From: [Mycobacterium] nativiensis
GTDB taxonomy: Bacteria > Actinomycetota > Actinomycetes > Mycobacteriales > Mycobacteriaceae
Assembly (NCBI RefSeq): GCF_020172685.1
Contig: NZ_CP083986.1
Span: 680,216 to 744,215, forward strand
Reading direction: 5' to 3'
Length of the DNA: 64,000 nucleotides
Shown one piece after another: positions 1 to 64,000 of the stretch (position 1 is the first letter of the stretch; the number at the start of each line of letters is the position of its first letter). The translations under genes and the position numbers were made by a program. The notes under the pieces are model-generated. The model was not told where the DNA came from, did not search any database, and saw nothing but the letters and a program-made list of their open reading frames with translations.

Positions 1-99
1 GTCGGGTCCGATCACACGGGTCTTCGGCCGTGCGCGGGCGGTGCGCAGTCCGATGTAGATCAGGGTCCCCAGGGACAGGACGAGGAGCAGGTAGAGCAC
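1..99 (-). CDS. N-terminal end of a small membrane protein (partial)
   Basis: An open frame starts with GTG at 99 and runs off the left edge after 33 codons. It is preceded by a strong ribosome binding site (AGGAGG, about 7 nt upstream). The visible part is a hydrophobic helix (LYLLLVLSLGTLIYIG) followed by a basic stretch (RTARARPK), which suggests a single N-terminal membrane anchor with a cytoplasmic tail. It is divergent from the DUF4229 gene on its right. No family can be assigned from so little sequence. The gene call rests on the binding site and the membrane-helix composition. Confidence 0.55.
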   Translation of the reverse strand, partial: MLYLLLVLSLGTLIYIGLRTARARPKTRVIGPD

Positions 100-161
100 T
101 CGTGACACCTCCTGGCGCCGAATATACCGTGAGCGCCGCCGGACCCCGCCCCGCCTGGCAC

Positions 162-176
162 TAGGCTTGATCACCG
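162..176 (+). promoter_or_regulatory. Leaderless -10 box TAGGCT for the DUF4229 gene
   Basis: TAGGCT at 162-167 fits the mycobacterial TANNNT -10 pattern and ends 8 nt before GTG at 176, where transcription would be expected to begin. No ribosome binding site precedes the start. Confidence 0.45.
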
Positions 177-472
177 TGATGGCAGGTCGGAGCCCGTTGG
201 GCCGTGCAGTGCTCGCAGTTGTGTTGTACACGGCAGCCCGGCTGCTGCTGGTGGTCGTGCTGAGCGCGGTGATCTACGGGGTCGGGCGGTTGCTCGGGCT
301 CAGCGATTTCCCGCCGATCATCGCGATGCTGTTGGCGCTGATCATCGCCCTGCCGTTGGGGATGTGGCTCTTCACGCCGCTGCGCCGCCGGGCCACCGAA
401 AGCCTGTCGGTGGCCGGCGAGCGACGTCGGCACGATCGTGCGGAGCTGCGGGCGAAGCTGCGCGGGGAGTGA
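176..472 (+). CDS. DUF4229-like small membrane protein
   Basis: This is a protein of about 98 residues with two hydrophobic segments (VLYTAARLLLVVVLSAVIYGV and IIAMLLALIIALPLGMWLF) and a basic, Arg-rich cytoplasmic tail. Size and layout match DUF4229 proteins, which in actinobacteria commonly lie next to menA; that family call is from memory. It converges on menA with a 10-nt gap. GTG at 176 is preferred over TTG at 167 or ATG at 179 because a -10-like box lies just upstream. A role in the membrane stage of menaquinone synthesis is possible from position only. Confidence 0.7.
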   Translation: MMAGRSPLGRAVLAVVLYTAARLLLVVVLSAVIYGVGRLLGLSDFPPIIAMLLALIIALPLGMWLFTPLRRRATESLSVAGERRRHDRAELRAKLRGE

Positions 473-482
473 ATCCGTCGAG

Positions 483-1355
483 TCAACGCAGATAGGCGAG
501 CGCCACCGTCTCGGCGATCGCCCACACCAGCATGGTCAGCCCGGTGTCGCGCAGCACCGGAATCAGTTCCGTACCGCCACGTCGGGAGCGCACCGGGGCG
601 ATTGCCCGTAATGCGAGCGGTGCGGCGATAAACCCGAGGGCACACCACGGGGTGGCCCGCATCAGTGCCAGCGTAAGCGCGCCGGCCAGCGCCACCAGCA
701 GCTGAAACAGCGCCCGGGTGCGGGCGTCGCCGAGCCGCACCGCCAGCGTGATCTTGCCGGCCGGTTCGTCGGTGTCGATATCGCGCAGATTGTTGGCCAC
801 CAACACCGCCGACGACAGCGCTCCCACGGCCACCGCCAGGGCACATCCGACCCAGTCCACCCGGGATGCCTGGGTGTATTGGGTGCCCAGAACCGCCACC
901 AGGCCGAAGAAAATGAACACCGCCACCTCGCCGAAGCCGGCGTAGCCGTAGGGCTTCGACCCGCCGGTGTACAGCCACGCCCCGGCGATACAGGCCGCCC
1001 CGACGGCCAGCAGCCACGGCGCGCTGAGCAGGGCGAGAGCCAAACCGGCCAGCGCGCCGATCGACAGTGCGGCGACCGCGGCCGCGAGCACCGAACGCGG
1101 GGTGGCAAGGCGCGAGCCCACCAGTCGCACCGGTCCGGTCCGGTCGTCGTCGGTGCCGCGGATGCCGTCGGAGTAGTCGTTGGCGAAGTTCACCCCGATG
1201 ATCAACGCCACCGCGACGGTCAGCGCCAGCAGCGCCTTCCACCACACCGCGGCGCCCAGCCAGGCCGCCGCTCCGGTGCCGGCGATCACCGGGGCGATCG
1301 CGTTGGGCAGGGTACGGGGCCGGGCCCCCTCGATCCACTGTGCAAAGCTGGCCAC
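483..1355 (-). CDS. menA: 1,4-dihydroxy-2-naphthoate polyprenyltransferase MenA
   Basis: MenA attaches the polyprenyl side chain to 1,4-dihydroxy-2-naphthoate, giving demethylmenaquinone in the inner membrane. The 290-residue length is normal. The N-terminal region carries the Asp-rich UbiA-family motif ([17 protein letters not shown]), and a second Asp-rich stretch follows in the middle ([14 protein letters not shown]). Both bind Mg-diphosphate in this family. The rest is a series of hydrophobic helices. The start is GTG at 1355 with AAGGA upstream. It is divergent from mtnP, and the rest of the menaquinone pathway lies further right in the window (menE, menB, menC, menD, menG, menJ, grcC1). 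Confidence 0.95.
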
Positions 1356-1387
1356 CGCACGATCCTTACACGCGGGAGGAGCGCACC

Positions 1388-2164
1388 TTGCTCGGAGTGA
1401 TCGGCGGCAGCGGCTTCTACACGTTCTTCGGGCCGAACGCGCGCCGCGTCGAATGCGAAACCCCCTATGGCCGGCCCAGCGCAGAGATCACCATCGGCAC
1501 TGTCGGCGGCCGCGAGGTCGCGTTCTTGCCGCGGCATGGCGAGCGACACGAATTCTCGGCCCACACCGTGCCCTACCGAGCCAATATGTGGGCGTTACGG
1601 ACGTTAGGCGTGCGGCGAATCTTCGCGCCGTGTGCGGTCGGCAGCCTGACCCCCGAGCTGCCGCCCGGAACGGTGGTGGTGCCCGATCAACTGGTGGACC
1701 GCACCCGGGGCCGGGCCGACACCTACTTCGACGACGGCGGTGTGCACGTCGAGTTCGCCGACCCGTACTGCCCGACGTTGCGGTCCGTGATGACCGGCCT
1801 GCCCGACGTCGTCGACGGCAGCACCATGGTGGTGATCCAGGGGCCGCGGTTCTCCACCCGCGCTGAAAGTCAGTGGTTCGCCTCAGCGGGATTCCGCCTG
1901 ATCAACATGACCGGCTACCCCGAGGCAGTGCTGGCCCGCGAGTTGGAAATGTGTTACGCCGCAATAGCGCTGGTGACCGACCTGGACGCCGGGATCGACG
2001 TCGGCAGCGGCGTGCGGGCCGTGGATGTGTTCGCGGAGTTCGAGAAGAACATCGAGCCGTTCAAGAAGTTGGTGCACCGGGGCATCGAGCATGTCGAAGG
2101 ACAGCGCAGCTGTACGCACTGCCTGTCGCACGAGGGTGTTCAGCTGCCGTTCGAGCTGCCGTAG
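1388..2164 (+). CDS. mtnP: S-methyl-5'-thioadenosine phosphorylase
   Basis: This enzyme of the purine nucleoside phosphorylase family 2 cleaves methylthioadenosine with phosphate in methionine salvage; the M. tuberculosis counterpart beside menA is pnp (Rv0535). The protein (258 residues from TTG 1388) opens with the family's GVIGGSGFY phosphate-binding motif. It has the conserved [11 protein letters not shown] segment and the nucleoside-binding region with [16 protein letters not shown] at 1388 is chosen because GGGAGGA lies 8 nt before it and the motif begins at once. Upstream ATG 1340 would overlap menA and lacks a binding site. The 3' end is partly repeated at 2991-3020. Confidence 0.92.
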
Positions 2165-2169
2165 CGCGC

Positions 2170-2904
2170 TCAGAGGTGGGCGACCGCGAAGTCGGCGCCC
2201 TGGTCCGTCATACCGTTGGAGCCGTACATCGCGTGCGCCAAGGGGGGCCCGCCGACCGGCGCGCCGTTGCAGATGGTGTCGCCGTCGGCGCACAGCTGCA
2301 CGGTCTTGGACGCATACTGCGGGCCGATCTGCACCGGTGGCGCACCGGTGGACTGCAGGAACTCCGCCGAGGGCGTGCCGAATAAGACAACCGCCGCGAC
2401 GTGGTCGGCCACCGATGGCGGCATCGGCTGTGGGAGGTAGGCGCGATACTCGGTGGGCACTTCCTTGGGGATCTCGGCCGAGGTGGTGTAGCCGGCCAGT
2501 GCCGCGCCCTGCGAGAAGCCGCCGAGCACGATTCGGGTGTTGGGGCAGTTCGCGGCGGTGCTCTCGATGTGGGTGCCGGCGTCCCGGATACCGTCGACGA
2601 CGGTGCGGGCGAAGTCGATGCCGCCGCCGAAATCGCTGCTGGCGGCATAGTTGACCGGATACACGCCGAAGGAGCGCTCACCGACCTTGGCGTGCAGAGC
2701 GTCGACGAAGGATTGGCCGATGCCGCCGACACCGGGCGGCTCGCTGGTGCCGCGCGCGAACACCACCTCCACGTCAGGGCAGGGTTGTGCCGAGACGTAC
2801 GCGGCGCCCGGGGAGACCAGGGCGGCGCCGCCCATCACCGCCGCGGCGCCCAGGAGTCGGGTGACGGTACGTGCCTTCGTGGCGACCGATTCAGTGATGT
2901 GCAT
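2170..2904 (-). CDS. Secreted cutinase-family esterase (Culp-like)
   Basis: This is a serine alpha/beta-hydrolase of the cutinase family, exported and acting on ester-linked lipids outside the cell. The 244 residues start with a signal peptide (basic N-terminus, hydrophobic LLGAAAVMGGAALV, cleavage near VSAQP). The mature part opens with CPDVEVVFARGTSEPPGVG, typical of the family. It carries the nucleophile elbow GGFSQGA, an Asp region with cysteines (CADGDTICNG), and the His in LAHAMYG. AGGAGGT precedes ATG 2904. The gene converges on mtnP (5-nt gap) and is not in the classic menA-menE order, so it may be an insertion; short pnp-like repeats flank it. Confidence 0.92.
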   Translation of the reverse strand: MHITESVATKARTVTRLLGAAAVMGGAALVSPGAAYVSAQPCPDVEVVFARGTSEPPGVGGIGQSFVDALHAKVGERSFGVYPVNYAASSDFGGGIDFARTVVDGIRDAGTHIESTAANCPNTRIVLGGFSQGAALAGYTTSAEIPKEVPTEYRAYLPQPMPPSVADHVAAVVLFGTPSAEFLQSTGAPPVQIGPQYASKTVQLCADGDTICNGAPVGGPPLAHAMYGSNGMTDQGADFAVAHL

Positions 2905-2990
2905 CGTGACCTCCTGTCACGCGCAGAGTCGAAGCGCAGTCTCGACTACCCGGCGGCCGCGTTGGATAAACGCCTTGCACCAGCGCAGCG

Positions 2991-3020
2991 CAAGGGTATT
3001 CAGTTGCCGTTCGAGTCGCC
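2991..3020 (+). repeat. Imperfect 30-bp copy of the mtnP 3' end
   Basis: Bases 2991-3020 match 2131-2160, the last codons of mtnP, with about five differences in 30. The shared core AGGGTNTTCAGNTGCCGTTCGAG is 21 of 23 identical. Read in the mtnP frame both encode G(V/I)QLPFE(L/S)P. Just upstream, CAGCGCAGC is also shared if an 18-20 nt gap is allowed. The two copies flank the cutinase gene. The copy also contains the stop codon of the membrane-protein gene on the other strand. Confidence 0.6.
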
Positions 3021-4472
3021 CCGATCCGCTGTACCGGCAGTGGCCGAATTGTCGTCTCCCCGATAGATCTTCGGTCCGCCGGCAGGTGATTTCAGTGTGG
3101 CGCCCGAGGTCCGAAAGATGCTCGGAGAAGCGCGGCCCCCGGGTTGGGGGCGGTCACCGCCGGGTCGGGCCAATTGAGCGGCGACGATCGCGACCACCAG
3201 CGTGCACCACGCCAGTCCACACAGCACCACGTCGAATGTGCTGGTGATCTGCTGAGCCAGCCCGTTGCCGTACACCGGGTTCGCCAGCGCGGCCGCCTGC
3301 TGGGACTCCGACAGTCGCGGTGCCAGCTCGACACCGACCACCAGGCGGGCGATCGTGAACCCGAACAACACCGCGGCCACCGACCAAACGGCGGACATCG
3401 GCAGCGCCCGATTGCCCAGGTTGATCCGCAGCCAGACCGCGACCACCGCGGCCACCACGTCGAAAGCCGCCATCGCCGCGCTGTCATACGGCGAATAGGG
3501 CAGGTCCAGGGCTACTGCGACCACGACGTCGTCGATACGCATGACCGCTGACCCCACGCACCAGACCGTGATGAGCAGCAAGACGTTTCGCGTGGCCGAC
3601 AGCCAGGTCGCGGCCGTTGCATCGCGGAGCGCGGCCACCGCGAAAATGGCCGCGGCGGCCGCCCACACCAGGTAGCCCTCGAAACCGACTCCCACCGTGG
3701 AGGTGTTCTGGGCGATGCCGTGGAATCCGTCGATGAGCCGACCCGCCGGCAGCACCCACACCAGCACCCCGGTGACCAGGGTCGCTCCACCGAGTATGAC
3801 GACGGCCAACTGGGACGCCTTGTCGCGCCGAAGAATCCAGCGTGACGCGGTGAATACGGTGATCCACGCCACCGCCCCGTACACCAGGGCGGTCACGATG
3901 ATCGCGACCTGCTGCTTGCCGTACCCGCCCGCCGAACCTGCACCGGAGAGGGCGTAGTGCACCCGCCAGTACAGGTTGAACAACACACTGAGCCCGGCGC
4001 CCACGATCGAGGCATAGCCGAGGATGCGGGCCCCACGTTTCCAGAGGCGGACCGGCCCGGCGAGTACCGGTTGTCCGGCGAGCAGCGCACCGGCGGTCCC
4101 CAGCCATGCGCCGGGGCCCACACCGCCAGGGGGATGAGCGCTGCCGCCGTGCCGGATGGTCTGCACCACGTCGAAGACCACGACGCCGAGGACCAGCACC
4201 AGATACGGAGCGGTGAGGGTCAGGCGGAGGCGGCCGGCCAGGGCCGGGTTGGGGTGTGCGCCCAATATCCCCCAGGGCCCGAGATAGGTCGCGGCGAGCG
4301 CCCCCAGCGCGAGCACCGTCGCCGCCGCCCCCGCGGCGAGTAACCCGCGGTCGTCCGCCGGCATCGCGGCACCGAAATACAGGTTCCACGGCAACGCCGA
4401 CGCAGCGCACAGCAACACCGCGGCGGTCACATCGCGACCGATGTTCCAGCGTCTGGTCGACTCGCCGATCAC
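3000..4472 (-). CDS. Polytopic membrane protein of unknown function
   Basis: This 490-residue protein has about ten hydrophobic segments spread over most of its length. It ends in a polar, Pro/Gly-rich cytoplasmic tail of about 60 residues (from about RPGGDRPQPGG). No catalytic or transport motif is recognisable. The N-terminal part has an aromatic membrane-entry segment (ALPWNLYFGAAMP). Its place between mtnP and an Rv0538-like gene recalls the conserved membrane proteins in this stretch of M. tuberculosis, but I cannot name an ortholog with certainty. Its start lies 113 nt from the divergent gene at 4586. Its 3' end overlaps the pnp-like repeat. Confidence 0.75.
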   Translation of the reverse strand: MIGESTRRWNIGRDVTAAVLLCAASALPWNLYFGAAMPADDRGLLAAGAAATVLALGALAATYLGPWGILGAHPNPALAGRLRLTLTAPYLVLVLGVVVFDVVQTIRHGGSAHPPGGVGPGAWLGTAGALLAGQPVLAGPVRLWKRGARILGYASIVGAGLSVLFNLYWRVHYALSGAGSAGGYGKQQVAIIVTALVYGAVAWITVFTASRWILRRDKASQLAVVILGGATLVTGVLVWVLPAGRLIDGFHGIAQNTSTVGVGFEGYLVWAAAAAIFAVAALRDATAATWLSATRNVLLLITVWCVGSAVMRIDDVVVAVALDLPYSPYDSAAMAAFDVVAAVVAVWLRINLGNRALPMSAVWSVAAVLFGFTIARLVVGVELAPRLSESQQAAALANPVYGNGLAQQITSTFDVVLCGLAWCTLVVAIVAAQLARPGGDRPQPGGRASPSIFRTSGATLKSPAGGPKIYRGDDNSATAGTADRGDSNGN

Positions 4473-4585
4473 CTACTCACCATATCCGTGCAACACGGGC
4501 GCCCCGCTGATCTGCAAAGATCGCGCCGGTCCGCTGTCGGGCCCGCGGCTAGACTCGCTAATCGAGTGGCCGGAAGGAGGCGCGC

Positions 4586-6511
4586 ATGGATGTCGCGCTT
4601 GGTGTGTCGGTGACCGGCGCGCTCGCCCGCCTGGCACTGGTCGAATCGGACCCCTACGGCGACGCCGTGCTTGACGAGTCGATGCTCGACTTGACGCAGG
4701 ATCCGGTCGGAACCCTCATCGAGACCGTGACCGGCACGCACCGGATGCTGGCCGATGAGGGCCATCGACTGGCCGCCACCCGGCTGTGCTGGTCGGATCC
4801 GGAAATGCTGGCGGACCTTCGTCGGGCGCTCGAGGACGCGGGAATCGAGAACCTATCCGAGTTGTCTCACGCGCGGTCGGCAGTGGCGTTGGCGCGAAAC
4901 GATTCCGGCGACGATGGCGAGACGATGTTCCTGCCGGCCGGGGACGCGACGATGGCCGCGCCCGCAGTCGTCGTCGGGGAGCCGACGATGACCGCTGCCG
5001 CGCTACCCGACACGGGTGGCGCGGACCAAACCGCCGCTGAGGCAACAACTGTGGTGGACGATGCCGATCCGGACCAGCAGCTCGCCTACTCCATGACCGA
5101 TGATGACTCCGAGTTGCTTCCGGTCGAGTACGCCGAGGCGGACTACGGCGACGACTACTACGATGACGCTGCGGCGGACGAGGACGAGTTCGAAGCCCTG
5201 CCGCCACCGGTGGGTCGCGCCCTGCTGGTGGGTAGCTCGGTGGGCGGCATCCTGGTCGCCGGCTGCGCCGCGTTGGCGGTGGCCGTGACCGTCGGCATTC
5301 GCCCGACCGCCGCAGTCACCGAGTCGCAACCCGCGGCGGTGGCGCCGGCGCCGCAGCCCCAACCCGTGCCGGGAAACTTCCTGCCGGTGTTGCCGGCCCC
5401 GAAAGTCATCCCCGCGCCCGCCCCGCAGGCACCGATGTCCAATCCGGTAGTAGCGCCGCCGAATCCGAGCCCACCGGCCGTGGTGCAACCCCCTCCGGTC
5501 ATCGGCCCGGTGGTGCCGCCACCGGCACCGTCGGCGCCTGCGGTGATCCCGTTCCCGATCCCCATCCCGATCTTTCCCGGTCCCATCGGCGGGAGTGGTG
5601 GTGGCCTGCCGGGGTCGGGCGGCAGCGGTAATGGGGGAGGCGTCGGGTCCGGCGGTGGCCAGACCGGTGGTGGCCAGACCGGTGGTGGCCAGACTGGCGG
5701 TGGCCAGACTGGAGGTGGTCAGACCGGAGGTGGCGCCGATACCGGTGGTGGCCGGGGCGATACCGGTTCTGGCGGAAGTCACTCCGGCGGTAGTGATTCG
5801 GGTGAAGGCCATTCGGACGGCAGCGGCAGCAACTCCGGCGGCACCGGGAGCACCGGCGGCTCGGGCGATACTTCCGGCGGATCAGGCAGTACCTCTGGTG
5901 GATCGGGGAGCACCTCGGGCGGTTCGGGCAGCGAGCCTGGAGGATCAGGCGACAACGGCTCCAGTGGCCATTCCGGCGGTTCAGGTGGCACAACTGGCGG
6001 GTCCGGCGAGAGCGGGTCGGGTAGTACCGGATCGGGTGGTGACTCCAGCGGATCCGGGAGCGGCGGGTCGAGCGGCAGCACGGACGGATCCGGCAGCAGC
6101 TCCGGGGGTTCTGACAGCAGTGGGTCGGGCAGCAGTTCCGGTGGCTCCGGCAGCAGTGGTTCCAGTGGCGGTGTTGGCGGCGGTAGCTCGGGCGGTGGAT
6201 CCGGTGACGGCTCAAGTGGTTCGGGCGGTGGCTCCGATGACGGCTCCAGTGGTTCGGGCGGTGGCTCCAGTGGTTCGAGCGGCGGGTCGAGTGGTTCCAG
6301 TGGTGGGTCGAGTGGCGGATCCAGTGGTGGTTCCGGCGGTGGTTCGGGCGGTGGTTCCGGAGGTGGCTCGGGTGGCGGTGGCTCGGGCGGTGGTGGCTCG
6401 GGCGGTGGTTCCGGAGGTGGCTCGGGTGGCGGTGGCTCGGGCGGTGGTGGCTCGGGCGGTGGTTCCGGAGGTGGCTCGGGTGGCGGTGGCTCGGGCGGTG
6501 GGGGCGACTGA
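4586..6511 (+). CDS. Membrane protein with actin-like-fold N-terminal domain and Gly/Ser repeat tail
   Basis: The 641 residues have four parts. Residues 1-130 form a domain shared with the protein at 15892 (opening DVALGVSVTGALARLALVE) and resemble the mycobacterial DUF7159 group. An acidic stretch follows to about 208, then one membrane helix (about 209-238), then a Pro-rich segment to about 340. The last 300 residues are nearly all Gly, Ser and Asp, with five GGGQT units (356-380) and nearly three copies of an 18-residue Gly-Ser unit at the end. The likely topology is an N-terminal cytoplasmic domain and an exported low-complexity tail. Position suggests an Rv0538 counterpart. GGAAGGAGG lies upstream of ATG 4586. 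Function is unknown. Confidence 0.8.
   Translation: MDVALGVSVTGALARLALVESDPYGDAVLDESMLDLTQDPVGTLIETVTGTHRMLADEGHRLAATRLCWSDPEMLADLRRALEDAGIENLSELSHARSAVALARNDSGDDGETMFLPAGDATMAAPAVVVGEPTMTAAALPDTGGADQTAAEATTVVDDADPDQQLAYSMTDDDSELLPVEYAEADYGDDYYDDAAADEDEFEALPPPVGRALLVGSSVGGILVAGCAALAVAVTVGIRPTAAVTESQPAAVAPAPQPQPVPGNFLPVLPAPKVIPAPAPQAPMSNPVVAPPNPSPPAVVQPPPVIGPVVPPPAPSAPAVIPFPIPIPIFPGPIGGSGGGLPGSGGSGNGGGVGSGGGQTGGGQTGGGQTGGGQTGGGQTGGGADTGGGRGDTGSGGSHSGGSDSGEGHSDGSGSNSGGTGSTGGSGDTSGGSGSTSGGSGSTSGGSGSEPGGSGDNGSSGHSGGSGGTTGGSGESGSGSTGSGGDSSGSGSGGSSGSTDGSGSSSGGSDSSGSGSSSGGSGSSGSSGGVGGGSSGGGSGDGSSGSGGGSDDGSSGSGGGSSGSSGGSSGSSGGSSGGSSGGSGGGSGGGSGGGSGGGGSGGGGSGGGSGGGSGGGGSGGGGSGGGSGGGSGGGGSGGGGD
5651..5725 (+). 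repeat. Five 15-bp tandem units encoding GGGQT
   Basis: Five consecutive in-frame 15-nt units (pattern GGN GGT GGN CAG ACN) encode Gly-Gly-Gly-Gln-Thr. Differences between units are mostly at third codon positions. A sixth, diverged unit (GGGAD) follows. Confidence 0.9.
6359..6500 (+). repeat. 54-bp perfect tandem repeat (about 2.6 copies)
   Basis: Copies start at 6359, 6413 and 6467. The first two are identical over 54 bases, and the third is identical until the reading frame ends. Each encodes GGGSGGGGSGGGGSGGGS. Perfect identity at silent sites indicates recent expansion by slippage or unequal crossing-over; copy number could also be an assembly uncertainty. Confidence 0.9.
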
Positions 6512-6530
6512 CCCGACCGACCACATGGAC

Positions 6531-7229
6531 TCAGGCCTGGATGAGCGCGACCATCGCCTCGACCTGCTTCCGGCTGAGCACCACCGTTGAGCCGTCGGGC
6601 AATCCGAGTATCCGGTCAGTTGCAATGCCGTGCAGTTTGATGCGCTTGACGCAGTCGTCGATGGCCTTCCGTCGTGCCTTCGCGTCAGGCGCATCGAGCA
6701 GCTGAACCAGGTTCCGCTGCAGGCGCGCCGCAAATCCCTGGATCATGTCGCCGACGCCCTCGGGATCGAAGGTGTCGAACACCCCCTCGTTCACCCCATC
6801 GGTGATCAGTTGGGTCAACACCGGCCGGAACAGGTCTTCCCAGATAGCCACGATCCGTGTGAACAGGGCCTGATTGTGGGGCGTGAGCAGCGACGTCATC
6901 GCCGCGATCTGTTCGGGAGCTCCCATCGCCATCTTGACGTCGTAACTGGCCGCAAGTCCGGCGTTGAGGCGCTCAAGGGCCGTCCTGCCCGGCTGGTCGA
7001 AGACCGGACGCAGCACCTCGAACGCTTCGGCGGCGCTGCGTTCGGCCAGCGCACTCACCAATGCCTCCTTGGACGGAAAGTAATGGTAGAAGGCGCCTTT
7101 CGGGATGCCGGCCACGCCGAGAAGGTCGTTGAGGCTGACATTGTCGTAGCCGCGCTCCAGAAAGAGTGCGAGCGCCTGGTCGAGCACTTCGGCCCTCCGG
7201 ACCTCCCTGGGTTTCACGACACGACGCAT
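6531..7229 (-). CDS. TetR-family transcriptional regulator
   Basis: This 232-residue repressor has an N-terminal helix-turn-helix (about residues 12-58): ALALFLERGYDNVSLNDLL, then GIPKGAFYHYFPSKEAL, the usual TetR signature. A variable ligand-binding region follows. It lies 12 nt behind the membrane-protein gene at 7242-7679 on the same strand, so the two form an operon. Two palindromes upstream of that operon have the size and symmetry of TetR operators, so autoregulation is likely. The inducer cannot be predicted. The 3' end converges on the Gly/Ser-repeat gene, 19 nt away. Confidence 0.92.
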   Translation of the reverse strand: MRRVVKPREVRRAEVLDQALALFLERGYDNVSLNDLLGVAGIPKGAFYHYFPSKEALVSALAERSAAEAFEVLRPVFDQPGRTALERLNAGLAASYDVKMAMGAPEQIAAMTSLLTPHNQALFTRIVAIWEDLFRPVLTQLITDGVNEGVFDTFDPEGVGDMIQGFAARLQRNLVQLLDAPDAKARRKAIDDCVKRIKLHGIATDRILGLPDGSTVVLSRKQVEAMVALIQA

Positions 7230-7241
7230 GGCGGTATTGAA

Positions 7242-7679
7242 TCAGTCGGACTTCTTGCGCCATCCCACGTAGGTCAGGTACGCCCCGCAGGCGGCAAGCA
7301 GGCCGAACCCGAGTCGCACAACCACCAGTCCGGCATTCGATGTGGTGGTGGCGGACTCGGCTCCGTTGATGATCAGCTGCGGAGCGGCGAGCAGGACGAA
7401 TCCGCGCAGCAGCAGGAACCAACCGAACAGCGACACGATCACGGCGGCAACGCTGCGCCAGAACTGGTGAAACGCAATGATGAACAGTCCGCCGCCGAAC
7501 AGCAGGGCGCCCAACACCCACGGCCACATCGGGTCGGTGGAGAAGCTCGACAACTGCTCACCGATGCTTCCGGCTCTGATCGCGACGATGGATGTGACCA
7601 CGGCGATGTACGGGCCGAGCACGCGGGCGAAGGCGCGGGTGCGTTGTGCCCGCTCGGATTTGGTGAGGGGGGTGGGCAT
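7242..7679 (-). CDS. Small four-helix membrane protein in a TetR operon
   Basis: The 145-residue protein has four hydrophobic segments (about 20-37, 53-70, 75-97 and 113-135), a basic N-terminus and the tail GWRKKSD. No enzyme or transporter motif is visible. It is the first gene of a two-gene operon with the TetR regulator behind it. Two matching operators lie 46-84 nt upstream of the start. GGGAG precedes ATG 7679. Its role is unknown; co-transcription with a repressor suggests a membrane stress or efflux-accessory function. Confidence 0.8.
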   Translation of the reverse strand: MPTPLTKSERAQRTRAFARVLGPYIAVVTSIVAIRAGSIGEQLSSFSTDPMWPWVLGALLFGGGLFIIAFHQFWRSVAAVIVSLFGWFLLLRGFVLLAAPQLIINGAESATTTSNAGLVVVRLGFGLLAACGAYLTYVGWRKKSD

Positions 7680-7724
7680 GGTGGCGACTCCCTTCGGAGC
7701 GGACGAGGGGATTGACCCCTAGCG

Positions 7725-7743
7725 TTTAGACCACTGGTCTAAA
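7725..7743. promoter_or_regulatory. TetR operator 1, perfect palindrome
   Basis: TTTAGACCACTGGTCTAAA is a perfect 19-bp palindrome with half-sites TTAGACC and GGTCTAA around a 3-bp centre. It lies upstream of the membrane protein / TetR operon. Confidence 0.8.
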
Positions 7744-7746
7744 GAA

Positions 7747-7763
7747 TTAGACCACCGGTCTAA
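7747..7763. promoter_or_regulatory. TetR operator 2
   Basis: TTAGACCACCGGTCTAA has the same half-sites as operator 1. The centres of the two sites are 21 bp apart, two helical turns, so two repressor dimers would sit on the same DNA face. Confidence 0.8.
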
Positions 7764-7786
7764 GTGGCGGCGCAACCCTGCTCGTC

Positions 7787-8929
7787 TCAGCGCGCGAACC
7801 GGCGCACCAACGCCTTTCGGTCCAGCTTCCCGATCCCGTGGCGGGGCAACGCGGCGACGATGTGCAACTCCCGGGGTGCCGCCGTGGCATCGAGGGATTG
7901 CGCGACGTGGGCACGCAGGGTCTCCAGGGTCGGCGCGGTCGTACCGGCCACCACCACCGCGGCGGCGACCCGCTGACCCAGTCGATCGTCGGCGACCCCG
8001 AACACCGCGCACTCGGCCACCGCCGGGTGGGTCGCCAGCACGGCTTCCACCGGGCCGGGCAACACCGTCAGCCCGCCCGTGCTGATCGCGTCGTCGGCAC
8101 GGCCGAGCACCGTCAGAACCCCAGAAGAATCCAGGGCGCCAACATCATTGGTGTGAAACCAACCTGGCTCGGCGAACGGGTCGGGGTCGACGGGATTGCG
8201 GTAACCGGCGGCCAGTGTCGGGCCTCCGATGGAGATCCGGCTGTCGTCGCCGATGCGTACCCGGACCCCCGGCAGCGGTACGCCGTCGTAGACACAACCG
8301 CCGGCGGTCTCGCTCATGCCGTAGGTGCGCACCACCCGGATGCCGGCGGCCACCGCCGCGTCCAGGATCGGTTGCGGCGCCGGGCCCCCGCCCAGCAGCA
8401 CCGCGTCCAGGTCGGCCAGCGCAGCAGCGGAGGCGGGTGTTGTCAGTGCCTTGGCGAGCTGGGTGGCGACCAGCGAGGTGTAGCGCGGTCCGGATCCGAG
8501 CTCAGCGACCGCCGCGGGCAGTCGGTCGATGTCGAAACCGGTGGTGACATCCAGCTGCACCGGAATGGTGTCGGCCAGCAGGCTGCGCACCAGAACCTGC
8601 AGCCCGGCGACATGGTGGGCCGGCAGGGCCAGTAACCACCGGCCCGGCCCGCCCAGGCGGTGCTGGGTGGCCGCGGCGCTGGCCAGCAGGGCAGCGCCGG
8701 TCAACAGGGCGCCCTTGGGCGTCCCGGTTGTTCCTGACGTCGTCACCACCAGCGCGACGTCGTCGTCGATCGGCTCACCCACCCGTAGTGCGGCCAGGAC
8801 CGAGGGATCGGTGTCGGGAGCGACCGGAGTCAGTGCAGGGTCGCGGCCATCCAGAACGCCCCGCAGGGCCGGCAGCAGCGTCGAGACCGCATCACCAGAG
8901 GGAACGGCCAGCGCACGCAGGCCGGCTAT
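7787..8929 (-). CDS. menE: o-Succinylbenzoate-CoA ligase MenE
   Basis: MenE activates o-succinylbenzoate with ATP and CoA, upstream of MenB in menaquinone synthesis. The adenylate-forming motif TTSGTTGTPKG is present, then RTYGMSETAGG (A5 region), then GWFHTNDVG and the C-terminal hinge region ending HGIGKLDRKALVRRF with the catalytic Lys. The first codon is uncertain. The reading frame must begin near IAGLRALAVPSG, but no ATG, GTG or TTG is present there. An ATA at 8929 sits 5 nt after GGAGGG and overlaps the preceding stop as ATAG; a CTG at 8920 is the other candidate. Coupling to the DUF3349 gene is likely. Length is about 380 residues. Confidence 0.93.
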   Translation of the reverse strand: MAGLRALAVPSGDAVSTLLPALRGVLDGRDPALTPVAPDTDPSVLAALRVGEPIDDDVALVVTTSGTTGTPKGALLTGAALLASAAATQHRLGGPGRWLLALPAHHVAGLQVLVRSLLADTIPVQLDVTTGFDIDRLPAAVAELGSGPRYTSLVATQLAKALTTPASAAALADLDAVLLGGGPAPQPILDAAVAAGIRVVRTYGMSETAGGCVYDGVPLPGVRVRIGDDSRISIGGPTLAAGYRNPVDPDPFAEPGWFHTNDVGALDSSGVLTVLGRADDAISTGGLTVLPGPVEAVLATHPAVAECAVFGVADDRLGQRVAAAVVVAGTTAPTLETLRAHVAQSLDATAAPRELHIVAALPRHGIGKLDRKALVRRFAR

Positions 8930-9228
8930 GGCGTCCCTCCGGCGGTGGGGGCGTCGTCCAACAGCCAGCCCTTGGCGGCCAACCGCTCGCGCACCCGCTC
9001 GATGTCTTCGGGGGCGGGCAGCTCGTTGGTGAGGCGGGCGATCAGGACCCCGATATCGATCCGGTCGAACTCGCCGCGGCCGATCAGTTCGCGGGCGACG
9101 GCTTTGACCTCGTCGTTGGTCAGCCGGCGCGACAACAGCGCCAGCAGCGGGATGTAGTCGGTCTGCGGGACACCATCGGGGTAGCCGGCGCGCAGCCAAG
9201 CCACGATCGAGGTGAGAAATTTGTTCAT
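8926..9228 (-). CDS. DUF3349 family protein (Rv0543c-like)
   Basis: This is a small soluble protein of 100 residues, mostly helical (MNKFLTSIVAWLRAGYPDGVP, then LALLSRRLTNDEVKAVARELI). Sequence and position before menE match the conserved DUF3349 gene Rv0543c of M. tuberculosis. Its stop codon overlaps the presumed menE start region, suggesting translational coupling. The biochemical role is unknown; its conserved place between pitA and menE is the main clue. Confidence 0.88.
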   Translation of the reverse strand: MNKFLTSIVAWLRAGYPDGVPQTDYIPLLALLSRRLTNDEVKAVARELIGRGEFDRIDIGVLIARLTNELPAPEDIERVRERLAAKGWLLDDAPTAGGTP

Positions 9229-9338
9229 GCTGCGTCAACTTCCCCGCGCCGACACCGGACATGTCGGCATTGATATTACGGTGCGCCGAGACCGAACACG
9301 TCGTCTCTGGCAGCGCGGTCGTGCCTGGTCGGACCGGA

Positions 9339-9628
9339 TTACTTCGGCTTGGCCCCGAGCAGATACCAGCCGAAGTGATGGCCCAGGAAGTCGCGAGCGA
9401 TGAACAGCACCCCGATGACCACCACGGCCAGCACCACCAGGAACATCGCCCAACTGAGCGCAATCAGCAGCGGTCGGCGCGCGCCGACCGATCCGGCCCC
9501 GGCCACCGCCAGGCCGTTGCCGGCCGCGTTTACCCGTGTCGCGAAGGCGAACAGTGCCGGCAGTGCGGCCCCGACCAGCAGCCCGAAGACCAGGATCTTC
9601 AGGGTCGCGGCGTAGTTGAACCAGTCGC

Positions 9629-9632
<4 letters not shown>
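9339..9632 (-). CDS. Small membrane protein (Rv0544c-like)
   Basis: This 97-residue protein has two strong hydrophobic helices (LKILVFGLLVGAALPALFAF and ALSWAMFLVVLAVVVIGVLF) and a short aromatic C-terminus (FGWYLLGAKPK). Its start overlaps the pitA stop as ATGA (9629-9632), so the two are co-translated. The conserved pairing with pitA suggests an accessory role in phosphate uptake, but no motif shows this. Confidence 0.85.
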
Positions 9633-10894
<1,262 letters not shown>

Positions 10895-11000
10895 GGGAGC
10901 ATCACGGCTCGATTGTGCGGGGTCGATGATGTGGTTGTCTAACGATCACGTCAACAAAACGCGGGTGGACGCCGAGACGTTCCACACTATTTGCCGTTCG

Positions 11001-11411
11001 TTAACCGGAAGGTTTGTGGCGGTCGTCCTGGCGGGTGTCGCGGCGTAGCGGATGACCTGCGGGGACCTCCACGAAAATCAGGGTGACGCCGTCGGGATCG
11101 GTGACGTGCATCTCGTGCAGTCCCCACGGTTCCCGTCGGGCTTCCCGGGTGATCGGCACCCCGCGTCCCTCCAGCTCGGCCTGGGTGGCGTCGACGTCGC
11201 GGACCTGCAACCACAGCGCCCCGGGAAAGGGTGCCAACACGTGTCCGGGGTTGCCGTGATTGGCCAGTTCGATCAGCGACTGCCCGGCGTAGAACACCAT
11301 CCCGGCGCCGTAGTCGCGGGCGATCGCCAGGCCGATCTCGTCGCGATAGAAGCGCAGGGACCGCTGATAATCGGTGGGCCGGAACAGCACCCGGCTGGCC
11401 AGAATCTCCAT
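11001..11411 (-). CDS. Glyoxalase/VOC-superfamily protein (Rv0546c-like)
   Basis: This 136-residue metal-dependent fold protein opens MEILASRVLFRPTDYQRSLRFYRDEIGL and ends its domain with HEMHVTDPDGVTLIFVEVP, the beta-alpha-beta-beta-beta pattern of vicinal oxygen chelate proteins. ATG at 11411 shares one base with the SDR stop codon (TGATG), so the two are co-translated. The longer upstream open frame lies inside the SDR gene and is not real. Substrate unknown. Position between pitA and the SDR gene matches Rv0546c. Confidence 0.88.
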   Translation of the reverse strand: MEILASRVLFRPTDYQRSLRFYRDEIGLAIARDYGAGMVFYAGQSLIELANHGNPGHVLAPFPGALWLQVRDVDATQAELEGRGVPITREARREPWGLHEMHVTDPDGVTLIFVEVPAGHPLRRDTRQDDRHKPSG

Positions 11412-12295
11412 CAGTCTTCGACAGGCTCGATGCGGTTCCGCTTGACGATGGCGGTGGCCCAACCGGCGTTGAGGTTGTCCAGCGCGCGGAATGCCAGCGC
11501 CAGGCGCGGCGCGATGCGGATCGGGCGGTAGCGGGCCGCGTCGATCATCCACGCGCCGGCCTCCTCGGCGGTGAGCCCCGGCTTGCCCTGGAACGCCGCG
11601 GTGGGCGCGATCATCGGGGTCTTCACCAGCGGGTAGTACAGCGTGGTGGACTGCACGCCGTAGCGGGCCCACTCGCTGTCGATGACCCGGCTGACCGCGC
11701 TCAGTGCGGACTTGGAGCCGTTGTACACGCCGAACAGCGGCGAGGAGTCGGTGAACACGCCCCAGGTGGCGACGTTGATGATGTGGCCGTCGCCGCGCTC
11801 GCGCATCGCCGGGGCGAACCCGCGGATCAGCCGCAGCGGTGAGTAGTAGTTCAGCTGCATAGTCCGCTCGACGTCGTGCCAGCGCTCCAGGGATTCGGCC
11901 AGCGGCCGGCGAATGGAGCGCCCGGCATTGTTGACCAGGATGTCCACCCCGCCGAACCGCTCGTCGACGTCCTTGACCAGCTGGTCGATCGCCGCCAGGT
12001 CCGACAGGTCGCAGGCGATGGCGTGCGCGGTGCCGCCGGCGTCGGTGATCCGCTGGACCAGCGCGTCCAGGTTCTCCTGGCGTCGGGCCACCGCGATCAC
12101 GGTGGCGCCTTCCCGGCCGAACTGTTCGGCGCCGGCCTCCCCAATGCCCGAGGACGCCCCGGTCACCAGCACCCGCTTGCCGGTCAGGTCGATGGTCTTG
12201 GCGCCGGGCCGGTGCATCAGCTGCGCGGCGACGGGCGGACGCATGGTGGCGAGCGTGATCTGGTCGGACAGGCGGCGTAGCGGGCTTCGGCTCAT
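11411..12295 (-). CDS. Short-chain dehydrogenase/reductase (Rv0547c-like)
   Basis: This 294-residue classical SDR has the nucleotide-binding motif GASSGIGEAG near residue 46, then NNAG, then catalytic YNGSK. A 30-residue N-terminal extension precedes the Rossmann fold. It sits between menB and the glyoxalase gene, as Rv0547c does. A TAGACT box ends 8 nt before ATG 12295, compatible with a leaderless start. The substrate is unknown, and a link to menaquinone is not implied beyond location. Confidence 0.9.
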   Translation of the reverse strand: MSRSPLRRLSDQITLATMRPPVAAQLMHRPGAKTIDLTGKRVLVTGASSGIGEAGAEQFGREGATVIAVARRQENLDALVQRITDAGGTAHAIACDLSDLAAIDQLVKDVDERFGGVDILVNNAGRSIRRPLAESLERWHDVERTMQLNYYSPLRLIRGFAPAMRERGDGHIINVATWGVFTDSSPLFGVYNGSKSALSAVSRVIDSEWARYGVQSTTLYYPLVKTPMIAPTAAFQGKPGLTAEEAGAWMIDAARYRPIRIAPRLALAFRALDNLNAGWATAIVKRNRIEPVED

Positions 12296-12334
12296 GGTTA
12301 GCCAGTCTATGCGGGGCGGAGTCGGTGTCGTCGC

Positions 12335-13237
12335 TCAGAAGTATCGGGGGAAGCTGCTCCAGTCCGGATCACGCTTCTGCAGGAATGCGTCGCGGCCCTC
12401 GACGGCCTCGTCGGTCATGTAGGCCAGCCGGGTGGCCTCGCCGGCGAACAGCTGCTGGCCCACCAGTCCGTCGTCGAGCAGGTTGAAGGCGAACTTCAAC
12501 ATGCGTTGCGCCTGAGGCGATTTGCCGTTGATCTCCTTGGCCCACTGCACGCCGGTGGTCTCCAGGTCGGCGTGGTCGACGACCTCGTTGACCGCACCCA
12601 TGTGGTGCATCTGCTCGGCGGTGTATGCCCGCCCCAGGAAGAAAACCTCGCGGGCGAACTTCTGGCCCACCTGCCGGGCCAGGTACGCCGAGCCGTAGCC
12701 GCCGTCGAAGCTGCCGACGTCGGCGTCGGTCTGCTTGAACCTCGCGTGCTCGCGGCTGGCCAGCGTCAGATCGCACACCACGTGCAGGCTGTGCCCGCCG
12801 CCGGCCGCCCAGCCGTTGACCAGGCAGATCACCGGCTTGGGCATGAACCGGATCAGCCGCTGCACCTCCAGGATGTGCAGCCGCCCGGCGCGGGCCGGAT
12901 CGACGGTCTCGGCTGTCTCTCCGTCGGCGTACTGGTAGCCGCTGCGGCCGCGAATGCGCTGGTCACCGCCGGAGCAGAACGCCCAGCCGCCGTCCTTCGG
13001 CGAGGGCCCGTTGCCGGTCAGCAGCACCACGCCGACATCCGGCGACATCCGGGCGTGGTCGAGTGCCCGGTACAGCTCGTCGACCGTGTGCGGGCGAAAC
13101 GCATTGCGCACCTCGGGGCGGTTGAACGCGACCCGGACCGTGGCGTCGGTGACGTGGCGGTGGTAGGTGATGTCGGTCAGGTCGGCGAAGCCGTCGACCG
13201 GCCGCCAGATGGTCTCGTCGAACGGGTTGGCGCTCAA
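12335..13237 (-). CDS. menB: 1,4-Dihydroxy-2-naphthoyl-CoA synthase MenB
   Basis: MenB closes the second ring of o-succinylbenzoyl-CoA to form 1,4-dihydroxy-2-naphthoyl-CoA. The 300-residue crotonase-fold protein carries VAFNRPEVRNAFRPHTVDEL, the oxyanion-hole region FCSGGDQRIRGRSGYQ, GWAAGGGHSLHVVCDLTLAS and the Asp/Ser segment DVGSFDGGYGSAYLARQVG. The start appears to be TTG at 13237, with GGGAG about 10 nt before it. To its right lies the accessory island that separates menB from menC. Confidence 0.96.
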   Translation of the reverse strand: MSANPFDETIWRPVDGFADLTDITYHRHVTDATVRVAFNRPEVRNAFRPHTVDELYRALDHARMSPDVGVVLLTGNGPSPKDGGWAFCSGGDQRIRGRSGYQYADGETAETVDPARAGRLHILEVQRLIRFMPKPVICLVNGWAAGGGHSLHVVCDLTLASREHARFKQTDADVGSFDGGYGSAYLARQVGQKFAREVFFLGRAYTAEQMHHMGAVNEVVDHADLETTGVQWAKEINGKSPQAQRMLKFAFNLLDDGLVGQQLFAGEATRLAYMTDEAVEGRDAFLQKRDPDWSSFPRYF

Positions 13238-13413
13238 GGTGTTTGCACTCCCTCGTGGTGTGATGGCCGGGCATGCACCGTTCCATCGTGGTTATCGGAG
13301 CATAAGGCGCACGGCGTGCCGGGCGAGCGCTGGTCGTCGCGACCAGCAGGTGAATGGCGGTAATAGCGGTTAACTTGCTAGCTTTGCTCGGGGCTCCAAC
13401 GGGAGGTGTGAGC

Positions 13414-13752
13414 GTGGCGTCGGTGCCGATTGATCCCGCGAAAATAGCGGTTCGCCCGGTGTTGCTTGATGCCCACGCCTCGGGGGTGGTCGACGCGACG
13501 GATGTGGCGCGGACATTCGCGGCCCGGCACGCAGGTTACCTGGGTGAATGTGCTGCGGCGTGGGCTGGGAGCTCGGCGGAGGCATTGGCTGAATTGAGTG
13601 GCCACTGGGAGGCGACCGACGCGCGCTTGCATGGACGTGTCGGCGCGTTCGCTGACGCCATGTGCGAAGGCGGTCGCCACTACACCGCGATGGAGGAAGA
13701 GCACGCCCGGATGTTCACCGTGCTCGTTCCCAGAGGAACCAACGCTTCGTAG
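13414..13752 (+). CDS. EspC-like (DUF2580-type) type VII secretion target
   Basis: This 112-residue all-helical protein has a WxG-type turn (CAAAWAGSSAEAL) between two long helices and a C-terminal YTAMEEE segment like the YxxxD/E signal of type VII substrates. Sequence style (DATDVARTFAARHAGY, then ALAELSGHWEATDARLHGRVG) matches EspC/DUF2580 proteins. GTG at 13414 is chosen for the GGGAGGT 7 nt upstream. It lies 3 nt before the toxin gene at 13756, so the two are a likely co-secreted pair exported through a chromosomal ESX system outside this window. Family assignment is from memory. Confidence 0.75.
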   Translation: MASVPIDPAKIAVRPVLLDAHASGVVDATDVARTFAARHAGYLGECAAAWAGSSAEALAELSGHWEATDARLHGRVGAFADAMCEGGRHYTAMEEEHARMFTVLVPRGTNAS

Positions 13753-13755
13753 CGG

Positions 13756-15333
13756 ATGACGATCACCACCGACGGCATCGAGAAGTGGAATCTCGAAACC
13801 CTGGACACCGTGTTCGAGATCGCCACGGAACGTTCTGCGCGCAAGGCCGCCTTCGGTGGGGCGTTAGGTGATGCCGGCACCGGGCTCAAGGATTGGGAGG
13901 GGCGCGGCGGCGACGCATTTCGTCGGGAGTTGGGCAAACATCGCGCTGACATCGACGATCACCAGACCCAGGCCGCCGCGATAGCCAACGCCTTCTACGC
14001 CGCACGGGCGGAGGTCGCGGCCTGCAAGACGGAATGGTCGTCGATCAAATCGATTGCGGCGAGCAATGACTGGACGATCAGCCCCGACGGGCGGTTGAGC
14101 GGACAGGTCACTGCCACCAAGCGCAATGACTTCGACACCCTGCAACGTCGGCTGACCAAGCTGATGGCCGATGCGGGCAGGACGGACCAGGATCTTGCCA
14201 CTGCCATCCGGGCCGTGGTCGGCGACACCAAGGTCGACGCGGGTGGCCGCGCGATATTCGGCCCGCCGATGCCGGGCAACGGAGATAAGGCACCGGCCGA
14301 GCAGTCCGGGGATCCGGCCGCCGGAAGCCTGCCGTCGCCGCTGAATCAGACACGCCAGGGCGGTGGCCCGGTACCACCCGTGCTGTTGAATCCCAAGGAC
14401 GTGGAGGCCTTCAAGGTCGTTGCGCGGCAGGTGCTGACGAACGATGGGGTTCCACCGGATCAGATCGAGGCGCAGGTCCATGCGGCCGTGGTCGCCGCTC
14501 AGCAGCCACTGCCGCGCTATGTGCCCCCGGTGCCGCAACGGGGTCCGGCACCCGGGTTCGGCGACGGGGTAGGTGACCGTTGGAGAGCCGCCGAACAGGG
14601 CGTCAAGAACCTGCTGGGGCAGGGCGGACCGGGTGCGCCCGGTGTCCTGGAGTCCTGGGGCGGTCTGGCCAAAGGCGTTGGCAGTGCCATGATCAACCCC
14701 GTCGGTGCCGGCATGGCAGAGGTCAAAGAGGCGCTTGATGCGCCCAGCCTCGCTTACTACCTCGGCGAGAAGACCTTCGATGTCGGATCAGCCGCGGCTA
14801 CCCTCCCGTTCGGTGGCGAAGGGGCGATGGTCCGGGCCGGGCTTCCGGCCGAGGTTCTTACTCCGGGCGGTGCGCCTGCCGCAGTTCTGCGGGACTGGCA
14901 CCCCACCGGCGGAATGCCGTCGACGGACTTTGAAGGCCGGTTCGGCACCCCAGAATCCCGGGTCTGGCCAGGCAACGACGGGTTTCCGCCGGGCCACATT
15001 CCGCAGCCCGCGCAGCTACCGGAAGGCACGATCATCGACAGATTTGGTTCCGCGGGTGGTCGCTATCTCGCGCCAGATGGCACACCATTTGCGGATCGGT
15101 CCCTCGCCCCTGAATTAGTTGGCGGAAATTACAATCGATACATGATCACAGGCGAACCACTTCCTCCCGGCTGGCAAATAGTTGAAGGTCCAGTGGAGCC
15201 CTACTACGGGCAGACGCCCGCGCCAGGAGCAACGCAATACATGATCACTGCGCCGGATGGTGTCCGGCCAACTGTGCGCGAACTGGTAAAGTTAGGAATA
15301 CTTGATGACTATGGACCGCCCCTTGGAAGATAA
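13756..15333 (+). CDS. TNT-domain polymorphic toxin with WxG helical N-terminus
   Basis: The 525 residues read as a type VII polymorphic toxin. Residues 1-130 are a helical targeting domain with a WxG turn (LKDWEGRGGDAFRRELGKH). A Pro/Gly-rich linker runs to about 420. The last 100 residues resemble the tuberculosis necrotizing toxin fold of CpnT, an NAD+ glycohydrolase: DRFGSAGGRYLAPDGTPF, then GEPLPPGWQIVEGPV, GATQYMI and VRELVKLGILDDYGP. The Gln in GATQY sits where I recall the catalytic Gln of TNT; I could not align the other catalytic residues. GC content falls from about 15,040 onward, as in exchangeable toxin tips. The immunity gene overlaps its 3' end. Confidence 0.8.
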   Translation: MTITTDGIEKWNLETLDTVFEIATERSARKAAFGGALGDAGTGLKDWEGRGGDAFRRELGKHRADIDDHQTQAAAIANAFYAARAEVAACKTEWSSIKSIAASNDWTISPDGRLSGQVTATKRNDFDTLQRRLTKLMADAGRTDQDLATAIRAVVGDTKVDAGGRAIFGPPMPGNGDKAPAEQSGDPAAGSLPSPLNQTRQGGGPVPPVLLNPKDVEAFKVVARQVLTNDGVPPDQIEAQVHAAVVAAQQPLPRYVPPVPQRGPAPGFGDGVGDRWRAAEQGVKNLLGQGGPGAPGVLESWGGLAKGVGSAMINPVGAGMAEVKEALDAPSLAYYLGEKTFDVGSAAATLPFGGEGAMVRAGLPAEVLTPGGAPAAVLRDWHPTGGMPSTDFEGRFGTPESRVWPGNDGFPPGHIPQPAQLPEGTIIDRFGSAGGRYLAPDGTPFADRSLAPELVGGNYNRYMITGEPLPPGWQIVEGPVEPYYGQTPAPGATQYMITAPDGVRPTVRELVKLGILDDYGPPLGR

Positions 15334-15727
15334 GATTCGAGAACTTCAAATCGAAATAGATCGGTTATCGGAGGAGTTGGGCGTCCGCTCCATATCAGTC
15401 GGAATGCGGACCAAAGACGGGCTCAACGTCTTCGTCGCCGACGACGGCTCATGCCATTATGCCTTTTACGAGCGCGGAAAACTCGGCTTCGACAGGGTCG
15501 GCAGCATTGATGATCTACGCTACTGGTACTGCGCTGATATCGTTACAGATGAAGCTGCGAAACAAGTTGGCGACCGCGCTGAGCGTTTTAAGCTCGAATA
15601 TCAGGTGTTAGCTGGTTTCAGCGCCGAGTGGGCGAAAAGAAATGTCCGCGAAACTGCGGCCATGTTTCGTAAATATGGAAAGCCGCAAGATATTGTTCTG
15701 CTTCCTGATATCGGCGAATCTCTGTAG
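15305..15727 (+). CDS. Immunity protein, Imm63-like, for the TNT toxin
   Basis: This 140-residue acidic protein begins with a helix (LEDKIRELQIEIDRLSEELG). It has the pattern CHYAFYERGK ... DDLRYWYCADIV ... LEYQVLAGFSAEWAKRNVRETAAMFRKYG, which resembles the Imm63 family seen behind TNT-type toxins (recalled, not searched). ATG 15305 overlaps the toxin end by 29 nt in another frame, giving tight coupling; AGGA lies 8 nt upstream. Base composition is AT-richer than the surroundings, like the toxin tip, which suggests the two moved together. The role would be to block the toxin's NAD+ hydrolase inside the producer. Confidence 0.7.
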   Translation: MTMDRPLEDKIRELQIEIDRLSEELGVRSISVGMRTKDGLNVFVADDGSCHYAFYERGKLGFDRVGSIDDLRYWYCADIVTDEAAKQVGDRAERFKLEYQVLAGFSAEWAKRNVRETAAMFRKYGKPQDIVLLPDIGESL

Positions 15728-15836
15728 TCGCATGCCCCGATGGCCTTCGGGGCGGCGACACCCGGTGCGTGCATCGATCGCGTCTGAGGGCACGGGCCAG
15801 CGGTAACCCTGCATGACAGGCCAACTCCCGCTAGGA

Positions 15837-15855
15837 TTAGGCAAGGTTAGCCTAA
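15837..15855. promoter_or_regulatory. IdeR iron box
   Basis: TTAGGCAAGGTTAGCCTAA matches the 19-bp IdeR/DtxR consensus at 15 of 19 positions, with both outer arms intact (TTAGG and CCTAA). A TAAGCT -10-like box (15853-15858) overlaps its right end, so bound IdeR would block the promoter of the gene at 15892. Confidence 0.75.
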
Positions 15856-15891
15856 GCTGGGGGGTTTGGGTGGTAGTGCCGGGGGGTATCA

Positions 15892-17100
15892 GTGGGCGCT
15901 GTACTTGGGGTATCGCTGTCGGCGACGCGTGCGGGCGTGGTCGTTCTCGAAGGCGTCGGGGCTGATGCGCGGACGGTGATCCGCGACGCGGTCGCCGTGT
16001 CCGCGGCAGGACTGGATGTTGTTGTGGCCGCCGTTGAGCAGGCTGCGCGCACCGCCGCGAGCCGCGGCTATTCGGTGCAGGCGGTTGGGTTGACCAGCAC
16101 GGCCGACGCCGAGCAGTACGCGTTGGATCTGGCATCGCTGTTGGCCGATTCGGACATCGCGGGGACGGAGATGGTCGAGCCGACCGATGCTGCGGCGGCG
16201 CTGGCCGAGGTGATCGCCTCGAGCAGACGATCTCAGCGCGCGACGGTCAGCCTGATCACCGAGGAGCAGACCATCGCGGTGCTGGCCGATGACCGAGACG
16301 GGGTGCAGCACAGCGCCGTCTCCCTGCACCACGACGACGATGCGGCGCTGGTATCACTGGACAAACTCGTCGCCGACTGGCAACCGGGTGCGGTATTCGT
16401 GATGGTCGCGAATGACCTGGTGGTCGATGGTTTCGCGGAACGCCTTGAGCGCGCCATCGCTCCGCGAGTGGTCGCGTTGATCGATGCTGAACTGGGCCTG
16501 GCCCGCGGGGCGGCGCTCGCAGCCGGAAACGCGGCGCTCGGCGATGACATCGTCGTCGATGTTCCGAGTGTGCCTGTGCGACAACGGCTCCACCGCGCCG
16601 ATGCACTGTTGATGGCCGCCGTCGCCGTGACGCTGCTGGTCGCAGCGATCACGATCGCCCTGGCGCGCGGGGCTCTGTTCGGGGGCGACTCGCCGGCGCA
16701 GACGAATATCGGTGTCGGTGCCGCCGGCAACGGGGCCCCGCACAGCGGTCAGACCACGCCGTCGCCATCTTCCGATGTGGCGCCGGTTTCGGTCGCAGAG
16801 CGGGCCTCCGCTGTGGCGCCACCGGTTTCGGCACCGGCGCCGGCCGAACCTCAACTCGGTGCAGCCGGTGAGGCGCAGCTCCGAAAGATGACCGAGCCGA
16901 TCGCCGAATCGGCCCCCGTTCCGGTTGCACCGCCTGTTGGTGCCCTGCCGCCGCCGGCGCCTGTTGAGGAACAGGCACCATCACCAGTCCAGGACGCGAT
17001 TGCGTTTGTGGAACAGGCGCTCGGGATCGACATCGACAATGACGGCCTGATCGGTGGCCGCGCGGTAAATCCGGAACCGGCCTCCGAGCACGCCCCCTGA
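15892..17100 (+). CDS. Actin-like-fold membrane protein with Pro-rich tail, iron-box controlled
   Basis: The 402 residues comprise an N-terminal domain (about 1-230) opening GAVLGVSLSATRAGVVVLEG, like the protein at 4586. One membrane helix follows (about 236-262, LLMAAVAVTLLVAAITIALA), then a Pro/Ala-rich exported region of about 135 residues. These two proteins are paralogs in architecture and resemble the mycobacterial DUF7159 group. GTG 15892 follows a G-rich leader. The iron box 37 nt upstream suggests expression when iron is scarce. It is followed directly by the decayed menC 5' copy, so menC once lay immediately downstream. Function is unknown. Confidence 0.78.
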   Translation: MGAVLGVSLSATRAGVVVLEGVGADARTVIRDAVAVSAAGLDVVVAAVEQAARTAASRGYSVQAVGLTSTADAEQYALDLASLLADSDIAGTEMVEPTDAAAALAEVIASSRRSQRATVSLITEEQTIAVLADDRDGVQHSAVSLHHDDDAALVSLDKLVADWQPGAVFVMVANDLVVDGFAERLERAIAPRVVALIDAELGLARGAALAAGNAALGDDIVVDVPSVPVRQRLHRADALLMAAVAVTLLVAAITIALARGALFGGDSPAQTNIGVGAAGNGAPHSGQTTPSPSSDVAPVSVAERASAVAPPVSAPAPAEPQLGAAGEAQLRKMTEPIAESAPVPVAPPVGALPPPAPVEEQAPSPVQDAIAFVEQALGIDIDNDGLIGGRAVNPEPASEHAP

Positions 17101-17119
17101 CAACCGCAGTCTGACCCAA

Positions 17120-17235
17120 CCGGCACCATGGACTGATGCCGCCCCTAGGCGACATCCTCGACTGCCTGCACGTGGTGGCCCTGCCGATGCGCGCGTCAAG
17201 TTCCGCGGCATCACCTTAGGGAACAGGCCGCTCTG
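17120..17235 (+). pseudogene. Decayed duplicate of the menC 5' end
   Basis: This segment aligns with 18181-18297, the start of menC. The first 27 bases differ at one position. Later stretches (GTGGTGGCCCTGCCGATGCG, then TTCCGCGGCATCACC) are also shared. A deletion of about 9 nt after the fifth codon and further indels destroy the frame. It ends in unrelated sequence near 17235. It marks the left edge of a roughly 0.95-kb insert that separates this copy from the intact menC. Confidence 0.85.
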
Positions 17236-17427
17236 AGAGCGCCTACAAATTACCGCCACCAGTCCGTCGTGCAGGCGAATGGGCAGCCCGATACCATTGG
17301 AATCTGCTTTACCGCAACGCTTTCTCGTACCACCCGTGGCAACGTTGATTTTCGTGCCGTCCCGGTGGGTAGTGGTGCGATTCACTGGCGACCACTGGTG
17401 CCCTTAGGGTGCGCTAGAGCGTCTTCA
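17236..17427. other. Insert sequence with no recognisable gene
   Basis: Between the menC remnant and the reverse-strand broken gene I see no frame with convincing coding character. Short frames exist on both strands but lack binding sites and recognisable motifs. Base composition is less GC-rich than the flanks. Confidence 0.5.
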
Positions 17428-17901
17428 CTAGGCAAGAGTCATTCCGTCGCGGTTCTCGGAGCAGAATATGCAAGGGTCGTTTCGTTCGCTGCCGTAATTA
17501 ACATATGGCGCTACGACTGTGACTACTGATGCGGCCGTATCTGGGTCAAGGGTCGGCTCATCCGTCGTTGAAAGCTCAGGCTTCAGGGCGCCGATAATGG
17601 CGACTAGCGGAATCTGGCTGGTCATGGCGCCGGTGATATCGCCCACCCAATCGCCATCGATGAACAATGTGTACAAATCATGCTCGGGGAACCCGTAGTT
17701 GAATCTCAGTACCCACCATTTGCCCGACTGAATTGCGGCATAAGGAAAGAATTTATACCCCGTACGTAACCACTCGGGGCGTGCGCTGGTGTCGATCTTC
17801 AGCTGCCCGCTTCGTGCTGCATCTTCGGGCACCATAATCTATGCGATTCTGTTCGGGTCGTTAAAAACCATTGCCGCGCGATTCTCATGTTTGTTGCTCA
17901 T
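17428..17901 (-). pseudogene. Unknown gene interrupted by an in-frame TAG at codon 21
   Basis: Starting at ATG 17901 with AGGA 7 nt upstream, the frame reads MSNKHENRAAMVFNDPNRIA, then TAG (17839-17841), then IMVPEDAARSGQLKIDTS and on without a stop to 17428 (158 codons). The later part has a compact aromatic core (GKWWVLRFNYGFPEHDLYTL, IDGDWVGDITG) and a CIFC pair near the end. Either the gene has a nonsense mutation or translation restarts at ATG 17835 to give 135 residues. No family is recognised. Its size and low GC recall immunity-type genes next to polymorphic toxins; that is inference only. Confidence 0.6.
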
Positions 17902-17930
17902 CGGATGTCCTTCGGGTTATCCAGTTGATG

Positions 17931-18101
17931 TCAGCGATTGGAAAGGGCGGCAAAAGATTCGTGATAGACCGCGTTAGTCAAGTTCGTGATGTCGTCGTGC
18001 AGTCGATGCAATACAGTTATACCAACGAAAATACCATGTTCGATCAGAATGCCGTTCTCACGCCCCCAAGGCGTCGGCGATATATTTGCTGTACTGTGCC
18101 C
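17931..18101 (-). pseudogene. Possible C-terminal gene fragment without a start
   Basis: A 57-codon stretch is open, with no start codon near its beginning. It ends with TGA 30 nt before the broken gene at 17901. It reads protein-like (SPTPWGRENGILIEHG, VLHRLHDDITNLTNAVYHES, FAALSNR). The arrangement looks like the tail of an upstream gene cut off by the insert boundary. Similarity could not be tested; confidence is low. Confidence 0.3.
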
Positions 18102-18196
18102 TCACCGAATTTCCGTGGATGCCGACGTACCGACTGCTTCGTACGCCCACCATGCCCACCTGGCGCACCTCACCACCTGACCGGCACCATGGACCG

Positions 18197-19165
18197 ATGC
18201 CGCCCCTGCCAACCGTCGACGACGTCCTGGATCGCCTGCATGTGGTGGCCCTGCCGATGCGGGTGCGGTTCCGCGGCATCACCGTTCGGGAACTGGCCCT
18301 GATCGACGGCCCGGCGGGCTGGGGGGAGTTCGGCGCATTCCCCGAATACGAACCTCCCGAGGCGGCGCACTGGCTGGCGTCCGCGCTCGAATGCGCCTAC
18401 CACCAGCTGCCGCAACCCCTTCGGGACCGCATCCCGATCAACGCGACCGTTCCCGCCGTCGACGCCGGCCAAGTCCCCGAGGTGCTGGCACGATTCCCCG
18501 GCGCTCGCACCGCCAAGGTCAAGGTCGCCGAGCCCGGCCAGAGCCTGGCCGACGACGTCGCCCGCGTCGAAGCAGTGCGGTCGCTGATCCCCACGGTGCG
18601 AGTCGACGCCAACGGCGGCTGGACCCTGGACGAAGCAGTGCGGGCGGAGAGAACCCTCACCGCCGGCGGCCCACTGGAATACCTGGAGCAGCCCTGTGCC
18701 ACCGTCGCAGAGCTCGCCGAGCTGCGCGGGCGCATCGACACCCCGGTTGCCGCCGACGAGAGCATCCGCAAAGCCGAAGATCCGCTGGCAGTCAAAACTG
18801 CCGGTGCCGCCGACATCGCCGTGCTCAAAGTGGCTCCGCTGGGCGGCATTTCGGCCCTGCTGAAGATCGCCGGCCAGATCGGCATCCCGGTGGTGGTCTC
18901 CAGCGCGATCGACTCGGCGGTCGGCATCGCCGCCGGCCTGCATGCCGCGGCCGCCCTACCCGCCCTGCAGCACGCCTGCGGGCTGGGCACCGGATCGTTG
19001 CTGGAGCACGACGTCGCGGACACCCCGGCACAGCAAGACGGCTACCTGCCGGTGCAGCCGATCACCCCGGACCCGGCCCGGCTACATGCTCTGGCCGCCT
19101 CGCCGCAGCGCCGACAGTGGTGGATCGAACGGATCAAGGCCTGTCATCCGCTGCTGTCGCGATAG
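18197..19165 (+). CDS. menC: o-Succinylbenzoate synthase MenC
   Basis: MenC dehydrates SHCHC to o-succinylbenzoate, the substrate of MenE. The 322-residue enolase-superfamily enzyme shows its ligands in order: the KVKV lysine pair, metal ligands in VDANGGW, LEYLEQPC and VAADESI, and the second lysine in LKVAPLGG. The length equals the M. tuberculosis protein. ATG 18197 is chosen because MPPLPTVDDVLDRLHVVALP begins there and the duplicated remnant at 17120 has the same context. The promoter region was replaced or displaced by the insert, so its expression signals may differ from those in relatives. Confidence 0.95.
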   Translation: MPPLPTVDDVLDRLHVVALPMRVRFRGITVRELALIDGPAGWGEFGAFPEYEPPEAAHWLASALECAYHQLPQPLRDRIPINATVPAVDAGQVPEVLARFPGARTAKVKVAEPGQSLADDVARVEAVRSLIPTVRVDANGGWTLDEAVRAERTLTAGGPLEYLEQPCATVAELAELRGRIDTPVAADESIRKAEDPLAVKTAGAADIAVLKVAPLGGISALLKIAGQIGIPVVVSSAIDSAVGIAAGLHAAAALPALQHACGLGTGSLLEHDVADTPAQQDGYLPVQPITPDPARLHALAASPQRRQWWIERIKACHPLLSR

Positions 19166-19166
19166 A

Positions 19167-19856
19167 TCACACGCTGGGCAGTCGCGCGTCGATCCCGTTC
19201 GCGATTGTGACGCCTTCGTCGCTGACGTAGAGCTTGCACGCCAGCACGTCGATCGCCACGTTGTTGCTGACCCGCAGTGCCCGCTGACACGACCAGCCCG
19301 CACTGTCGTCCTGATGCTGGGTCATCCACAGCGTGGAGTCGACGTCGGCGACCGTGTCGAACGTCCACGGCGTATCGCTGTAGCCGTCCTTACTGGTCGC
19401 GAATGTCCGCTCACCGCATGGCGTCCAGTGCTGCGCGGTGGCATCGAAGAAGCTCTGCGCATCGCCGCGGTTGGCGAACACCGTCACGGCCTGAACCACG
19501 AAGTGGTCCAGCGCGCTCTCCGACAGGCTCTGAGAGATGGTCGCGGTCCAGTCGGTGTCGGCGTAGACCGACTGCTCGGCGGGCATCCACGCGGCCATGC
19601 AGGAGCGGTCGGGAAACTGGTGGCCGGCGTCGAACATCCGGGACCGGGAGTCTCTGACCCGCATGCCGGGGGCGCCCATGATGTCGCTGACGGTGGCGGC
19701 GTCCAGCAGCAGATCCGGGAGCAGCGAGGCCGCCACCGGCCGGGGTCCGTCGTGGTCGGCCGGTACCGCGCGGCCGCCGGTCACCCGCGCGCATCCGGCC
19801 GCCACGGCGCAGGCCAGCGCCAGAGTGCAAGCCAACCCCGCGGTTCGTTTCCGCAT
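19167..19856 (-). CDS. Lipoprotein with PknH-type sensor domain
   Basis: From ATG 19856 the 229-residue protein has a lipoprotein signal peptide (MRKRTAGLACTLALACAVAAGC, lipobox AAGC). A domain of about 190 residues follows, resembling the extracellular PknH-like sensor domain: four later cysteines probably form two disulfides (SCMAAW, PCGE, SCQRA, LACKLY). It includes the segment LPDLLLDAATVSDIMGAPGM typical of that fold. It converges on menC with a 1-nt gap. The ligand is unknown. Family call from memory. Confidence 0.8.
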   Translation of the reverse strand: MRKRTAGLACTLALACAVAAGCARVTGGRAVPADHDGPRPVAASLLPDLLLDAATVSDIMGAPGMRVRDSRSRMFDAGHQFPDRSCMAAWMPAEQSVYADTDWTATISQSLSESALDHFVVQAVTVFANRGDAQSFFDATAQHWTPCGERTFATSKDGYSDTPWTFDTVADVDSTLWMTQHQDDSAGWSCQRALRVSNNVAIDVLACKLYVSDEGVTIANGIDARLPSV

Positions 19857-19914
19857 CCCTGTCCCCAGCTGCGCCGTTGCGATCCCTGACACCATAAGGT
19901 CTCGGCCGGTCGCG

Positions 19915-19928
19915 TACCTTCACAACCG
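19915..19928 (+). promoter_or_regulatory. Leaderless -10 box TACCTT for the bpoC-like gene
   Basis: TACCTT at 19915-19920 ends 7 nt before GTG 19928. No ribosome binding site is present. Confidence 0.55.
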
Positions 19929-20758
19929 TGACCAACCTGGCTTACGACGACAGAAATCAAGACGGCGAGCCGGTTCTGTTCATCGCTGGGCGCGGCGGTG
20001 CCGGGCGCGGATGGCATCTGCACCAGGTGCGTGACTTCCAGCTCGCCCGCTACCGTCCGATCACTTTCGACAACCGCGGCATCGGCGCCACCGAGAACGC
20101 GTCAGCGTTCGGCACCGAAACGATGGTGGCCGACACCGCGCAGCTGATCGAGTCCCTGAACATCGCCCCGGTTCGCCTTGTCGCGGTGTCGATGGGGGCG
20201 TTCATCGCCCAGGAACTGATGCTGGCCCGCCCCGAACTGGTGAAGTCCGCGGTGCTGATGGCCACCCGCGGCCGCCACGACCGTTCCCGGGACTTCTTCT
20301 ACCAAGCCGAGGTGAAGCTCGCCGAGGCCGGAGTGTCGCTGCCCGCCGAGTACGAGGCGAAAGTGCGGATGCTGGAAAGTTTTTCGCCGAAAACCCTCAG
20401 CGACGACGCCGCGATCAAGGACTGGATCGCGATGTTCACCATGTGGCCGGTCAAGAACACCCCGGGCCTGCGCTGCCAGCTCGACGTGGCGCCGCTGACC
20501 AACCGGCTGCCCGCCTACGCCAACATCACCGCGCCGGTGCTGGTGATCGGCTTCGGCGACGACGTCGTCACTCCGGCACACCTGAGCCGCGAAGTCGCCG
20601 ACGCCATCCCGGGCGCGCGCTACCTGGAGATTCCCGACGCCGGACACCTCGGTTTCATCGAGAAGCCCGACGAGGTCAACAAGGCCGCGCTGGAGTTCCT
20701 GGCCGAGGTCGACGGCAAGGCCTTCCGCTGGACGCCGCCACCTCCGACGCACGACTAA
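19928..20758 (+). CDS. Alpha/beta hydrolase (BpoC-like, Rv0554)
   Basis: This 276-residue hydrolase has the HxxxQ-type N-terminal strand ([15 protein letters not shown]), the nucleophile elbow VAVSMGAF with Ser, an Asp region (GFGDDVVTP) and the catalytic His in DAGHLGF. M. tuberculosis BpoC is annotated as a peroxidase, but the motifs are those of a serine hydrolase. It lies between menC and menD, like Rv0554. The stop overlaps the menD -10 box. The native substrate is unknown; the constant place inside the menaquinone block suggests an auxiliary pathway step. Confidence 0.9.
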
Positions 20759-20769
20759 CCTGGTACCGA
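20756..20769 (+). promoter_or_regulatory. Leaderless -10 box TAACCT for menD
   Basis: TAACCT at 20756-20761 contains the stop codon of the upstream hydrolase and ends 7 nt before the menD ATG. MenD could therefore be transcribed on its own as a leaderless mRNA. Confidence 0.55.
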
Positions 20770-22424
20770 TGACCAACCCCTCGACGGCACAGGCCCGCAT
20801 CGTCGTCGACGAGCTGATTCGCGGCGGCGTCCGCGACGTGGTGCTGTGCCCGGGATCACGCAACGCTCCGCTGGCGTTCGCGCTGCACGACGCCGACCGC
20901 GCCGGCCGGCTGCGCCTGCACGTGCGCATCGACGAGCGCACCGCCGGGTATCTGGCGATCGGCCTGGCGATGAGCGCCGGTGCGCCCGTCTGCGTGGCGA
21001 TGACATCCGGCACGGCGGTGGCCAACCTGGGACCGGCGGTGGTGGAGGCCAACTACGCGCGGGTGCCGCTGATCGTGCTGAGCGCCAACCGGCCCTACGA
21101 GATGCTCGGCACCGGCGCCAACCAGACCATGGAGCAGCTCGGTTACTTCGGCACCCAGGTGCGCGCCACCATCAGCCTGGGGCTGGCCGAGGACGCTCCC
21201 GAGCGGATGGACGCCCTCAACGCCACCTGGCGTTCGGCCACCTGCCGAGTGTTGGTGGCCGCCACCGGATCTCGCACCGCCAACGCCGGGCCGGTCCAGT
21301 TCGACATCCCACTGCGTGAACCGCTGGTGCCAGATCTGGACGATTCCGGGGCGCTGCCGCCGGGCCGCCCCGACGGCAGGCCGTGGACCTATACCCCGCC
21401 GGTCAGCTTCGACCAGCCCCTCGACATCGACCTGACCCCGGACACCGTGGTGATCGCCGGGCACGGAGCCGGCGCGCACCCGAACCTGGCGGCGCTGCCC
21501 ACGGTCGCCGAACCCACCGCACCGGTGCCGGCCACTCCGCTGCACCCGCTGGCGTTGCCGTTGCTGCGCCCGCAGCAGGTCATCATGGTCGGCCGGCCCA
21601 CCCTGCACCGTCCGGTGTCGAATCTGCTGGCCGACCCGGCGGTGCCGGTGTTCGCACTGACCACCGGGCCGCGCTGGCCCGACGTGTCGGGCAACTCGCA
21701 GGCCACCGGCACCCGGGCGGTCACCACCGGGGCACCGAACGCGGCCTGGCTGCGCCGCTGCGCGGAGCTGAACGCCGGCGCCAACGACGCTGTTCAGGGT
21801 CAGTTGGCGGCGCACCCGCTTACCACGGGCCTGCATGTGGCCGCGGCCGTCGCCGGCGCGCTGCGTCCCGGCGACCAGCTGGTGCTGGGCGCCTCCAACC
21901 CGGTGCGCGACGCCGCCCTGGTCGGGCTGGGGAACTGCGTGGGCGTCCACGGCATCACCGTGCGGTCCAACCGCGGGGTGGCCGGCATCGACGGCACCGT
22001 GTCCACCGCGATCGGGGCGGCGCTGGCACACGAGCGCGCCAACCCCGACGCCCGCACCATCGCCCTGATCGGGGACCTGACCTTCATCCACGACAGCTCC
22101 GGACTGCTGATCGGGCCCACCGAGCCCACACCGCGCCAGCTGACCATCGTGGTGTCCAACGACAACGGCGGCGGAATCTTCGAACTGCTGGAACAGGGCG
22201 ATCCGCGGTTCGCCGACGTGTCGTCGCGGATCTTCGGCACCCCGCACGACGTCGACGTGGGCGCACTGTGCCGCGCCTATCACGTGGAGTTCGCCCAGAT
22301 CGACACCGTCGACGCGCTGCCCACCGCCCTTGCCGAGCCCGCCGGCGGCATGCGGGTGATCGAGGTCAAAGCCGACCGATCCTCGCTGCGGGCGCTGCAC
22401 GCCGCGATCAAGGCCGCGCTGTGA
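20769..22424 (+). CDS. menD: SEPHCHC synthase MenD
   Basis: MenD joins 2-oxoglutarate and isochorismate using thiamine diphosphate, the first committed step of menaquinone synthesis. The 551-residue protein opens [23 protein letters not shown]. It has the cofactor Glu in [27 protein letters not shown], and the C-terminal ThDP motif [14 protein letters not shown] with [12 protein letters not shown]. Length is as in other mycobacteria. The stop overlaps the next gene as GTGA (22421-22424). Confidence 0.96.
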
Positions 22425-22933
22425 GGTTGCCGCATTACCGGTCGCTGAAACCGCTGCTGGACAGGGTGGTGCACGGCGAGGGCGCTGTACCGCGGGATTC
22501 GCTGGCCGGAAGGTTGCTGCGCTGGGCGCGGATGGGCGTGCTGATCCTGGTGGCCGTGGTGACGCTGCAGTCGGTGCTGCTGGTCGCCGGGGCCTGGCGC
22601 AACGACATCGCCATCGAGCGCGACATGGGGGTGGCCGCCGCCGAGGTCCTCAACGCCGGTTTCCGGCGCTCCACCATCGAGTTCGTCACCCCCGAACGGA
22701 TCACCTACCGCCCCGAGCTCGGGGTGCTCTACCCGTCCGAATTGGCAACCGGGATGCGCATTTACGTCGAATACGACAAGTCGGACCCCGACCTGGTGCG
22801 GGTGCAGCACCGCACCGCGGTGTTGGCGGTCATACCGGCCGGGTCGGTCGTGGTGGTGGCCTGGCTGGTCGGTATCGCGGCGCTGGCCGGTTTGGCCCTG
22901 ATCGAACGACGGTGGGGTAGCCGCGGTACCTGA
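22421..22933 (+). CDS. DUF3592-like membrane protein (Rv0556-like)
   Basis: This 170-residue protein has two membrane helices (about 37-60 and 138-163) flanking a beta-rich extracytoplasmic domain ([40 protein letters not shown]). The layout is that of DUF3592 proteins. GTG 22421 overlaps the menD stop by 4 nt, so the two are co-translated, as with Rv0555-Rv0556. Function is unknown. Confidence 0.85.
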
Positions 22934-23031
22934 CGCCATTGCCGGCGTAAAGGTCACCTGTTAGTCTGCTGTGAATTTCTTATCGTTCGGTTGGTGGCAA
23001 TCGACGACCTCAATGGCGAGGAGTCCTTCTC

Positions 23032-23229
23032 ATGATCCGTCGTACCGTGGCCCTGGCCGGGGCACTTGCATTCGGAGTCGGTATCGCGACCGCGCCGGTC
23101 GCCGCTGCGGAGCCGTACTACAAGAACTGCAAAGAGGCTCGTGCAGCGGGCGCGGCGCCCATCCACGAGGGTGAGCCCGGCTATCGGTCGGGTCTGGACC
23201 GCGACGGGGACGGTATCGCCTGCGAGTAG
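23032..23229 (+). CDS. Secreted Excalibur-domain protein
   Basis: This 65-residue exported protein has a signal peptide (MIRRTVALAGALAFGVGIATAPVAAA) followed by a single Excalibur domain, YKNCKEARAAGAAPIHEGEP ... GLDRDGDGIACE. The DxDxDG loop probably binds calcium, and the two cysteines probably pair. GGAG precedes ATG 23032. It is too small to do more than bind ion or wall material; the role is unknown. Confidence 0.92.
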   Translation: MIRRTVALAGALAFGVGIATAPVAAAEPYYKNCKEARAAGAAPIHEGEPGYRSGLDRDGDGIACE

Positions 23230-23236
23230 GGCGTCG

Positions 23237-23875
23237 TCAGCTGCCCGCGACCAGCCGATCCAGCCAGCCGGCCTCGCCGGTGTCCACCACCGTCTTGGTG
23301 GTGACGTCGTAAACCGTTGGGGTGCCCGGCTTCTCCGGGTTGGCCGCCAACAGCTGGACGCGGTTGTAGGCGTTCATCGAGGTGGTGTCGACGGCCGGCT
23401 GCCCAGCGGCGATCCGGTCCACCACATGCGCGGGCAGCCCGCTTTCGCGGGCGGTGGTGGCGATGTCCTCGACGCTCGGCGCGCCGCCCTTGCGGTACAG
23501 CTCGACGACGAACTGCTGGTAGGTCGCGGCCGTGGTGGCCGGATCGGCCGCCGCCATCAGGGCGTTGCCGACCCGGGCGGAGACGTCGTTGCCCCGGCGG
23601 GCGTCCAGAAACGTCATCCACCGGTAGGTGACCGTGACGTCCCCGGCGGCCAGGTGCCGGCCCAGGTCGTCGCCGGAGGCCGATTCGAACTTGGCGCATT
23701 CGGGGCACTGCGGGTCGCAGAAGAACTCCAGCTGCACCGGGGCGGACGATGAACCGGCCAGCACCCCGAAGTGGTCGGGGCTGAGCGCGGTACCCGGTGG
23801 GTCCGCCGCCGCCGGGCCTGCCAAAGCGCCGCCGACTATCACCAGTGTTGCCAATGTTCCCAGCCAAGACCGCAT
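23237..23875 (-). CDS. Exported DsbA-like thioredoxin-fold protein
   Basis: From ATG 23875 the 212-residue protein has an N-terminal signal/anchor ([20 protein letters not shown]). A thioredoxin-fold domain follows with the CPEC redox motif in [15 protein letters not shown], a helical insert, and the cis-Pro region [13 protein letters not shown]. It probably forms or isomerises disulfides in exported proteins; the Excalibur and sensor lipoproteins nearby have cysteine pairs. It is divergent from menG with 36 nt between starts. Confidence 0.88.
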
Positions 23876-23898
23876 GCGGCCAACCCTATCGGCCCGGG

Positions 23899-23912
23899 TA
23901 GCGTCGACACCG
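23899..23912 (+). promoter_or_regulatory. Leaderless -10 box TAGCGT for menG
   Basis: TAGCGT at 23899-23904 ends 7 nt before the menG GTG at 23912. Confidence 0.55.
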
Positions 23913-24604
23913 TGAGCCGCGCCAGCCTGGACAAAGACCCCCGTGCGGTGGCATCGATGTTCGACGGAGTCGCGCGCCGCTACGACATCACCAACACGGT
24001 GCTGTCGCTGGGGCGCGACCGCTCCTGGCGTCGTGCCACCCGCAAAACACTCGGGTTGCAGCCCGGGGAGAAGGTGCTGGACCTGGCCGCCGGCACCGCG
24101 GTGTCCACCGTCGAGCTCGCAAAATCCGGTGCCTGGTGTGTGGCGGCGGACTTCTCGGTCGGCATGCTGGCCGCCGGCCGTGACCGCGACGTGCCCAAGG
24201 TCGCCGGCGACGCCACCAAGCTGCCCTTCGACGACGGGGTGTTCGACGCGGTCACGATCAGCTTCGGGCTGCGCAACGTCGTCGACCATGCGGCGGGTCT
24301 GCGCGAGATGGCCCGGGTGACTCGGCCTGGCGGGCGGCTGGTGGTCTGCGAGTTCTCCACACCGACGCTGCCGGTGTTCGCCACCGCCTACAAGGAGTAC
24401 CTGATGCGGGCGCTGCCGGCGGTGGCCCGTGCGGTGTCGTCCAACCCGGAGGCCTACGTCTACCTCGCCGAGTCGATCCGCGCCTGGCCGGATCAGGCGG
24501 CGCTGGCCGAGCAGATCACCTCGTCGGGCTGGTCGCAGGTGAGCTGGCGCAACCTCACCGGCGGCATCGTCGCGCTACACACCGGCTACAAGCCGCTGGA
24601 CTGA
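23912..24604 (+). CDS. menG: Demethylmenaquinone methyltransferase MenG/UbiE
   Basis: MenG methylates demethylmenaquinone with S-adenosylmethionine, the last ring step of the pathway. The 230-residue protein begins [24 protein letters not shown] and has the SAM motif [10 protein letters not shown], the [24 protein letters not shown] segment (UbiE signature) and the C-terminal [17 protein letters not shown] 23912 is chosen over upstream starts because it aligns with the family N-terminus and has a -10-like box 7 nt before it. The 3' end overlaps the convergent DoxX-like gene by 30 nt. Confidence 0.95.
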
Positions 24605-24943
24605 CAGCGCCAACACCACGCAGTTGAGGGCGAGAAAGCCTGTGGCGAACCCGAATTGAGCCGAGATGTCATGGGCGAGCACATGGGTGTACATCGCGCA
24701 GACGAAGAACAGCACCAACCCGGTCGACGCCGCCACCCCGATGACCGGAAACCACAGCCCGGCAACAAGTCCGAGCGCGCCCAATGTCTTACACGTGCCG
24801 ATCGGGAACCTCAGCCATGACTCCGGCACCCCGGCGGCCTGCATCCCGGGAAGGATCGGGGCGAACCGCAGCAGGGCGGCCACCCCGGAGAACCCGTTGA
24901 GCGCGATCGCGACCAGGGTGACGGTCAGATATGCCGGGGACAC
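24575..24943 (-). CDS. DoxX-like small membrane protein
   Basis: This 122-residue protein has four hydrophobic helices and conserved features of the DoxX-like group ([29 protein letters not shown]). It is convergent with menG, and its last 30 nt lie inside the menG end. It is followed on its strand, upstream side, by two redox-type genes (24951 and 25413). The role is unknown; DoxX-like proteins often accompany quinone or thiol metabolism. Confidence 0.82.
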
Positions 24944-24950
24944 GGCGGTC

Positions 24951-25400
24951 TCAGCCGGGCAGCGCGTCGAACCGGAAGACCGGGATCCGCCCGGCCAGCG
25001 CCTCCACCTCGTCGGGCGTGCCCTCGCGGACCAGCCCGGCCCGTTTCAGGAAGCCGGCGCCGACGGGCACCTGCACCGGAAACGCCCGCAGCACCGGGCG
25101 GGCCGCCTCCGGTGACAGCTCCACGATGCGAACCCGCCGCGTCTTGCGGCCGTGGCGCAGCGTGCCCGAGCCGGCCGCCCGGGCATTGAGTGCCCAGTCG
25201 GCGTTCGGGAATCCCGCCACGGTGTAGAGCTCGCCGTCGAGGGTGAACGGTGTCATCGGTGTGCTGCGGGGCTGGCCGGACTTGCGGCCCGGCACGGTCA
25301 GCACCATCGGCGGCCCGGTCGGGATGCCCAGTTTCTGCAGGCCGATCATCAGCTTGTTGACCGGCTTCAGCCAGCGCGGCGGCTTCGGAGTGCTCATCAC
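24951..25400 (-). CDS. DDN-like deazaflavin (F420)-dependent nitroreductase family protein
   Basis: This 149-residue split-barrel protein has the family's hallmark strand LTVPGRKSGQPRSTPMTPF, then YTVAGFPNADWALNARAAGSGTLR, which bind cofactor F420 in M. tuberculosis Ddn and its relatives. Native Ddn activity is thought to be F420-dependent quinone reduction, fitting this menaquinone neighbourhood. It lies 7 nt behind the DoxX-like gene and 12 nt from the methyltransferase gene; all three point left and may be co-transcribed. Confidence 0.88.
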   Translation of the reverse strand: MMSTPKPPRWLKPVNKLMIGLQKLGIPTGPPMVLTVPGRKSGQPRSTPMTPFTLDGELYTVAGFPNADWALNARAAGSGTLRHGRKTRRVRIVELSPEAARPVLRAFPVQVPVGAGFLKRAGLVREGTPDEVEALAGRIPVFRFDALPG

Positions 25401-25412
25401 GGGCCTTGAGTC

Positions 25413-26122
<710 letters not shown>

Positions 26123-26143
26123 TGGTCCTGACATGGCCCGGGA

Positions 26144-27376
26144 TCAGGAAAATGGGCGGCGACGGTCGATCAGCCGCGACATCCGCCCCCCGCCGCGCCA
26201 GGCGCGCGCCACCAGGTCGGCGTCCTCGTCGGTGACCAGGTTGGCCATCACCCGCACCGCCACCCGCATCAGCGCCGTCGAACGCATCGCCAGCGGGCCG
26301 GTCGCCGGAAGGAACCGGGGGAACGTCAGCAAAAGCGCCAGCCGCCGAGCCACCGAGAACCCGCGGGCGTAGCGGGTGGCCAGCAACTCCGGCCAGGCGT
26401 GCGTCAGATCGGGGCAGTCCAACATCTCGGCTGCCAGCAGTCCGGTCTCCAGGCCGTAGTCGATGCCCTCGCCGTTGAGCGGGTTGACGCAGGCCGCGGC
26501 GTCGCCGATCAGCATCCAGTTCGGCCCGGCCACCCCCGAGACCGCGCCACCCATCGGCAGCAGTGCGCTGGCCGGAGCCCGCACCGGGCCCTCGAATCCC
26601 CATTCGTCGCGGCGCAGGTCGGCGTAGTAGGACATCAGCGGCCGCAGTGCCACGTCGGCGGGCCGCTTGACGGTGGCCAGCGCGCCGACGCCGATATTCA
26701 CTTCGCCATTGCCCAGCGGGAAGATCCAGCCGTAGCCCGGCAGCACCGCACCGTCGGGGGAGCGCAGCTCCAGGTGCGAGGTCAGCCACGGCTCGCCTGA
26801 GCGCGGCGAGGCCAGGTACCCGCGGGCGGCCACCCCGTACACCGTCTCCTGATGCCATTGCCGGCCCAGCGCCCGGCCCAGCGTGGAGCGTGCGCCGTCG
26901 GCGACGATCAGCTGCCGGCAGGTGATCTCCGTGCCGTCGGCCAGCACCACCGAGCGCACCCGCCCGGACGAGTCGTGATGAACACCGACCGCCTTGACTC
27001 CCAATAGCATTCGCGCGCCGGACTCCTCGGCGACTTTGCGGATCCGCTCATCGAGCTCGGTGCGCGGAGCGGCGCTGCCGGTCGAAGGGAACGACGGACC
27101 GGGCCAGTCCACCTCCACCTCGCCGCCGAACCCCGCCATCCGCAGGCCCCGGTGCCTGATGTGGCTGTCCAGCCACTCGCCGAGCCCCAACAACTCGAGC
27201 TGTTCGACGGCGCGCGGCGTCAGCCCGTCACCGCAGGGTTTGTCCCGGGGGAAGGTGGCCGTGTCGACCACCAGCACGTCACGGCCCGCCCGGGCGGCCC
27301 AGGCGGCCGCCGCCGATCCCGCCGGTCCGGCGCCTACCACCACGACATCGGCCACCGGCTCAGCGCTGAGGTTCAC
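26144..27376 (-). CDS. menJ: Menaquinone reductase MenJ (geranylgeranyl reductase family)
   Basis: MenJ reduces one isoprene double bond of menaquinone-9 to give the dihydro form typical of mycobacteria. The 410-residue flavoprotein has the FAD fingerprint VADVVVVGAGPAGSAAA, the family motif RDKPCGDGLTPRAVEQL, and the second FAD contact LIGDAAACVNPLNGEGIDYG. GTG at 27376 is chosen because the FAD motif follows directly and a CATACT box lies 7 nt upstream. It is divergent from grcC1 with 21 nt between the start codons. Confidence 0.93.
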   Translation of the reverse strand: MNLSAEPVADVVVVGAGPAGSAAAAWAARAGRDVLVVDTATFPRDKPCGDGLTPRAVEQLELLGLGEWLDSHIRHRGLRMAGFGGEVEVDWPGPSFPSTGSAAPRTELDERIRKVAEESGARMLLGVKAVGVHHDSSGRVRSVVLADGTEITCRQLIVADGARSTLGRALGRQWHQETVYGVAARGYLASPRSGEPWLTSHLELRSPDGAVLPGYGWIFPLGNGEVNIGVGALATVKRPADVALRPLMSYYADLRRDEWGFEGPVRAPASALLPMGGAVSGVAGPNWMLIGDAAACVNPLNGEGIDYGLETGLLAAEMLDCPDLTHAWPELLATRYARGFSVARRLALLLTFPRFLPATGPLAMRSTALMRVAVRVMANLVTDEDADLVARAWRGGGRMSRLIDRRRPFS

Positions 27377-27383
27377 GCTGACC

Positions 27384-27391
27384 AGTATGTT
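27384..27391. promoter_or_regulatory. Overlapping back-to-back -10 boxes for menJ and grcC1
   Basis: On the plus strand TATGTT (27386-27391) ends 6 nt before grcC1 GTG 27398. On the minus strand CATACT (27389-27384) ends 7 nt before menJ GTG 27376. The two hexamers share four bases, so polymerase cannot bind both at once. Confidence 0.55.
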
Positions 27392-27397
27392 GGAGCC

Positions 27398-28414
27398 GTG
27401 AGGACACCGGCGAGTGTGGTGGCGGGGATGGACTTCGGGGGCCTGGGCGACCCGGCGTTCGCGGGCAATGTCCGCGACGGGGTGGCGCGCATCGAAGAGC
27501 TGATGGACACCGAGTTGCGCGGCGGCGACGCGTTGATGACCGAGGCCGTCACCCACCTGTTCGACGCCGGCGGCAAACGCTTCCGCCCGTTGTTCACGGT
27601 GCTGTCCGCCCAGCTCGGGCCGGAGCCGGACGCCTGGCAGGTCACGGTGGCCGGTGCGGTGATCGAGCTGGTCCACCTGGCGACGCTGTACCACGACGAC
27701 GTGATGGATGAGGCCCAGATCCGCCGTGGGACGCCCAGCGCCAACGCGCGGTGGGGCAACAACATCGCCATCCTGGCCGGCGACTACCTGTTCGCGACGG
27801 CGTCACGGCTGGTGTCGCGGTTGGGGCCCGAGGCGGTGCGGATCATCGCCGAGACCTTCGCGCAGCTGGTGACCGGGCAGATGCGGGAGACTCGCGGCGC
27901 TGCCGACGGCGTGGACTCCATCGAGCACTACCTCAAGGTGGTGTATGAGAAGACGGCCTGTCTGATCTCGGCGTCCGGCCGGTTCGGTGCGACGTTCTCC
28001 GGCGCCGACGAGGATCAGATCGAGCGCCTGGCCCGCCTGGGCGGGATCGTGGGCACCGCATTCCAGATCTCCGACGACATCATCGACATCGACAGCGAGC
28101 CCGAGGAGTCCGGCAAGGTGCCCGGCACCGATCTGCGCGAGGGCGTGCACACCCTTCCGGTGCTCTACGCGTTGCAGGAGACCGGTCCGGATGCCGATCG
28201 GCTGCGTGAGCTGCTGGTCGGTCCGGTTGAAGACGATGCGGCGGTGGCCGAGGCGCTGGAACTGCTGCGCCGGTCGCCGGGGATGGCCAAGGCCAAGAAG
28301 ACGGTGGCCGACTACGCCGAGCAGGCCCGGGTGGAATTGGCGGCGCTGCCGGACTGCGTCGGCCGCGCGGCACTGGCCGGCCTGGTCGACTACACGGTCA
28401 ACCGCGACGGCTGA
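27398..28414 (+). CDS. grcC1: Polyprenyl diphosphate synthase GrcC1
   Basis: This trans-polyprenyl diphosphate synthase (338 residues) extends isoprenyl diphosphates, probably supplying the menaquinone side chain used by MenA. The first Asp-rich motif is in [15 protein letters not shown] and the second in [18 protein letters not shown] and the [14 protein letters not shown] segment are also typical. The start GTG 27398 fits the leaderless box and the length of the M. tuberculosis protein. Product chain length cannot be read with confidence from the residues before the first motif. Confidence 0.92.
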
Positions 28415-28488
28415 CCGCAATCGCGGAACCCTCGCGACCCCCCTCGGCGTTTAATGAGCATGACCGCGGTTCTCCAAGGAGGAAGTCG

Positions 28489-29337
28489 ATGACCTGGCAC
28501 CCGCATCGCAACACGGCGAAGACGTTCTTCCTGCTGGCAGCCATGTCGGCACTGATCGTCTTGATCGGGCGGGCGTTCGGCCCCGGCATGATGTGGGTGG
28601 CGGTGTTGTTCGCCGTGGCGATGAATGCCTACACGTACTTCAACAGCGACAAGCTCGCGTTGCGGGCGATGCAAGCCCAGCCGGTCACCGAGGTCCAGGC
28701 CCCCGAGATCTACCGGATCGTGCGGGAGCTGGCCACCTCGGCGCATCAGCCGATGCCCCGGTTGTACGTCAGCGACACCAACGCGCCCAACGCGTTCGCC
28801 ACCGGCCGCAACCCGCGGCACGCCGCGGTGTGCTGCACCAGCGGAATCCTGCGCCTGCTCAATGAGCGTGAGTTGCGGGCGGTGCTGGGCCACGAGCTGT
28901 CGCACGTCTACAACCGCGACATCCTGATCTCTTGTGTGGCCGGCGCGCTGGCGTCGGTGATCACCGGTTTGGCCAACATGGCGATGTTCATGGGCAACCG
29001 CCGCGACAGCAACCCGCTGGCGATGATGCTGGTCATGCTGGTGGGCCCGCTGGCGGCGTCGGTGGTGCGGATGGCGGTGTCGCGGTCGCGCGAGTACCAG
29101 GCCGACCAGTCCGGGGCGGTGCTCACCGGTGACCCGCTGGCGCTGGCTTCGGCGCTGCGCAAGATCTCCGACGGGGTGCAGGCCGCCCCGCTGCCGCCTG
29201 AGCCGCAGTTGGCCAGCCAGTCGCACCTGATGATCGCCAACCCGTTCCGGGCTGGTGAGAAGGTCGGTCAGCTGTTCGCCACCCACCCGCCGATGGCCGA
29301 CCGCATCCGCCGGCTCGAGGAGATGGCCCGGGGATAA
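28489..29337 (+). CDS. htpX: Membrane zinc metalloprotease HtpX
   Basis: HtpX is an M48 protease that degrades damaged membrane proteins. The 282 residues have two N-terminal helices, the zinc motif [13 protein letters not shown] with Glu and two His, two further helices, and the third ligand region [21 protein letters not shown] lies just before ATG 28489, one of the strongest binding sites in the window. It follows grcC1 by 74 nt, as Rv0563 follows Rv0562. Confidence 0.95.
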
Positions 29338-29388
29338 GGGCGTCCCACCCCATCTCCGCGGGTGCGCAAGTGACGCTTGTGGCGCGCC

Positions 29389-30414
29389 TCAGAACCCGGC
29401 GCCGGTAACCTCGTGCCCCGGCGCCTCGGCGATCAGCCCCCGGTAGGCCTGCTCGACGGTGGAGCCATGGTTGATCACGCCGTCGACCTCGCGCGCGATC
29501 GGCATGCTCAGCCCGTACTGCGCGGCGAACTTCATGATCACGCTGGAGGCCCGCACGCCCTCGGCCACCTGGTTCATCGACGCGATGATCTCATCGATCG
29601 ACTTTCCGGAGCCCAGCTGCTCACCGACAAAGCGGTTGCGACTGCGCTGGCTGGTGCAGGTGACGATCAGATCGCCCATGCCTGCCAGTCCGGAGAACGT
29701 GTCACGGGCCCCGCCCATCGCCTCGCCCAGCTTGGACATCTCCCGCACCGACCGCGACATCACCATGGCCCTGGTGTTCTCGCCGATCCCCAGCGAATAG
29801 CCCATCCCCACCGCGATCGCGTAGACGTTCTTCAACGCGCCGGCCATCTCGACCCCGACCACGTCGTCGGTGGTGTAGACCCGGAACCGCTTGGTGCGGA
29901 ACAGCGACGCCAGCTCGCAGGCCAGGCCCGGGTCGGGCATGGCCAGCACGGCGGCCGCGGCATAGCCCTCGGCTACCTCGCGGGCGATGTTCGGGCCGGC
30001 CAGGATGCCGGCGGGATGCCCGGGCAGCACCTCGTCGACGATCTGCGACATCCGCATGTTGGTGCCCTGCTCCAAGCCCTTGACCAGTGACACCACCGGC
30101 ACCCAGGGCCGCAGTTCGGTGGCCAGCTCTTCGAGCACGCCGCGGAAGCCGTGCGACGGCACAGCCATCACGACCACGTCGGCGCAGTGGGCGGCTTCGG
30201 TGAAATCGGTGGTGGCGCGCAGGGTCTCGCTGAGCTCAACGTCGTTGCCCAAGTAGCGGCTGTTGCGCTGGTTGTCGTTGATGTCGGCGGCGGTCGATTC
30301 CGATCGCACCCACTGCAGCGTCGGCGCGCGTCGTGAGCAGATGGACGCCACCGTGGTGCCGAACGATCCGCCGCCGAGGACGACGACCTTGGGAGTGCGA
30401 GTAGCGGCTGCCAT
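29389..30414 (-). CDS. gpsA: NAD(P)-dependent glycerol-3-phosphate dehydrogenase
   Basis: This enzyme (GpdA1 in M. tuberculosis) reduces dihydroxyacetone phosphate to glycerol-3-phosphate for phospholipids. The 341 residues start with VVVLGGGSFGTTVASICSRR (nucleotide binding). It has VSLVKGLEQGT, the catalytic Lys in EMAGALKNVYAIAVGM, and the substrate signature GLAGMGDLIVTCTSQRSRNR. ATG 30414 lies just before the Rossmann motif. It converges on htpX with a 51-nt gap that holds no clear hairpin. Confidence 0.95.
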   Translation of the reverse strand: MAAATRTPKVVVLGGGSFGTTVASICSRRAPTLQWVRSESTAADINDNQRNSRYLGNDVELSETLRATTDFTEAAHCADVVVMAVPSHGFRGVLEELATELRPWVPVVSLVKGLEQGTNMRMSQIVDEVLPGHPAGILAGPNIAREVAEGYAAAAVLAMPDPGLACELASLFRTKRFRVYTTDDVVGVEMAGALKNVYAIAVGMGYSLGIGENTRAMVMSRSVREMSKLGEAMGGARDTFSGLAGMGDLIVTCTSQRSRNRFVGEQLGSGKSIDEIIASMNQVAEGVRASSVIMKFAAQYGLSMPIAREVDGVINHGSTVEQAYRGLIAEAPGHEVTGAGF

Positions 30415-30469
30415 GGGCGTCAGCGTATTGCGGTCGCCACCGCCGCACCGGCGGTTTGTGAAGTTGGCG

Positions 30470-31945
30470 CTATCCGGCCAGCGGAATCCGCTCGCCGGAC
30501 CGCCCGAACACCATCGACTCCTCGATCCGGTCGAAGCGGTAATCCAGGGCGTCGGCGAAGTAGTTCTGCCGCACGTTCCAGGGCCGCTTGGTGCCCGACC
30601 GCGGCAGCGCGTGCGGTGAGCGCAGCACATAGCCGGCCTGGATGTCCCACGCCGACTTCTCGGCCATCGGTTCGTCACCGAGGTGCGGGTAGGCGTGGGT
30701 ATATCCGCGAGCGGCCATGTGGGACATCAGCTTCGCGGTCGCGCGGGCGGTGATGTCGGCGCGCAGCGTCCAGGAGGCGTTGGTGTAGCCGACGCACCAG
30801 AACAGGTTCGGCACGTCTTCGAGCATGTGCGCCTTGTAGACGAACCGTTCGGTGGGCTTGATCTCGGTGCCGTCCAGGCTGATCCGCACTCCGCCGAGCG
30901 CCTGCAGTTGCAGGCCGGTGGCGGTGATGATCACGTCGGCGTCGAGGCGCCCACCGGACTGCAGCGCGATCCCGGTGGCGTCGATGTGGTCGATCCGGTC
31001 GGTGGCCACCTCCACCCGCCCGGCGCTGATCTCGGCGTACAGGTCGGCGTCCGGAATCAGGCACAATCGTTGATCCCACGGCTCATACGGCGGCTTGAAG
31101 TGAGTGTCGACGTCGTAGCCCTGCGGCAGGTTCTTGACGGCCTGCTGGCGCAGCATCCATTTCAGGACCGGCGGCGTCTTGCGGGCCAGGAACCAGATCA
31201 CACCCTCGAAGAAGGCCATGAAGAACCGGATGATCGGGTGAGCCACCTTGCGCGGCAACACCTTTGCTAGCACGTCGATCAGGCTGCTGTATTTGGCCGC
31301 GGAGATCAGGTAGGTCGGGGTGCGTTGCAGCATGGTGACCTGGGCGGCCCGCTGCGCCAACGCCGGCACCAGCGACATCGCGGTCGCTCCGCTGCCGATC
31401 ACCACGACCTTCTTGCCGGTGTAGTCCAGACCCTCGGGCCAGTGCTGCGGGTGCACCACCGTGCCTTCGAACGTCTCGACGCCCGGGAAGTCCGGGGTGT
31501 AGCCGTCGTCGTAGTTGTAGTAACCGGACCCGAAGAACAGGAACCGGGAGCAGTAGGTCCGGGATGTCCCGCCTTCGTCGACGGTCACTGTCCAGGTGTC
31601 CGCCGACGAATCCCAATCGGCCGCGACCACGTGGCTGTTGAACCGGATGTGCTGATCGATGCCGTGCTTGCGCGCGGCGTCGGTCAGGTACTCGCGGATC
31701 TCATCACCGTCGGCCACCCGCTCGCGGCCCGTCCACGGCTCATACGGCAGGCACAGGGTGAAGATGCTGCTGTCGGAGCGCACACCGGGGTAGCGGAACA
31801 GGTCCCAGGTGCCACCGATGCGCTCGCGGCGCTCCAGGATGACGAAGCTGGTGCCGGGGTTGCGTTCGGCGATGCGGTAAGCCGCGCCTATACCGGAGAT
31901 GCCCGCTCCGATGATGACGACGTCTACGGCCTCTTCGGTAGTCAC
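30470..31945 (-). CDS. Flavin-containing monooxygenase (Rv0565c-like)
   Basis: This 491-residue class B flavoprotein monooxygenase of the Baeyer-Villiger/EthA type has an FAD motif near the N-terminus (VVIIGAGISGIGAAYRI), GGTWDLFRYPGVRSDS (FMO-like signature) and the NADPH motif VVVIGSGATAMSLVPAL. The location between gpsA and yajQ equals Rv0565c. GTG 31945 is preferred because TAGGCT ends 7 nt upstream. The substrate is unknown; relatives oxidise ketones and thioamide prodrugs. Confidence 0.9.
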   Translation of the reverse strand: MTTEEAVDVVIIGAGISGIGAAYRIAERNPGTSFVILERRERIGGTWDLFRYPGVRSDSSIFTLCLPYEPWTGRERVADGDEIREYLTDAARKHGIDQHIRFNSHVVAADWDSSADTWTVTVDEGGTSRTYCSRFLFFGSGYYNYDDGYTPDFPGVETFEGTVVHPQHWPEGLDYTGKKVVVIGSGATAMSLVPALAQRAAQVTMLQRTPTYLISAAKYSSLIDVLAKVLPRKVAHPIIRFFMAFFEGVIWFLARKTPPVLKWMLRQQAVKNLPQGYDVDTHFKPPYEPWDQRLCLIPDADLYAEISAGRVEVATDRIDHIDATGIALQSGGRLDADVIITATGLQLQALGGVRISLDGTEIKPTERFVYKAHMLEDVPNLFWCVGYTNASWTLRADITARATAKLMSHMAARGYTHAYPHLGDEPMAEKSAWDIQAGYVLRSPHALPRSGTKRPWNVRQNYFADALDYRFDRIEESMVFGRSGERIPLAG

Positions 31946-31958
31946 GAGCCCCAGCCTA
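31946..31958 (-). promoter_or_regulatory. Leaderless -10 box TAGGCT for the monooxygenase gene
   Basis: On the minus strand TAGGCT (31953-31958) ends 7 nt before GTG 31945. Confidence 0.5.
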
Positions 31959-31991
31959 AGCACGGAGAGGCGGCCGAACCAGCGGTACCGG

Positions 31992-32483
31992 TTACCGGTA
32001 ATTCACGAACTGCAGGGCCACGTCCAGGTCGGCGCCCTTGAGCAGCGCGATCACGGTCTGCAGGTCGTCGCGCTTCTTCGACGACACCCGGATCTCGTCG
32101 CCCTGGATCTGGGCCTTGACGCCCTTGGGGCCCTCGTCGCGGATCAGCTTGGTGATCTTCTTGGCGTTCTCGCTGTCGATGCCCTGCTTGAGGGTGCCGC
32201 TGACCTTGTAGGTCTTGCCGGAGGCCTGCGGCTCGCCGGCGTCGAAGGCCTTCATGGAGATGTCGCGGCGGACCAGCTTCTCCTTGAACACGTCGATGGC
32301 GGCCTTGATGCGCTCCTCGGTCGAGCTGACCAACTCGATGCCCTCTTCGCCCTTCCAGGCGATGGTGGTGTCGGTGCCGCGGAAGTCGAATCGGGTGGCC
32401 AGCTCCTTGGCGGCCTGGTTCAAGGCGTTGTCGACCTCCTGGCGATCCACCTTGCTGACGATGTCGAACGATGAGTCCGCCAT
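31992..32483 (-). CDS. YajQ-family nucleotide-binding protein
   Basis: This 163-residue protein ([60 protein letters not shown]) is a close match to the YajQ/UPF0234 family. Some members bind cyclic di-GMP, but that is not shown for this lineage. AGAGGA precedes ATG 32483. The frame is open further upstream but overlaps the tRNA region, so the shorter start is right. Equivalent to Rv0566c by order. Confidence 0.94.
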
Positions 32484-32569
32484 GTTTGATCCTCTCTGCG
32501 TGATCTTTCCAAGATGCTGCCCGTTTGTGTCTGGGGCCCATCCTCGTTGTAGTCTGCTAGGCGCGATAC

Positions 32570-32652
32570 GGCAGGTTGTCCGAGCGGCCAATGGAAGCGG
32601 ACTGTAAATCCGTCGGCGAAAGCCTACACAGGTTCGAATCCTGTACCTGCCA
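32570..32652 (+). tRNA. tRNA-Tyr (anticodon GTA)
   Basis: This 83-nt class II tRNA has an acceptor stem GGCAGGT/ACCTGCC with discriminator A. The anticodon loop CTGTAAA has GTA at 32604-32606. A long variable arm and the T-loop GGTTCGAATCC are also present. The 3' CCA is not encoded. A perfect 12-bp hairpin follows. I looked for a second copy of the tRNA 3' end in the window (prophage or island attachment) and saw none. Confidence 0.97.
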
Positions 32653-32657
32653 CAGTG

Positions 32658-32686
32658 ATCAGGCCCCCTTTTTCAGGGGGCCTGAT
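32658..32686. terminator. Hairpin terminator between tRNA-Tyr and the PPOX gene
   Basis: ATCAGGCCCCCT and AGGGGGCCTGAT form a perfect 12-bp stem around a 5-nt loop (TTTTC). It sits 6 nt after the tRNA and 7 nt after the stop of the convergent gene. It lacks a long U-tract but can serve both strands. Confidence 0.75.
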
Positions 32687-32692
32687 TGGTTT

Positions 32693-33124
32693 CTACAGGT
32701 CGCCGGAGAAGTCGGCGGACGACCATCGGTCGGGCCGGATGGTGAACAGCACACTGGCGTTTCCGTCCATGTTGGCGGCGAACGCCCGCCCGCCTTCGGT
32801 GCCCAGGTAGCGAATCGCGATGGCTTCCCGCTTGTCCAGCGGGGCCGGGGTGGCCGCGTCGATGACGGTGCCCTCGACGATGACGTACTGGTAGGGCAGT
32901 TCTTCGCGCTGCACCACCAGGGACACCTTGCCGGCCCGCTCGATCAGTCTGGCCTTGCGTTTACCGGCGCCGGTGTTGACCAGGATGTCGCCGCCGGGGG
33001 TGTAGTCGTACCAGATCGGGACGCTGGCGGGAGGCCGGCCGTCGTCGGCGGCTACCGACAGGACGGCGACGTGCTTGTCGGCGAGGAACTGCTGACGTTC
33101 GGATTCGGTGAAGGGTTTAGGCAT
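32693..33124 (-). CDS. PPOX-class split-barrel FMN/F420-binding protein
   Basis: From ATG 33124 the 143-residue protein has the split-beta-barrel pattern of the pyridoxamine-phosphate-oxidase-like group: FLADKHVAVLSVAADDGRPP, SVPIWYDYTPGGDILVNTG, and AGKVSLVVQREELPYQYVIV. Mycobacterial members of this size usually bind F420 or FMN and reduce small molecules. It is divergent from the vapBC module at 33218, with 93 nt between. Substrate unknown. Confidence 0.85.
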   Translation of the reverse strand: MPKPFTESERQQFLADKHVAVLSVAADDGRPPASVPIWYDYTPGGDILVNTGAGKRKARLIERAGKVSLVVQREELPYQYVIVEGTVIDAATPAPLDKREAIAIRYLGTEGGRAFAANMDGNASVLFTIRPDRWSSADFSGDL

Positions 33125-33204
33125 GTCGTCTCGAACGACCGTGGATCGGCGGCTATTCCACCTGGCTTCCAGTTCATCAGATGCTCGGACAATGCCACCG
33201 GTGG

Positions 33205-33218
33205 TACCATATATGGCA
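33205..33218 (+). promoter_or_regulatory. Leaderless -10 box TACCAT for vapBC
   Basis: TACCAT at 33205-33210 ends 7 nt before ATG 33218 of the antitoxin gene; no ribosome binding site is present. Confidence 0.5.
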
Positions 33219-33448
33219 TGGACAAGGCTGGCATGGACAAGACGACGGTCTACCTGCCACAGGACCTCAAGGCCGCGGTCAAGCAGGCCGCTCAACGGCG
33301 CGGCACCTCCGAAGCCGAGGTGATCAGGGAATCCATCCGGACCTCGGTGGGGGATGTCCGCCCTGCCCCCCGGGGCGGGCTGTTTGCGGGATCGGAGCCG
33401 ATCGCGCGCCGTGTCGATGAGCTACTGGATGGCTTCGGCGAGCGGTGA
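33218..33448 (+). CDS. VapB-type ribbon-helix-helix antitoxin
   Basis: This 76-residue antitoxin has an N-terminal ribbon-helix-helix (MDKTTVYLPQDLKAAVKQAA, then GTSEAEVIRESIR) and a C-terminal toxin-wrapping tail (GGLFAGSEPIARRVDELLDG). It should neutralise the PIN toxin that follows with a 4-nt overlap and bind its own promoter. ATG 33218 begins at the predicted transcription start; a second ATG five codons on (33233) is possible. Confidence 0.88.
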   Translation: MDKAGMDKTTVYLPQDLKAAVKQAAQRRGTSEAEVIRESIRTSVGDVRPAPRGGLFAGSEPIARRVDELLDGFGER

Positions 33449-33852
33449 TCGTCGACACCAGTGCCCTGCTGGCCTACTTCGACAGCGCGGAACCCGACCA
33501 CGCAGCAGTCTCGCGCGCCATCAATGATTCCGATGAGGTGCTGGTCGTCTCCCCATATGTCGTCGCTGAACTCGACTATCTCGTCGCGACGCGGGTCGGT
33601 GTCGATGCCGAAACGGCTGTGCTGCGTGAACTGTCCGGCGGGGCTTGGGAACTGGTCGACTTCACCGCGGCCGATGTCGAGCGGGCCGCGGCCGTCATCG
33701 AGAAATATCGCGATCAGAACATCGGTGTCGCGGACGCGTCCAATGTCGTTCTGGCTCAGCGATATCAGACGAGGTCCATCGCGACCTTGGATCACCGGCA
33801 TTTCACCGTCCTGCGTCCCCTGGACGGCGGGCGCTTCACTCTGGTCCCGTGA
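33445..33852 (+). CDS. VapC-type PIN-domain ribonuclease toxin
   Basis: This 135-residue PIN toxin has its acidic metal ligands in place: Asp4 in IVDTSALLAYF, Glu in VVAELDYLV, Asp in GVADASNVV and Asp in TLDHRHF. VapC toxins cut specific tRNA or rRNA sites. GTG 33445 overlaps the antitoxin stop (GTGA). The module lies between tRNA-Tyr and an iron-box methyltransferase gene, outside the conserved order. Confidence 0.9.
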   Translation: MIVDTSALLAYFDSAEPDHAAVSRAINDSDEVLVVSPYVVAELDYLVATRVGVDAETAVLRELSGGAWELVDFTAADVERAAAVIEKYRDQNIGVADASNVVLAQRYQTRSIATLDHRHFTVLRPLDGGRFTLVP

Positions 33853-33907
33853 GTCGCGCGGCAATTTAAAGGAAACGTAGGGTCTAAAGTCCTCTAGCGC
33901 GCCTAAG

Positions 33908-33926
33908 GCTGGTAAGGCTAACCTTC
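33908..33926. promoter_or_regulatory. Candidate IdeR iron box over a leaderless promoter
   Basis: GCTGGTAAGGCTAACCTTC matches the IdeR consensus at 13 of 19 positions, with the central TAAGGCTAACCT strong and the outer bases weak. It contains TAACCT (33919-33924), which ends 7 nt before ATG 33932 and so is the probable -10 box. Confidence 0.5.
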
Positions 33927-33931
33927 GTCGC

Positions 33932-34720
33932 ATGACACTTCCGATGCCCGACCGCAAGACCGTTGACCTCCCGGGACACTGGCTGTTCGCGCGACTCGGT
34001 AAACGTGTCCTGCGGCCCGGCGGGCTCGGCCTGACCCATCGGATGCTCGCCGACGCGCAGCTGCCCGGCGCCGACGTCGTCGAACTCGCCCCCGGCATGG
34101 GCCGCACCGCCCGGGAGATCCTGGACCACACCCCCGGGACGTACACCGGCGTCGAAGCCGACCCGAACGCCGCCGGCGTGGTCCGCTCGGTGGTGGGCGA
34201 CAAGGGCCGCGTGGTCACCGGTGAAGCGTCGGAGACCGGGCTGGAGGCCAACAGTGCCGACGTCGTGGTCGGCGAGGCCATGCTGACCATGCAGACCCAT
34301 GTGCACAAGGCCGAGATCGCCCGCGAGGCCTTCCGGGTGCTGCGCCCGGGTGGCCGCTACGCCATCCACGAGCTCGCGCTGCAGCCCGACAACGTCCCCG
34401 AGGTCGTCAAGGATGAGGTTCGCACCGCGTTGGCCCGCTCCATCAAGGTCAATGCGCGACCGCTGACCGCCGCGGAATGGACCGAGCTGCTGACCCAGGT
34501 CGGCTTCACCGTGGAGAAGACGTCGTTCGCGCCGATGGCGCTACTGGAGCCGCACCGGCTGATCGCCGACGAGGGCCTGCTGGGCGCGCTGCGGTTCGTG
34601 TTCAACGTGCTGCGCGACTCCGACGCGCGGGCCCGCGTGCTCAACATGCGCGCCACGTTCCGCCGCCACCGCACCAACATGGCCGCCATCGAGGTGATCG
34701 CCACCAAACCGGCCGCATAA
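33932..34720 (+). CDS. SAM-dependent methyltransferase
   Basis: This 262-residue class I methyltransferase has a SAM-binding motif in ADVVELAPGMGRTAREIL, an acidic strand end (YTGVEADPNA), and the post-motif region VLRPGGRYAIHELAL. The C-terminal region (ALRFVFNVLRDSDARARVLN) is family specific. The candidate iron box on its -10 suggests it is made when iron is limiting. Substrate unknown. It is followed by the DUF309-galT-galK genes after 21 nt and may be co-transcribed. Confidence 0.85.
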   Translation: MTLPMPDRKTVDLPGHWLFARLGKRVLRPGGLGLTHRMLADAQLPGADVVELAPGMGRTAREILDHTPGTYTGVEADPNAAGVVRSVVGDKGRVVTGEASETGLEANSADVVVGEAMLTMQTHVHKAEIAREAFRVLRPGGRYAIHELALQPDNVPEVVKDEVRTALARSIKVNARPLTAAEWTELLTQVGFTVEKTSFAPMALLEPHRLIADEGLLGALRFVFNVLRDSDARARVLNMRATFRRHRTNMAAIEVIATKPAA

Positions 34721-34741
34721 CCGACTTGCGATGATGGACGG

Positions 34742-35218
34742 GTGAGTACCCGCGACCGCGACGACTCGGGCCGCCCCCGCAACGCCCGCCCGCGTGATCG
34801 GCTGGGCCGGCCGCTGCCGCGCGGCAGTGCGGGAGGCGTCGAGGGCGTCCCCGACGACCTGGACCTGCCGCCGGCGCAGACGCTGGCGTACGCCCAGCTG
34901 CTGCTGGACGACGGGCTGGCGTTCAACGCCCACGAGGTGCTGGAAGCGGCCTGGAAACATCGGCCCGACGCCGAACGCAACCTGTGGCAGGGCCTGGCGC
35001 AGCTGGCGGTCGGGGTCACCCACGTCCAGCGCGGCAATGTCACCGGCGCGGTGAGCCTGCTGCGCCGCGGTGCCGAACGTCTTGCCGGCGTGCGTCCTCC
35101 GGCGCCGTACGGCATCGACCTGGCCGGCCTGCTGGGGTTCGCCGCCGGGTTGGCCGATGACCTGGCGGCCGGCGTCGCGATCGACCCGCAGCGCCTGCAT
35201 CCCCAGTTGGTCGCGTGA
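34742..35218 (+). CDS. DUF309 family protein
   Basis: This 158-residue helical protein has the DUF309 core DDGLAFNAHEVLEAAWKHRP and LWQGLAQLAVGVTHVQRGN; the His-Glu pair is invariant in the family as I recall. The first 40 residues are basic and Pro-rich. GTG 34742. Its end overlaps galT by 4 nt, so it is the first gene of a translationally coupled DUF309-galT-galK operon. Its function is unknown. Confidence 0.87.
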   Translation: MSTRDRDDSGRPRNARPRDRLGRPLPRGSAGGVEGVPDDLDLPPAQTLAYAQLLLDDGLAFNAHEVLEAAWKHRPDAERNLWQGLAQLAVGVTHVQRGNVTGAVSLLRRGAERLAGVRPPAPYGIDLAGLLGFAAGLADDLAAGVAIDPQRLHPQLVA

Positions 35219-36309
35219 GCTCCCCGACCAGCGGGACGCTGGCCGACGGACGCGACATCCTGTTCTTCGCGCTGCCCGGCCACACCCCAACGCCGGTGCC
35301 GGACCGCCGCCCGCTGCCGCCGCGGGACACCCAACCTTCTGAACTGCGGTTCGACCGCACCACCGGCCAGTGGGTGATCATCGCCGCGCAGCGCCAGGAC
35401 CGCACCTACAAGCCGCCCGCCGAGGCGTGCCCACTGTGCCCGGGACCGAGTGGCCTGACCAGTGAGGTGCCCGCGGCCGACTACGACGTGGTGGTCTTCG
35501 AGAACCGGTTCCCCAGCCTGGCCGGGGAAGGCGCTGGTATCACCACACCGCCTGACGGTGCCGAGTTCGTCTCCGAGTTTGTCTCCAAGCCGGGCATCGG
35601 CCGCTGCGAGGTGATCTGCTTCTCGGCCGATCACACCGGCTCGTTCGCCGACCTGCCGGCCGAGCACGCCCGGCTGGTGGTGCACGCGTGGCGGCACCGC
35701 ACCGCCGACCTGTTGGCGCGGCCCGGCATCGAGCAGGTGTTCTGCTTCGAGAACCGCGGCGAGGAGATCGGGGTGACCCTGGCCCACCCGCACGGCCAGA
35801 TCTACGGCTACCCGTACCTGACCCCGCGTACCGCCGCCATGCTGGTCCAGGCCCGAGATCACCGGATTGCCCACGGCACCAACCTGTTCGCGGATCTGCT
35901 GGCCGACGAACTGGCCGACGGGGCCCGGATCGTGGCGCGGACCGAGACGTTCACCGCGTTCGTGCCGTTCGCGGCTCGCTGGCCGGTGGAGGTGCACCTG
36001 TATCCGAATCGGCGGGTGCACAACCTGACCGAGCTGACCGACGCCGAACTGGATGACTTCGCGGTGATCTACCGCGACCTGCTGAGCCGATTCGACCGAC
36101 TGTATGACGCGGCGCTGCCCTACATGGCCGCGCTGCATCAGTACCGTGACAACGGTGATCAGGCCGACGGCTACTTCCACGTGGAGCTGATGTCGATCAA
36201 ACGCAGCGCCACCAAACTGAAGTATCTGGCGGCCTCCGAATCGGCGATGGACGCGTTCATCGCCGATGTCACCCCGGAGTCCGTCGCGGCCAGGCTGCGT
36301 GCGCTGTGA
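35215..36309 (+). CDS. galT: Galactose-1-phosphate uridylyltransferase
   Basis: GalT exchanges UDP-glucose and galactose-1-phosphate in the Leloir pathway. The 364 residues have [20 protein letters not shown], the zinc-type CPLCPG motif, the active-site [15 protein letters not shown] with the nucleophilic His, and [10 protein letters not shown] near the end. It starts at GTG 35215 inside the DUF309 stop and ends in a 4-nt overlap with galK. Confidence 0.95.
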
Positions 36310-37385
36310 TCGCCTATTCCGCGCCCGGCCGGGTCAACCTGATCGGGGAACACACCGACTACAACGGCGGTTTCGCGCTGCCGATCGCGCTGCCGCAGCG
36401 CACCAGCGTCATGTTCACCCCCGCCGAGACCGACACCCTCACCGTGCTCAGCGACCACGCGGACGAGTCGGTGCGTATCCCGCTGGACACCACCCCCGGT
36501 GAGATCACCGGCTGGGGCGCGTACGTCGCCGGGGTGATCTGGGCGTTGCGCGGCAACGGGTTCGGCGTTCCCGGCGGAGCCATGTCGATCAGCAGCGACG
36601 TGCCCATCGGATCGGGACTGTCATCGTCGGCCGCCCTGGAATGTGCGGTGCTCGGTGCGTTGGCGTCGGCGTCCGGAGCGCAGATCGACCCAATCGAGCA
36701 GGCCCAGATCGGGCAGCGCGCCGAGAACGACTACGTGGGCGCCCCCACGGGTCTGCTCGACCAGCTGGCGTCGCTGTTCGGGGAGGTGTCCACCGCGACG
36801 CTGATCGACTTCCGTGACGTCGCAGTGCATCCGGTGCCGTTCGACCCGGATGCCTCCGGGGTGACGCTGTTGCTGTTCGACTCCGGCCAACGGCACGGCC
36901 ACGTCGATGGTGAGTACGCCGCGCGGCGCGCGTCCTGCGAGCGGGTCGCCGCCGAGCTGGGGGTGGCGTCGCTGCGGGAGGTGCAGCACCGTGGCGTCCA
37001 GGTGCTGGACGCCGTCACCGATCCGGTCGATGTCCGGCGGGCCCGCCATGTGCTGACCGAGAACGAGCGGGTGCTGGATTTCGTTGCGGCGTGCGCTGAA
37101 TTGGACTTCGCGGCCGCCGGGACGCTGTTCACCGCGTCGCACGCCTCGATGCGCGACGACTTCGAGATCACCACCGAGCACCTGGATCTGATCGCCGACA
37201 GCGCGGTGGCCGCCGGGGCGTTGGGCGCCCGAATGACCGGCGGCGGGTTCGGGGGCTGCGTGATCGCGCTGGTGCCGGCCGAGTTGACGCTGAAGGTCGG
37301 CGACGCGGTGCGCGCCGCGGTGGTGGCCGCCGGATACGGCGAGCCGCAGGTGAGCCGGGTGTTCGCGGCCGCCGGCGCCGGATGA
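36306..37385 (+). CDS. galK: Galactokinase
   Basis: GalK phosphorylates galactose at C1. The 359-residue GHMP kinase shows the galactokinase signature [19 protein letters not shown], the ATP-binding [16 protein letters not shown], and the third GHMP motif [19 protein letters not shown] 36306 overlaps galT (GTGA). The end is 1 nt from a convergent flavoprotein gene. Confidence 0.96.
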
Positions 37386-37386
37386 C

Positions 37387-38559
37387 TCACAGGCGATAGT
37401 CGGGCAGCTCGAAATCGTCGCGCACGGTGCCGGCGAACAGGTTGGTGAGCATCCGCAGGTTCATCGCCCGCATCGCCATGTTGCGGAACCTCAGTCCGAA
37501 ACGCGTTCGGGTGGCGAAGAACCCGAGAGAATTCCGCGCCCCGGACTGCTTGGCTTCGATGAAGGGACGCAGCAGTGACTCGTAGGCGGCGAACGCCCGC
37601 GAGTGGTCGCCTCCTGCTCGCTGCAGCTCCCCGGCCAGCACGTAGGCCTCGGTGATCGCCAGGCCGGTGCCCTCGCCGCCCAGCAGCGAGATGCACCCGG
37701 CGGCATCGCCGATCAACAGCACCCGGCCCCGCGACCAGCGCTCCATCCGCACCTGGCTGACGACGTCGAAGTACAGGTCTGCCGGGTCGCCGGCATCGAG
37801 TGCGGCCAACAGCTGCGGGCACTCCCAACCGGCGTCGTCGAACAGGTTGTGCAACTGTGCCTTCGGATCCGAGGTGATGCCGGGCGAGACGTCGCGGAAC
37901 ACGAGCAGGATCAGGGTGCGGTCCCCGCGCAGCGCGACGCGCGCCGCCTGCCGGCCGGGCAGTGCGTAGGTCACATACGCCAGTTCGTCACGCGGCCGGT
38001 AGCCCTCGACGACGCCGGCCGCGACTTTGCACCCGAGGTAGTACTCGAACTCCGAGTCGGGGCCGAACACCAGCCTGCGCACGTTGGAGTGCAGTCCGTC
38101 GGCGCCGATCACCAGATCGAATTCCCGGGGCCCGGCGTGGCCGAAGGTCAGCCCGACGCCGTCGGGGTGCTCGTCGATGGCGGTGATGGCGTCGCCGTAG
38201 ATCATCTCGACGTCCTCGGCGATGGTGGCATGGATGGCGGCGGCCAGATCACCACGCGGAATGCTGGTGAAGTCGTCGCCGATCATGTGCCGAAAGGCGT
38301 TGGTCTCCAAGGTCGCCAGCACTCGGCCGTCGGTGTCGACGGATCGGACGGACTCCATGTCGTAGCCGGCGTCGCGGATGGATTCCTCGAGGCCCATGCG
38401 CCCCGCGACGGTGTAGCCCGCGCCCCAGAAGTCGATCATGTAGCCGCCGGTGCGGAAGGCCGGCGCCTGCTCGATCACGGTCGGGGTGTGGCCGGTGCGG
38501 TGCAGCCAGTGCGCGAGCGCCGTTCCGGCTACTCCTGCACCGCTGATCGCGATCCGCAT
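37387..38559 (-). CDS. FAD-dependent aromatic-type monooxygenase
   Basis: This 390-residue group A flavoprotein has an N-terminal dinucleotide motif (IAISGAGVAGTALAHWL), DG motif region FDLVIGADGLHSNVRRLVFG, and GD motif RVLLIGDAAGCISLLGGEGTGLA. Such enzymes use NAD(P)H and O2 to hydroxylate aromatic or polyketide rings. The substrate is unknown. It is 4 nt upstream-coupled to the large membrane gene at 38564 on the same strand. Confidence 0.88.
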   Translation of the reverse strand: MRIAISGAGVAGTALAHWLHRTGHTPTVIEQAPAFRTGGYMIDFWGAGYTVAGRMGLEESIRDAGYDMESVRSVDTDGRVLATLETNAFRHMIGDDFTSIPRGDLAAAIHATIAEDVEMIYGDAITAIDEHPDGVGLTFGHAGPREFDLVIGADGLHSNVRRLVFGPDSEFEYYLGCKVAAGVVEGYRPRDELAYVTYALPGRQAARVALRGDRTLILLVFRDVSPGITSDPKAQLHNLFDDAGWECPQLLAALDAGDPADLYFDVVSQVRMERWSRGRVLLIGDAAGCISLLGGEGTGLAITEAYVLAGELQRAGGDHSRAFAAYESLLRPFIEAKQSGARNSLGFFATRTRFGLRFRNMAMRAMNLRMLTNLFAGTVRDDFELPDYRL

Positions 38560-38563
38560 CGGG

Positions 38564-40936
38564 TCAAATCATCTCGTTCTGGGTCAGCCAGCGCATCACC
38601 GGCCAGCCGATGAACACCGGCAGCCAACAGGTCAACACCCGGTAGAGCAGCACCGACGGGACCGCCAGCGCGGCGGGCACCCCGAATGCCGCGAGCCCAC
38701 CGATTAGGGCGGCTTCCACGGCCCCCACCCCGCCGGGTGTCGGGGCGGCTGAGGCCAGGGTGCCGCCGACCATGGTCACCACGGTGACGGTGACGAATGA
38801 GGTGTTGCCGCCGAAGGCCTCCACACTGGCCCACAGCGCCAGTGCCGCACCCAAAGTGGTTCCGGCGGCGCCCAGCACGATCAGCGCCAGCCGCTGCGGT
38901 TCGCGGGCCAACTCGATCAGGTCCGCGGTGACCTCGGTCAGGCGGGGGCGCAGCGCGGTGGTCAGCCACCGGCGCAGGTTGGGTACCAGCAGGACGATGC
39001 CGGCCAGGCCGAGGGCCACGCCGGCGATCAGATACAGCAGGGTGGGGCTGGGCACGAAGTGGGACAGGTCGGCCGAGGCACCTGCGGCGGTGGTGAAGAT
39101 GATCAGCAGGATCACGTGCACGATCACCTGCACCGACTGTTGTAGCGCGACCGCCGCGGTGGCCCGCAGCGTGCTCAGGCCGCCCTTCTGCAGGAACCGG
39201 GTGCTCAATGCGAGCCCGCCGACGCCGGCCGGGGTGGTGGTGGCCGCAAAGGTGTTGGCCACCTGCATGATCGCCAGGTTGCGGAACTTGACCAGGCCGT
39301 TGGCGCAGGCCCACAGGGCGCCGGCCGCGCCGACATAGGTCAGCGACGACACGATCAGCCCCACCAGCGCCCAGGACCAGTTCGCATGCCGCAGTTGGGA
39401 GAAGAACGTCGGAACCTGGCTGATGAACGGATAGGCGACGTAGACCAGACCGCCCAGCAACGCCAGCTGGATCATCTGGCTACGGGTGAATCGGGTGATG
39501 GTCTTGGTCTGGATCTCGTTGGTGCCGGTCTGGCGCTTGACCTCGTCGCGGGCGGCCGAGATCACCGCGTTGACGTCGGGCACCGCCTTGCGAAGGCGTG
39601 CCGGCATCGCCGATTTGGTGAGGCGCCGGGACGCGGCCAACACCGCGGTGGGGCCGAAGCTCTCGATCGCGGCGCCCACCGCGGCCGAGGCGTCGTAGAG
39701 CGACGACGTGGTCACCAGCAATTGGGCGATGTCGGATTGCAGCTGGGTGGTGGTGGCGCCGTACTCGGCGTTGCCGAAACCGCCGAACAGCACGGTGTCG
39801 CCCTCGACCGTCATCTCCTTGCTGCGCAGATCGCCATGGGACATCTGCTGATCGTGCAGGCGGGCCAGCGACTCCCATGCCTTGCTCACCGGGGTGGCGG
39901 CGACACAGGTGTCGATCGGGACTCCGCGCGGCGGGGTGTGCGCGTACAGGGTCCAGCCCCGGTCGAGGGAGGCGAGGGCCACGGTGTCGGTGTTGGCGAT
40001 GCCGGTGTCGCCGATCGCGATTGCCATCAGCGCGCGGTGCTCGACGGCGCGGTGCAGTGAGGCGTGTAGTGGCGCGGTCTCGGTGGTGCGCAGCCGCAGT
40101 TTGCGCCAGAGCTGACGCAGTGCACCGCCGCTGCGCTGGTTGGGGCCGTAGAGCTCGATGATGGTCGGGTTGTCGGACACGGTGGACAGCACCAGCGGGC
40201 CGCGCCCGGCGGGGCGGCGCACGGTGAGCTCGGTGACGGTGCAGCCGCGGCGGGCCAGGGTGCGAACGGTGCCGTCGAGTGGCACCTCCAGGGCCGGGGT
40301 GCCGACGATCAGGATCACCAGCGCGCCGACGAACCAGCCGACGGCCAGGCCGAGCAGAGAGCGGGCCGGCACGATGGCGCTGACCACCAGATGAATCGGT
40401 ACGAAGGCAAGCAGCAGTGCCCACCACCAACGTCGCCAGCGGGCCGGCAGCCACGGGCCGGAGACGGTGAGCATCGCGGCGAGCATCGCGATCCACCGCG
40501 GGTCGTCGAGGAACTGAGCCAGCGTGGTGGCCAGCCGCTCGGACAGGTCGAAATGCCAGGCCGGGGCGGCCAACCCGGTGCTGCGGATCGACAGTGACAC
40601 CACGGCCAGCAGCCCGGCGATGGCGTAGGCCGCGAGCAGTTTCCATTGCCGGGAGACCACCAGGCCGATCAGGATCGCGAACGGCAACACCAGGATCGCG
40701 ATGCCGTAGGCCAGGTAGACCAGGTTGGCGTGGACGGGGGAGAGTACCCCGATGATCTGGGATATCGACCGTTCCAGCGCCACCCATTCGTAGCGGGTGA
40801 CCAGTGAGCTGGTGATGACGGTGGCGAGGAACAGGGCTGCCAGCAACAGACGCAGAATGTCGTTGGTGCGTCGGGTCAGCGGCTGCAGCAGGTTGCCGGT
40901 GACGGCGACTTCGCGCCCCTCAACTCGCATGATCAC
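38564..40936 (-). CDS. Three-part membrane protein: helix bundle, kinase-like domain, LPG-synthase/flippase-like domain
   Basis: The 790 residues divide into an N-terminal bundle of about six helices (1-215) and a soluble domain (about 220-460) with a phosphotransferase-like loop (MSHGDLRSKEMTVEGDTVLFGGFGNA). A C-terminal set of helices (470-790) follows, with the pattern of lysylphosphatidylglycerol-synthase membrane domains (AATTTPAGVGGLALSTRFL, SAAPTPGGVGAVEAAL). The domain order suggests a lipid flippase coupled to a kinase-like sensor. ATG 40930 is an alternative start. Similar three-part proteins occur in mycobacteria, but I cannot name a characterised one. Confidence 0.8.
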   Translation of the reverse strand: MIMRVEGREVAVTGNLLQPLTRRTNDILRLLLAALFLATVITSSLVTRYEWVALERSISQIIGVLSPVHANLVYLAYGIAILVLPFAILIGLVVSRQWKLLAAYAIAGLLAVVSLSIRSTGLAAPAWHFDLSERLATTLAQFLDDPRWIAMLAAMLTVSGPWLPARWRRWWWALLLAFVPIHLVVSAIVPARSLLGLAVGWFVGALVILIVGTPALEVPLDGTVRTLARRGCTVTELTVRRPAGRGPLVLSTVSDNPTIIELYGPNQRSGGALRQLWRKLRLRTTETAPLHASLHRAVEHRALMAIAIGDTGIANTDTVALASLDRGWTLYAHTPPRGVPIDTCVAATPVSKAWESLARLHDQQMSHGDLRSKEMTVEGDTVLFGGFGNAEYGATTTQLQSDIAQLLVTTSSLYDASAAVGAAIESFGPTAVLAASRRLTKSAMPARLRKAVPDVNAVISAARDEVKRQTGTNEIQTKTITRFTRSQMIQLALLGGLVYVAYPFISQVPTFFSQLRHANWSWALVGLIVSSLTYVGAAGALWACANGLVKFRNLAIMQVANTFAATTTPAGVGGLALSTRFLQKGGLSTLRATAAVALQQSVQVIVHVILLIIFTTAAGASADLSHFVPSPTLLYLIAGVALGLAGIVLLVPNLRRWLTTALRPRLTEVTADLIELAREPQRLALIVLGAAGTTLGAALALWASVEAFGGNTSFVTVTVVTMVGGTLASAAPTPGGVGAVEAALIGGLAAFGVPAALAVPSVLLYRVLTCWLPVFIGWPVMRWLTQNEMI

Positions 40937-41260
40937 TTTCGGTCAGTCTGGTGCCGCATCGCGTGGCGGCTCGCCACAACTTAACCGGTGAGCTGGGGCG
41001 GGGGGTTAATTTGTTGTGCGCCTCGCCGCTGTGACACCCGGGCTGAGTCCCGTTTGTCACATCCGTCACCGGAGGGGAGGGGTGTGACGTGTGCCCGCCT
41101 TTGAGCGACAAACGCGGCGCCGTGTCGAATCGTACGGCGGCCACCCACCCCCCGGGGAGGCTGACATAACATCGCATGTCGCTCAAAGGCGGGCACACAC
41201 CCATGTGGTCCGGACCGGTGACGGCTGGGGTTGTTGAGGCGACGACGGTCGGCGGATAGG
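40937..41260. other. 324-nt gene-free region with a large inverted repeat
   Basis: No convincing gene is seen. The region holds the promoter side of the 790-residue gene, the 22-bp inverted repeat at 41089-41198, and the 3' side of the SDR gene at 41261. Confidence 0.6.
41089..41198. repeat. Perfect 22-bp inverted repeat enclosing 66 nt
   Basis: The left arm 41089-41110 begins GTGTGCCCGCCTTTGAGC; the right arm 41177-41198 is its exact reverse complement over 22 bases. Outside and inside the arms the match stops at once. It lies 62 nt after the SDR stop codon on the minus strand. It could be an RNA hairpin, a terminator, or the ends of a miniature mobile element. Confidence 0.85.
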
Positions 41261-42136
41261 TCAGAGCGGGTAGTGCACCCCGGTCATCCGCACCGACTCC
41301 TCCCAGAGCCGGCTCCACAACCGCTGATCCCGCGACAACGCGCTCGACGGGCACGGCCCCACCGGGCCGCGGGCCTGGTTCAACTTCGTCGGCCCCCAGT
41401 AGGTGTCCGGGTCGGCGTCGGGGACCGTGGCGGCCAACAGGATCGACTCGGCGGCCCGCTCGGGCGCCTGACCGATCAGCGCCAAGCCGTACTTGGTGAC
41501 CAGCCCGGGCAGCGTCTTGTCGTTGTCGAAAAGCTCGGTGTCCGACACCCCGGGATGCACCGCGTAGGAGCGCAGCGGCGAGCCGGCCGCGACCAGTCGG
41601 CGCTGCAGGTCGCGGGCGAACATCAGGTTGGCCAGCTTGGACTGCGCGTAGGCCAGATTGCGCTGATAGAACCGGTGCTCGTAGTTGAGGTCGTCGACCC
41701 AGAACTTCGGGGTCTGCTTGTGCGCGATGCTCGAGACCGTCACCACCCGGTCACCGATGCGGTCCAGCAGCAGGCCGGTCAGTGCGAAATGGCCCAGATG
41801 GTTGACCCCGAACTGCATTTCGAAGCCGTCGGCGGTGCGCCGCATCGGGATGTTCATGATCCCGGCGTTGTTGACCAGCACGTCGAATCCGGCCTGCTGG
41901 GCGGCGAAGTCTCGCACCGAAGCCAGGCTGCCCAGATCCAGCGCCGCCACCCGGACGTCGCCGCTGATGCCGTCGGCGATCTGCTGGGCCTTGGCGGTGT
42001 TGCGGCAGGCCATCACCACGGTGGCGCCCTTGGCTGCCAGGGTGCGGGTGACGACCTCACCCAGCCCACCGTTGGCGCCGGTCACCACGAAGGTGCGGCC
42101 GCGCTGATCGGGGGTGTCGCCGAGTCTGAATGCCAT
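41261..42136 (-). CDS. Short-chain dehydrogenase (retinol-dehydrogenase-like)
   Basis: This 291-residue SDR has TFVVTGANGGLGEVVTRTLA (cofactor), VLVNNAGIMNIP, the catalytic Ser in TVSSIAHK and YAQSKLAN with Tyr and Lys. The pattern is that of the large mycobacterial group resembling retinol dehydrogenases; the substrate is unknown. TACGGT ends 6 nt before ATG 42136, a leaderless start. The large inverted repeat lies downstream. Confidence 0.88.
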   Translation of the reverse strand: MAFRLGDTPDQRGRTFVVTGANGGLGEVVTRTLAAKGATVVMACRNTAKAQQIADGISGDVRVAALDLGSLASVRDFAAQQAGFDVLVNNAGIMNIPMRRTADGFEMQFGVNHLGHFALTGLLLDRIGDRVVTVSSIAHKQTPKFWVDDLNYEHRFYQRNLAYAQSKLANLMFARDLQRRLVAAGSPLRSYAVHPGVSDTELFDNDKTLPGLVTKYGLALIGQAPERAAESILLAATVPDADPDTYWGPTKLNQARGPVGPCPSSALSRDQRLWSRLWEESVRMTGVHYPL

Positions 42137-42148
42137 TGGGCAACCGTA
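42137..42148 (-). promoter_or_regulatory. Leaderless -10 box TACGGT for the SDR gene
   Basis: On the minus strand TACGGT (42143-42148) ends 6 nt before ATG 42136. Confidence 0.5.
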
Positions 42149-42157
42149 CCGTGGCGG

Positions 42158-42832
42158 CTACCTGGGGCCCTCTGAGATCGGGACCGCACCCCGATCGGTG
42201 ATCACGTGCAGTTTCCGGTCGGACGGCGTCCCGCTCACCGTCTCCAGGTAGCCGCATCGCAACGTGACCCGGAACCCGCCGGACATCCCGGGGATGGCGA
42301 AGCGCACTGAGTGACCGGGGGCTTCGTGCAGCACGGCGACCGGGGGATAGCGCAGCAGCTTCCGCAGCTCGTGATCGCTGTGGTCCTCGAACAGCTGCGC
42401 GGCGCGAATGCTGCCGTCGATCACCCACTGCAGGTTGGCGTCCAGGGCGCGGGTCAGTTCGGCCGACAGCGGCGACGGCGGCGGGGCCAGCAGCGAGATC
42501 AACGCAGCCGGGTGCCCGGCCTCGGTGGCCACGTCGCATGCCGTCCATGCCCGGGCGTCGCGCAGGGAGCGCAGTGCGCCGCGTTCGGTCAGCGCGGCAA
42601 CGACTTTCGGCGGAACGCCGTGCCGGGCTGCCTGATGAAGTGGGGTGAACCACTCGGGACTGCCCGGCCGCCACTGGTTGGCGCTGAGCGCCGGGGTCGC
42701 ATCGAGCAGATCGAAGAATGCCGGCCAATCGCCGCCGTCGGCCGCATCGGCCAGTTTGTGCCCGGCGGCCAGGTTCTTCGACAACAGTGCTGGTTCCAGT
42801 ACGCCGGGCCAATCTAGGGGAGGTTCGTCCAT
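42158..42832 (-). CDS. Ankyrin-repeat-like protein
   Basis: This 224-residue cytosolic protein has an N-terminal part with degenerate ankyrin units (WPAFFDLLDATPALSANQ, TPLHQAARHGVPPKVVAALT, WTACDVATEAGHPAALISLL). The C-terminal beta-rich part (PVAVLHEAPGHSVRFAIPG, FRVTLRCGYLETVSG) is of no recognised fold. It lies behind the SDR promoter on the same strand. It probably mediates protein binding; partner unknown. Confidence 0.78.
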   Translation of the reverse strand: MDEPPLDWPGVLEPALLSKNLAAGHKLADAADGGDWPAFFDLLDATPALSANQWRPGSPEWFTPLHQAARHGVPPKVVAALTERGALRSLRDARAWTACDVATEAGHPAALISLLAPPPSPLSAELTRALDANLQWVIDGSIRAAQLFEDHSDHELRKLLRYPPVAVLHEAPGHSVRFAIPGMSGGFRVTLRCGYLETVSGTPSDRKLHVITDRGAVPISEGPR

Positions 42833-43018
42833 GTTCAGAAATTAGCGAGGGGGTCTGACAACATCAGTTGCCTAAAGCTGAGTGTCAACTTGTGAATAGC
42901 TGTCAGCTTCAAGAGCCGATGCGGGGGCCAGTTCGGCCGCCAAAACTTGTCGGTACCCACCGATAGATTCGACGTAGCAGCACTTCCCCACGGGGGCTTC
43001 ACAACTCGGGAGGTATTC

Positions 43019-43792
43019 ATGTCGTACTCCAAACCGGTCATTCTGCTCGGCGACCAGGACACCGTCGACCACCGCGCCGACCTGGCAGCCGACGCCGACA
43101 AACGGGGCTACGCCATCGTCGACACCTTCGGATTCGAGCAGGGCGAGGCCGGCGGCACCGACGACCTGACCGAGGTCCAGGCCGTCGTGGCCGCGATGGG
43201 CCGCGCGATCAAGGGGCGGATGGACATCTGGGTGCCGTTCCCCGGCCCGGACTTCATCCGCGAGCAACACCTGCGGCGGCTGAGCCTGGTGCTACAGCGG
43301 CACGGGCATAACCTGCTGTTGACCCGCGAGGTCATCCCGGCGCCCACCGACGGCGGCATGGACGAGATCGACTTCGCGCTGCGCCGCGAGGTTCACGCTG
43401 TTGACAACCTGGACGCGGCGGCGCTGGCCGCCGAAGGGGTGAAGAGCCTGAGTCGCGAGATCGAGCTGGCCCTGGCCAAAGCCGCTGATACGCCGACGGT
43501 TCGGAGACTGCCCGACCGCGGTAGGACCGCGGCGGACCCGATGCCGCCGATACTCCCTCCGCCGACGGTGCCGTGGTCGCAGCGCAAGCGACTGCTCAAG
43601 CACTATGCCGGTTGGCTGGTGTATGGCTGCGGGGTCACCCAGGCCGCCACCGCACGGGTGCTGAACTCGACGGGGCAGCGCACCCCGACCGGTCGGCACT
43701 GGAAGCCGGGCACGGTGTCGAAGTTGCTCACCGGAAAGTACGACGACCCGCGGCGTCCCGGTGAGGTCACGCCAGACGCAAGAGCTGGGTGA
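43019..43792 (+). CDS. Serine-recombinase-like protein lacking the catalytic serine
   Basis: From ATG 43019 (GGGAGGT upstream) the 257-residue protein has a resolvase-like N-terminal layout (YSKPVILLGDQDTVDHRADL, ADKRGYAIVDTFGFEQGEAG, then LVLQRHGHNLLL). Its C-terminal segment (VTQAATARVLNSTGQRTPTG, WKPGTVSKLLTGKYDD) closely recalls the Recombinase domain that in large serine integrases reads target DNA. The usual YxRVS nucleophile motif is replaced by LLGDQ, so strand cleavage is unlikely. It may be a domesticated DNA-binding protein. The last 26 nt overlap a convergent gene. Family assignment is tentative. Confidence 0.55.
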   Translation: MSYSKPVILLGDQDTVDHRADLAADADKRGYAIVDTFGFEQGEAGGTDDLTEVQAVVAAMGRAIKGRMDIWVPFPGPDFIREQHLRRLSLVLQRHGHNLLLTREVIPAPTDGGMDEIDFALRREVHAVDNLDAAALAAEGVKSLSREIELALAKAADTPTVRRLPDRGRTAADPMPPILPPPTVPWSQRKRLLKHYAGWLVYGCGVTQAATARVLNSTGQRTPTGRHWKPGTVSKLLTGKYDDPRRPGEVTPDARAG

Positions 43793-44069
43793 CGATCACC
43801 GGCGGGATGACGGCCAGGGCGATCGTCAATGGCGTTGCCAGGTAACCGATGAGGATGCCGCGGCCGATCTGAGCCGTTTTCGCCCCGCCCGACTGTGACA
43901 TGAAGAATCCGGTCGGCACCACGATCACGGTCGCGATGCCCAAGCAGTACAGGCTGAGGATCCAGTACGGGAACCACACCCACGTCGCGGTCTCGACGAC
44001 AGCGATGGTCGCCAACGCGGCGAAGAAACCGTGCGGTCCGTAGCGGGCTTCGGTAGCCGGGGCGGTCAT
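43767..44069 (-). CDS. Small two/three-helix membrane protein
   Basis: This 100-residue protein has three hydrophobic helices (FFAALATIAVVETATWVWF, ILSLYCLGIATVIVVPTGFF, YLATPLTIALAVIPPVIVTQ). Its ATG at 44069 overlaps the stop of the gene at 44066-44416 (ATGA), so the two are co-translated and may form a membrane complex. They follow a DUF4226-like gene, 20 nt further upstream. Function is unknown. Confidence 0.8.
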   Translation of the reverse strand: MTAPATEARYGPHGFFAALATIAVVETATWVWFPYWILSLYCLGIATVIVVPTGFFMSQSGGAKTAQIGRGILIGYLATPLTIALAVIPPVIVTQLLRLA

Positions 44070-44416
44070 GTGTTCTCGAACCACGGCAGGAAAATCAGCG
44101 CGTAGAACAATCCGCTGACCACCATCAACACGGCTAATCCGGCGACCGCCAGACCCACGCCGCGTCGACGCGGTGACTCCGCGCGCAACAACATCGGGCC
44201 GACAGCCAGTCCTGCGGCGGCCGGCACGATGATCGCGGCCGCGACCAGGTACCAAAACACTGTCCCGAAGCAGAATGAGCAGCCGTTCAGCCCCAGCCAG
44301 CCGACGCCGATTATCGCTGCGAGGACGACTTGGGCGACGATCGGTGCGGATCGGGTGGCGCTCTTCCAGAAGGCGGGGTCGCCGTCGCGGATTCGGGCCA
44401 GGATGGCAGCGGGCAT
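44066..44416 (-). CDS. Small three-helix membrane protein
   Basis: This 116-residue protein has three helices (VAQVVLAAIIGVGWLGL, VFWYLVAAAIIVPAAAGLAV, VGLAVAGLAVLMVVSGLFYA) and a CSFC pair between helices 1 and 2 that could form a disulfide or bind metal. It sits between a DUF4226-like gene and the 100-residue membrane gene, all on the minus strand with short gaps. No family is recognised. Confidence 0.8.
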   Translation of the reverse strand: MPAAILARIRDGDPAFWKSATRSAPIVAQVVLAAIIGVGWLGLNGCSFCFGTVFWYLVAAAIIVPAAAGLAVGPMLLRAESPRRRGVGLAVAGLAVLMVVSGLFYALIFLPWFENT

Positions 44417-44436
44417 GCACCAGTTCCTTCCGGTGA

Positions 44437-45717
44437 TCAGGTGGAAACACCGCCGGGCTTACCCGACGATGAGGGTACTGACGGTGGCGAGGCGGTCGGT
44501 CCGAAATCGGTGACCGGCAGCGGAGTTCGAACGTCGAACTGCGGATTCCAGCTGCCGCCGTGATCGAAGGGAGCGAACGCCTTGCCGCCGATTCCGACCT
44601 CGTGGTGGAACGGCAGATTGAACAGGGGCCCGTACATGCGGCCGGATTGAGCCGGGTTGATCAACACCGTGCGGGTGCTCCCGTTGGGCAGATCCTGGTA
44701 GACCTCCAAAGACGGGTAATCCGTGCGGGTGCCGTCGACGTGCACGCCACCCGGACCGGGGGTGAACACCAGGTCGCCGTTCACGCTCAACCGGTGGCTG
44801 CCCAACGGGCCGTGCGGATCGGTGGCGGCGCTCCCTGCAAATGGGTTTCCGGCGTCGTATTTGATCCGCACCGATCCATCCGGCACTTGCGTGACACTGC
44901 CCTGGGGGACACCAACTTTCACCTGCCTCGGAGAGCCGTCGCCGTTGAGTTCGACAGACGGGTTCTGGCGCATCACCACGATGCCGTTGTCGTAGTCGAT
45001 ATAGGTGGTGACCTTGGTGTCCTCCGGATCGAAACGCGACTTCGGCCCGCGGTCGTTGCCGGCATCCTTTGAACCCAGGCGGTCGACCCACGGTTGCTCG
45101 ATCCACTGCGATGCCCGCACCACGCCCTGCCCGGGCACCGGTTCGATCCTGGCCACCCGGACCTCGGAGTCCACGCCTTGAAATTTGGGGTCGTAGGTAT
45201 GCGCATCCAATGCCGCCGCCGTCGTCCAATCCGACGCGGACACCGGGTCGCGGTGGAAGACCTGTTTGAAGGCGTCGATCTGATTCTGACGCCGCTTGCC
45301 CTCGGCGCCCGGCGCCTGTTTGAAGGTGTGGTCGACGGCCTGAATATTCGGCTTCGGCCGATCCTCGACCGCATAACCACCGCCCAGGGATCGCAGCAGC
45401 GCGGCCCGGCGGGCGCTGTCGGCCGCGGTGTCGTCGACCACCTGGAGAATGTCGCGGGTCTTGGCCGTCAGGAATCGCTGGAACTGGCGTGCGCCCGCCG
45501 GGGTGTCCAACGCCCGCGCCCGCTGATCGGCCACAGCAGTGCGGATCTCGGCCTCGATGTCGTCCAGCCGCTTCCGGCCGGCCAGCGCAGTGCGGTAGGC
45601 GTCGTGCATCGTCGCGGCGAAGGCCCGGTCGGCCTGAATCGATGCCTCGAGTCGCCGCACCAGCACGGCTTCGCGAGCACGCGCCGCGTCGGCGTGGGCG
45701 CCGGTTTCCACTGGCAT
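44437..45717 (-). CDS. DUF4226-like protein, possible type VII secretion substrate
   Basis: The 426-residue protein has an N-terminal helical domain (about 1-115): ARAREAVLVRRLEASIQADR, LDDIEAEIRTAVADQR, LDTPAGARQFQRFLTAKTRD. This resembles the DUF4226 domain of mycobacterial proteins linked to ESX loci. The rest is beta-rich (IDYDNGIVVMRQNPSVELN, LFNLPFHHEVGIGGKAFAPF) with a Pro/Ser tail and no membrane helix. The fold of the C-terminal part is not recognised; an exported effector is possible. It precedes two small membrane-protein genes on the same strand. Confidence 0.7.
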   Translation of the reverse strand: MPVETGAHADAARAREAVLVRRLEASIQADRAFAATMHDAYRTALAGRKRLDDIEAEIRTAVADQRARALDTPAGARQFQRFLTAKTRDILQVVDDTAADSARRAALLRSLGGGYAVEDRPKPNIQAVDHTFKQAPGAEGKRRQNQIDAFKQVFHRDPVSASDWTTAAALDAHTYDPKFQGVDSEVRVARIEPVPGQGVVRASQWIEQPWVDRLGSKDAGNDRGPKSRFDPEDTKVTTYIDYDNGIVVMRQNPSVELNGDGSPRQVKVGVPQGSVTQVPDGSVRIKYDAGNPFAGSAATDPHGPLGSHRLSVNGDLVFTPGPGGVHVDGTRTDYPSLEVYQDLPNGSTRTVLINPAQSGRMYGPLFNLPFHHEVGIGGKAFAPFDHGGSWNPQFDVRTPLPVTDFGPTASPPSVPSSSGKPGGVST

Positions 45718-45767
45718 ACCGGGAGGCTAATGCAGCGGCGCGCGCTGCGGTATTCACCCGCCGGCGC

Positions 45768-46565
45768 TCAGTCCTTGAAGTAGACCAACTGGTGGGTGCT
45801 GGTCAGCAGCGCCCCATCACGGGACCACAGGTGCGCGCTCTGGTCGAAGTATCCGCGGGAGAAGGCGTTGGCGTGTGCGCTGCCCAGCACGAAATCGCTG
45901 CCCACGGCGTCGATCTGCGCCTTGTCGGCGTGGAAGTAGGTGGTCAGCGAGATGGTTCCGGCCGGGACGTAGCCGCCGCGACGCAGGAACACCCGGGGAT
46001 AGAAGATGTCGGAGATCGCCGCCAACGCGGCGAAGTCCAACGGGCGCTCCAACTCATCCCGCACCCACAGTGTGGTGATCGACGAATCGCTGAGTACACC
46101 ATCCTCAGGAATGGCGCCCTCGGTGAAACGCATGTCGTAGCGGTTGGCCCAGACCACTCCCTCGAAGAAGTTGCCTCGCGGGATATCCTCGGGTGCAGCC
46201 GATTTCGGCAGAAGGGCTTCGATATCAGTCCAGGTGTCGCGGTGCAGTCCGAACAATGCAGTGGCGGTGGTCTTGACCTCGTCGCCCTGGCGCAGTTCGG
46301 CGATCCAGTGCTGGTTGCTGCGGTTGGTGCGCGCGGCCCGCAGCGTGATGTCGAACTCGCCATCGGCGATGGGCGCGGCGTAGTTGACTGTCAACGCCAG
46401 CGGGTCGCCGATCCGGTCCGGATGAGTTTCGACGGCACGCAGCAGCGCCGCCGCGGTGATCCCGCCGAACGGCCCCACCATGTTGGCCCACTGCGGCTCG
46501 GTGGCCCCGCGGACCAGCCCGGTGTCGATGGTCCGCAGGTCCAGGGCGCGATCGAAGGGGTGCAT
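45768..46565 (-). CDS. Double-hotdog acyl-CoA thioesterase family protein
   Basis: This 265-residue protein shows the TesB/type II thioesterase-like duplicated hotdog pattern. The N-terminal half includes NMVGPFGGITAAALLRAVE and VNYAAPIADGEFDITLRAAR. The C-terminal half has LWVRDELERPLDFAALAAIS and SRGYFDQSAHLWSRDGALLTS. It probably hydrolyses acyl-CoA; chain preference unknown. ATG 46565; divergent from the second vapBC module. Confidence 0.85.
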   Translation of the reverse strand: MHPFDRALDLRTIDTGLVRGATEPQWANMVGPFGGITAAALLRAVETHPDRIGDPLALTVNYAAPIADGEFDITLRAARTNRSNQHWIAELRQGDEVKTTATALFGLHRDTWTDIEALLPKSAAPEDIPRGNFFEGVVWANRYDMRFTEGAIPEDGVLSDSSITTLWVRDELERPLDFAALAAISDIFYPRVFLRRGGYVPAGTISLTTYFHADKAQIDAVGSDFVLGSAHANAFSRGYFDQSAHLWSRDGALLTSTHQLVYFKD

Positions 46566-46625
46566 GGGCGCAATTTATCGCGAGCGCTCGGACCTTCTTC
46601 GCGGCGGCCAACAACATGTGCATGC

Positions 46626-46638
46626 TAATGTATGAGCA
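46626..46638 (+). promoter_or_regulatory. Leaderless -10 box TAATGT for the second vapBC
   Basis: TAATGT at 46626-46631 ends 6 nt before ATG 46638, which selects this ATG over the one at 46632. Confidence 0.5.
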
Positions 46639-46889
46639 TGTCTGGGTTGGAGCATCGGCTTCAGATCCTGCTCGACGACGAACGCCATCGCCGCATCACC
46701 GCCGCGGCCCGCGAGCGTGGCGTTTCGGTGGCCACGGTGGTGCGTGAAGCCATCGACCGCGGCCTCGCAGGTCCTATCGACCGTCGTAAATCTGCCGGTC
46801 AGCGCCTCCTTGACGCTCCCGACATGGATGTCCCCGAGCTGCCGGAGCTCAAACAGGAGCTGGATGACCTGCGCGGACGCCGCGGATGA
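46638..46889 (+). CDS. VapB-type antitoxin (second module)
   Basis: This 83-residue antitoxin has an RHH-like DNA-binding part ([40 protein letters not shown]) and an acidic C-terminal tail ([20 protein letters not shown]) that would wrap the toxin. It is a different VapB type from the one at 33218. The stop overlaps vapC as ATGA. Confidence 0.87.
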
Positions 46890-47317
46890 TCCTGCTCGAC
46901 ACCACTGTCCTGGTCTACGCCAAGGGCACCGAGAGCCGGTTCCGGGAACCGTGCCGCGACCTGATCGCAGCGATCGCAGCCGGGCGGATCGAGGCGACCA
47001 CCACTCCCGAGGTGATCCAGGAGTTCGTCCATGTTCGCGCCCGACGACGTGGTCGCAACGATGCCGCCGGGCTCGGGCGCAGCTACGCCGAGCTTCTCGC
47101 ACCCTTGCTGACCGTTACCGCCCACCACCTCGACCGGGGGCTGGCCACCTTCGAGACGACACCGAATGTTGGGGCCTTCGAAGCGGTGCTGGCTGCCGTC
47201 GCCAAATCCGCCGGGGCAATCCTGGTCTCGGCCGACGCCGCATTCAGTGACATACCGGATATCACCCAGGTCGTCCCCGACGCTGCGGGTATCGGCGGCC
47301 TGCTCGACGACCGTTGA
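46886..47317 (+). CDS. VapC-type PIN-domain toxin (second module)
   Basis: This 143-residue PIN ribonuclease starts [16 protein letters not shown] with the first Asp. It has the conserved Glu in [10 protein letters not shown], the Asp/Glu region [13 protein letters not shown] and SADAAFSDI. It overlaps its antitoxin by 4 nt. It resembles the VapC group with a long helical middle. The target RNA is unknown. Confidence 0.88.
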
Positions 47318-47325
47318 TCTCCCCG

Positions 47326-47338
47326 TAGGCTGACGGCG
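47326..47338 (+). promoter_or_regulatory. Leaderless -10 box TAGGCT for selO
   Basis: TAGGCT at 47326-47331 ends 6 nt before GTG 47338. Confidence 0.5.
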
Positions 47339-48777
47339 TGTCACAACCGCTGCTGACCGCTGACTTCGCCCGCGAATTCCCGGAGCTGGCGGTGCGCTGG
47401 CAGGCCGAGACTCCGCCCGCGCCGCGCCTGCTGGTGCTCAACGAGCCGCTCGCGAACGAACTGGGCCTGGACGCGCAGTGGCTGCGCGGCCCCGAGGGCA
47501 TCGGTCTGCTGACCGGCACGACCATTCCCGACGGCGCCTCCCCGGTGGCGCAGGCCTACGCCGGACATCAGTTCGGCAACTACGTTCCGGTGCTCGGCGA
47601 CGGCCGGGCCCTGCTGCTCGGCGAAGTCACCGACACCCAGGGCCGCCACCGCGACCTGAGCCTCAAGGGCTCCGGGCGCACTTCATTCGCCCGCGGCGGC
47701 GACGGCCTGGCGGTGGTGGGCCCGATGCTGCGCGAGTACCTGATCAGCGAAGCCATGCACGCGCTGGGCATCCCGACCACCCGGTCGCTGTCGGTGGTGG
47801 CGACCGGACGCGAGGTGCAGCGCGAGGCCGTGCTGCCCGGGGCGGTGCTGGCCCGGGTCGCTGCCAGTCATCTGCGGGTCGGCAGCTTTCAGCTCGTCGC
47901 CCAGCAGGCCCGCGCCACCGGAGACCTCGGGTTGCTGCGCCGGCTGGCCGATCACGCCATCGCCCGACACCACCCGGATGCCGCACAGGCCGAAAACCCT
48001 TACATCGCACTGTTCGCCGCGGTGGCCGAGGCGCAGGCGTCGCTGGTGGCGCAGTGGATGTTGGTCGGATTCGTGCACGGGGTGATGAACACCGACAACA
48101 CCACGATCTCCGGTGAGACCATCGACTACGGGCCGTGCGCGTTCATGGAGGCCTACGATCCGGCGACCGTGTTCAGCTCCATCGACCACGCCGGGCGCTA
48201 CGCCTACGGCAACCAACCGCTGGTCATGCAATGGAATCTGGCCCGGTTCGCCGAGACACTGCTGCCGCTGTTCGACGACGACGAAGACAAGGCACTGTCG
48301 GTGGCCGTGGAGATCCTCGAAGGATTCATGCCGCGCTATCACGGCTTCTGGTCGGCCGGGATGCTGGCCAAGTTCGGGCTCTCCAAGAGCATGGAAGCCG
48401 CCGGCCTGATCGATCAGGCGTCGGCGCTGCTGTCCGAGAACGCCGTCGACTTCACGTCGTTCTTCTGTGCGTTGAGCGCGGCGGGCCGCGGCGACGTCGG
48501 CGGGGTGTTGGCAGGCAACATCTTTGACGACTGGTTGACGCGCTGGCGTGCGCTGGGCCCCGACGTCGACGCGATGGACCGGGTCAATCCGCTCTACATT
48601 CCGCGCAACCATCTGGTCGAGCAGGCGCTGACCGCCGCGATGCGCGGCGATCTCGTCCCGGTGGGCAAGCTGCTGGACGTGGTCTCCGAGCCGTTTCGGA
48701 AGCGGGACGGGTTGCAGGAGTACGCGGCGCCGGCACCGCCGGAGTTCAGAGGGTATCGGACGTTCTGCGGGACGTGA
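47338..48777 (+). CDS. SelO-family protein adenylyltransferase (YdiU/UPF0061)
   Basis: SelO proteins have a kinase fold that binds ATP upside down and transfers AMP to proteins, often in oxidative stress. The 479-residue protein has [38 protein letters not shown], and the metal/catalytic region [16 protein letters not shown] with [14 protein letters not shown], all hallmark SelO motifs. It lacks the C-terminal selenocysteine seen in some relatives: the end ([10 protein letters not shown]) has an ordinary Cys codon. Start GTG 47338 with a leaderless box. Confidence 0.95.
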
Positions 48778-48783
48778 GGGTGC

Positions 48784-49632
48784 TCAGCCCGGATTGACGG
48801 CGGCGACGACCCAGGTGTGGCCCGGGAATTTCACGACACCGTCGACCCGGTGCCGGCGGAGTTCGTCGCGCAGCTCCTCGATGACAGCGGCCCAGCCGTC
48901 GGCGCCCAGCCGGTCCTGCAGCTCGGCGCTGGCCTGCCGTCCGGTGGTGTTGGACAGGATCAGCCCCAGCCGCTCCTCGACGCCGTCGCTGCCGTCGATG
49001 CCGAAATCGCAGATCCCGTCGAAGGCCGTCACGGTGACGTCGCTCCAGCCGGCGCCGGCCAGGATGGTCCGCACCCGCTCGGCGTTGCCGAAGGCCAACG
49101 GTCCGGGGGCGTCGGGATCGGGTGCGGCGGGCGGTGTTTCAAGTCGAGCGGCCAGGACGTCGACGCCCGCGGTGAACATCGGATTGTCGCCTTCCCGCCA
49201 GCACACGAACGCCAGCCGGGCTCCCGGCGCCGCGGCGTCGCGAATGTTGGCGAATGCGGCCACCGGGTCGTCGAAGAACATCACCCCGAACCGCGAGATG
49301 ATCCAGTCGAATGCCTCGCCGGTGGTGGGCCGCAGGGCAAGAGTCTGGGCGTCGCCGAGTGACACCGTGGCCGTCGGCACCCGGCGGCGGGCCTCCTGCA
49401 CCATCGGCTCGGAGATGTCGACGCCGAACGGGACGGCCCCGAGTTCCGCGGCCCGCTGCAACAGAGTCCCTGAGCCACAACCGATGTCGAGCACCCGCGC
49501 GCCGGAGTCCATGTCAGCGGCCTGCAGCACCGCGTCGGCGAACGGCGCCAGCACCGCTTCGAAGATCGCCGCGTTGTCCACCCAGTCGATGCCCTGCGCC
49601 GCCCACGCCTGCTGCTGTTCCTCGTTCGCCAT
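48784..49632 (-). CDS. SAM-dependent methyltransferase
   Basis: This 282-residue class I methyltransferase has SAM motif I in ARVLDIGCGSGTLLQRAAEL, motif II DAQTLALRPTTGEAFDWIIS, and DAAAPGARLAFVCW after the central strand. The C-terminal half resembles UbiE/ArsM-like mycobacterial enzymes of unknown substrate. ATG 49632 is chosen over GTG 49638 because TACGCT ends 6 nt before it. It converges on selO with a 6-nt gap. Confidence 0.87.
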   Translation of the reverse strand: MANEEQQQAWAAQGIDWVDNAAIFEAVLAPFADAVLQAADMDSGARVLDIGCGSGTLLQRAAELGAVPFGVDISEPMVQEARRRVPTATVSLGDAQTLALRPTTGEAFDWIISRFGVMFFDDPVAAFANIRDAAAPGARLAFVCWREGDNPMFTAGVDVLAARLETPPAAPDPDAPGPLAFGNAERVRTILAGAGWSDVTVTAFDGICDFGIDGSDGVEERLGLILSNTTGRQASAELQDRLGADGWAAVIEELRDELRRHRVDGVVKFPGHTWVVAAVNPG

Positions 49633-49644
49633 CACCACAGCGTA
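49633..49644 (-). promoter_or_regulatory. Leaderless -10 box TACGCT for the methyltransferase gene
   Basis: On the minus strand TACGCT (49639-49644) ends 6 nt before ATG 49632. Confidence 0.45.
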
Positions 49645-49665
49645 GGGGCCGGCGGAGTTCGGCGA

Positions 49666-52020
49666 TTATCGGACGTGCTGCGGGACGTGCGGTGCGCCGT
49701 CGCGCAGCTCATGGCGTCCTGAGGCGTGCGTGGCCACCGGCGACCCGTTGATCCGATAGGCGCTGTGTCGGGGGGTACCGGGCGGTGCGGCGTGCCGGCC
49801 CGGGGAACCGTTCTCGCTGAGCTCGAAGCGTTGCGCCACCCACGCCAGGGGTTTGGGCGCCCACCAGGTCCATCGGCCCATCACATGCATGAACGCCGGT
49901 ACCAGCACCATCCGGACCAGCGTGGCATCCACCAACACCGCCAACGTCAGACCGAGGCCGAGCATCCGCATGAACGACACCTGCGCGGCGATCAACGCGG
50001 CGAACGAGATCGACATCACCAGCGCCGCGGCGGTGATCACCCGGGCGGTCCGGGCCACGCCCAGCGACACACTCTCGTCGTTGTCGGCGCGAGTGCGGCC
50101 CGACTCCAGCCAGTATTCGCGGATCCGGGACACCAGGAACACCTCGTAGTCCATCGACAGCCCGAACGCGATGCAGAACAGCAACACCGGCACGTTGGCC
50201 ACCAACGTCCCGGTGGGTGTTGTTCCGAACGCACCGAGATGGCCGTCCTGAAATATCCAGACCAGCGCCCCGAACGCGGCGACCAGCGACAAAACATTGA
50301 GGATCAGGGCCTTGGCCGGCAGCACCACGCTGCCGGTGAGCAGGAACAGCAGAGCGAACGTGATGGCGGCGATCAGACCCAGCACCAACGGCAGCCGGTC
50401 GGTGATGGCATTCACGCTGTCGCGGTTGATCTGCGCCAACCCGGCCAGCTGCACCGGCCGGTCGCCCGGGGCGCGCACCTGGTGCAGGTTGTCGAGCTGG
50501 GTCTCGGACCGCTGCGAGAACAGCGGTGCCCTGCTGGCGACCGTCAGAAACGCACTGTCGCCTGTGACCCCGGTTGCCGCGGCGGGGTCGCCGACCCGGG
50601 CGCCGTCGACGAAGGTGCCGGTCGGGGCCGACACCGACGACACGTCGGTGACCCGGGACAGATCGGCCGCATAGCGACCGAGTTCGTCGGCCGGCACGCC
50701 GGCCATGTCGGGAAGGACGATCGGCACCGCCCGGTCGGAGTCATTGGCGAAGTCGTTGCGCAGCGCGTCTCCGACCTGGTGCGCCGTCGCCGACCGCGGC
50801 AGGACCCGGTCGTCGGGGAAGCCCCACTTCACCCCGAAGAACGGCAGCCCGACCGCCACCAGCAGTGTGACCACCGCCAGGCCGATCGGCACCGCGCCCC
50901 GTGTCACGAATTTCGTTGCCCGGTACCAGAACTGCTGCTCTACCGGCCGGGCGGTGGGTGCCGGCCTGCGCAGCAGCCGGCGTGCGGGCCGGCGCACGTC
51001 CAGCGCGTCGAGCCGGGGTCCCAGAAATGCGATCCCCGCCGGTGTCACCACGATCGCCGCGAGCGCAACGAAACCCACCGTCGCCACCCCGGCATAGGCG
51101 AACGACTTCAGGAAGTACATCGGGAACAGCACCATGGCCGCCATCGACAGCGCGACTGTGCTCGCCGAGAACAGCACGGTCCGGCCGGCGGTGGTCATGG
51201 TCGCGATCAGCGCCCGGTCGGGGGCGACGCCGTCGGCCAACTCGTCGCGGTAGCGGTTGATGATCAACAGCGTGTAGTCGATCGCCAGTGCCAGGCCCAT
51301 CGCGGTGGTGAGATTGAGCGCGAAGATCGAGACGTCGGTGGCCAGCGTGATCAACCGCAGGACCGCCATCGACCCCACGATCGCCAGCCCACCCAACGCG
51401 ACCGGCAGGGCCGCCGCCAGCAGGCCGCCGAACACCCACACCAGCACCAGAAAGCTCAGCGGGATCGCGATCGACTCCATCAGCAGCAGGTCGTGCTGGT
51501 TCTGGTGGTTGATCTGCGCGTACACCATGGCGCCGCCGCCGGCGCGGACACTGACCCCGTCGCGGTCGTGCGCCAACTGATCGGCCAGGGCGCGGGCGTA
51601 GCGCTGCGCGTCGTTCTCGCCGCCCCTGAGGTTGGCCACGATCACCCCGGAGCTGCCGTCGGTGCTGATCAGCCGGGCGACGGCCGACGGTGGCCCGGTC
51701 CACGGTGAGGTGACGTTGTAGACGTGCGGCGACTGCTGTAGTTGCCCGGCGATGTCGGTGCCGATCGAGCGGGCCGGCTCGCCCGTGGCACCGCCGGGTG
51801 CGCTCAGCATGATCAGCAGCTGCTGGTCGCTCTGGCCGAACTGTTCAGCCAACACCTTGGTGGCCTGGGCGGACTCCGAGTTGGGGTCTTGAAAGCCGCC
51901 GGCGGACAGTTTGTCGGCGACCGGTATGCCGAAGACGGCGGCGGCGATCATCACCAGGAAAACCAGGGCGAGGACGCGACGTGGAGCGGCCAGAGCCAAC
52001 AAAGCGATCCGCTGCAGCAC
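49666..52020 (-). CDS. MmpL-family RND lipid exporter, SigL-controlled
   Basis: This RND-superfamily transporter has twelve helices in two halves. The first half has FALNLTTAMGLALAIDYTLL with the conserved Asp/Tyr pair, and the second LFCIAFGLSMDYEVFLVSRI. Two periplasmic domains lie between helices 1-2 and 7-8. From GTG 52020 the length is 784. This start has GGAAGG about 8 nt upstream. The longer reading from ATG 52080 would begin before the predicted SigL transcription start. It is divergent from the PKS operon with a shared 260-nt intergenic region carrying a SigL promoter on each strand, so it probably exports that operon's product. Confidence 0.9.
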   Translation of the reverse strand: MLQRIALLALAAPRRVLALVFLVMIAAAVFGIPVADKLSAGGFQDPNSESAQATKVLAEQFGQSDQQLLIMLSAPGGATGEPARSIGTDIAGQLQQSPHVYNVTSPWTGPPSAVARLISTDGSSGVIVANLRGGENDAQRYARALADQLAHDRDGVSVRAGGGAMVYAQINHQNQHDLLLMESIAIPLSFLVLVWVFGGLLAAALPVALGGLAIVGSMAVLRLITLATDVSIFALNLTTAMGLALAIDYTLLIINRYRDELADGVAPDRALIATMTTAGRTVLFSASTVALSMAAMVLFPMYFLKSFAYAGVATVGFVALAAIVVTPAGIAFLGPRLDALDVRRPARRLLRRPAPTARPVEQQFWYRATKFVTRGAVPIGLAVVTLLVAVGLPFFGVKWGFPDDRVLPRSATAHQVGDALRNDFANDSDRAVPIVLPDMAGVPADELGRYAADLSRVTDVSSVSAPTGTFVDGARVGDPAAATGVTGDSAFLTVASRAPLFSQRSETQLDNLHQVRAPGDRPVQLAGLAQINRDSVNAITDRLPLVLGLIAAITFALLFLLTGSVVLPAKALILNVLSLVAAFGALVWIFQDGHLGAFGTTPTGTLVANVPVLLFCIAFGLSMDYEVFLVSRIREYWLESGRTRADNDESVSLGVARTARVITAAALVMSISFAALIAAQVSFMRMLGLGLTLAVLVDATLVRMVLVPAFMHVMGRWTWWAPKPLAWVAQRFELSENGSPGRHAAPPGTPRHSAYRINGSPVATHASGRHELRDGAPHVPQHVR

Positions 52021-52080
52021 GTCAGCTACCTTCCGCCGAAATGGTCGACGAGAGGTGCCGCCGACACCCCCACCGAACAT

Positions 52081-52108
52081 GACACGAATTAGAAGTACGC
52101 AAGGTTCA
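52081..52108 (-). promoter_or_regulatory. SigL promoter for the MmpL gene
   Basis: On the minus strand TGAACC (52103-52108), 16 nt, CGTGTC (52081-52086). This matches the SigL pattern TGAACC-N16/17-CGTGTR as I recall it, and puts the start of transcription near 52074. Confidence 0.85.
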
Positions 52109-52246
52109 TCGCGGTAACCCGAACCAGCCTACCGGCCGCAACTCGCTGCCGCCGCAACAGTTTGTGGCTCGCAGGCGGGCGCACACCACATGGCCGCGGC
52201 CGGTGAATCGATACGACCGATCAACCCAACGTTTACCTGAAAACCT

Positions 52247-52274
52247 TGAACCGCGGCACCGGCCAGCCCGTGAC
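52247..52274 (+). promoter_or_regulatory. SigL promoter for the type III PKS operon
   Basis: TGAACC (52247-52252), 16 nt, CGTGAC (52269-52274), then 6 nt to ATG 52281. The mRNA would be leaderless. Confidence 0.85.
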
Positions 52275-52280
52275 CTCGAC

Positions 52281-53333
52281 ATGGACAACATCGCGACAAA
52301 CACCCCGACAGTGGCCGCTGTGGCCGTTGAATTCCCGCCCCACCAGCACACTCAGTGTGAGGTGATGGCAGCCCTGTCCGACTTCGCCGGACCCGAGTTT
52401 CGGCGGTTCGTCGCCAACAGCGGTGTGGCGACACGCCAACTGGCACTGCCGCTGTCGCGTTACCCCAAGCTCAGTGGCTTCACCGAAGCGAACGACGCCT
52501 ACCTCGAGATCGCCCTCGACCTGACCGAACGCGCATTGCAGTCGGCCCTGGATCAGGCCGGGCTGACCCCGTCCGACGTCGACGTGGTGTTCTCGACGAC
52601 GGTCACCGGGCTGGCCGTTCCGTCTTTGGAGGGACGACTGGTGACGCGGATGGGGCTTCGGACCGACGTCAAACGCATTCCGATGTTCGGCCTGGGCTGT
52701 GTCGCCGGTGCCGCGGGTCTGGCCCGGGTGCATGACTACCTGCGAGGCTTCCCGGATCAGGTGGCGGCGCTGATCGCGGTCGAGCTGTGCTCGTTGACGG
52801 TTCAACGTCAGGATCTTTCGGTCGGAAATCTTGTTGCTTCCAGCCTGTTCGGTGACGGCGCCGGCGCGGTCGTCGCGACCGGGGCGAGCCGGGCGAGCAC
52901 CGGCCCGAAGGTACTGGCGACGCGCAGCCGAACCTATCCCGACACCGAGGAGATACTCGGCTGGGACATCGGTAGCCAGGGCTTCAGCATCGTCTTGTCG
53001 GTCGAGATCGCCACCGTCGTACAGAAATACCTCGGTGACGACGTCCGCGACTTCCTCGCCGATCACGGCCTGGTGGTCGAAGACATCTCCACCTGGATTG
53101 TGCATGCCGCCGGCCCGAAGGTGATCGACGCGGTCGAAGAGGTGCTGGACCTTCCGCCGGATGCGCTCGACCGCACCCGAAACTCGTTGCGTGACCACGG
53201 CAATCTGTCGTCGGTGTCGGTGCTGGACATCCTCCATGATGTCGAGTCGGACCCGCCGAGGCCGGGCTCGCTCGGCCTGATGATCGCGATGGGGCCGGGG
53301 TTCTCCGCCGAACTCGTGCTGATGAGCTGGTGA
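52281..53333 (+). CDS. Type III polyketide synthase (chalcone/alkylresorcinol-synthase-like)
   Basis: This 350-residue homodimeric ketosynthase extends a (probably fatty) acyl-CoA with malonyl units and closes the ring. The catalytic triad is visible: Cys140 in GLGCVAGAAG, His in WIVHAAGPKVID, and Asn in LRDHGNLSSVSV. GSQGFSIVLS and the final GPGFSAELVL are family-typical. It is closest in type to mycobacterial Pks10/Pks11. It heads an operon with an ICMT-like methyltransferase and a flavin monooxygenase, the same trio as Streptomyces srsABC for methylated, oxidised alkylresorcinols. A SigL promoter lies directly upstream. Confidence 0.93.
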   Translation: MDNIATNTPTVAAVAVEFPPHQHTQCEVMAALSDFAGPEFRRFVANSGVATRQLALPLSRYPKLSGFTEANDAYLEIALDLTERALQSALDQAGLTPSDVDVVFSTTVTGLAVPSLEGRLVTRMGLRTDVKRIPMFGLGCVAGAAGLARVHDYLRGFPDQVAALIAVELCSLTVQRQDLSVGNLVASSLFGDGAGAVVATGASRASTGPKVLATRSRTYPDTEEILGWDIGSQGFSIVLSVEIATVVQKYLGDDVRDFLADHGLVVEDISTWIVHAAGPKVIDAVEEVLDLPPDALDRTRNSLRDHGNLSSVSVLDILHDVESDPPRPGSLGLMIAMGPGFSAELVLMSW

Positions 53334-53836
53334 TGATGTATTACCTGCTGATCCTGGCCGTCGGCGTGGAACGACTGGCCGAGCTGGCGGTGGCCAACCG
53401 CAACGCGCGGTGGGCATTCGCGAACGGTGGCAGGGAATTCGGGCACAACCACTATCCGGTGATGGTCAGCATCCACGCGGCACTGCTGCTCAACTGCGTC
53501 ACCGAGGTGTGGTTGTTGCACCGGCCCTTCATTCCGCTGCTGGGCTGGCCGATGCTCGCACTGGCGCTGTTGAGCCAGGGGCTTCGGTGGTGGTGCATCG
53601 CCACACTCGGTAAACGGTGGAACACCCTGGTGATCGTGATGCCGCAGACACCGCTGGTGCGCAGCGGCCCGTATCGGTGGCTGCACCACCCCAACTATGT
53701 GGCCGTGGTGGTCGAGGGCTTCGCGCTGCCGCTGGTCCACACCGCCTGGCTGACCGCGATCGGATTCACCCTCGCCAACGCGGCCGTGCTGCGGGTGCGC
53801 CTCCGGGTGGAGAACGCCGCACTGGGGTACCGGTGA
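53330..53836 (+). CDS. Isoprenylcysteine-carboxyl-methyltransferase-like membrane enzyme
   Basis: This 168-residue membrane methyltransferase has four or five helices and the ICMT hallmark LVRSGPYRWLHHPNYVAVVVEG near the C-terminus. In type III PKS operons such enzymes O-methylate phenolic lipids or alkylpyrones (BpsB, SrsB), and Rv1139c of the M. tuberculosis SigL regulon is of this kind. GTG 53330 overlaps the PKS stop and its own stop overlaps the next gene, so all three are co-translated. Confidence 0.9.
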   Translation: MMMYYLLILAVGVERLAELAVANRNARWAFANGGREFGHNHYPVMVSIHAALLLNCVTEVWLLHRPFIPLLGWPMLALALLSQGLRWWCIATLGKRWNTLVIVMPQTPLVRSGPYRWLHHPNYVAVVVEGFALPLVHTAWLTAIGFTLANAAVLRVRLRVENAALGYR

Positions 53837-54849
53837 GCGCCACCGATGCCGATCTGCTCGTCGTGGGCGGCGGGCCGGCGGGCCTGGCCACCGCGTTATA
53901 CGCGCGCCAGCAGGGGCTTTCGGTGATCGTCGCCGAGCCGCGGAACAATCCGATCGACAAGGCCTGCGGTGAGGGGTTGATGCCGGGCGGGCTGGTCGCA
54001 CTGACGTCGCTCGGGGTGGACCCGGCGGGGCTGCCGTTGCGCGGTATCGCCTACCTCGACGAGCGGCGCCGGATCGAGGCGCCCTTCCGCGACGGGCCGG
54101 GGCGCGGGGTGCGCCGGACCACTTTGCACGCCGCACTGGCCGATCAGGCCAAGCAGAACGACGTGGAATGGATTTCGAAGCGGGTCGACCATGTCGACCA
54201 GGATGCCCGGGGGGTGGCGGCGGGCGGGATCCGGGCGAAGTGGTTGATCGCCGCCGACGGGCTGCACTCCACGGTGCGGCGCAGCGTCGGGATCCCGTCC
54301 GTTGCCGGCACACCGCGGCGCTTCGGGGTGCGATGGCACTACCGGATTCCGGCCTGGTCGGAGTTCGTCGAGGTGCACTGGTCCCGGTGGGGCGAGGCCT
54401 ACGTGACCCCGGTGGAGCCGGATCTGGTGGGCATCGCGATCCTGTCGCCGCATCGTCCCGAACTCGGCTGGTTTCCCGAGTTGGCAGCCCGTGTCGCCGG
54501 TGCGCCGCGCGGCCCGGCTCGTGGTTGCGGCCCGATGCGCCAGGTGGTTTCGCGCCGGGTCGCGGGCCGGGTGCTGCTGGTCGGTGATGCGGCCGGCTAC
54601 GAGGACGCGCTGACCGGTGAGGGCATCAGCCTGGCCGTCAAACAGGCGGCTGCCGCCGTCGCCGCGATCGTCGACGACAACCCGGCAGCCTACGAGCGGG
54701 CCTGGCCGGTGATCACCCGGCGCTATCGACTGATCACCCGAGCGCTGGTGCTGGCCAGCGCTCCGCAGTCGACCCGACGGGCCTTGATCCCGGCGTGTGA
54801 ACTGTTGCCCGGGGTGTTCGAACGTGCCGTGCATCTGCTGGCCCACTGA
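53833..54849 (+). CDS. FAD-dependent monooxygenase/reductase of the PKS operon
   Basis: This 338-residue flavoprotein has the FAD motif DLLVVGGGPAGLATALYARQ, KACGEGLMPGGLVAL (geranylgeranyl-reductase/hydroxylase-like), and a GD motif VLLVGDAAGYEDALTGEGIS. It probably hydroxylates the phenolic polyketide ring, as SrsC does; Rv1138c of the M. tuberculosis SigL regulon is a comparable enzyme. GTG 53833 overlaps the methyltransferase stop. The last 116 nt overlap the 3' end of the convergent aminotransferase gene. Confidence 0.9.
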   Translation: MSATDADLLVVGGGPAGLATALYARQQGLSVIVAEPRNNPIDKACGEGLMPGGLVALTSLGVDPAGLPLRGIAYLDERRRIEAPFRDGPGRGVRRTTLHAALADQAKQNDVEWISKRVDHVDQDARGVAAGGIRAKWLIAADGLHSTVRRSVGIPSVAGTPRRFGVRWHYRIPAWSEFVEVHWSRWGEAYVTPVEPDLVGIAILSPHRPELGWFPELAARVAGAPRGPARGCGPMRQVVSRRVAGRVLLVGDAAGYEDALTGEGISLAVKQAAAAVAAIVDDNPAAYERAWPVITRRYRLITRALVLASAPQSTRRALIPACELLPGVFERAVHLLAH

Positions 54850-55843
54850 GCGCCCGCTCGACCGCTGACAGCACCATCCGGGTGGACGTGCGGGTACCGA
54901 TCGTGATGCGCACCGCGCCATCGGGGTAGTGACGAACCTGCAACCCGGTGCCGAAGAAGATCTCTCGCCACGGCCGGCCGGCCGCGGGCAGGTACACGAA
55001 GTTCGCCTGCGAGTCGGTGGTGTAGACACCCGCGGACCGCAGCCGCGCCTGCAGGTGGTGGCGTTCGGCGGTGATCTGCTCGATCCGTTGTCGCAGCTGC
55101 GCTTCGGCATCGTAGGAAGCCTCTACCGCCACCATGCAACTGGTGGGGATGCCGAACGGTATCTGCATGGCCCACAGCAGCGCCGCCGGTGCCGGTGCCG
55201 CCAGGCCGTAGCCGATCCGCAGGGCGGCCAGCCCGTAGGCTTTGGAGAAGGTCCGCAGCACCACCACATTCGGGAATCGCCCGATGAGCTCCGAGACATC
55301 GAGGCGCTGGTGCGGCGCGACGAATTCCCTGTAGGCCTCGTCGAGCAGCACGATGGTGTCACCGGGGATGTCCGTCAGGAACCGTTCGACATCGGTGGCG
55401 GACTCCAGCGTTCCGGTGGGGTTGTGCGGCCGGCACAGCACTACTACGCGGGCGCTGGCGGCGGCCCGGGCCATCGCGGTCAGGTCATGGTGGCCGTATC
55501 TATCCAGCGGGACTTCGACCGTCGTCAACCGGGCCATCCGGGCGAAGATCGGATAGCCGTCGAAAGTCGGCCGGCTCAGCACGATCCGATCACCGGGGCG
55601 GGTCATGGCGTGCAGAATCTGCATGGTCACACCGGACGCTCCGGCGCCGAGCATCACGGTCTCCTCGGGCACACGTGCGTGGTCGGCCACCAGCCGGCGC
55701 AACCGGGTGGGCAGGAAGTCCGGGTACCGGTTGGCCGCGCCGATGGACTGGATCAGTGCCGCGCTCACCGCCGGCAGCGGCGGAAAGGGATTCTCGTTGA
55801 GTGACAACGCGAACGGGTCGCCGGCCACCGACATAGGGGTCAT
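54734..55843 (-). CDS. PLP-dependent aminotransferase (HisC/aromatic type)
   Basis: This 369-residue fold-type I aminotransferase shows SLNENPFPPLPAV and MLGAGASGVTMQILHAM. It has the substrate/PLP region RPHNPTGT, Asp in VLLDEAYREF, and the PLP lysine in LRTFSKAYGLAALRIGYGLA. These are traits of histidinol-phosphate and aromatic aminotransferases. It is the last gene of the minus-strand operon, overlapping the KAS III-like gene by one base. The C-terminal 38 codons run into the convergent flavoprotein gene. In context it may supply or consume an aryl-pyruvate. Confidence 0.9.
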   Translation of the reverse strand: MTPMSVAGDPFALSLNENPFPPLPAVSAALIQSIGAANRYPDFLPTRLRRLVADHARVPEETVMLGAGASGVTMQILHAMTRPGDRIVLSRPTFDGYPIFARMARLTTVEVPLDRYGHHDLTAMARAAASARVVVLCRPHNPTGTLESATDVERFLTDIPGDTIVLLDEAYREFVAPHQRLDVSELIGRFPNVVVLRTFSKAYGLAALRIGYGLAAPAPAALLWAMQIPFGIPTSCMVAVEASYDAEAQLRQRIEQITAERHHLQARLRSAGVYTTDSQANFVYLPAAGRPWREIFFGTGLQVRHYPDGAVRITIGTRTSTRMVLSAVERALSGPADARHVRTPRATVHTPGSRPVGSTAERWPAPALG

Positions 55844-56862
55844 CAGGCTCGCCCTCCCCATCGGATGGCCGCTGCGCCGGCGAAGTCGCCGGCGTGGGCA
55901 AATCCGGCCATCACCACCACCTCGCCCGGGTTGAGCCGCTGCTCGGTGATCGCCCGATCCAGGTTGATCGGAATCCCGGCGCCGAACAGGTTGCCGCACT
56001 CATCAAAGGTATCGACGTGCCGTGAGTCGGGCAGTTCGAGCGCTTCGCGCCAATTGCGCAGGAACACCCGGTTGGGCTGATTGGTGACCAGGAGGCCGAT
56101 ATCGGCGGGACGCAGGCCATTTCGATGGCAGATCGCCAGCGCGACCTCGGGGACCTGCCGGTTGCCGCGCGCCATCACCTTGGTGATCTTGTCTTCGGTG
56201 AAGCCGATGTAGCCGGCACCGGGACCGGGCTGCCACCATTTGCGGGGCGGGTCGATGGTGTAGGTCATGTCACCGGCGTATTCGCCGTAGGTGCGGCACT
56301 CGACGTCGAGGATCGGCGATTGATCCGAGCACGTGACCAGTCCGACCGCCGCACCGTCGCCGGGTACCGAGGCCTGCGACTTGCCGCGCACTGCCGGCTG
56401 GTCGAAGACCTGGCCGGCGGCGTTCTGGGCGATCGCGATCAACGCGCTGCGTCCCGCTCCGGCCGCCAGCAGTTGCCGGGCTACGTTGAGGCCCAAGATG
56501 AATGCGGCACATCCGCCGTTGTGCAGATCCAGCACCGACGACGGGCGCATGCCGAGCCGGTGGGCGATGCCGCCGCCGGATCCGTTGAACGGAATGTCCG
56601 GCAACTGGGTGTGGGTGATCAACACGTCGACGCCTTCGATGACCTCGCGGCCGTGGCGCTCGATCAGTCCCTGCGCGGCCTGCTCGATCATGTCGGCCGC
56701 GGACTCGTCGGCGGCGACGTGGTGGCGGAGCTTGGGCGCCCGGAACATCACGTTGTCCCGCAACTCGTCGGATTCGGCGAACTGTGCGTAGTAGTCCGCG
56801 GGGATCGGTTCGCCGGGAAGGTAACTGGAGACGTCGGTCAGACTCACGGTGGGTGGGTTCAT
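55843..56862 (-). CDS. KAS III-like acyltransferase with altered active site
   Basis: This 339-residue thiolase-fold protein resembles FabH. The nucleophile Cys118 is present (LHNGGCAAFILGL), and the Asn of the triad is in DECGNLFGAG. The catalytic His of the usual PHQAN motif is replaced: the segment reads VTNQPN, with Asn261 at that place. Decarboxylating condensation needs this His, so the enzyme more likely transfers acyl groups than elongates chains. It starts 7 nt after the SRPBCC gene and overlaps the aminotransferase start. Confidence 0.85.
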   Translation of the reverse strand: MNPPTVSLTDVSSYLPGEPIPADYYAQFAESDELRDNVMFRAPKLRHHVAADESAADMIEQAAQGLIERHGREVIEGVDVLITHTQLPDIPFNGSGGGIAHRLGMRPSSVLDLHNGGCAAFILGLNVARQLLAAGAGRSALIAIAQNAAGQVFDQPAVRGKSQASVPGDGAAVGLVTCSDQSPILDVECRTYGEYAGDMTYTIDPPRKWWQPGPGAGYIGFTEDKITKVMARGNRQVPEVALAICHRNGLRPADIGLLVTNQPNRVFLRNWREALELPDSRHVDTFDECGNLFGAGIPINLDRAITEQRLNPGEVVVMAGFAHAGDFAGAAAIRWGGRA

Positions 56863-56869
56863 GATCGGC

Positions 56870-57535
56870 TCATCTCATCCAGGACGGTGTGATGGGCAGG
56901 CCGTTGTGGTGGCGGTACTCCGCGATGGCCTTGAGGTTCTTCATCTCCAGCAGGTGCCCGGCGCTGAACATGTCCCAGAAGTCGCCTACCCAGACCGGGC
57001 GCTGCGGCGGCGCGGCCTCCGGATACGGGTTGTCGTCGTAGAACGGGTGGTGGCAGTTGGTCCACAGCACCACCGATCCGGGCTTGTTCAGCACCACCTG
57101 GGCGTCGATGACCCGGAGCAGATAGATCATCCACAGGTGGTGGCCCTGATCCCATGCGCAGTGGTAGTCCACGGTGCGTGAGCGACTCTCGGCGACGGTG
57201 CGGGTGTAGATCTCGGTCTCCGAACCGAGCCGGTCGTGGGCGAGCCAGAGGCCGGGTTCGTCGGTGGGGGTGAAGCCGCGCAGACTGTAAGTCCACTCTT
57301 CCAGGCACCGGGTGTCGGCCAGGTAGTCGAACAGTTCGTCGGGCGGGCAGTCGATGTAGTCGTTCACGGTGCAGTAGTCACCGAAGACGACATCGTGCGG
57401 GTAGACCGACCGCATCATCTCCATGATGATCGGGGTGGCCACCTTGCGGGGGCTGGACTCTATCCGGACCAGGCCGTCGATGGCGTCGGCTGAACCGGTG
57501 TGGGCGGTGATATCAGCGAGTGCCGGCAGTGACAT
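56870..57535 (-). CDS. SRPBCC-fold (polyketide cyclase/START-like) protein
   Basis: From ATG 57535 the 221-residue protein has a START-like core: VNDYIDCPPDELFDYLADTR, EEWTYSLRGFTPTDEPG, YTRTVAESRSRTVDYHCAW. Such folds bind or cyclise hydrophobic ketides. A His- and Trp-rich C-terminal half (HHPFYDDNPYPE, VGDFWDMFSAGHLLEMKN) is not typical and could add metal ligands. The start lies 23 nt inside the ThDP gene, so the two are coupled. Confidence 0.8.
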   Translation of the reverse strand: MSLPALADITAHTGSADAIDGLVRIESSPRKVATPIIMEMMRSVYPHDVVFGDYCTVNDYIDCPPDELFDYLADTRCLEEWTYSLRGFTPTDEPGLWLAHDRLGSETEIYTRTVAESRSRTVDYHCAWDQGHHLWMIYLLRVIDAQVVLNKPGSVVLWTNCHHPFYDDNPYPEAAPPQRPVWVGDFWDMFSAGHLLEMKNLKAIAEYRHHNGLPITPSWMR

Positions 57536-59222
57536 AGCGGTGATCCTCCTGACGGGTTGGTGCGGCAGCGGAAAGAAACGGTGCGAACGGCGGGATCTCA
57601 TCGGCGGCGCATTCGACGCTGACCACTGACGGGCCGTCGTGGGCCAGCGCGGTGCGCAACGCGGCGCCGAATCCGCCGGCGTCCGCCGTCTCGATCGCGT
57701 TGAGTCCCGGGAACATCGACGCCAGGCCGGCGCCGAGATGGCTGGGGGTGTAGCGGTTGTAGCTGTGCAATCCGTCGTAGAACAGTCGTTCGCGAGTCAC
57801 GCACATGCCGTGGGCGTTGTTGTTGAGCAACACGAACAGGACCGGGAGCCGGTACTGCACCGCGGTGTGGATCTCCATGCCGTGCATGAAGAACGCGCCG
57901 TCACCGGCGATCACCACGGTGCGCCGGCCGCGGCCCAACGCCGTCCCGATGCCGGCGCCGAAGCTGTATCCCATCCCGCCCATGCCCAGGGCGACCAGGA
58001 AGCGGCCGCCGCGCCGCGGCGGCAGGTAATGGATTGCTGCGGCTCCCGTGTTTCCCGCGTCGACGACGATGTCGACGCTGTCCGGTAGTTCATGGTCGAG
58101 CACCCGCATCGTGTCGCGGTAGCGCACCCCTGGCCCGGCGTAGGGCGGCGGCCGTAACTCGGTGCGCGGCAGGGTGTCGGGTACCCGCAGCCACCGCGGC
58201 CGCCCGGGCCCGGTCAGCGCGCTGCACAGCCTGCTCAGCGACGCCTGCAGGTCGATCGTCTGCACGTGGGTGCACGGAAGATACGGTGGCGCCGAGCCGA
58301 TCGACACGGTACGGACACCGGCCAGCGCCGCATCGAGACCGGCGCGCGCGGTCTGCGACAACCGGGTGCCCACCACCAGGCACAGTGCACTGGCCGCGAC
58401 CGCTTCGGCGACCGAGGGGTTACCCATCACGCCGGCCACACCCAGCGCCGAGGACGCACCGAAACCCGTTGTGCCGGAGACATCCTTGGCGTCGGGAACG
58501 CACACCACCCGCGCCCGCAGCATGGCGCGCAGTTCCTCGAGTTCATTCCGGGCGTCGTCGCGGGCCACCTGTTCGCCCGCGATGATCGTCACCGGGCCGT
58601 GGGCCCCGCGCAGCGCGTGCAGGATCGGCTGCGGGTTGCCGATCGGTGGCCGCTCGGAATCGTGTATGCCGTTGCGCAGGCAGGTGCCGATCGTGATGAT
58701 GCCCTGCTGAACGTCCTTGGGTAACAACAGCACCGCCGGCCCGCCGCGACGGGCGGCGCCAATGGCGCGCGGCAACGCCGCGACGATGTCGTCGGGGTCC
58801 AGCACCCGCTCGCAGAAGAGCGACACTCCCGCGAACAACGCCTGCGCGTCCAGCGCGCCGTTGCGGCCGCTGGTGTCCTGAAAGCTGCCGCGGCCGTCCA
58901 TCGCGTGTGGGGCCTGGCCGACCAGCGCCAGTACCGGCACCCGGCTGGCCAGTGATTCACCCAGTCCCGCGATCAGGTTCAGCGCGCCGCCGCCCGACGT
59001 CGCGGCCACCACCCCCAACCCGGCGCCGCTGCGGCTGTATCCATCGGCCATGGTGGCGGCGCCGAACTCGTGCTTGGCCAGCACCGTCGTGATGTCGGTC
59101 CGGAAATACGCTGCGTCGTAAAGATCTTCGATGTTCGCTCCGTCGACGCCGAAGATGTGGCGTACTCCCGCTGGCGGCAGCTGGGCGACGATGTGGTCGA
59201 CAGCGGAGTAGTTCCTCGACAT
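57513..59222 (-). CDS. Thiamine-diphosphate-dependent enzyme (acetolactate-synthase-like)
   Basis: This 569-residue three-domain ThDP enzyme has the cofactor Glu in VLAKHEFGAATMADGYSR, TSGGGALNLIAGLGES, FQDTSGRNG, and the ThDP-Mg motif IAGDGAFFMHGMEIHTAVQY with LLNNNAHGM. It resembles acetolactate synthase or benzoylformate-type enzymes but sits among KAS III-like, SRPBCC and aminotransferase genes, so an acyloin-forming role is plausible. ATG 59222 lies 6 nt after a SigL -10 element. Confidence 0.9.
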   Translation of the reverse strand: MSRNYSAVDHIVAQLPPAGVRHIFGVDGANIEDLYDAAYFRTDITTVLAKHEFGAATMADGYSRSGAGLGVVAATSGGGALNLIAGLGESLASRVPVLALVGQAPHAMDGRGSFQDTSGRNGALDAQALFAGVSLFCERVLDPDDIVAALPRAIGAARRGGPAVLLLPKDVQQGIITIGTCLRNGIHDSERPPIGNPQPILHALRGAHGPVTIIAGEQVARDDARNELEELRAMLRARVVCVPDAKDVSGTTGFGASSALGVAGVMGNPSVAEAVAASALCLVVGTRLSQTARAGLDAALAGVRTVSIGSAPPYLPCTHVQTIDLQASLSRLCSALTGPGRPRWLRVPDTLPRTELRPPPYAGPGVRYRDTMRVLDHELPDSVDIVVDAGNTGAAAIHYLPPRRGGRFLVALGMGGMGYSFGAGIGTALGRGRRTVVIAGDGAFFMHGMEIHTAVQYRLPVLFVLLNNNAHGMCVTRERLFYDGLHSYNRYTPSHLGAGLASMFPGLNAIETADAGGFGAALRTALAHDGPSVVSVECAADEIPPFAPFLSAAAPTRQEDHRYVTAGTR

Positions 59223-59228
59223 GCCAGT

Positions 59229-59256
59229 GACACGGCGGCCGACCGGCATTGGTTCA
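59229..59256 (-). promoter_or_regulatory. SigL promoter for the ThDP-enzyme operon
   Basis: On the minus strand TGAACC (59251-59256), 16 nt, CGTGTC (59229-59234), then 6 nt to ATG 59222. The -35 element lies across the rslA stop codon. Confidence 0.85.
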
Positions 59257-59997
59257 CATGGCGCGTTCCAGCAGCACCTTGCCGTTGTCGGCGGAAACCA
59301 CCTGTACCGACGCGATCTTGTCGGTGGGCGTCGAGATGCTGCCGGCCGGCGTCGCGGTGTGCCCGGGCTGTGCCACCCAGGTCGCCAGGCGGGTCTGGGT
59401 GCCGTCGCGGTCGATGACCACCAGGGCCAAAGTGTCGTGATGCGCGGTCACCGGAGCCAGGCAGACGCAGCTCAAGTCGATGAAGCTGCCCCAGGGCTTG
59501 CTGCTGACCGCGACGGTCGAGGCCAGCTCGGTGGTACCCACCTGCGCCATCGGCAACGCCTCCTGCGTCGACGACGGGGACGGGGAGCCTCCGACACCGA
59601 CCAGGACACCGATTCCCAACACCGCGGCAGCGGCACTGCTGGCCGCCCAGGTCACCAACCGGGTGCGGCGGCGGCGCCGGCGCACCGTGCTCAGCAGCGA
59701 CGGCAACAGCTCCGGCGAGAGCTTGGGAACCACGACCGCCTGGTCGCCGTCGGCGATGGCGGCAACGGTGCTGTGTTCGAGCTGCGAAAGCAGGGCGGGC
59801 ACGCCGCTGATCTCTGCGACCGCGCTCCGGCATGCCGAACAGCCGGTCAGATGCTGCTCGAACTCACGACGGTCGGCTGCGGACAGCGAACCCAGTACGT
59901 AGGCGGCGTCCCACATCGCGTAGCGGTGGTCCCCGTCATCCGGAACCGCACGGGGTCCGCCGTAACCGGCCGGACCGAATTCGCGTGGCGGCGTCAT
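59254..59997 (-). CDS. rslA: Zinc anti-sigma factor RslA
   Basis: RslA holds SigL inactive at the membrane until a redox signal releases its zinc. The 247 residues have an N-terminal ZAS domain with His-x3-Cys-x2-Cys in EQHLTGCSACRSAV after YAMWDAAYVLGSLSAADRRE. One membrane helix follows (about 112-135, LVTWAASSAAAAVLGIGVLV), then an exported domain with a CVCL pair. It overlaps sigL by ATGA (59994-59997). Length and motifs match Rv0736. Confidence 0.93.
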   Translation of the reverse strand: MTPPREFGPAGYGGPRAVPDDGDHRYAMWDAAYVLGSLSAADRREFEQHLTGCSACRSAVAEISGVPALLSQLEHSTVAAIADGDQAVVVPKLSPELLPSLLSTVRRRRRRTRLVTWAASSAAAAVLGIGVLVGVGGSPSPSSTQEALPMAQVGTTELASTVAVSSKPWGSFIDLSCVCLAPVTAHHDTLALVVIDRDGTQTRLATWVAQPGHTATPAGSISTPTDKIASVQVVSADNGKVLLERAM

Positions 59998-60527
59998 CGT
60001 GTCACCCCCATCTCCTGCAAGGCGAGTCGCAGTGCCCGCACCGCATAGTGCAGGCGGGATTTAACCGTTCCCTCGGCGATCCCGAGGTCTTCGGCGATCT
60101 GTGTGGTTGTCCATCCACGGTAATAGGACCGTTCGATCACAGCCTGGTGTTCCTTCGACAGTTGGGTCATGGCGTCGCCGATCAACATCCGATCCAGTGC
60201 GTTGTCCACTTCGTCGCGAGTGGGCTGCTCTGGTGGGGCCGTCTCGTCGAACAGGGCGACGACGTTGCGGTACTGGGCGCTGCGGCGCTCATCGATGATC
60301 ATGTTGCGTGCGACGGTGCACAGCCAGGCCCGCGGCGAGCGCTCGGGGTCGCTGAAGACCTCCGGGTGCTGCCAGGCACGCAGCAGCGTCTCCTGGACGA
60401 CGTCTTCGGCGCGGCTCCGGTCGCCGGTCAGGCGCAGCGCGTAGCGCCACAACACTGCGGCGTGCTCGTCGTAGAGCGTCTTCATCAACGCGGCTTCATG
60501 GTCCGGCGGGATACCGACTCGAGGCAT
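59994..60527 (-). CDS. sigL: ECF sigma factor SigL
   Basis: This 177-residue ECF sigma factor has region 2 (LYDEHAAVLWRYALRLTG, AEDVVQETLLRAWQHPE, RAWLCTVARNMIIDERR) and region 4 (LSKEHQAVIERSYYRGWTT, IAEDLGIAEGTVKSRLHYAV). The size equals SigL of M. tuberculosis, whose regulon includes a type III PKS, an ICMT-like protein, an oxidoreductase and its own operon. The same kinds of genes surround it here behind matching promoters. AGGAGGTG precedes ATG 60527, and a SigL promoter lies upstream. Confidence 0.94.
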   Translation of the reverse strand: MPRVGIPPDHEAALMKTLYDEHAAVLWRYALRLTGDRSRAEDVVQETLLRAWQHPEVFSDPERSPRAWLCTVARNMIIDERRSAQYRNVVALFDETAPPEQPTRDEVDNALDRMLIGDAMTQLSKEHQAVIERSYYRGWTTTQIAEDLGIAEGTVKSRLHYAVRALRLALQEMGVTR

Positions 60528-60547
60528 GGTGTCACCTCCTGCCTAAT

Positions 60548-60575
60548 AACACGACGTGGATATCCGACGGGTTCA
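60548..60575 (-). promoter_or_regulatory. SigL autoregulatory promoter
   Basis: On the minus strand TGAACC (60570-60575), 16 nt, CGTGTT (60548-60553), about 20 nt before the sigL ATG. Confidence 0.85.
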
Positions 60576-60577
60576 GC

Positions 60578-62191
60578 TCAGTCGGGCATCCAGTTCCCGT
60601 GGAACCCGTGCGGAACGCGGCGCGGCAACCGCACCCGGGCGACCGGTTTGCCGCCGAAGTCGGAGGCGTCGATGATCACCAGGTCGCTGCCGTCGCGCAC
60701 CGGGTCATAGACGTAGGTCAGATACCAGCCGGCCGATTCGTCCGACTGGCCCGGCGACGGTGCGAACACCGCCTCACCGGGTGCACCGGATGCGCCGTTG
60801 ACGCCGAACCGGTGCACCTGCGCGTCTCCGCGCGCCAGGTCGTAGCGGATCAGGCCGTTGCTGGTGACCGTGACGGCGTAGCGGGCGTCCGCGCCGACCA
60901 ACCGATCGTCGACGCGGGGGAACTCGATGTCGCGGTCGTCGAGCTGGGCCTCCTCGACCACACCGGAATCCAGGTTGATCGTCCAGCGCCACAGCACGGC
61001 GTCGGTCTCGAAATCGCTATTGTTGCGCCACATCTCCGGGTAGCGGACCACCTGCAGGACGATCTCGGCACCCCGGTCGAACGCGTTGGCGATGTGGAAC
61101 ACGTAGCAGGGATCGATGTCGAACCAGCGGACCGGACCGTACGGGTCGTCGCGGCGCAGCACCCCCAGCCGGGCGCCGTAGTGCTCGTCCCAGCGGAACG
61201 GCAGGTCGCGTTCGTAGCGGGCGGTGAGCGCGACGTCCAGGTTGAACACCAGCGGCAGGTCCATGAACACGACGTGTTCGGCGGTCAGCGCGAAGTCGTG
61301 CATGAGCGTCATCCCGGGCACGTCAATAGGGCGGCGGATGATGAGGTCGCCGTCGGCGGTTGCGCGGTAGTAGTTGACGTGCGGGTCGAAGATGTCGCCG
61401 TGGCCGAAGAAATGCAGCTCGCCGGTGGTGGGGCAGATCTTGGGGTGCGCGGCCATGGAATCGGCCAGTTTGCCGGCGAAGTCGTAGACGCCCAACGTCT
61501 TGAGGTCATTGGTGATCTCATACGGCAGCGAGGACTCCATCAGCGCCAGTGTCTTGCCGGCGTGGCGGATCACGTGGGTGTTGGCCACGCTGGAGTGCAG
61601 GTCGCGACTGCCGTCGGGGTTGAAGAGCTGCAGCGGTTGACCGAAGCTCTCGGTGCGCACCCAGCGGTTGCGGTACCAGGCCGCCCGGCCGTTCTCGAGC
61701 CGCACGCCGTGGACCATGCCGTCACCGGTGCACCAATGCCCGCCCGCCTCGCGCGGGTTGGGTCCGTTGCGCAGGTACCAGCCGTTCAGTTCGGCCGGGA
61801 TGGTGCCCTGCACCGGCAGGTCGAACGCGGTGAGTTCGTCGGGGACCGGGGCGTAGTTGCCGGTGCGGAAGATCGGCAGCACCGTCTCCGGGGGCTGGAG
61901 CACCGCGACCGATCCGCTGGATTCCGGGCGATCCGAGCCGTTGAGGGTGCGGTGGGTGACGGTGGTCAGCGAAACCTGCCCGGCCAGCAGCGCATCGTCG
62001 TCGATCGCGGTGACGTCGTCGCGGTTCAGCAGCGACAGCAGCGCCGGCATCCCCGACAGTTCGTTCACCGAGTCCCGGCACGACGGGCACTCGCCGAGGT
62101 GCGTCTCGAACTCGCGATGGTCGGACTCCGACAGCGATCCCAGCACGTAGGCGGCATCCCACAGGGCGTACTCGTGGCGAGATGTGGTCAT
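60578..62191 (-). CDS. Fusion of a ZAS anti-sigma domain to a carotenoid cleavage oxygenase
   Basis: The 537-residue protein has two parts. Residues 1-60 are a near copy of the RslA zinc domain (YALWDAAYVLGSLSESDHRE, then THLGECPSCRDSVNEL with His-x3-Cys-x2-Cys). After a linker, residues from about 85 to the end are a carotenoid/RPE65-type oxygenase with its four iron-binding His regions: AAHPKICP, TLMHDFAL, CYVFHIANAFDRG and GFHGNWM. Unlike RslA it has no membrane helix. ATG 62191 overlaps the upstream region-4-only sigma gene by 4 nt, exactly as rslA overlaps sigL. The enzyme would cleave carotenoid- or stilbene-like double bonds. Confidence 0.9.
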   Translation of the reverse strand: MTTSRHEYALWDAAYVLGSLSESDHREFETHLGECPSCRDSVNELSGMPALLSLLNRDDVTAIDDDALLAGQVSLTTVTHRTLNGSDRPESSGSVAVLQPPETVLPIFRTGNYAPVPDELTAFDLPVQGTIPAELNGWYLRNGPNPREAGGHWCTGDGMVHGVRLENGRAAWYRNRWVRTESFGQPLQLFNPDGSRDLHSSVANTHVIRHAGKTLALMESSLPYEITNDLKTLGVYDFAGKLADSMAAHPKICPTTGELHFFGHGDIFDPHVNYYRATADGDLIIRRPIDVPGMTLMHDFALTAEHVVFMDLPLVFNLDVALTARYERDLPFRWDEHYGARLGVLRRDDPYGPVRWFDIDPCYVFHIANAFDRGAEIVLQVVRYPEMWRNNSDFETDAVLWRWTINLDSGVVEEAQLDDRDIEFPRVDDRLVGADARYAVTVTSNGLIRYDLARGDAQVHRFGVNGASGAPGEAVFAPSPGQSDESAGWYLTYVYDPVRDGSDLVIIDASDFGGKPVARVRLPRRVPHGFHGNWMPD

Positions 62192-62586
62192 GGCGCCACT
62201 CCCATGTCGCGAAGTGTCCGCTGGAGGGTGCGCAGCGCGTAGTGCAGCTGTGCTTTCACGCTGGCTTCGGCGATGCCCAGGTCGGCGGCGATCTGCCCGG
62301 TGGTCCAGCCGTGGAAGAAAGCCCGGCCGAGCAGCACCCGGTTGTCGGAGGACAGCTGCGCCAAGGCGTCGACGACCAGGGGCCGCGCTTCGTGCTGGGT
62401 GGCGCTCGTCGTGTACGGGGACAGGCCACGCCTGCCGAGGGGGGCCCAGCCGGGGTCGTCGGCGGTCATCTGCGCGGCACCCGTGACCAGGCACGACGGC
62501 ACCGGCCGCACGTGCGGGACTGCGCGGCCGGGGCCTGCTTGCGGTCGAGTCTCGAATTGTCGCTGGTTCTCCCGATACCCATACAC
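62188..62586 (-). CDS. Region-4-only SigL-like protein (no sigma region 2)
   Basis: The 132-residue frame ends in a complete sigma region 4 (DALAQLSSDNRVLLGRAFF, GWTTGQIAADLGIAEASVK, LHYALRTLQRTLRDMG) very like that of SigL. The N-terminal half shows no trace of region 2 and is low in structure. Without region 2 it cannot open a -10 element, so it may act as a decoy, an adaptor, or be decayed. The start may be GTG 62586 or ATG 62469 (93 residues). A short frame from ATG 62582 ends in a 4-nt overlap with ATG 62469. It overlaps the fusion gene by ATGA. A SigL promoter lies upstream. Confidence 0.75.
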   Translation of the reverse strand: MYGYRENQRQFETRPQAGPGRAVPHVRPVPSCLVTGAAQMTADDPGWAPLGRRGLSPYTTSATQHEARPLVVDALAQLSSDNRVLLGRAFFHGWTTGQIAADLGIAEASVKAQLHYALRTLQRTLRDMGVAP

Positions 62587-62601
62587 CAGCCTCCCGGAAG
62601 T

Positions 62602-62629
62602 GACACGAGGCGACGGCTCGTTCGGTTCA
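62602..62629 (-). promoter_or_regulatory. SigL promoter for the second sigma/anti-sigma-like pair
   Basis: On the minus strand TGAACC (62624-62629), 16 nt, CGTGTC (62602-62607). GGGAGG lies between it and GTG 62586. Confidence 0.85.
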
Positions 62630-62706
62630 CATCAGGTGTTCCTGGTTTCCAGTGTGTGCCGCGCGGCGCGGCGGCGGTAGGGGCCGGGGAATCTTTGACG
62701 GCGCCG

Positions 62707-63552
62707 CTAATTCGGGGTTTCCGGTGTCGCGGTGACCAGCGTCAGCTCCCAGGCGGCGAGCCACGGCTTGATCGACTGCCCGACGGAGTATTGGTGGGGG
62801 CCGTCGCAGGTGGGTTCGGAGTAGTCGCCGTTGGACACCGCGGTGAAGATCCCGACCGCTTGCGCGGTGCCGTCGGGCTGGATCCGGTACACCGGCCCGC
62901 CGGAGTCGCCGCAGGTGCCGGTGGCGGTGAACCGGACCTTGTTCTCCTCGCTGGCGACCACCGGCCCGCAGACCGGGCCGCCGCTGCGAATCCCGAAATG
63001 GCAAAGGGTGTCACCGATTTCGACGTGTTCAGCCAGGCCGGTCACCGGATGCCCGTCGACCTCGGAGGTCAGCGGGATCTTGCCCGGGTGATCGACGGTG
63101 ATCAGCCCGATGTCGAAATCGTTCCAGTCGTTGCCGTCGTAGACGCTTTCGGTGAAGGTGCCCACGACCGGATATTTGTAGAGGCCGCCGTGGTGCACGG
63201 CCACCTTCCCGGGCCCGCCGGGCTTGTTGCAGTGGCCGGCCGACAGCAGCCCGGGCTGGCCGTCCTTGGTGCGCACCAAAAAACCCGCGGTGCAGCTGAT
63301 GTTGTCGGAGCCGTCGGCGGGGCTGACGTTGATGCCGATCCCGGGGCCGATGGACTTGGCGGTGGGCGTGGGGATCGGCTGGCGGATCGGGTGGGTGTGG
63401 TTGACCCAGATCGCGCTGGCGATGATCGCGGTGAAGACGACGATGACGCTCAGCCTGCCCGCCAGGGTCTTCAGCGAGCGTTTCGGCGACACCGGGGTGA
63501 CTCTACTGAGCGGGCCGGCGATTACCGCGACTACCGGGCGTTTTACGCGCAC
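62707..63552 (-). CDS. Exported trypsin-like (S1/streptogrisin-type) serine protease
   Basis: This 281-residue protein has an N-terminal signal anchor (GRLSVIVVFTAIIASAIW) and a chymotrypsin-fold domain with the triad in order: His in LLSAGHCNKPGG, Asp in DWNDFDIGLITVD, Ser in TGTCGDSGGPVYRIQPDG. Six cysteines suggest disulfides. A later GTG (about 15 codons on) is another possible start. It is not preceded by a SigL-type promoter that I can see. Substrate unknown. Confidence 0.9.
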   Translation of the reverse strand: MRVKRPVVAVIAGPLSRVTPVSPKRSLKTLAGRLSVIVVFTAIIASAIWVNHTHPIRQPIPTPTAKSIGPGIGINVSPADGSDNISCTAGFLVRTKDGQPGLLSAGHCNKPGGPGKVAVHHGGLYKYPVVGTFTESVYDGNDWNDFDIGLITVDHPGKIPLTSEVDGHPVTGLAEHVEIGDTLCHFGIRSGGPVCGPVVASEENKVRFTATGTCGDSGGPVYRIQPDGTAQAVGIFTAVSNGDYSEPTCDGPHQYSVGQSIKPWLAAWELTLVTATPETPN

Positions 63553-63589
63553 AATGGAGCGCAGGGGAGTCGTTATGGAGGTGTCAACG

Positions 63590-63981
63590 ATGAGTACCGC
63601 AAGTCGATCTCAGACCACCACCCGGATGTTCGCCCGGGTGATCGGACCATTTCTGGTCGTCATGATGGCGACTGCTGCGGTACGCCTTCCGCAGCTGTGG
63701 CCGCAGGTCTCGTCCTGGGCCACCGATTCCTTGGAGACCTGGTCGATCGGGGCGTTCACGTTGATCACCGGCCTGGTGGTGGTGGCGCTGCACCCGTACT
63801 GGCGGGGTGTCGCGGCATTCAGCATCACCGCGCTGGGCTGGATGACCGCGGTGAAGGGAGCGTTCCTGGTGGCGTTCCCGGCGACCTTGCTGTCGATGCC
63901 TGCTGACACCTCGGGCGCGGTGTGGGTGTTCCGGGTTGTGTATGCCGCGTTCACGGTGCTGGGGCTGTATCTGACTTGGGT
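63590..63981 (+). CDS. Small polytopic membrane protein, cut by the contig end
   Basis: ATG 63590 follows GGAGGT by 7 nt. About 130 codons are visible, with four hydrophobic segments (ARVIGPFLVVMMATAAVRL, IGAFTLITGLVVVAL, FSITALGWMTAVKGAFLVAF, VWVFRVVYAAFTVLGLYLTW). It is open to the end of genuine sequence at about 63981; the remaining bases are adapter. Family unknown. Confidence 0.75.
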
Positions 63982-64000
63982 CTGTCTCTTATACACATCT
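63982..64000. other. Nextera transposon adapter end (library artefact)
   Basis: The last 19 bases are CTGTCTCTTATACACATCT, identical to the reverse complement of the Tn5 mosaic end used in Nextera libraries. It is untrimmed adapter, not genomic sequence. Confidence 0.97.

Follow-up and report, generated by a model that had tools for sequence, protein, structure and literature searches.

The DNA considered here, a 64,000-nucleotide stretch from [Mycobacterium] nativiensis (hereafter the window), carries two tandem modules on its minus strand, and a re-reading of the window found all of the elements that the first-pass annotation had described to be in place. The upstream module begins with a SigL-type promoter (62603..62629) that matches TGAACC-N16-CGTGT(CA) exactly, followed by a small open reading frame (ORF; 62188-62586) and by a longer ORF (60578-62191; 537 aa) that profile matches identify as a fusion of a zinc anti-sigma domain with a carotenoid oxygenase. 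Read from the ATG at 62469, the small ORF gives a SigL-like protein of 93 aa with region 4 only (62188..62469), or of 132 aa from an alternative GTG at 62586, and its region 4, a helix-turn-helix (62224..62376), carries A and Q at the counterparts of SigL S157 and R158. Its stop overlaps the start of the fusion in an ATGA that is read directly from the sequence (62188..62191). Within the fusion lie an RslA-type zinc anti-sigma domain (ZAS; 62030..62176), matched both by profile and by 3hug_B; a fast-evolving linker, disordered in the structure model (61877..61996; pLDDT about 30); and an RPE65/carotenoid oxygenase domain (60584..61855). Downstream of this operon are a second SigL-type promoter (60549..60575; TGAACC-N16-CGTGT), the gene sigL (59994..60527), by its profile matches a complete ECF sigma factor with regions 2 and 4, and rslA (59254..59997), by the same means a membrane anti-sigma factor with a ZAS. 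As sigL and rslA also overlap by 4 nt, the proposal of two modules sharing one layout is borne out.

It is clear that the fusion is real and conserved. In Pfam profile searches zf-HC2 matches fusion residues 14-39 (28.4 bits against a cut-off of 22.2) and the RPE65 model matches residues 113-536 (375 bits), and these matches, together with the structure model, uphold the suggestion that the membrane part of the anti-sigma factor has been lost and a carotenoid oxygenase gained. The fused architecture, which the first-pass annotation had proposed to seek in relatives, occurs in 29 of the 396 genomes sampled from the genus, none of them with stops (a lower bound, given a match threshold of E <= 1e-225), and the 120 listed database homologues cover the fusion over 98-100% of its length. 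A frameshift or assembly join is excluded because the same open fusion is conserved in independent genomes, and an artefact of either kind can be given next to no credence. Within a family-wide sample a related oxygenase is present in 78 of 401 genomes (E <= 1e-60), and only six of these matches, all in this genus, extend back into the ZAS. The stand-alone mycobacterial oxygenases (L021-L025, L090-L113) differ from the fusion in having neither an in-frame zinc motif (0/29) nor a SigL-type site in the 500 nt upstream (0/29). In an oxygenase-domain tree with 40 entries (51 loci minus identical rows, plus eight stand-alone enzymes) the fusions have a single origin, with support of 100/99, from the stand-alone mycobacterial enzymes; by this tree the fusion arose once, from a stand-alone oxygenase. 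A literature search, with most subscription journals outside its reach, found no publication on the fusion.

The SigL-RslA system is the obvious comparison for both halves of the upstream module. The structure 3HUG is reported as a crystal of sigma-L domain 4 with RslA, in which zinc is held by His25, His50, Cys54 and Cys57, and RslA is described as holding SigL in a zinc- and redox-dependent manner (PMC2877774). The ZAS of the fusion (residues 3-68) matches 3hug_B with E = 1.6e-21 and region 4 of the small protein matches 3hug_A with E = 2.9e-19, and all four RslA ligands have counterparts in the fusion (His6, His31, Cys35 and Cys38), forming a complete H-X24-H-X3-C-X2-C site. The HxxxCxxC motif is present in 121 of 121 proteins examined and stands at the same place in all 29 fusion genomes, the first His, which supplies the fourth ligand, being kept in 25 of them. 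The likeness extends to the window's own sigL-rslA, whose genes overlap in the same way behind a promoter of the same type. The module is unlike SigL-RslA in that the partner of the fusion lacks region 2 and an oxygenase takes the place of the RslA membrane part. Identity between the ZAS of the fusion and that of the window's RslA is 63% over 60 residues, and between region 4 of the fragment and that of the window's SigL 52% over 63 residues, and these values, along with the adjoining position of two operons under one promoter type, speak for a feedback loop on SigL. The fusion would then be a soluble, SigL-induced anti-SigL that grips region 4 of SigL, the region-4-only protein would be a decoy that contends with SigL for binding to the ZAS of either the fusion or RslA, and the oxygenase would supply a sensing or metabolic signal. 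Weighing against such a loop, oxygenase-type and RslA-type sigma/ZAS pairs form separate groups in the tree (98/83), and positions invariant in SigL are changed in the fragment, which suggests drift away from SigL; both observations are still compatible with cross-binding, and the loop is best regarded as unlikely while deserving serious attention.

Class I anti-sigma domains are described as binding sigma4 with a three-helix bundle and sigma2 with a fourth helix (PMC7406223). A candidate fourth helix of the fusion, residues 57-66, is weakly predicted in the structure model, and its mean pairwise identity is 0.28 among Mycolicibacter-type fusions with a region-4-only partner, 0.30 among fusions with a full sigma and 0.77 in the celatum-type (n = 4), the equivalent candidate helix in RslA giving 0.45 and 0.42. 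A juxtamembrane LLPxLL-type segment, found in 24 of 29 RslA proteins, in three of nine full-sigma fusions and in none of 20 region-4-only fusions, was considered as the sigma2-binding helix 4 and rejected. The RslA crystal construct is reported to span residues 1-108, with about 22 disordered residues at its C-terminus (PMC2877774), and since the segment, counted from His25, falls in this disordered tail, helix 4 of the crystal precedes it and the segment is probably not helix 4. In the Mycolicibacter-type fusions helix 1 is conserved better (0.88) than the rest of the ZAS, and because the same holds for RslA (0.99) this conservation is not specific to the fusion. The predicted architecture is that of a ZAS, a disordered linker and a beta-propeller, in which the longest helix of the structure model has 13 residues and no RslA-type membrane anchor is seen. 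One further protein considered as a sigma-ZAS fusion, P0217, was rejected as an RslA with a long N-terminal extension.

The oxygenase domain belongs to the carotenoid oxygenase family (PF03055) by profile, by its predicted beta-propeller fold and by its four iron histidines. H249, H298, H366 and H531, which had been recognized from the sequence as iron-ligand motifs, are invariant in 36 aligned fusions, and the four positions are likewise invariant in a set of 55 sequences that includes 36 stand-alone relatives. A structure model built from the 55 sequences reached a pLDDT of 86.6, against 63 for an earlier one built from 36 sequences, and the fold comparison made with it applies to the oxygenase domain alone and not to the ZAS fold. 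Carotenoid or stilbene dioxygenases of known structure are also among the nearest known counterparts, and the fusion falls under the cut-off of all three oxygenase equivalog models that it matches, namely NF052295 for the 8'-apo-carotenoid 13,14-cleaving dioxygenase (388.8 bits against 675) and NF053778 and NF053780 for lignostilbene dioxygenases (197.3 against 800 and 151.6 against 650). No match to phytoene synthase was found in the window's genome. In a comparison of 59 hand-chosen genomes, phytoene synthase is present in six of 29 fusion genomes, in 21 of the 24 that carry a close stand-alone relative, and in all six same-genus genomes that had no oxygenase match in the family-wide sample; some of this difference may be due to common descent of the fusion genomes. 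The lycopene-cyclase domain occurs in the same six of 29 fusion genomes, and a link of the fusion to a carotenoid pathway was therefore rejected. Because most fusion genomes lack a phytoene synthase match, the substrate in most of them, the window's included, is probably no home-made carotenoid; it may be a compound that the SigL regulon makes, phenolic or isoprenoid, or else an apocarotenoid from outside.

The small protein is, as first described, a sigma fragment with region 4 only. Region-4 models match it above cut-off (34.1 and 29.4 bits in Pfam), the former score belonging to the helix-turn-helix model Sigma70_r4_2 with its cut-off of 25.7, and region 2 was found neither by Pfam nor by comparison with region 2 of SigL. 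This reduced state is not shared by all fusion genomes: the partner is a complete ECF sigma in nine of 29 and has region 4 only in 20 of 29, in two of which it is seen only at contig ends. The full partner sigmas are monophyletic (98/87) and nested in the mycobacterial SigL clade (96/94), and because their group falls inside that clade the trees identify the partner as a duplicated SigL. The oxygenase tree forces two separate changes to the region-4-only state, one in a Mycolicibacter-type group of 18 rows and one in a four-row group that includes the M. celatum and M. kyorinense loci. On this tree the earliest fusions had a full-length sigma as partner, and the loss of region 2 followed, in at least two branches. 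The idea of a duplicated regulator that was then rebuilt thus stands as regards the duplication of sigL-rslA, which the trees support, and fails as regards a region-4-only sigma in the original design.

The manner of this loss can be read in part from the spacing between promoter and start codon. Full sigma genes with a promoter have their ATG 19-20 nt after CGTGT in seven of seven cases, and 11 of 18 region-4-only genes with a promoter have it at 18-20 nt, from which it follows that region 2 was excised internally and in frame in those genes; the celatum-type proteins start with MDIPE, as full sigmas do, and continue directly into region 4. Internal in-frame excision is thus the reading for at least these 11 genes and the celatum-type. 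The other seven region-4-only genes, the window's included, have 113-133 nt between promoter and ATG. The ATG at 62469 aligns with the starts of relatives, and the nearest database homologue also has 93 aa; the GTG at 62586 lies 16 nt after the -10 element, where full-length loci have GTG-ATG, and either codon may begin the small protein.

Substitution rates indicate that the fragment is maintained under relaxed purifying selection. Region 4 has a dN/dS of 0.54 (0.35-0.78, codon bootstrap) in 14 of 16 Mycolicibacter-type genomes, two contig-end rows having been dropped, and of 0.35 (0.16-0.78) in the four celatum-type genomes, as compared with 0.15 and 0.21 for region 4 of SigL in the same genomes and 0.22 for the full partners. 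The stretch before region 4 is near neutral (0.83), and the ZAS in Mycolicibacter-type genomes stands at 0.42. It might be supposed from the relaxation of both parts relative to SigL region 4 that only the oxygenase works, the ZAS and the region-4 ORF being decaying relics and the small ORF being kept by translational coupling through its ATGA. The dN/dS intervals of region 4 and ZAS nevertheless both exclude 1, the zinc motif and most of the fourth ligands stay in place as noted above, and translational coupling would require any ORF and not a region-4 fold. With the same reduction of the sigma recurring beside a second effector, discussed below, decay of this kind is an improbable account, and a little less credible than the feedback loop on SigL.

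The residues that have changed bear on whether the fragment could still act on DNA. SigL S157 and R158 are invariant in 29 SigL proteins and nine full partners (0/38 changed); all 15 Mycolicibacter-type rows have substitutions at both positions, and three of four celatum-type rows carry W in place of R158. By spacing and identity their counterparts in E. coli sigma-E are S172 and R173, which are reported to touch the -35 element (PMC6713349). The fragment thus lacks these -35-contacting recognition-helix residues, while all 19 region-4-only rows conserve K156 and have T or S at position 154. Four further positions conserved in SigL, W139, T140, T141 and V155, are changed in all four celatum-type rows. 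The retained helix-turn-helix, K156 and T/S154 leave some room for a protein that is still transcriptional, which would either form half of a split sigma or bind the -35 element in competition with SigL. A precedent is SigO-RsoA of Bacillus subtilis, described as having sigma4 and sigma2 on separate proteins, SigO being, like the fragment, a natural protein with region 4 and no region 2 (PMC8103513). SigO is reported to use its separate region-2 protein in transcription (PMC8103513), whereas the fragment adjoins an anti-sigma enzyme fusion and has lost its -35 contacts, and in the loci examined no separate SigL-like region-2 ORF was matched. A transcriptional role is accordingly considered very unlikely. 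RslA is reported to cover the surfaces of sigma4 used for DNA and for RNA polymerase (PMC2877774), and the lost DNA contacts are for this reason compatible with, and no proof of, a role in protein binding only; they could also reflect altered docking on the ZAS.

The promoter of the fusion operon reads TGAACC-N16-CGTGTCAC and is of the SigL type. TGAACC is presumably the SigL -35 consensus, an assumption supported here by its own conservation. The -10 element fits the published SigL preference at CG-TGN(C/A)A and departs from it at the last position, where that preference has G (PMC6372665). Exact sites number four in the window against 0.23 expected, and TGAACC-N16/17-CGTGT occurs five times in the whole 5.28-Mb genome, four of these inside the window, where they precede the fusion operon, sigL, a TPP-enzyme gene (site 59230..59256, gene 57513-59249, minus strand) and an MMPL gene (site 52082..52108, gene 49666-52080, minus strand). 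A reversed control pattern has no match in the window's genome and zero to four per strand in 58 others, so that a lone site elsewhere means little. With up to one mismatch allowed, a SigL-type site lies upstream of the fusion operon in 25 of 29 genus genomes, two of the four misses being contig ends, and before sigL-rslA in 25 of 29. The promoter placed before the pair by the first-pass annotation is hence a conserved feature, and we infer that the fusion operon is induced by SigL.

Also near the fusion in the window, on the plus strand and divergent from the MMPL gene, are genes for a type III polyketide synthase (PKS), an ICMT methyltransferase and an FAD oxidoreductase (52164-54849). Rv1139c and Rv1138c we take to be an ICMT and an oxidoreductase, respectively. 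In M. tuberculosis pks7-pks10 and Rv1138c-Rv1139c are reported SigL targets (PMC13002591). In 15 of 29 genomes the fusion and a type III PKS share a contig at a distance of roughly 9 kb or less; in 13 the PKS is distant or on another contig, and in one it gives no match. A fixed link between the fusion and this cluster was rejected, since the PKS is nearby in only 15 of 29.

A second effector carries the same kind of sigma-binding unit. Among the best 120 of 160 matches to a ZAS-only query were proteins of about 920 residues, of Mycobacterium where named (P0138 and similar), in which an RslA-type ZAS precedes an AAA_16/STAND ATPase. They resemble the oxygenase fusion in promoter type, SigL-like partner and ZAS, and differ in having an AAA/STAND ATPase as effector. 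At least five of the 396 genus genomes hold such a fusion (L167-L169, L197, L211); all five loci have an upstream SigL-type site with N16 spacing, exact in three and with a single mismatch in two, and in L167-L169 the ATGA overlap could be read. The partner sigma is SigL-like throughout, full in two loci, truncated in region 2 in one and reduced to region 4 in two. In a joint tree of region 4 and ZAS (120 columns, with a poorly resolved backbone; L211 was not parsed, and L117, L118 and L126 were left out) the RslA pairs form one group (96/85), and the four STAND pairs that could be placed fall among the oxygenase-type pairs, outside RslA. The two region-4-only STAND rows are sisters (97/96), and the ZAS-bearing STAND effectors form a group of their own (94/89). 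From the joint tree and the partner states it follows that the sigma4-ZAS unit is carried by two unrelated effectors, region 2 having been lost again within the STAND type. It is possible, and on balance rather doubtful, that the unit is a portable post-translational clasp under zinc-thiol redox control, moved between unrelated effectors with its transcription half repeatedly discarded.

The best explanation of the locus, advanced tentatively and with confidence somewhat short of even, is a SigL-induced enzyme complex derived from a duplicated sigma/anti-sigma pair, with the region-4 protein as a redox-responsive clasp on the ZAS. The sequences show that a mycobacterial sigL-rslA pair was duplicated, that a carotenoid-oxygenase-family enzyme replaced the membrane part of RslA in the second copy, that the operon carries a SigL-type promoter, and that the partner sigma later dropped region 2, its half for binding RNA polymerase and the -10 element, on two or more branches, with region 4 and the zinc site being retained. 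The region-4 protein, presumably no longer directing transcription, most likely docks on the ZAS of the fusion as sigma-L domain 4 does on RslA, and in doing so may stabilize the fold of the ZAS and hold the enzyme in one state. If the CxxC thiols were oxidized, zinc would be released and the clasp loosened, the looser clasp would alter the stability, assembly or activity of the enzyme, and SigL activity and enzyme state would thereby answer one common redox signal. RslA is reported to co-purify with sigma4L and to be protease-sensitive when alone (PMC2877774). A parallel outside the genus is ChrR of Rhodobacter, described as a soluble zinc anti-sigma factor with a metal-binding C-terminal cupin domain (PMC8999054); ChrR holds a complete sigma, and the sensor role is ascribed to its cupin, whereas the fusion has a full oxygenase and a region-4-only partner.

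Support for the clasp comes from the single origin of the fusion, the two forced changes to region 4 only and the nesting of the partner within SigL; from the promoter, present in 25 of 29 fusion genomes and before none of the 29 stand-alone oxygenases; from a fragment that is under selection and yet has lost S157 and R158; and from the recurrence of the sigma4-ZAS layout, again with region 4 only, on an unrelated effector. Docking of the region-4 protein on the ZAS has indirect support in the matches of the two parts to SigL domain 4 and RslA, partners in one crystal, and in the selection on the fragment. Several observations count against it. In surface plasmon resonance sigma4L alone is reported to have given no RslA binding, probably through self-association, sigma2L binding weakly (PMC2877774); region 4 evolves faster than that of SigL, behind a near-neutral stretch; the ATG of the window and six others is far from the promoter; and the celatum-type has changed at W139, T140, T141 and V155. 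The model, with its disordered linker, shows nothing that would gate the active site directly. Taken together, the sequence data favour the clasp over feedback on SigL and over a relic, and do not prove it.

Pairs of sigma and anti-sigma factors are known as transcription switches, and the DNA examined here suggests that such a pair was repeatedly converted into an enzyme holder, a gene-control device reused to handle an enzyme directly. Region 2 appears to have been given up, with region 4, the zinc site and in most cases the SigL-type promoter kept, in at least two branches and again with a second effector. If the complex forms, one could test directly whether enzymes can come under the control of anti-sigma zinc domains; it would also be a naturally occurring minimal sigma4/ZAS pair and would open a way to the role of mycobacterial carotenoid-type oxygenases in species that lack phytoene synthase.

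Absence of phytoene synthase accompanies the fusion of the zinc anti-sigma (ZAS) domain to the carotenoid oxygenase: across 59 hand-chosen genomes the enzyme was found in 6 of the 29 that carry the fusion vs 27 of 30 others. Shared ancestry may be a reason for this association.

The cluster neighbouring sigL-rslA (49666-59249) encodes a TPP enzyme, an ORF without a Pfam match, a KAS III-like protein and an aminotransferase, then a type III PKS, an ICMT, an FAD oxidoreductase and an MMPL protein. SigL-type sites precede both the TPP gene (57513-59249, minus strand) and the MMPL gene (49666-52080, minus strand). Because these sites (59230-59256 and 52082-52108) overlap or adjoin the first start codon of each ORF as listed, translation probably either begins further downstream or is leaderless. 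At five loci (L002, L017, L019, L020 and L028) rslA is followed by the PKS part and the TPP block is absent.

A leucine-rich juxtamembrane segment is present in RslA, the membrane anti-sigma protein, in 24 of the 29 fusion genomes; the RslA proteins of four genomes (L088, L089, L135 and L136) are without it. Upstream of the fusion operon lies a 281-aa ORF (62707-63552, minus strand) that has no Pfam match and, judged by eye only, is S1-protease-like; among 22 named loci, 10 have it in that position too.

The RslA-type ZAS domain is also joined to an AAA_16/STAND ATPase, in protein P0138 and similar proteins, at loci L167, L168, L169, L197 and L211. These loci have a promoter of the same SigL type as the oxygenase fusion operon, and their partner sigma proteins, whether full, truncated or reduced to region 4, are of the same kind as that at the oxygenase fusion.
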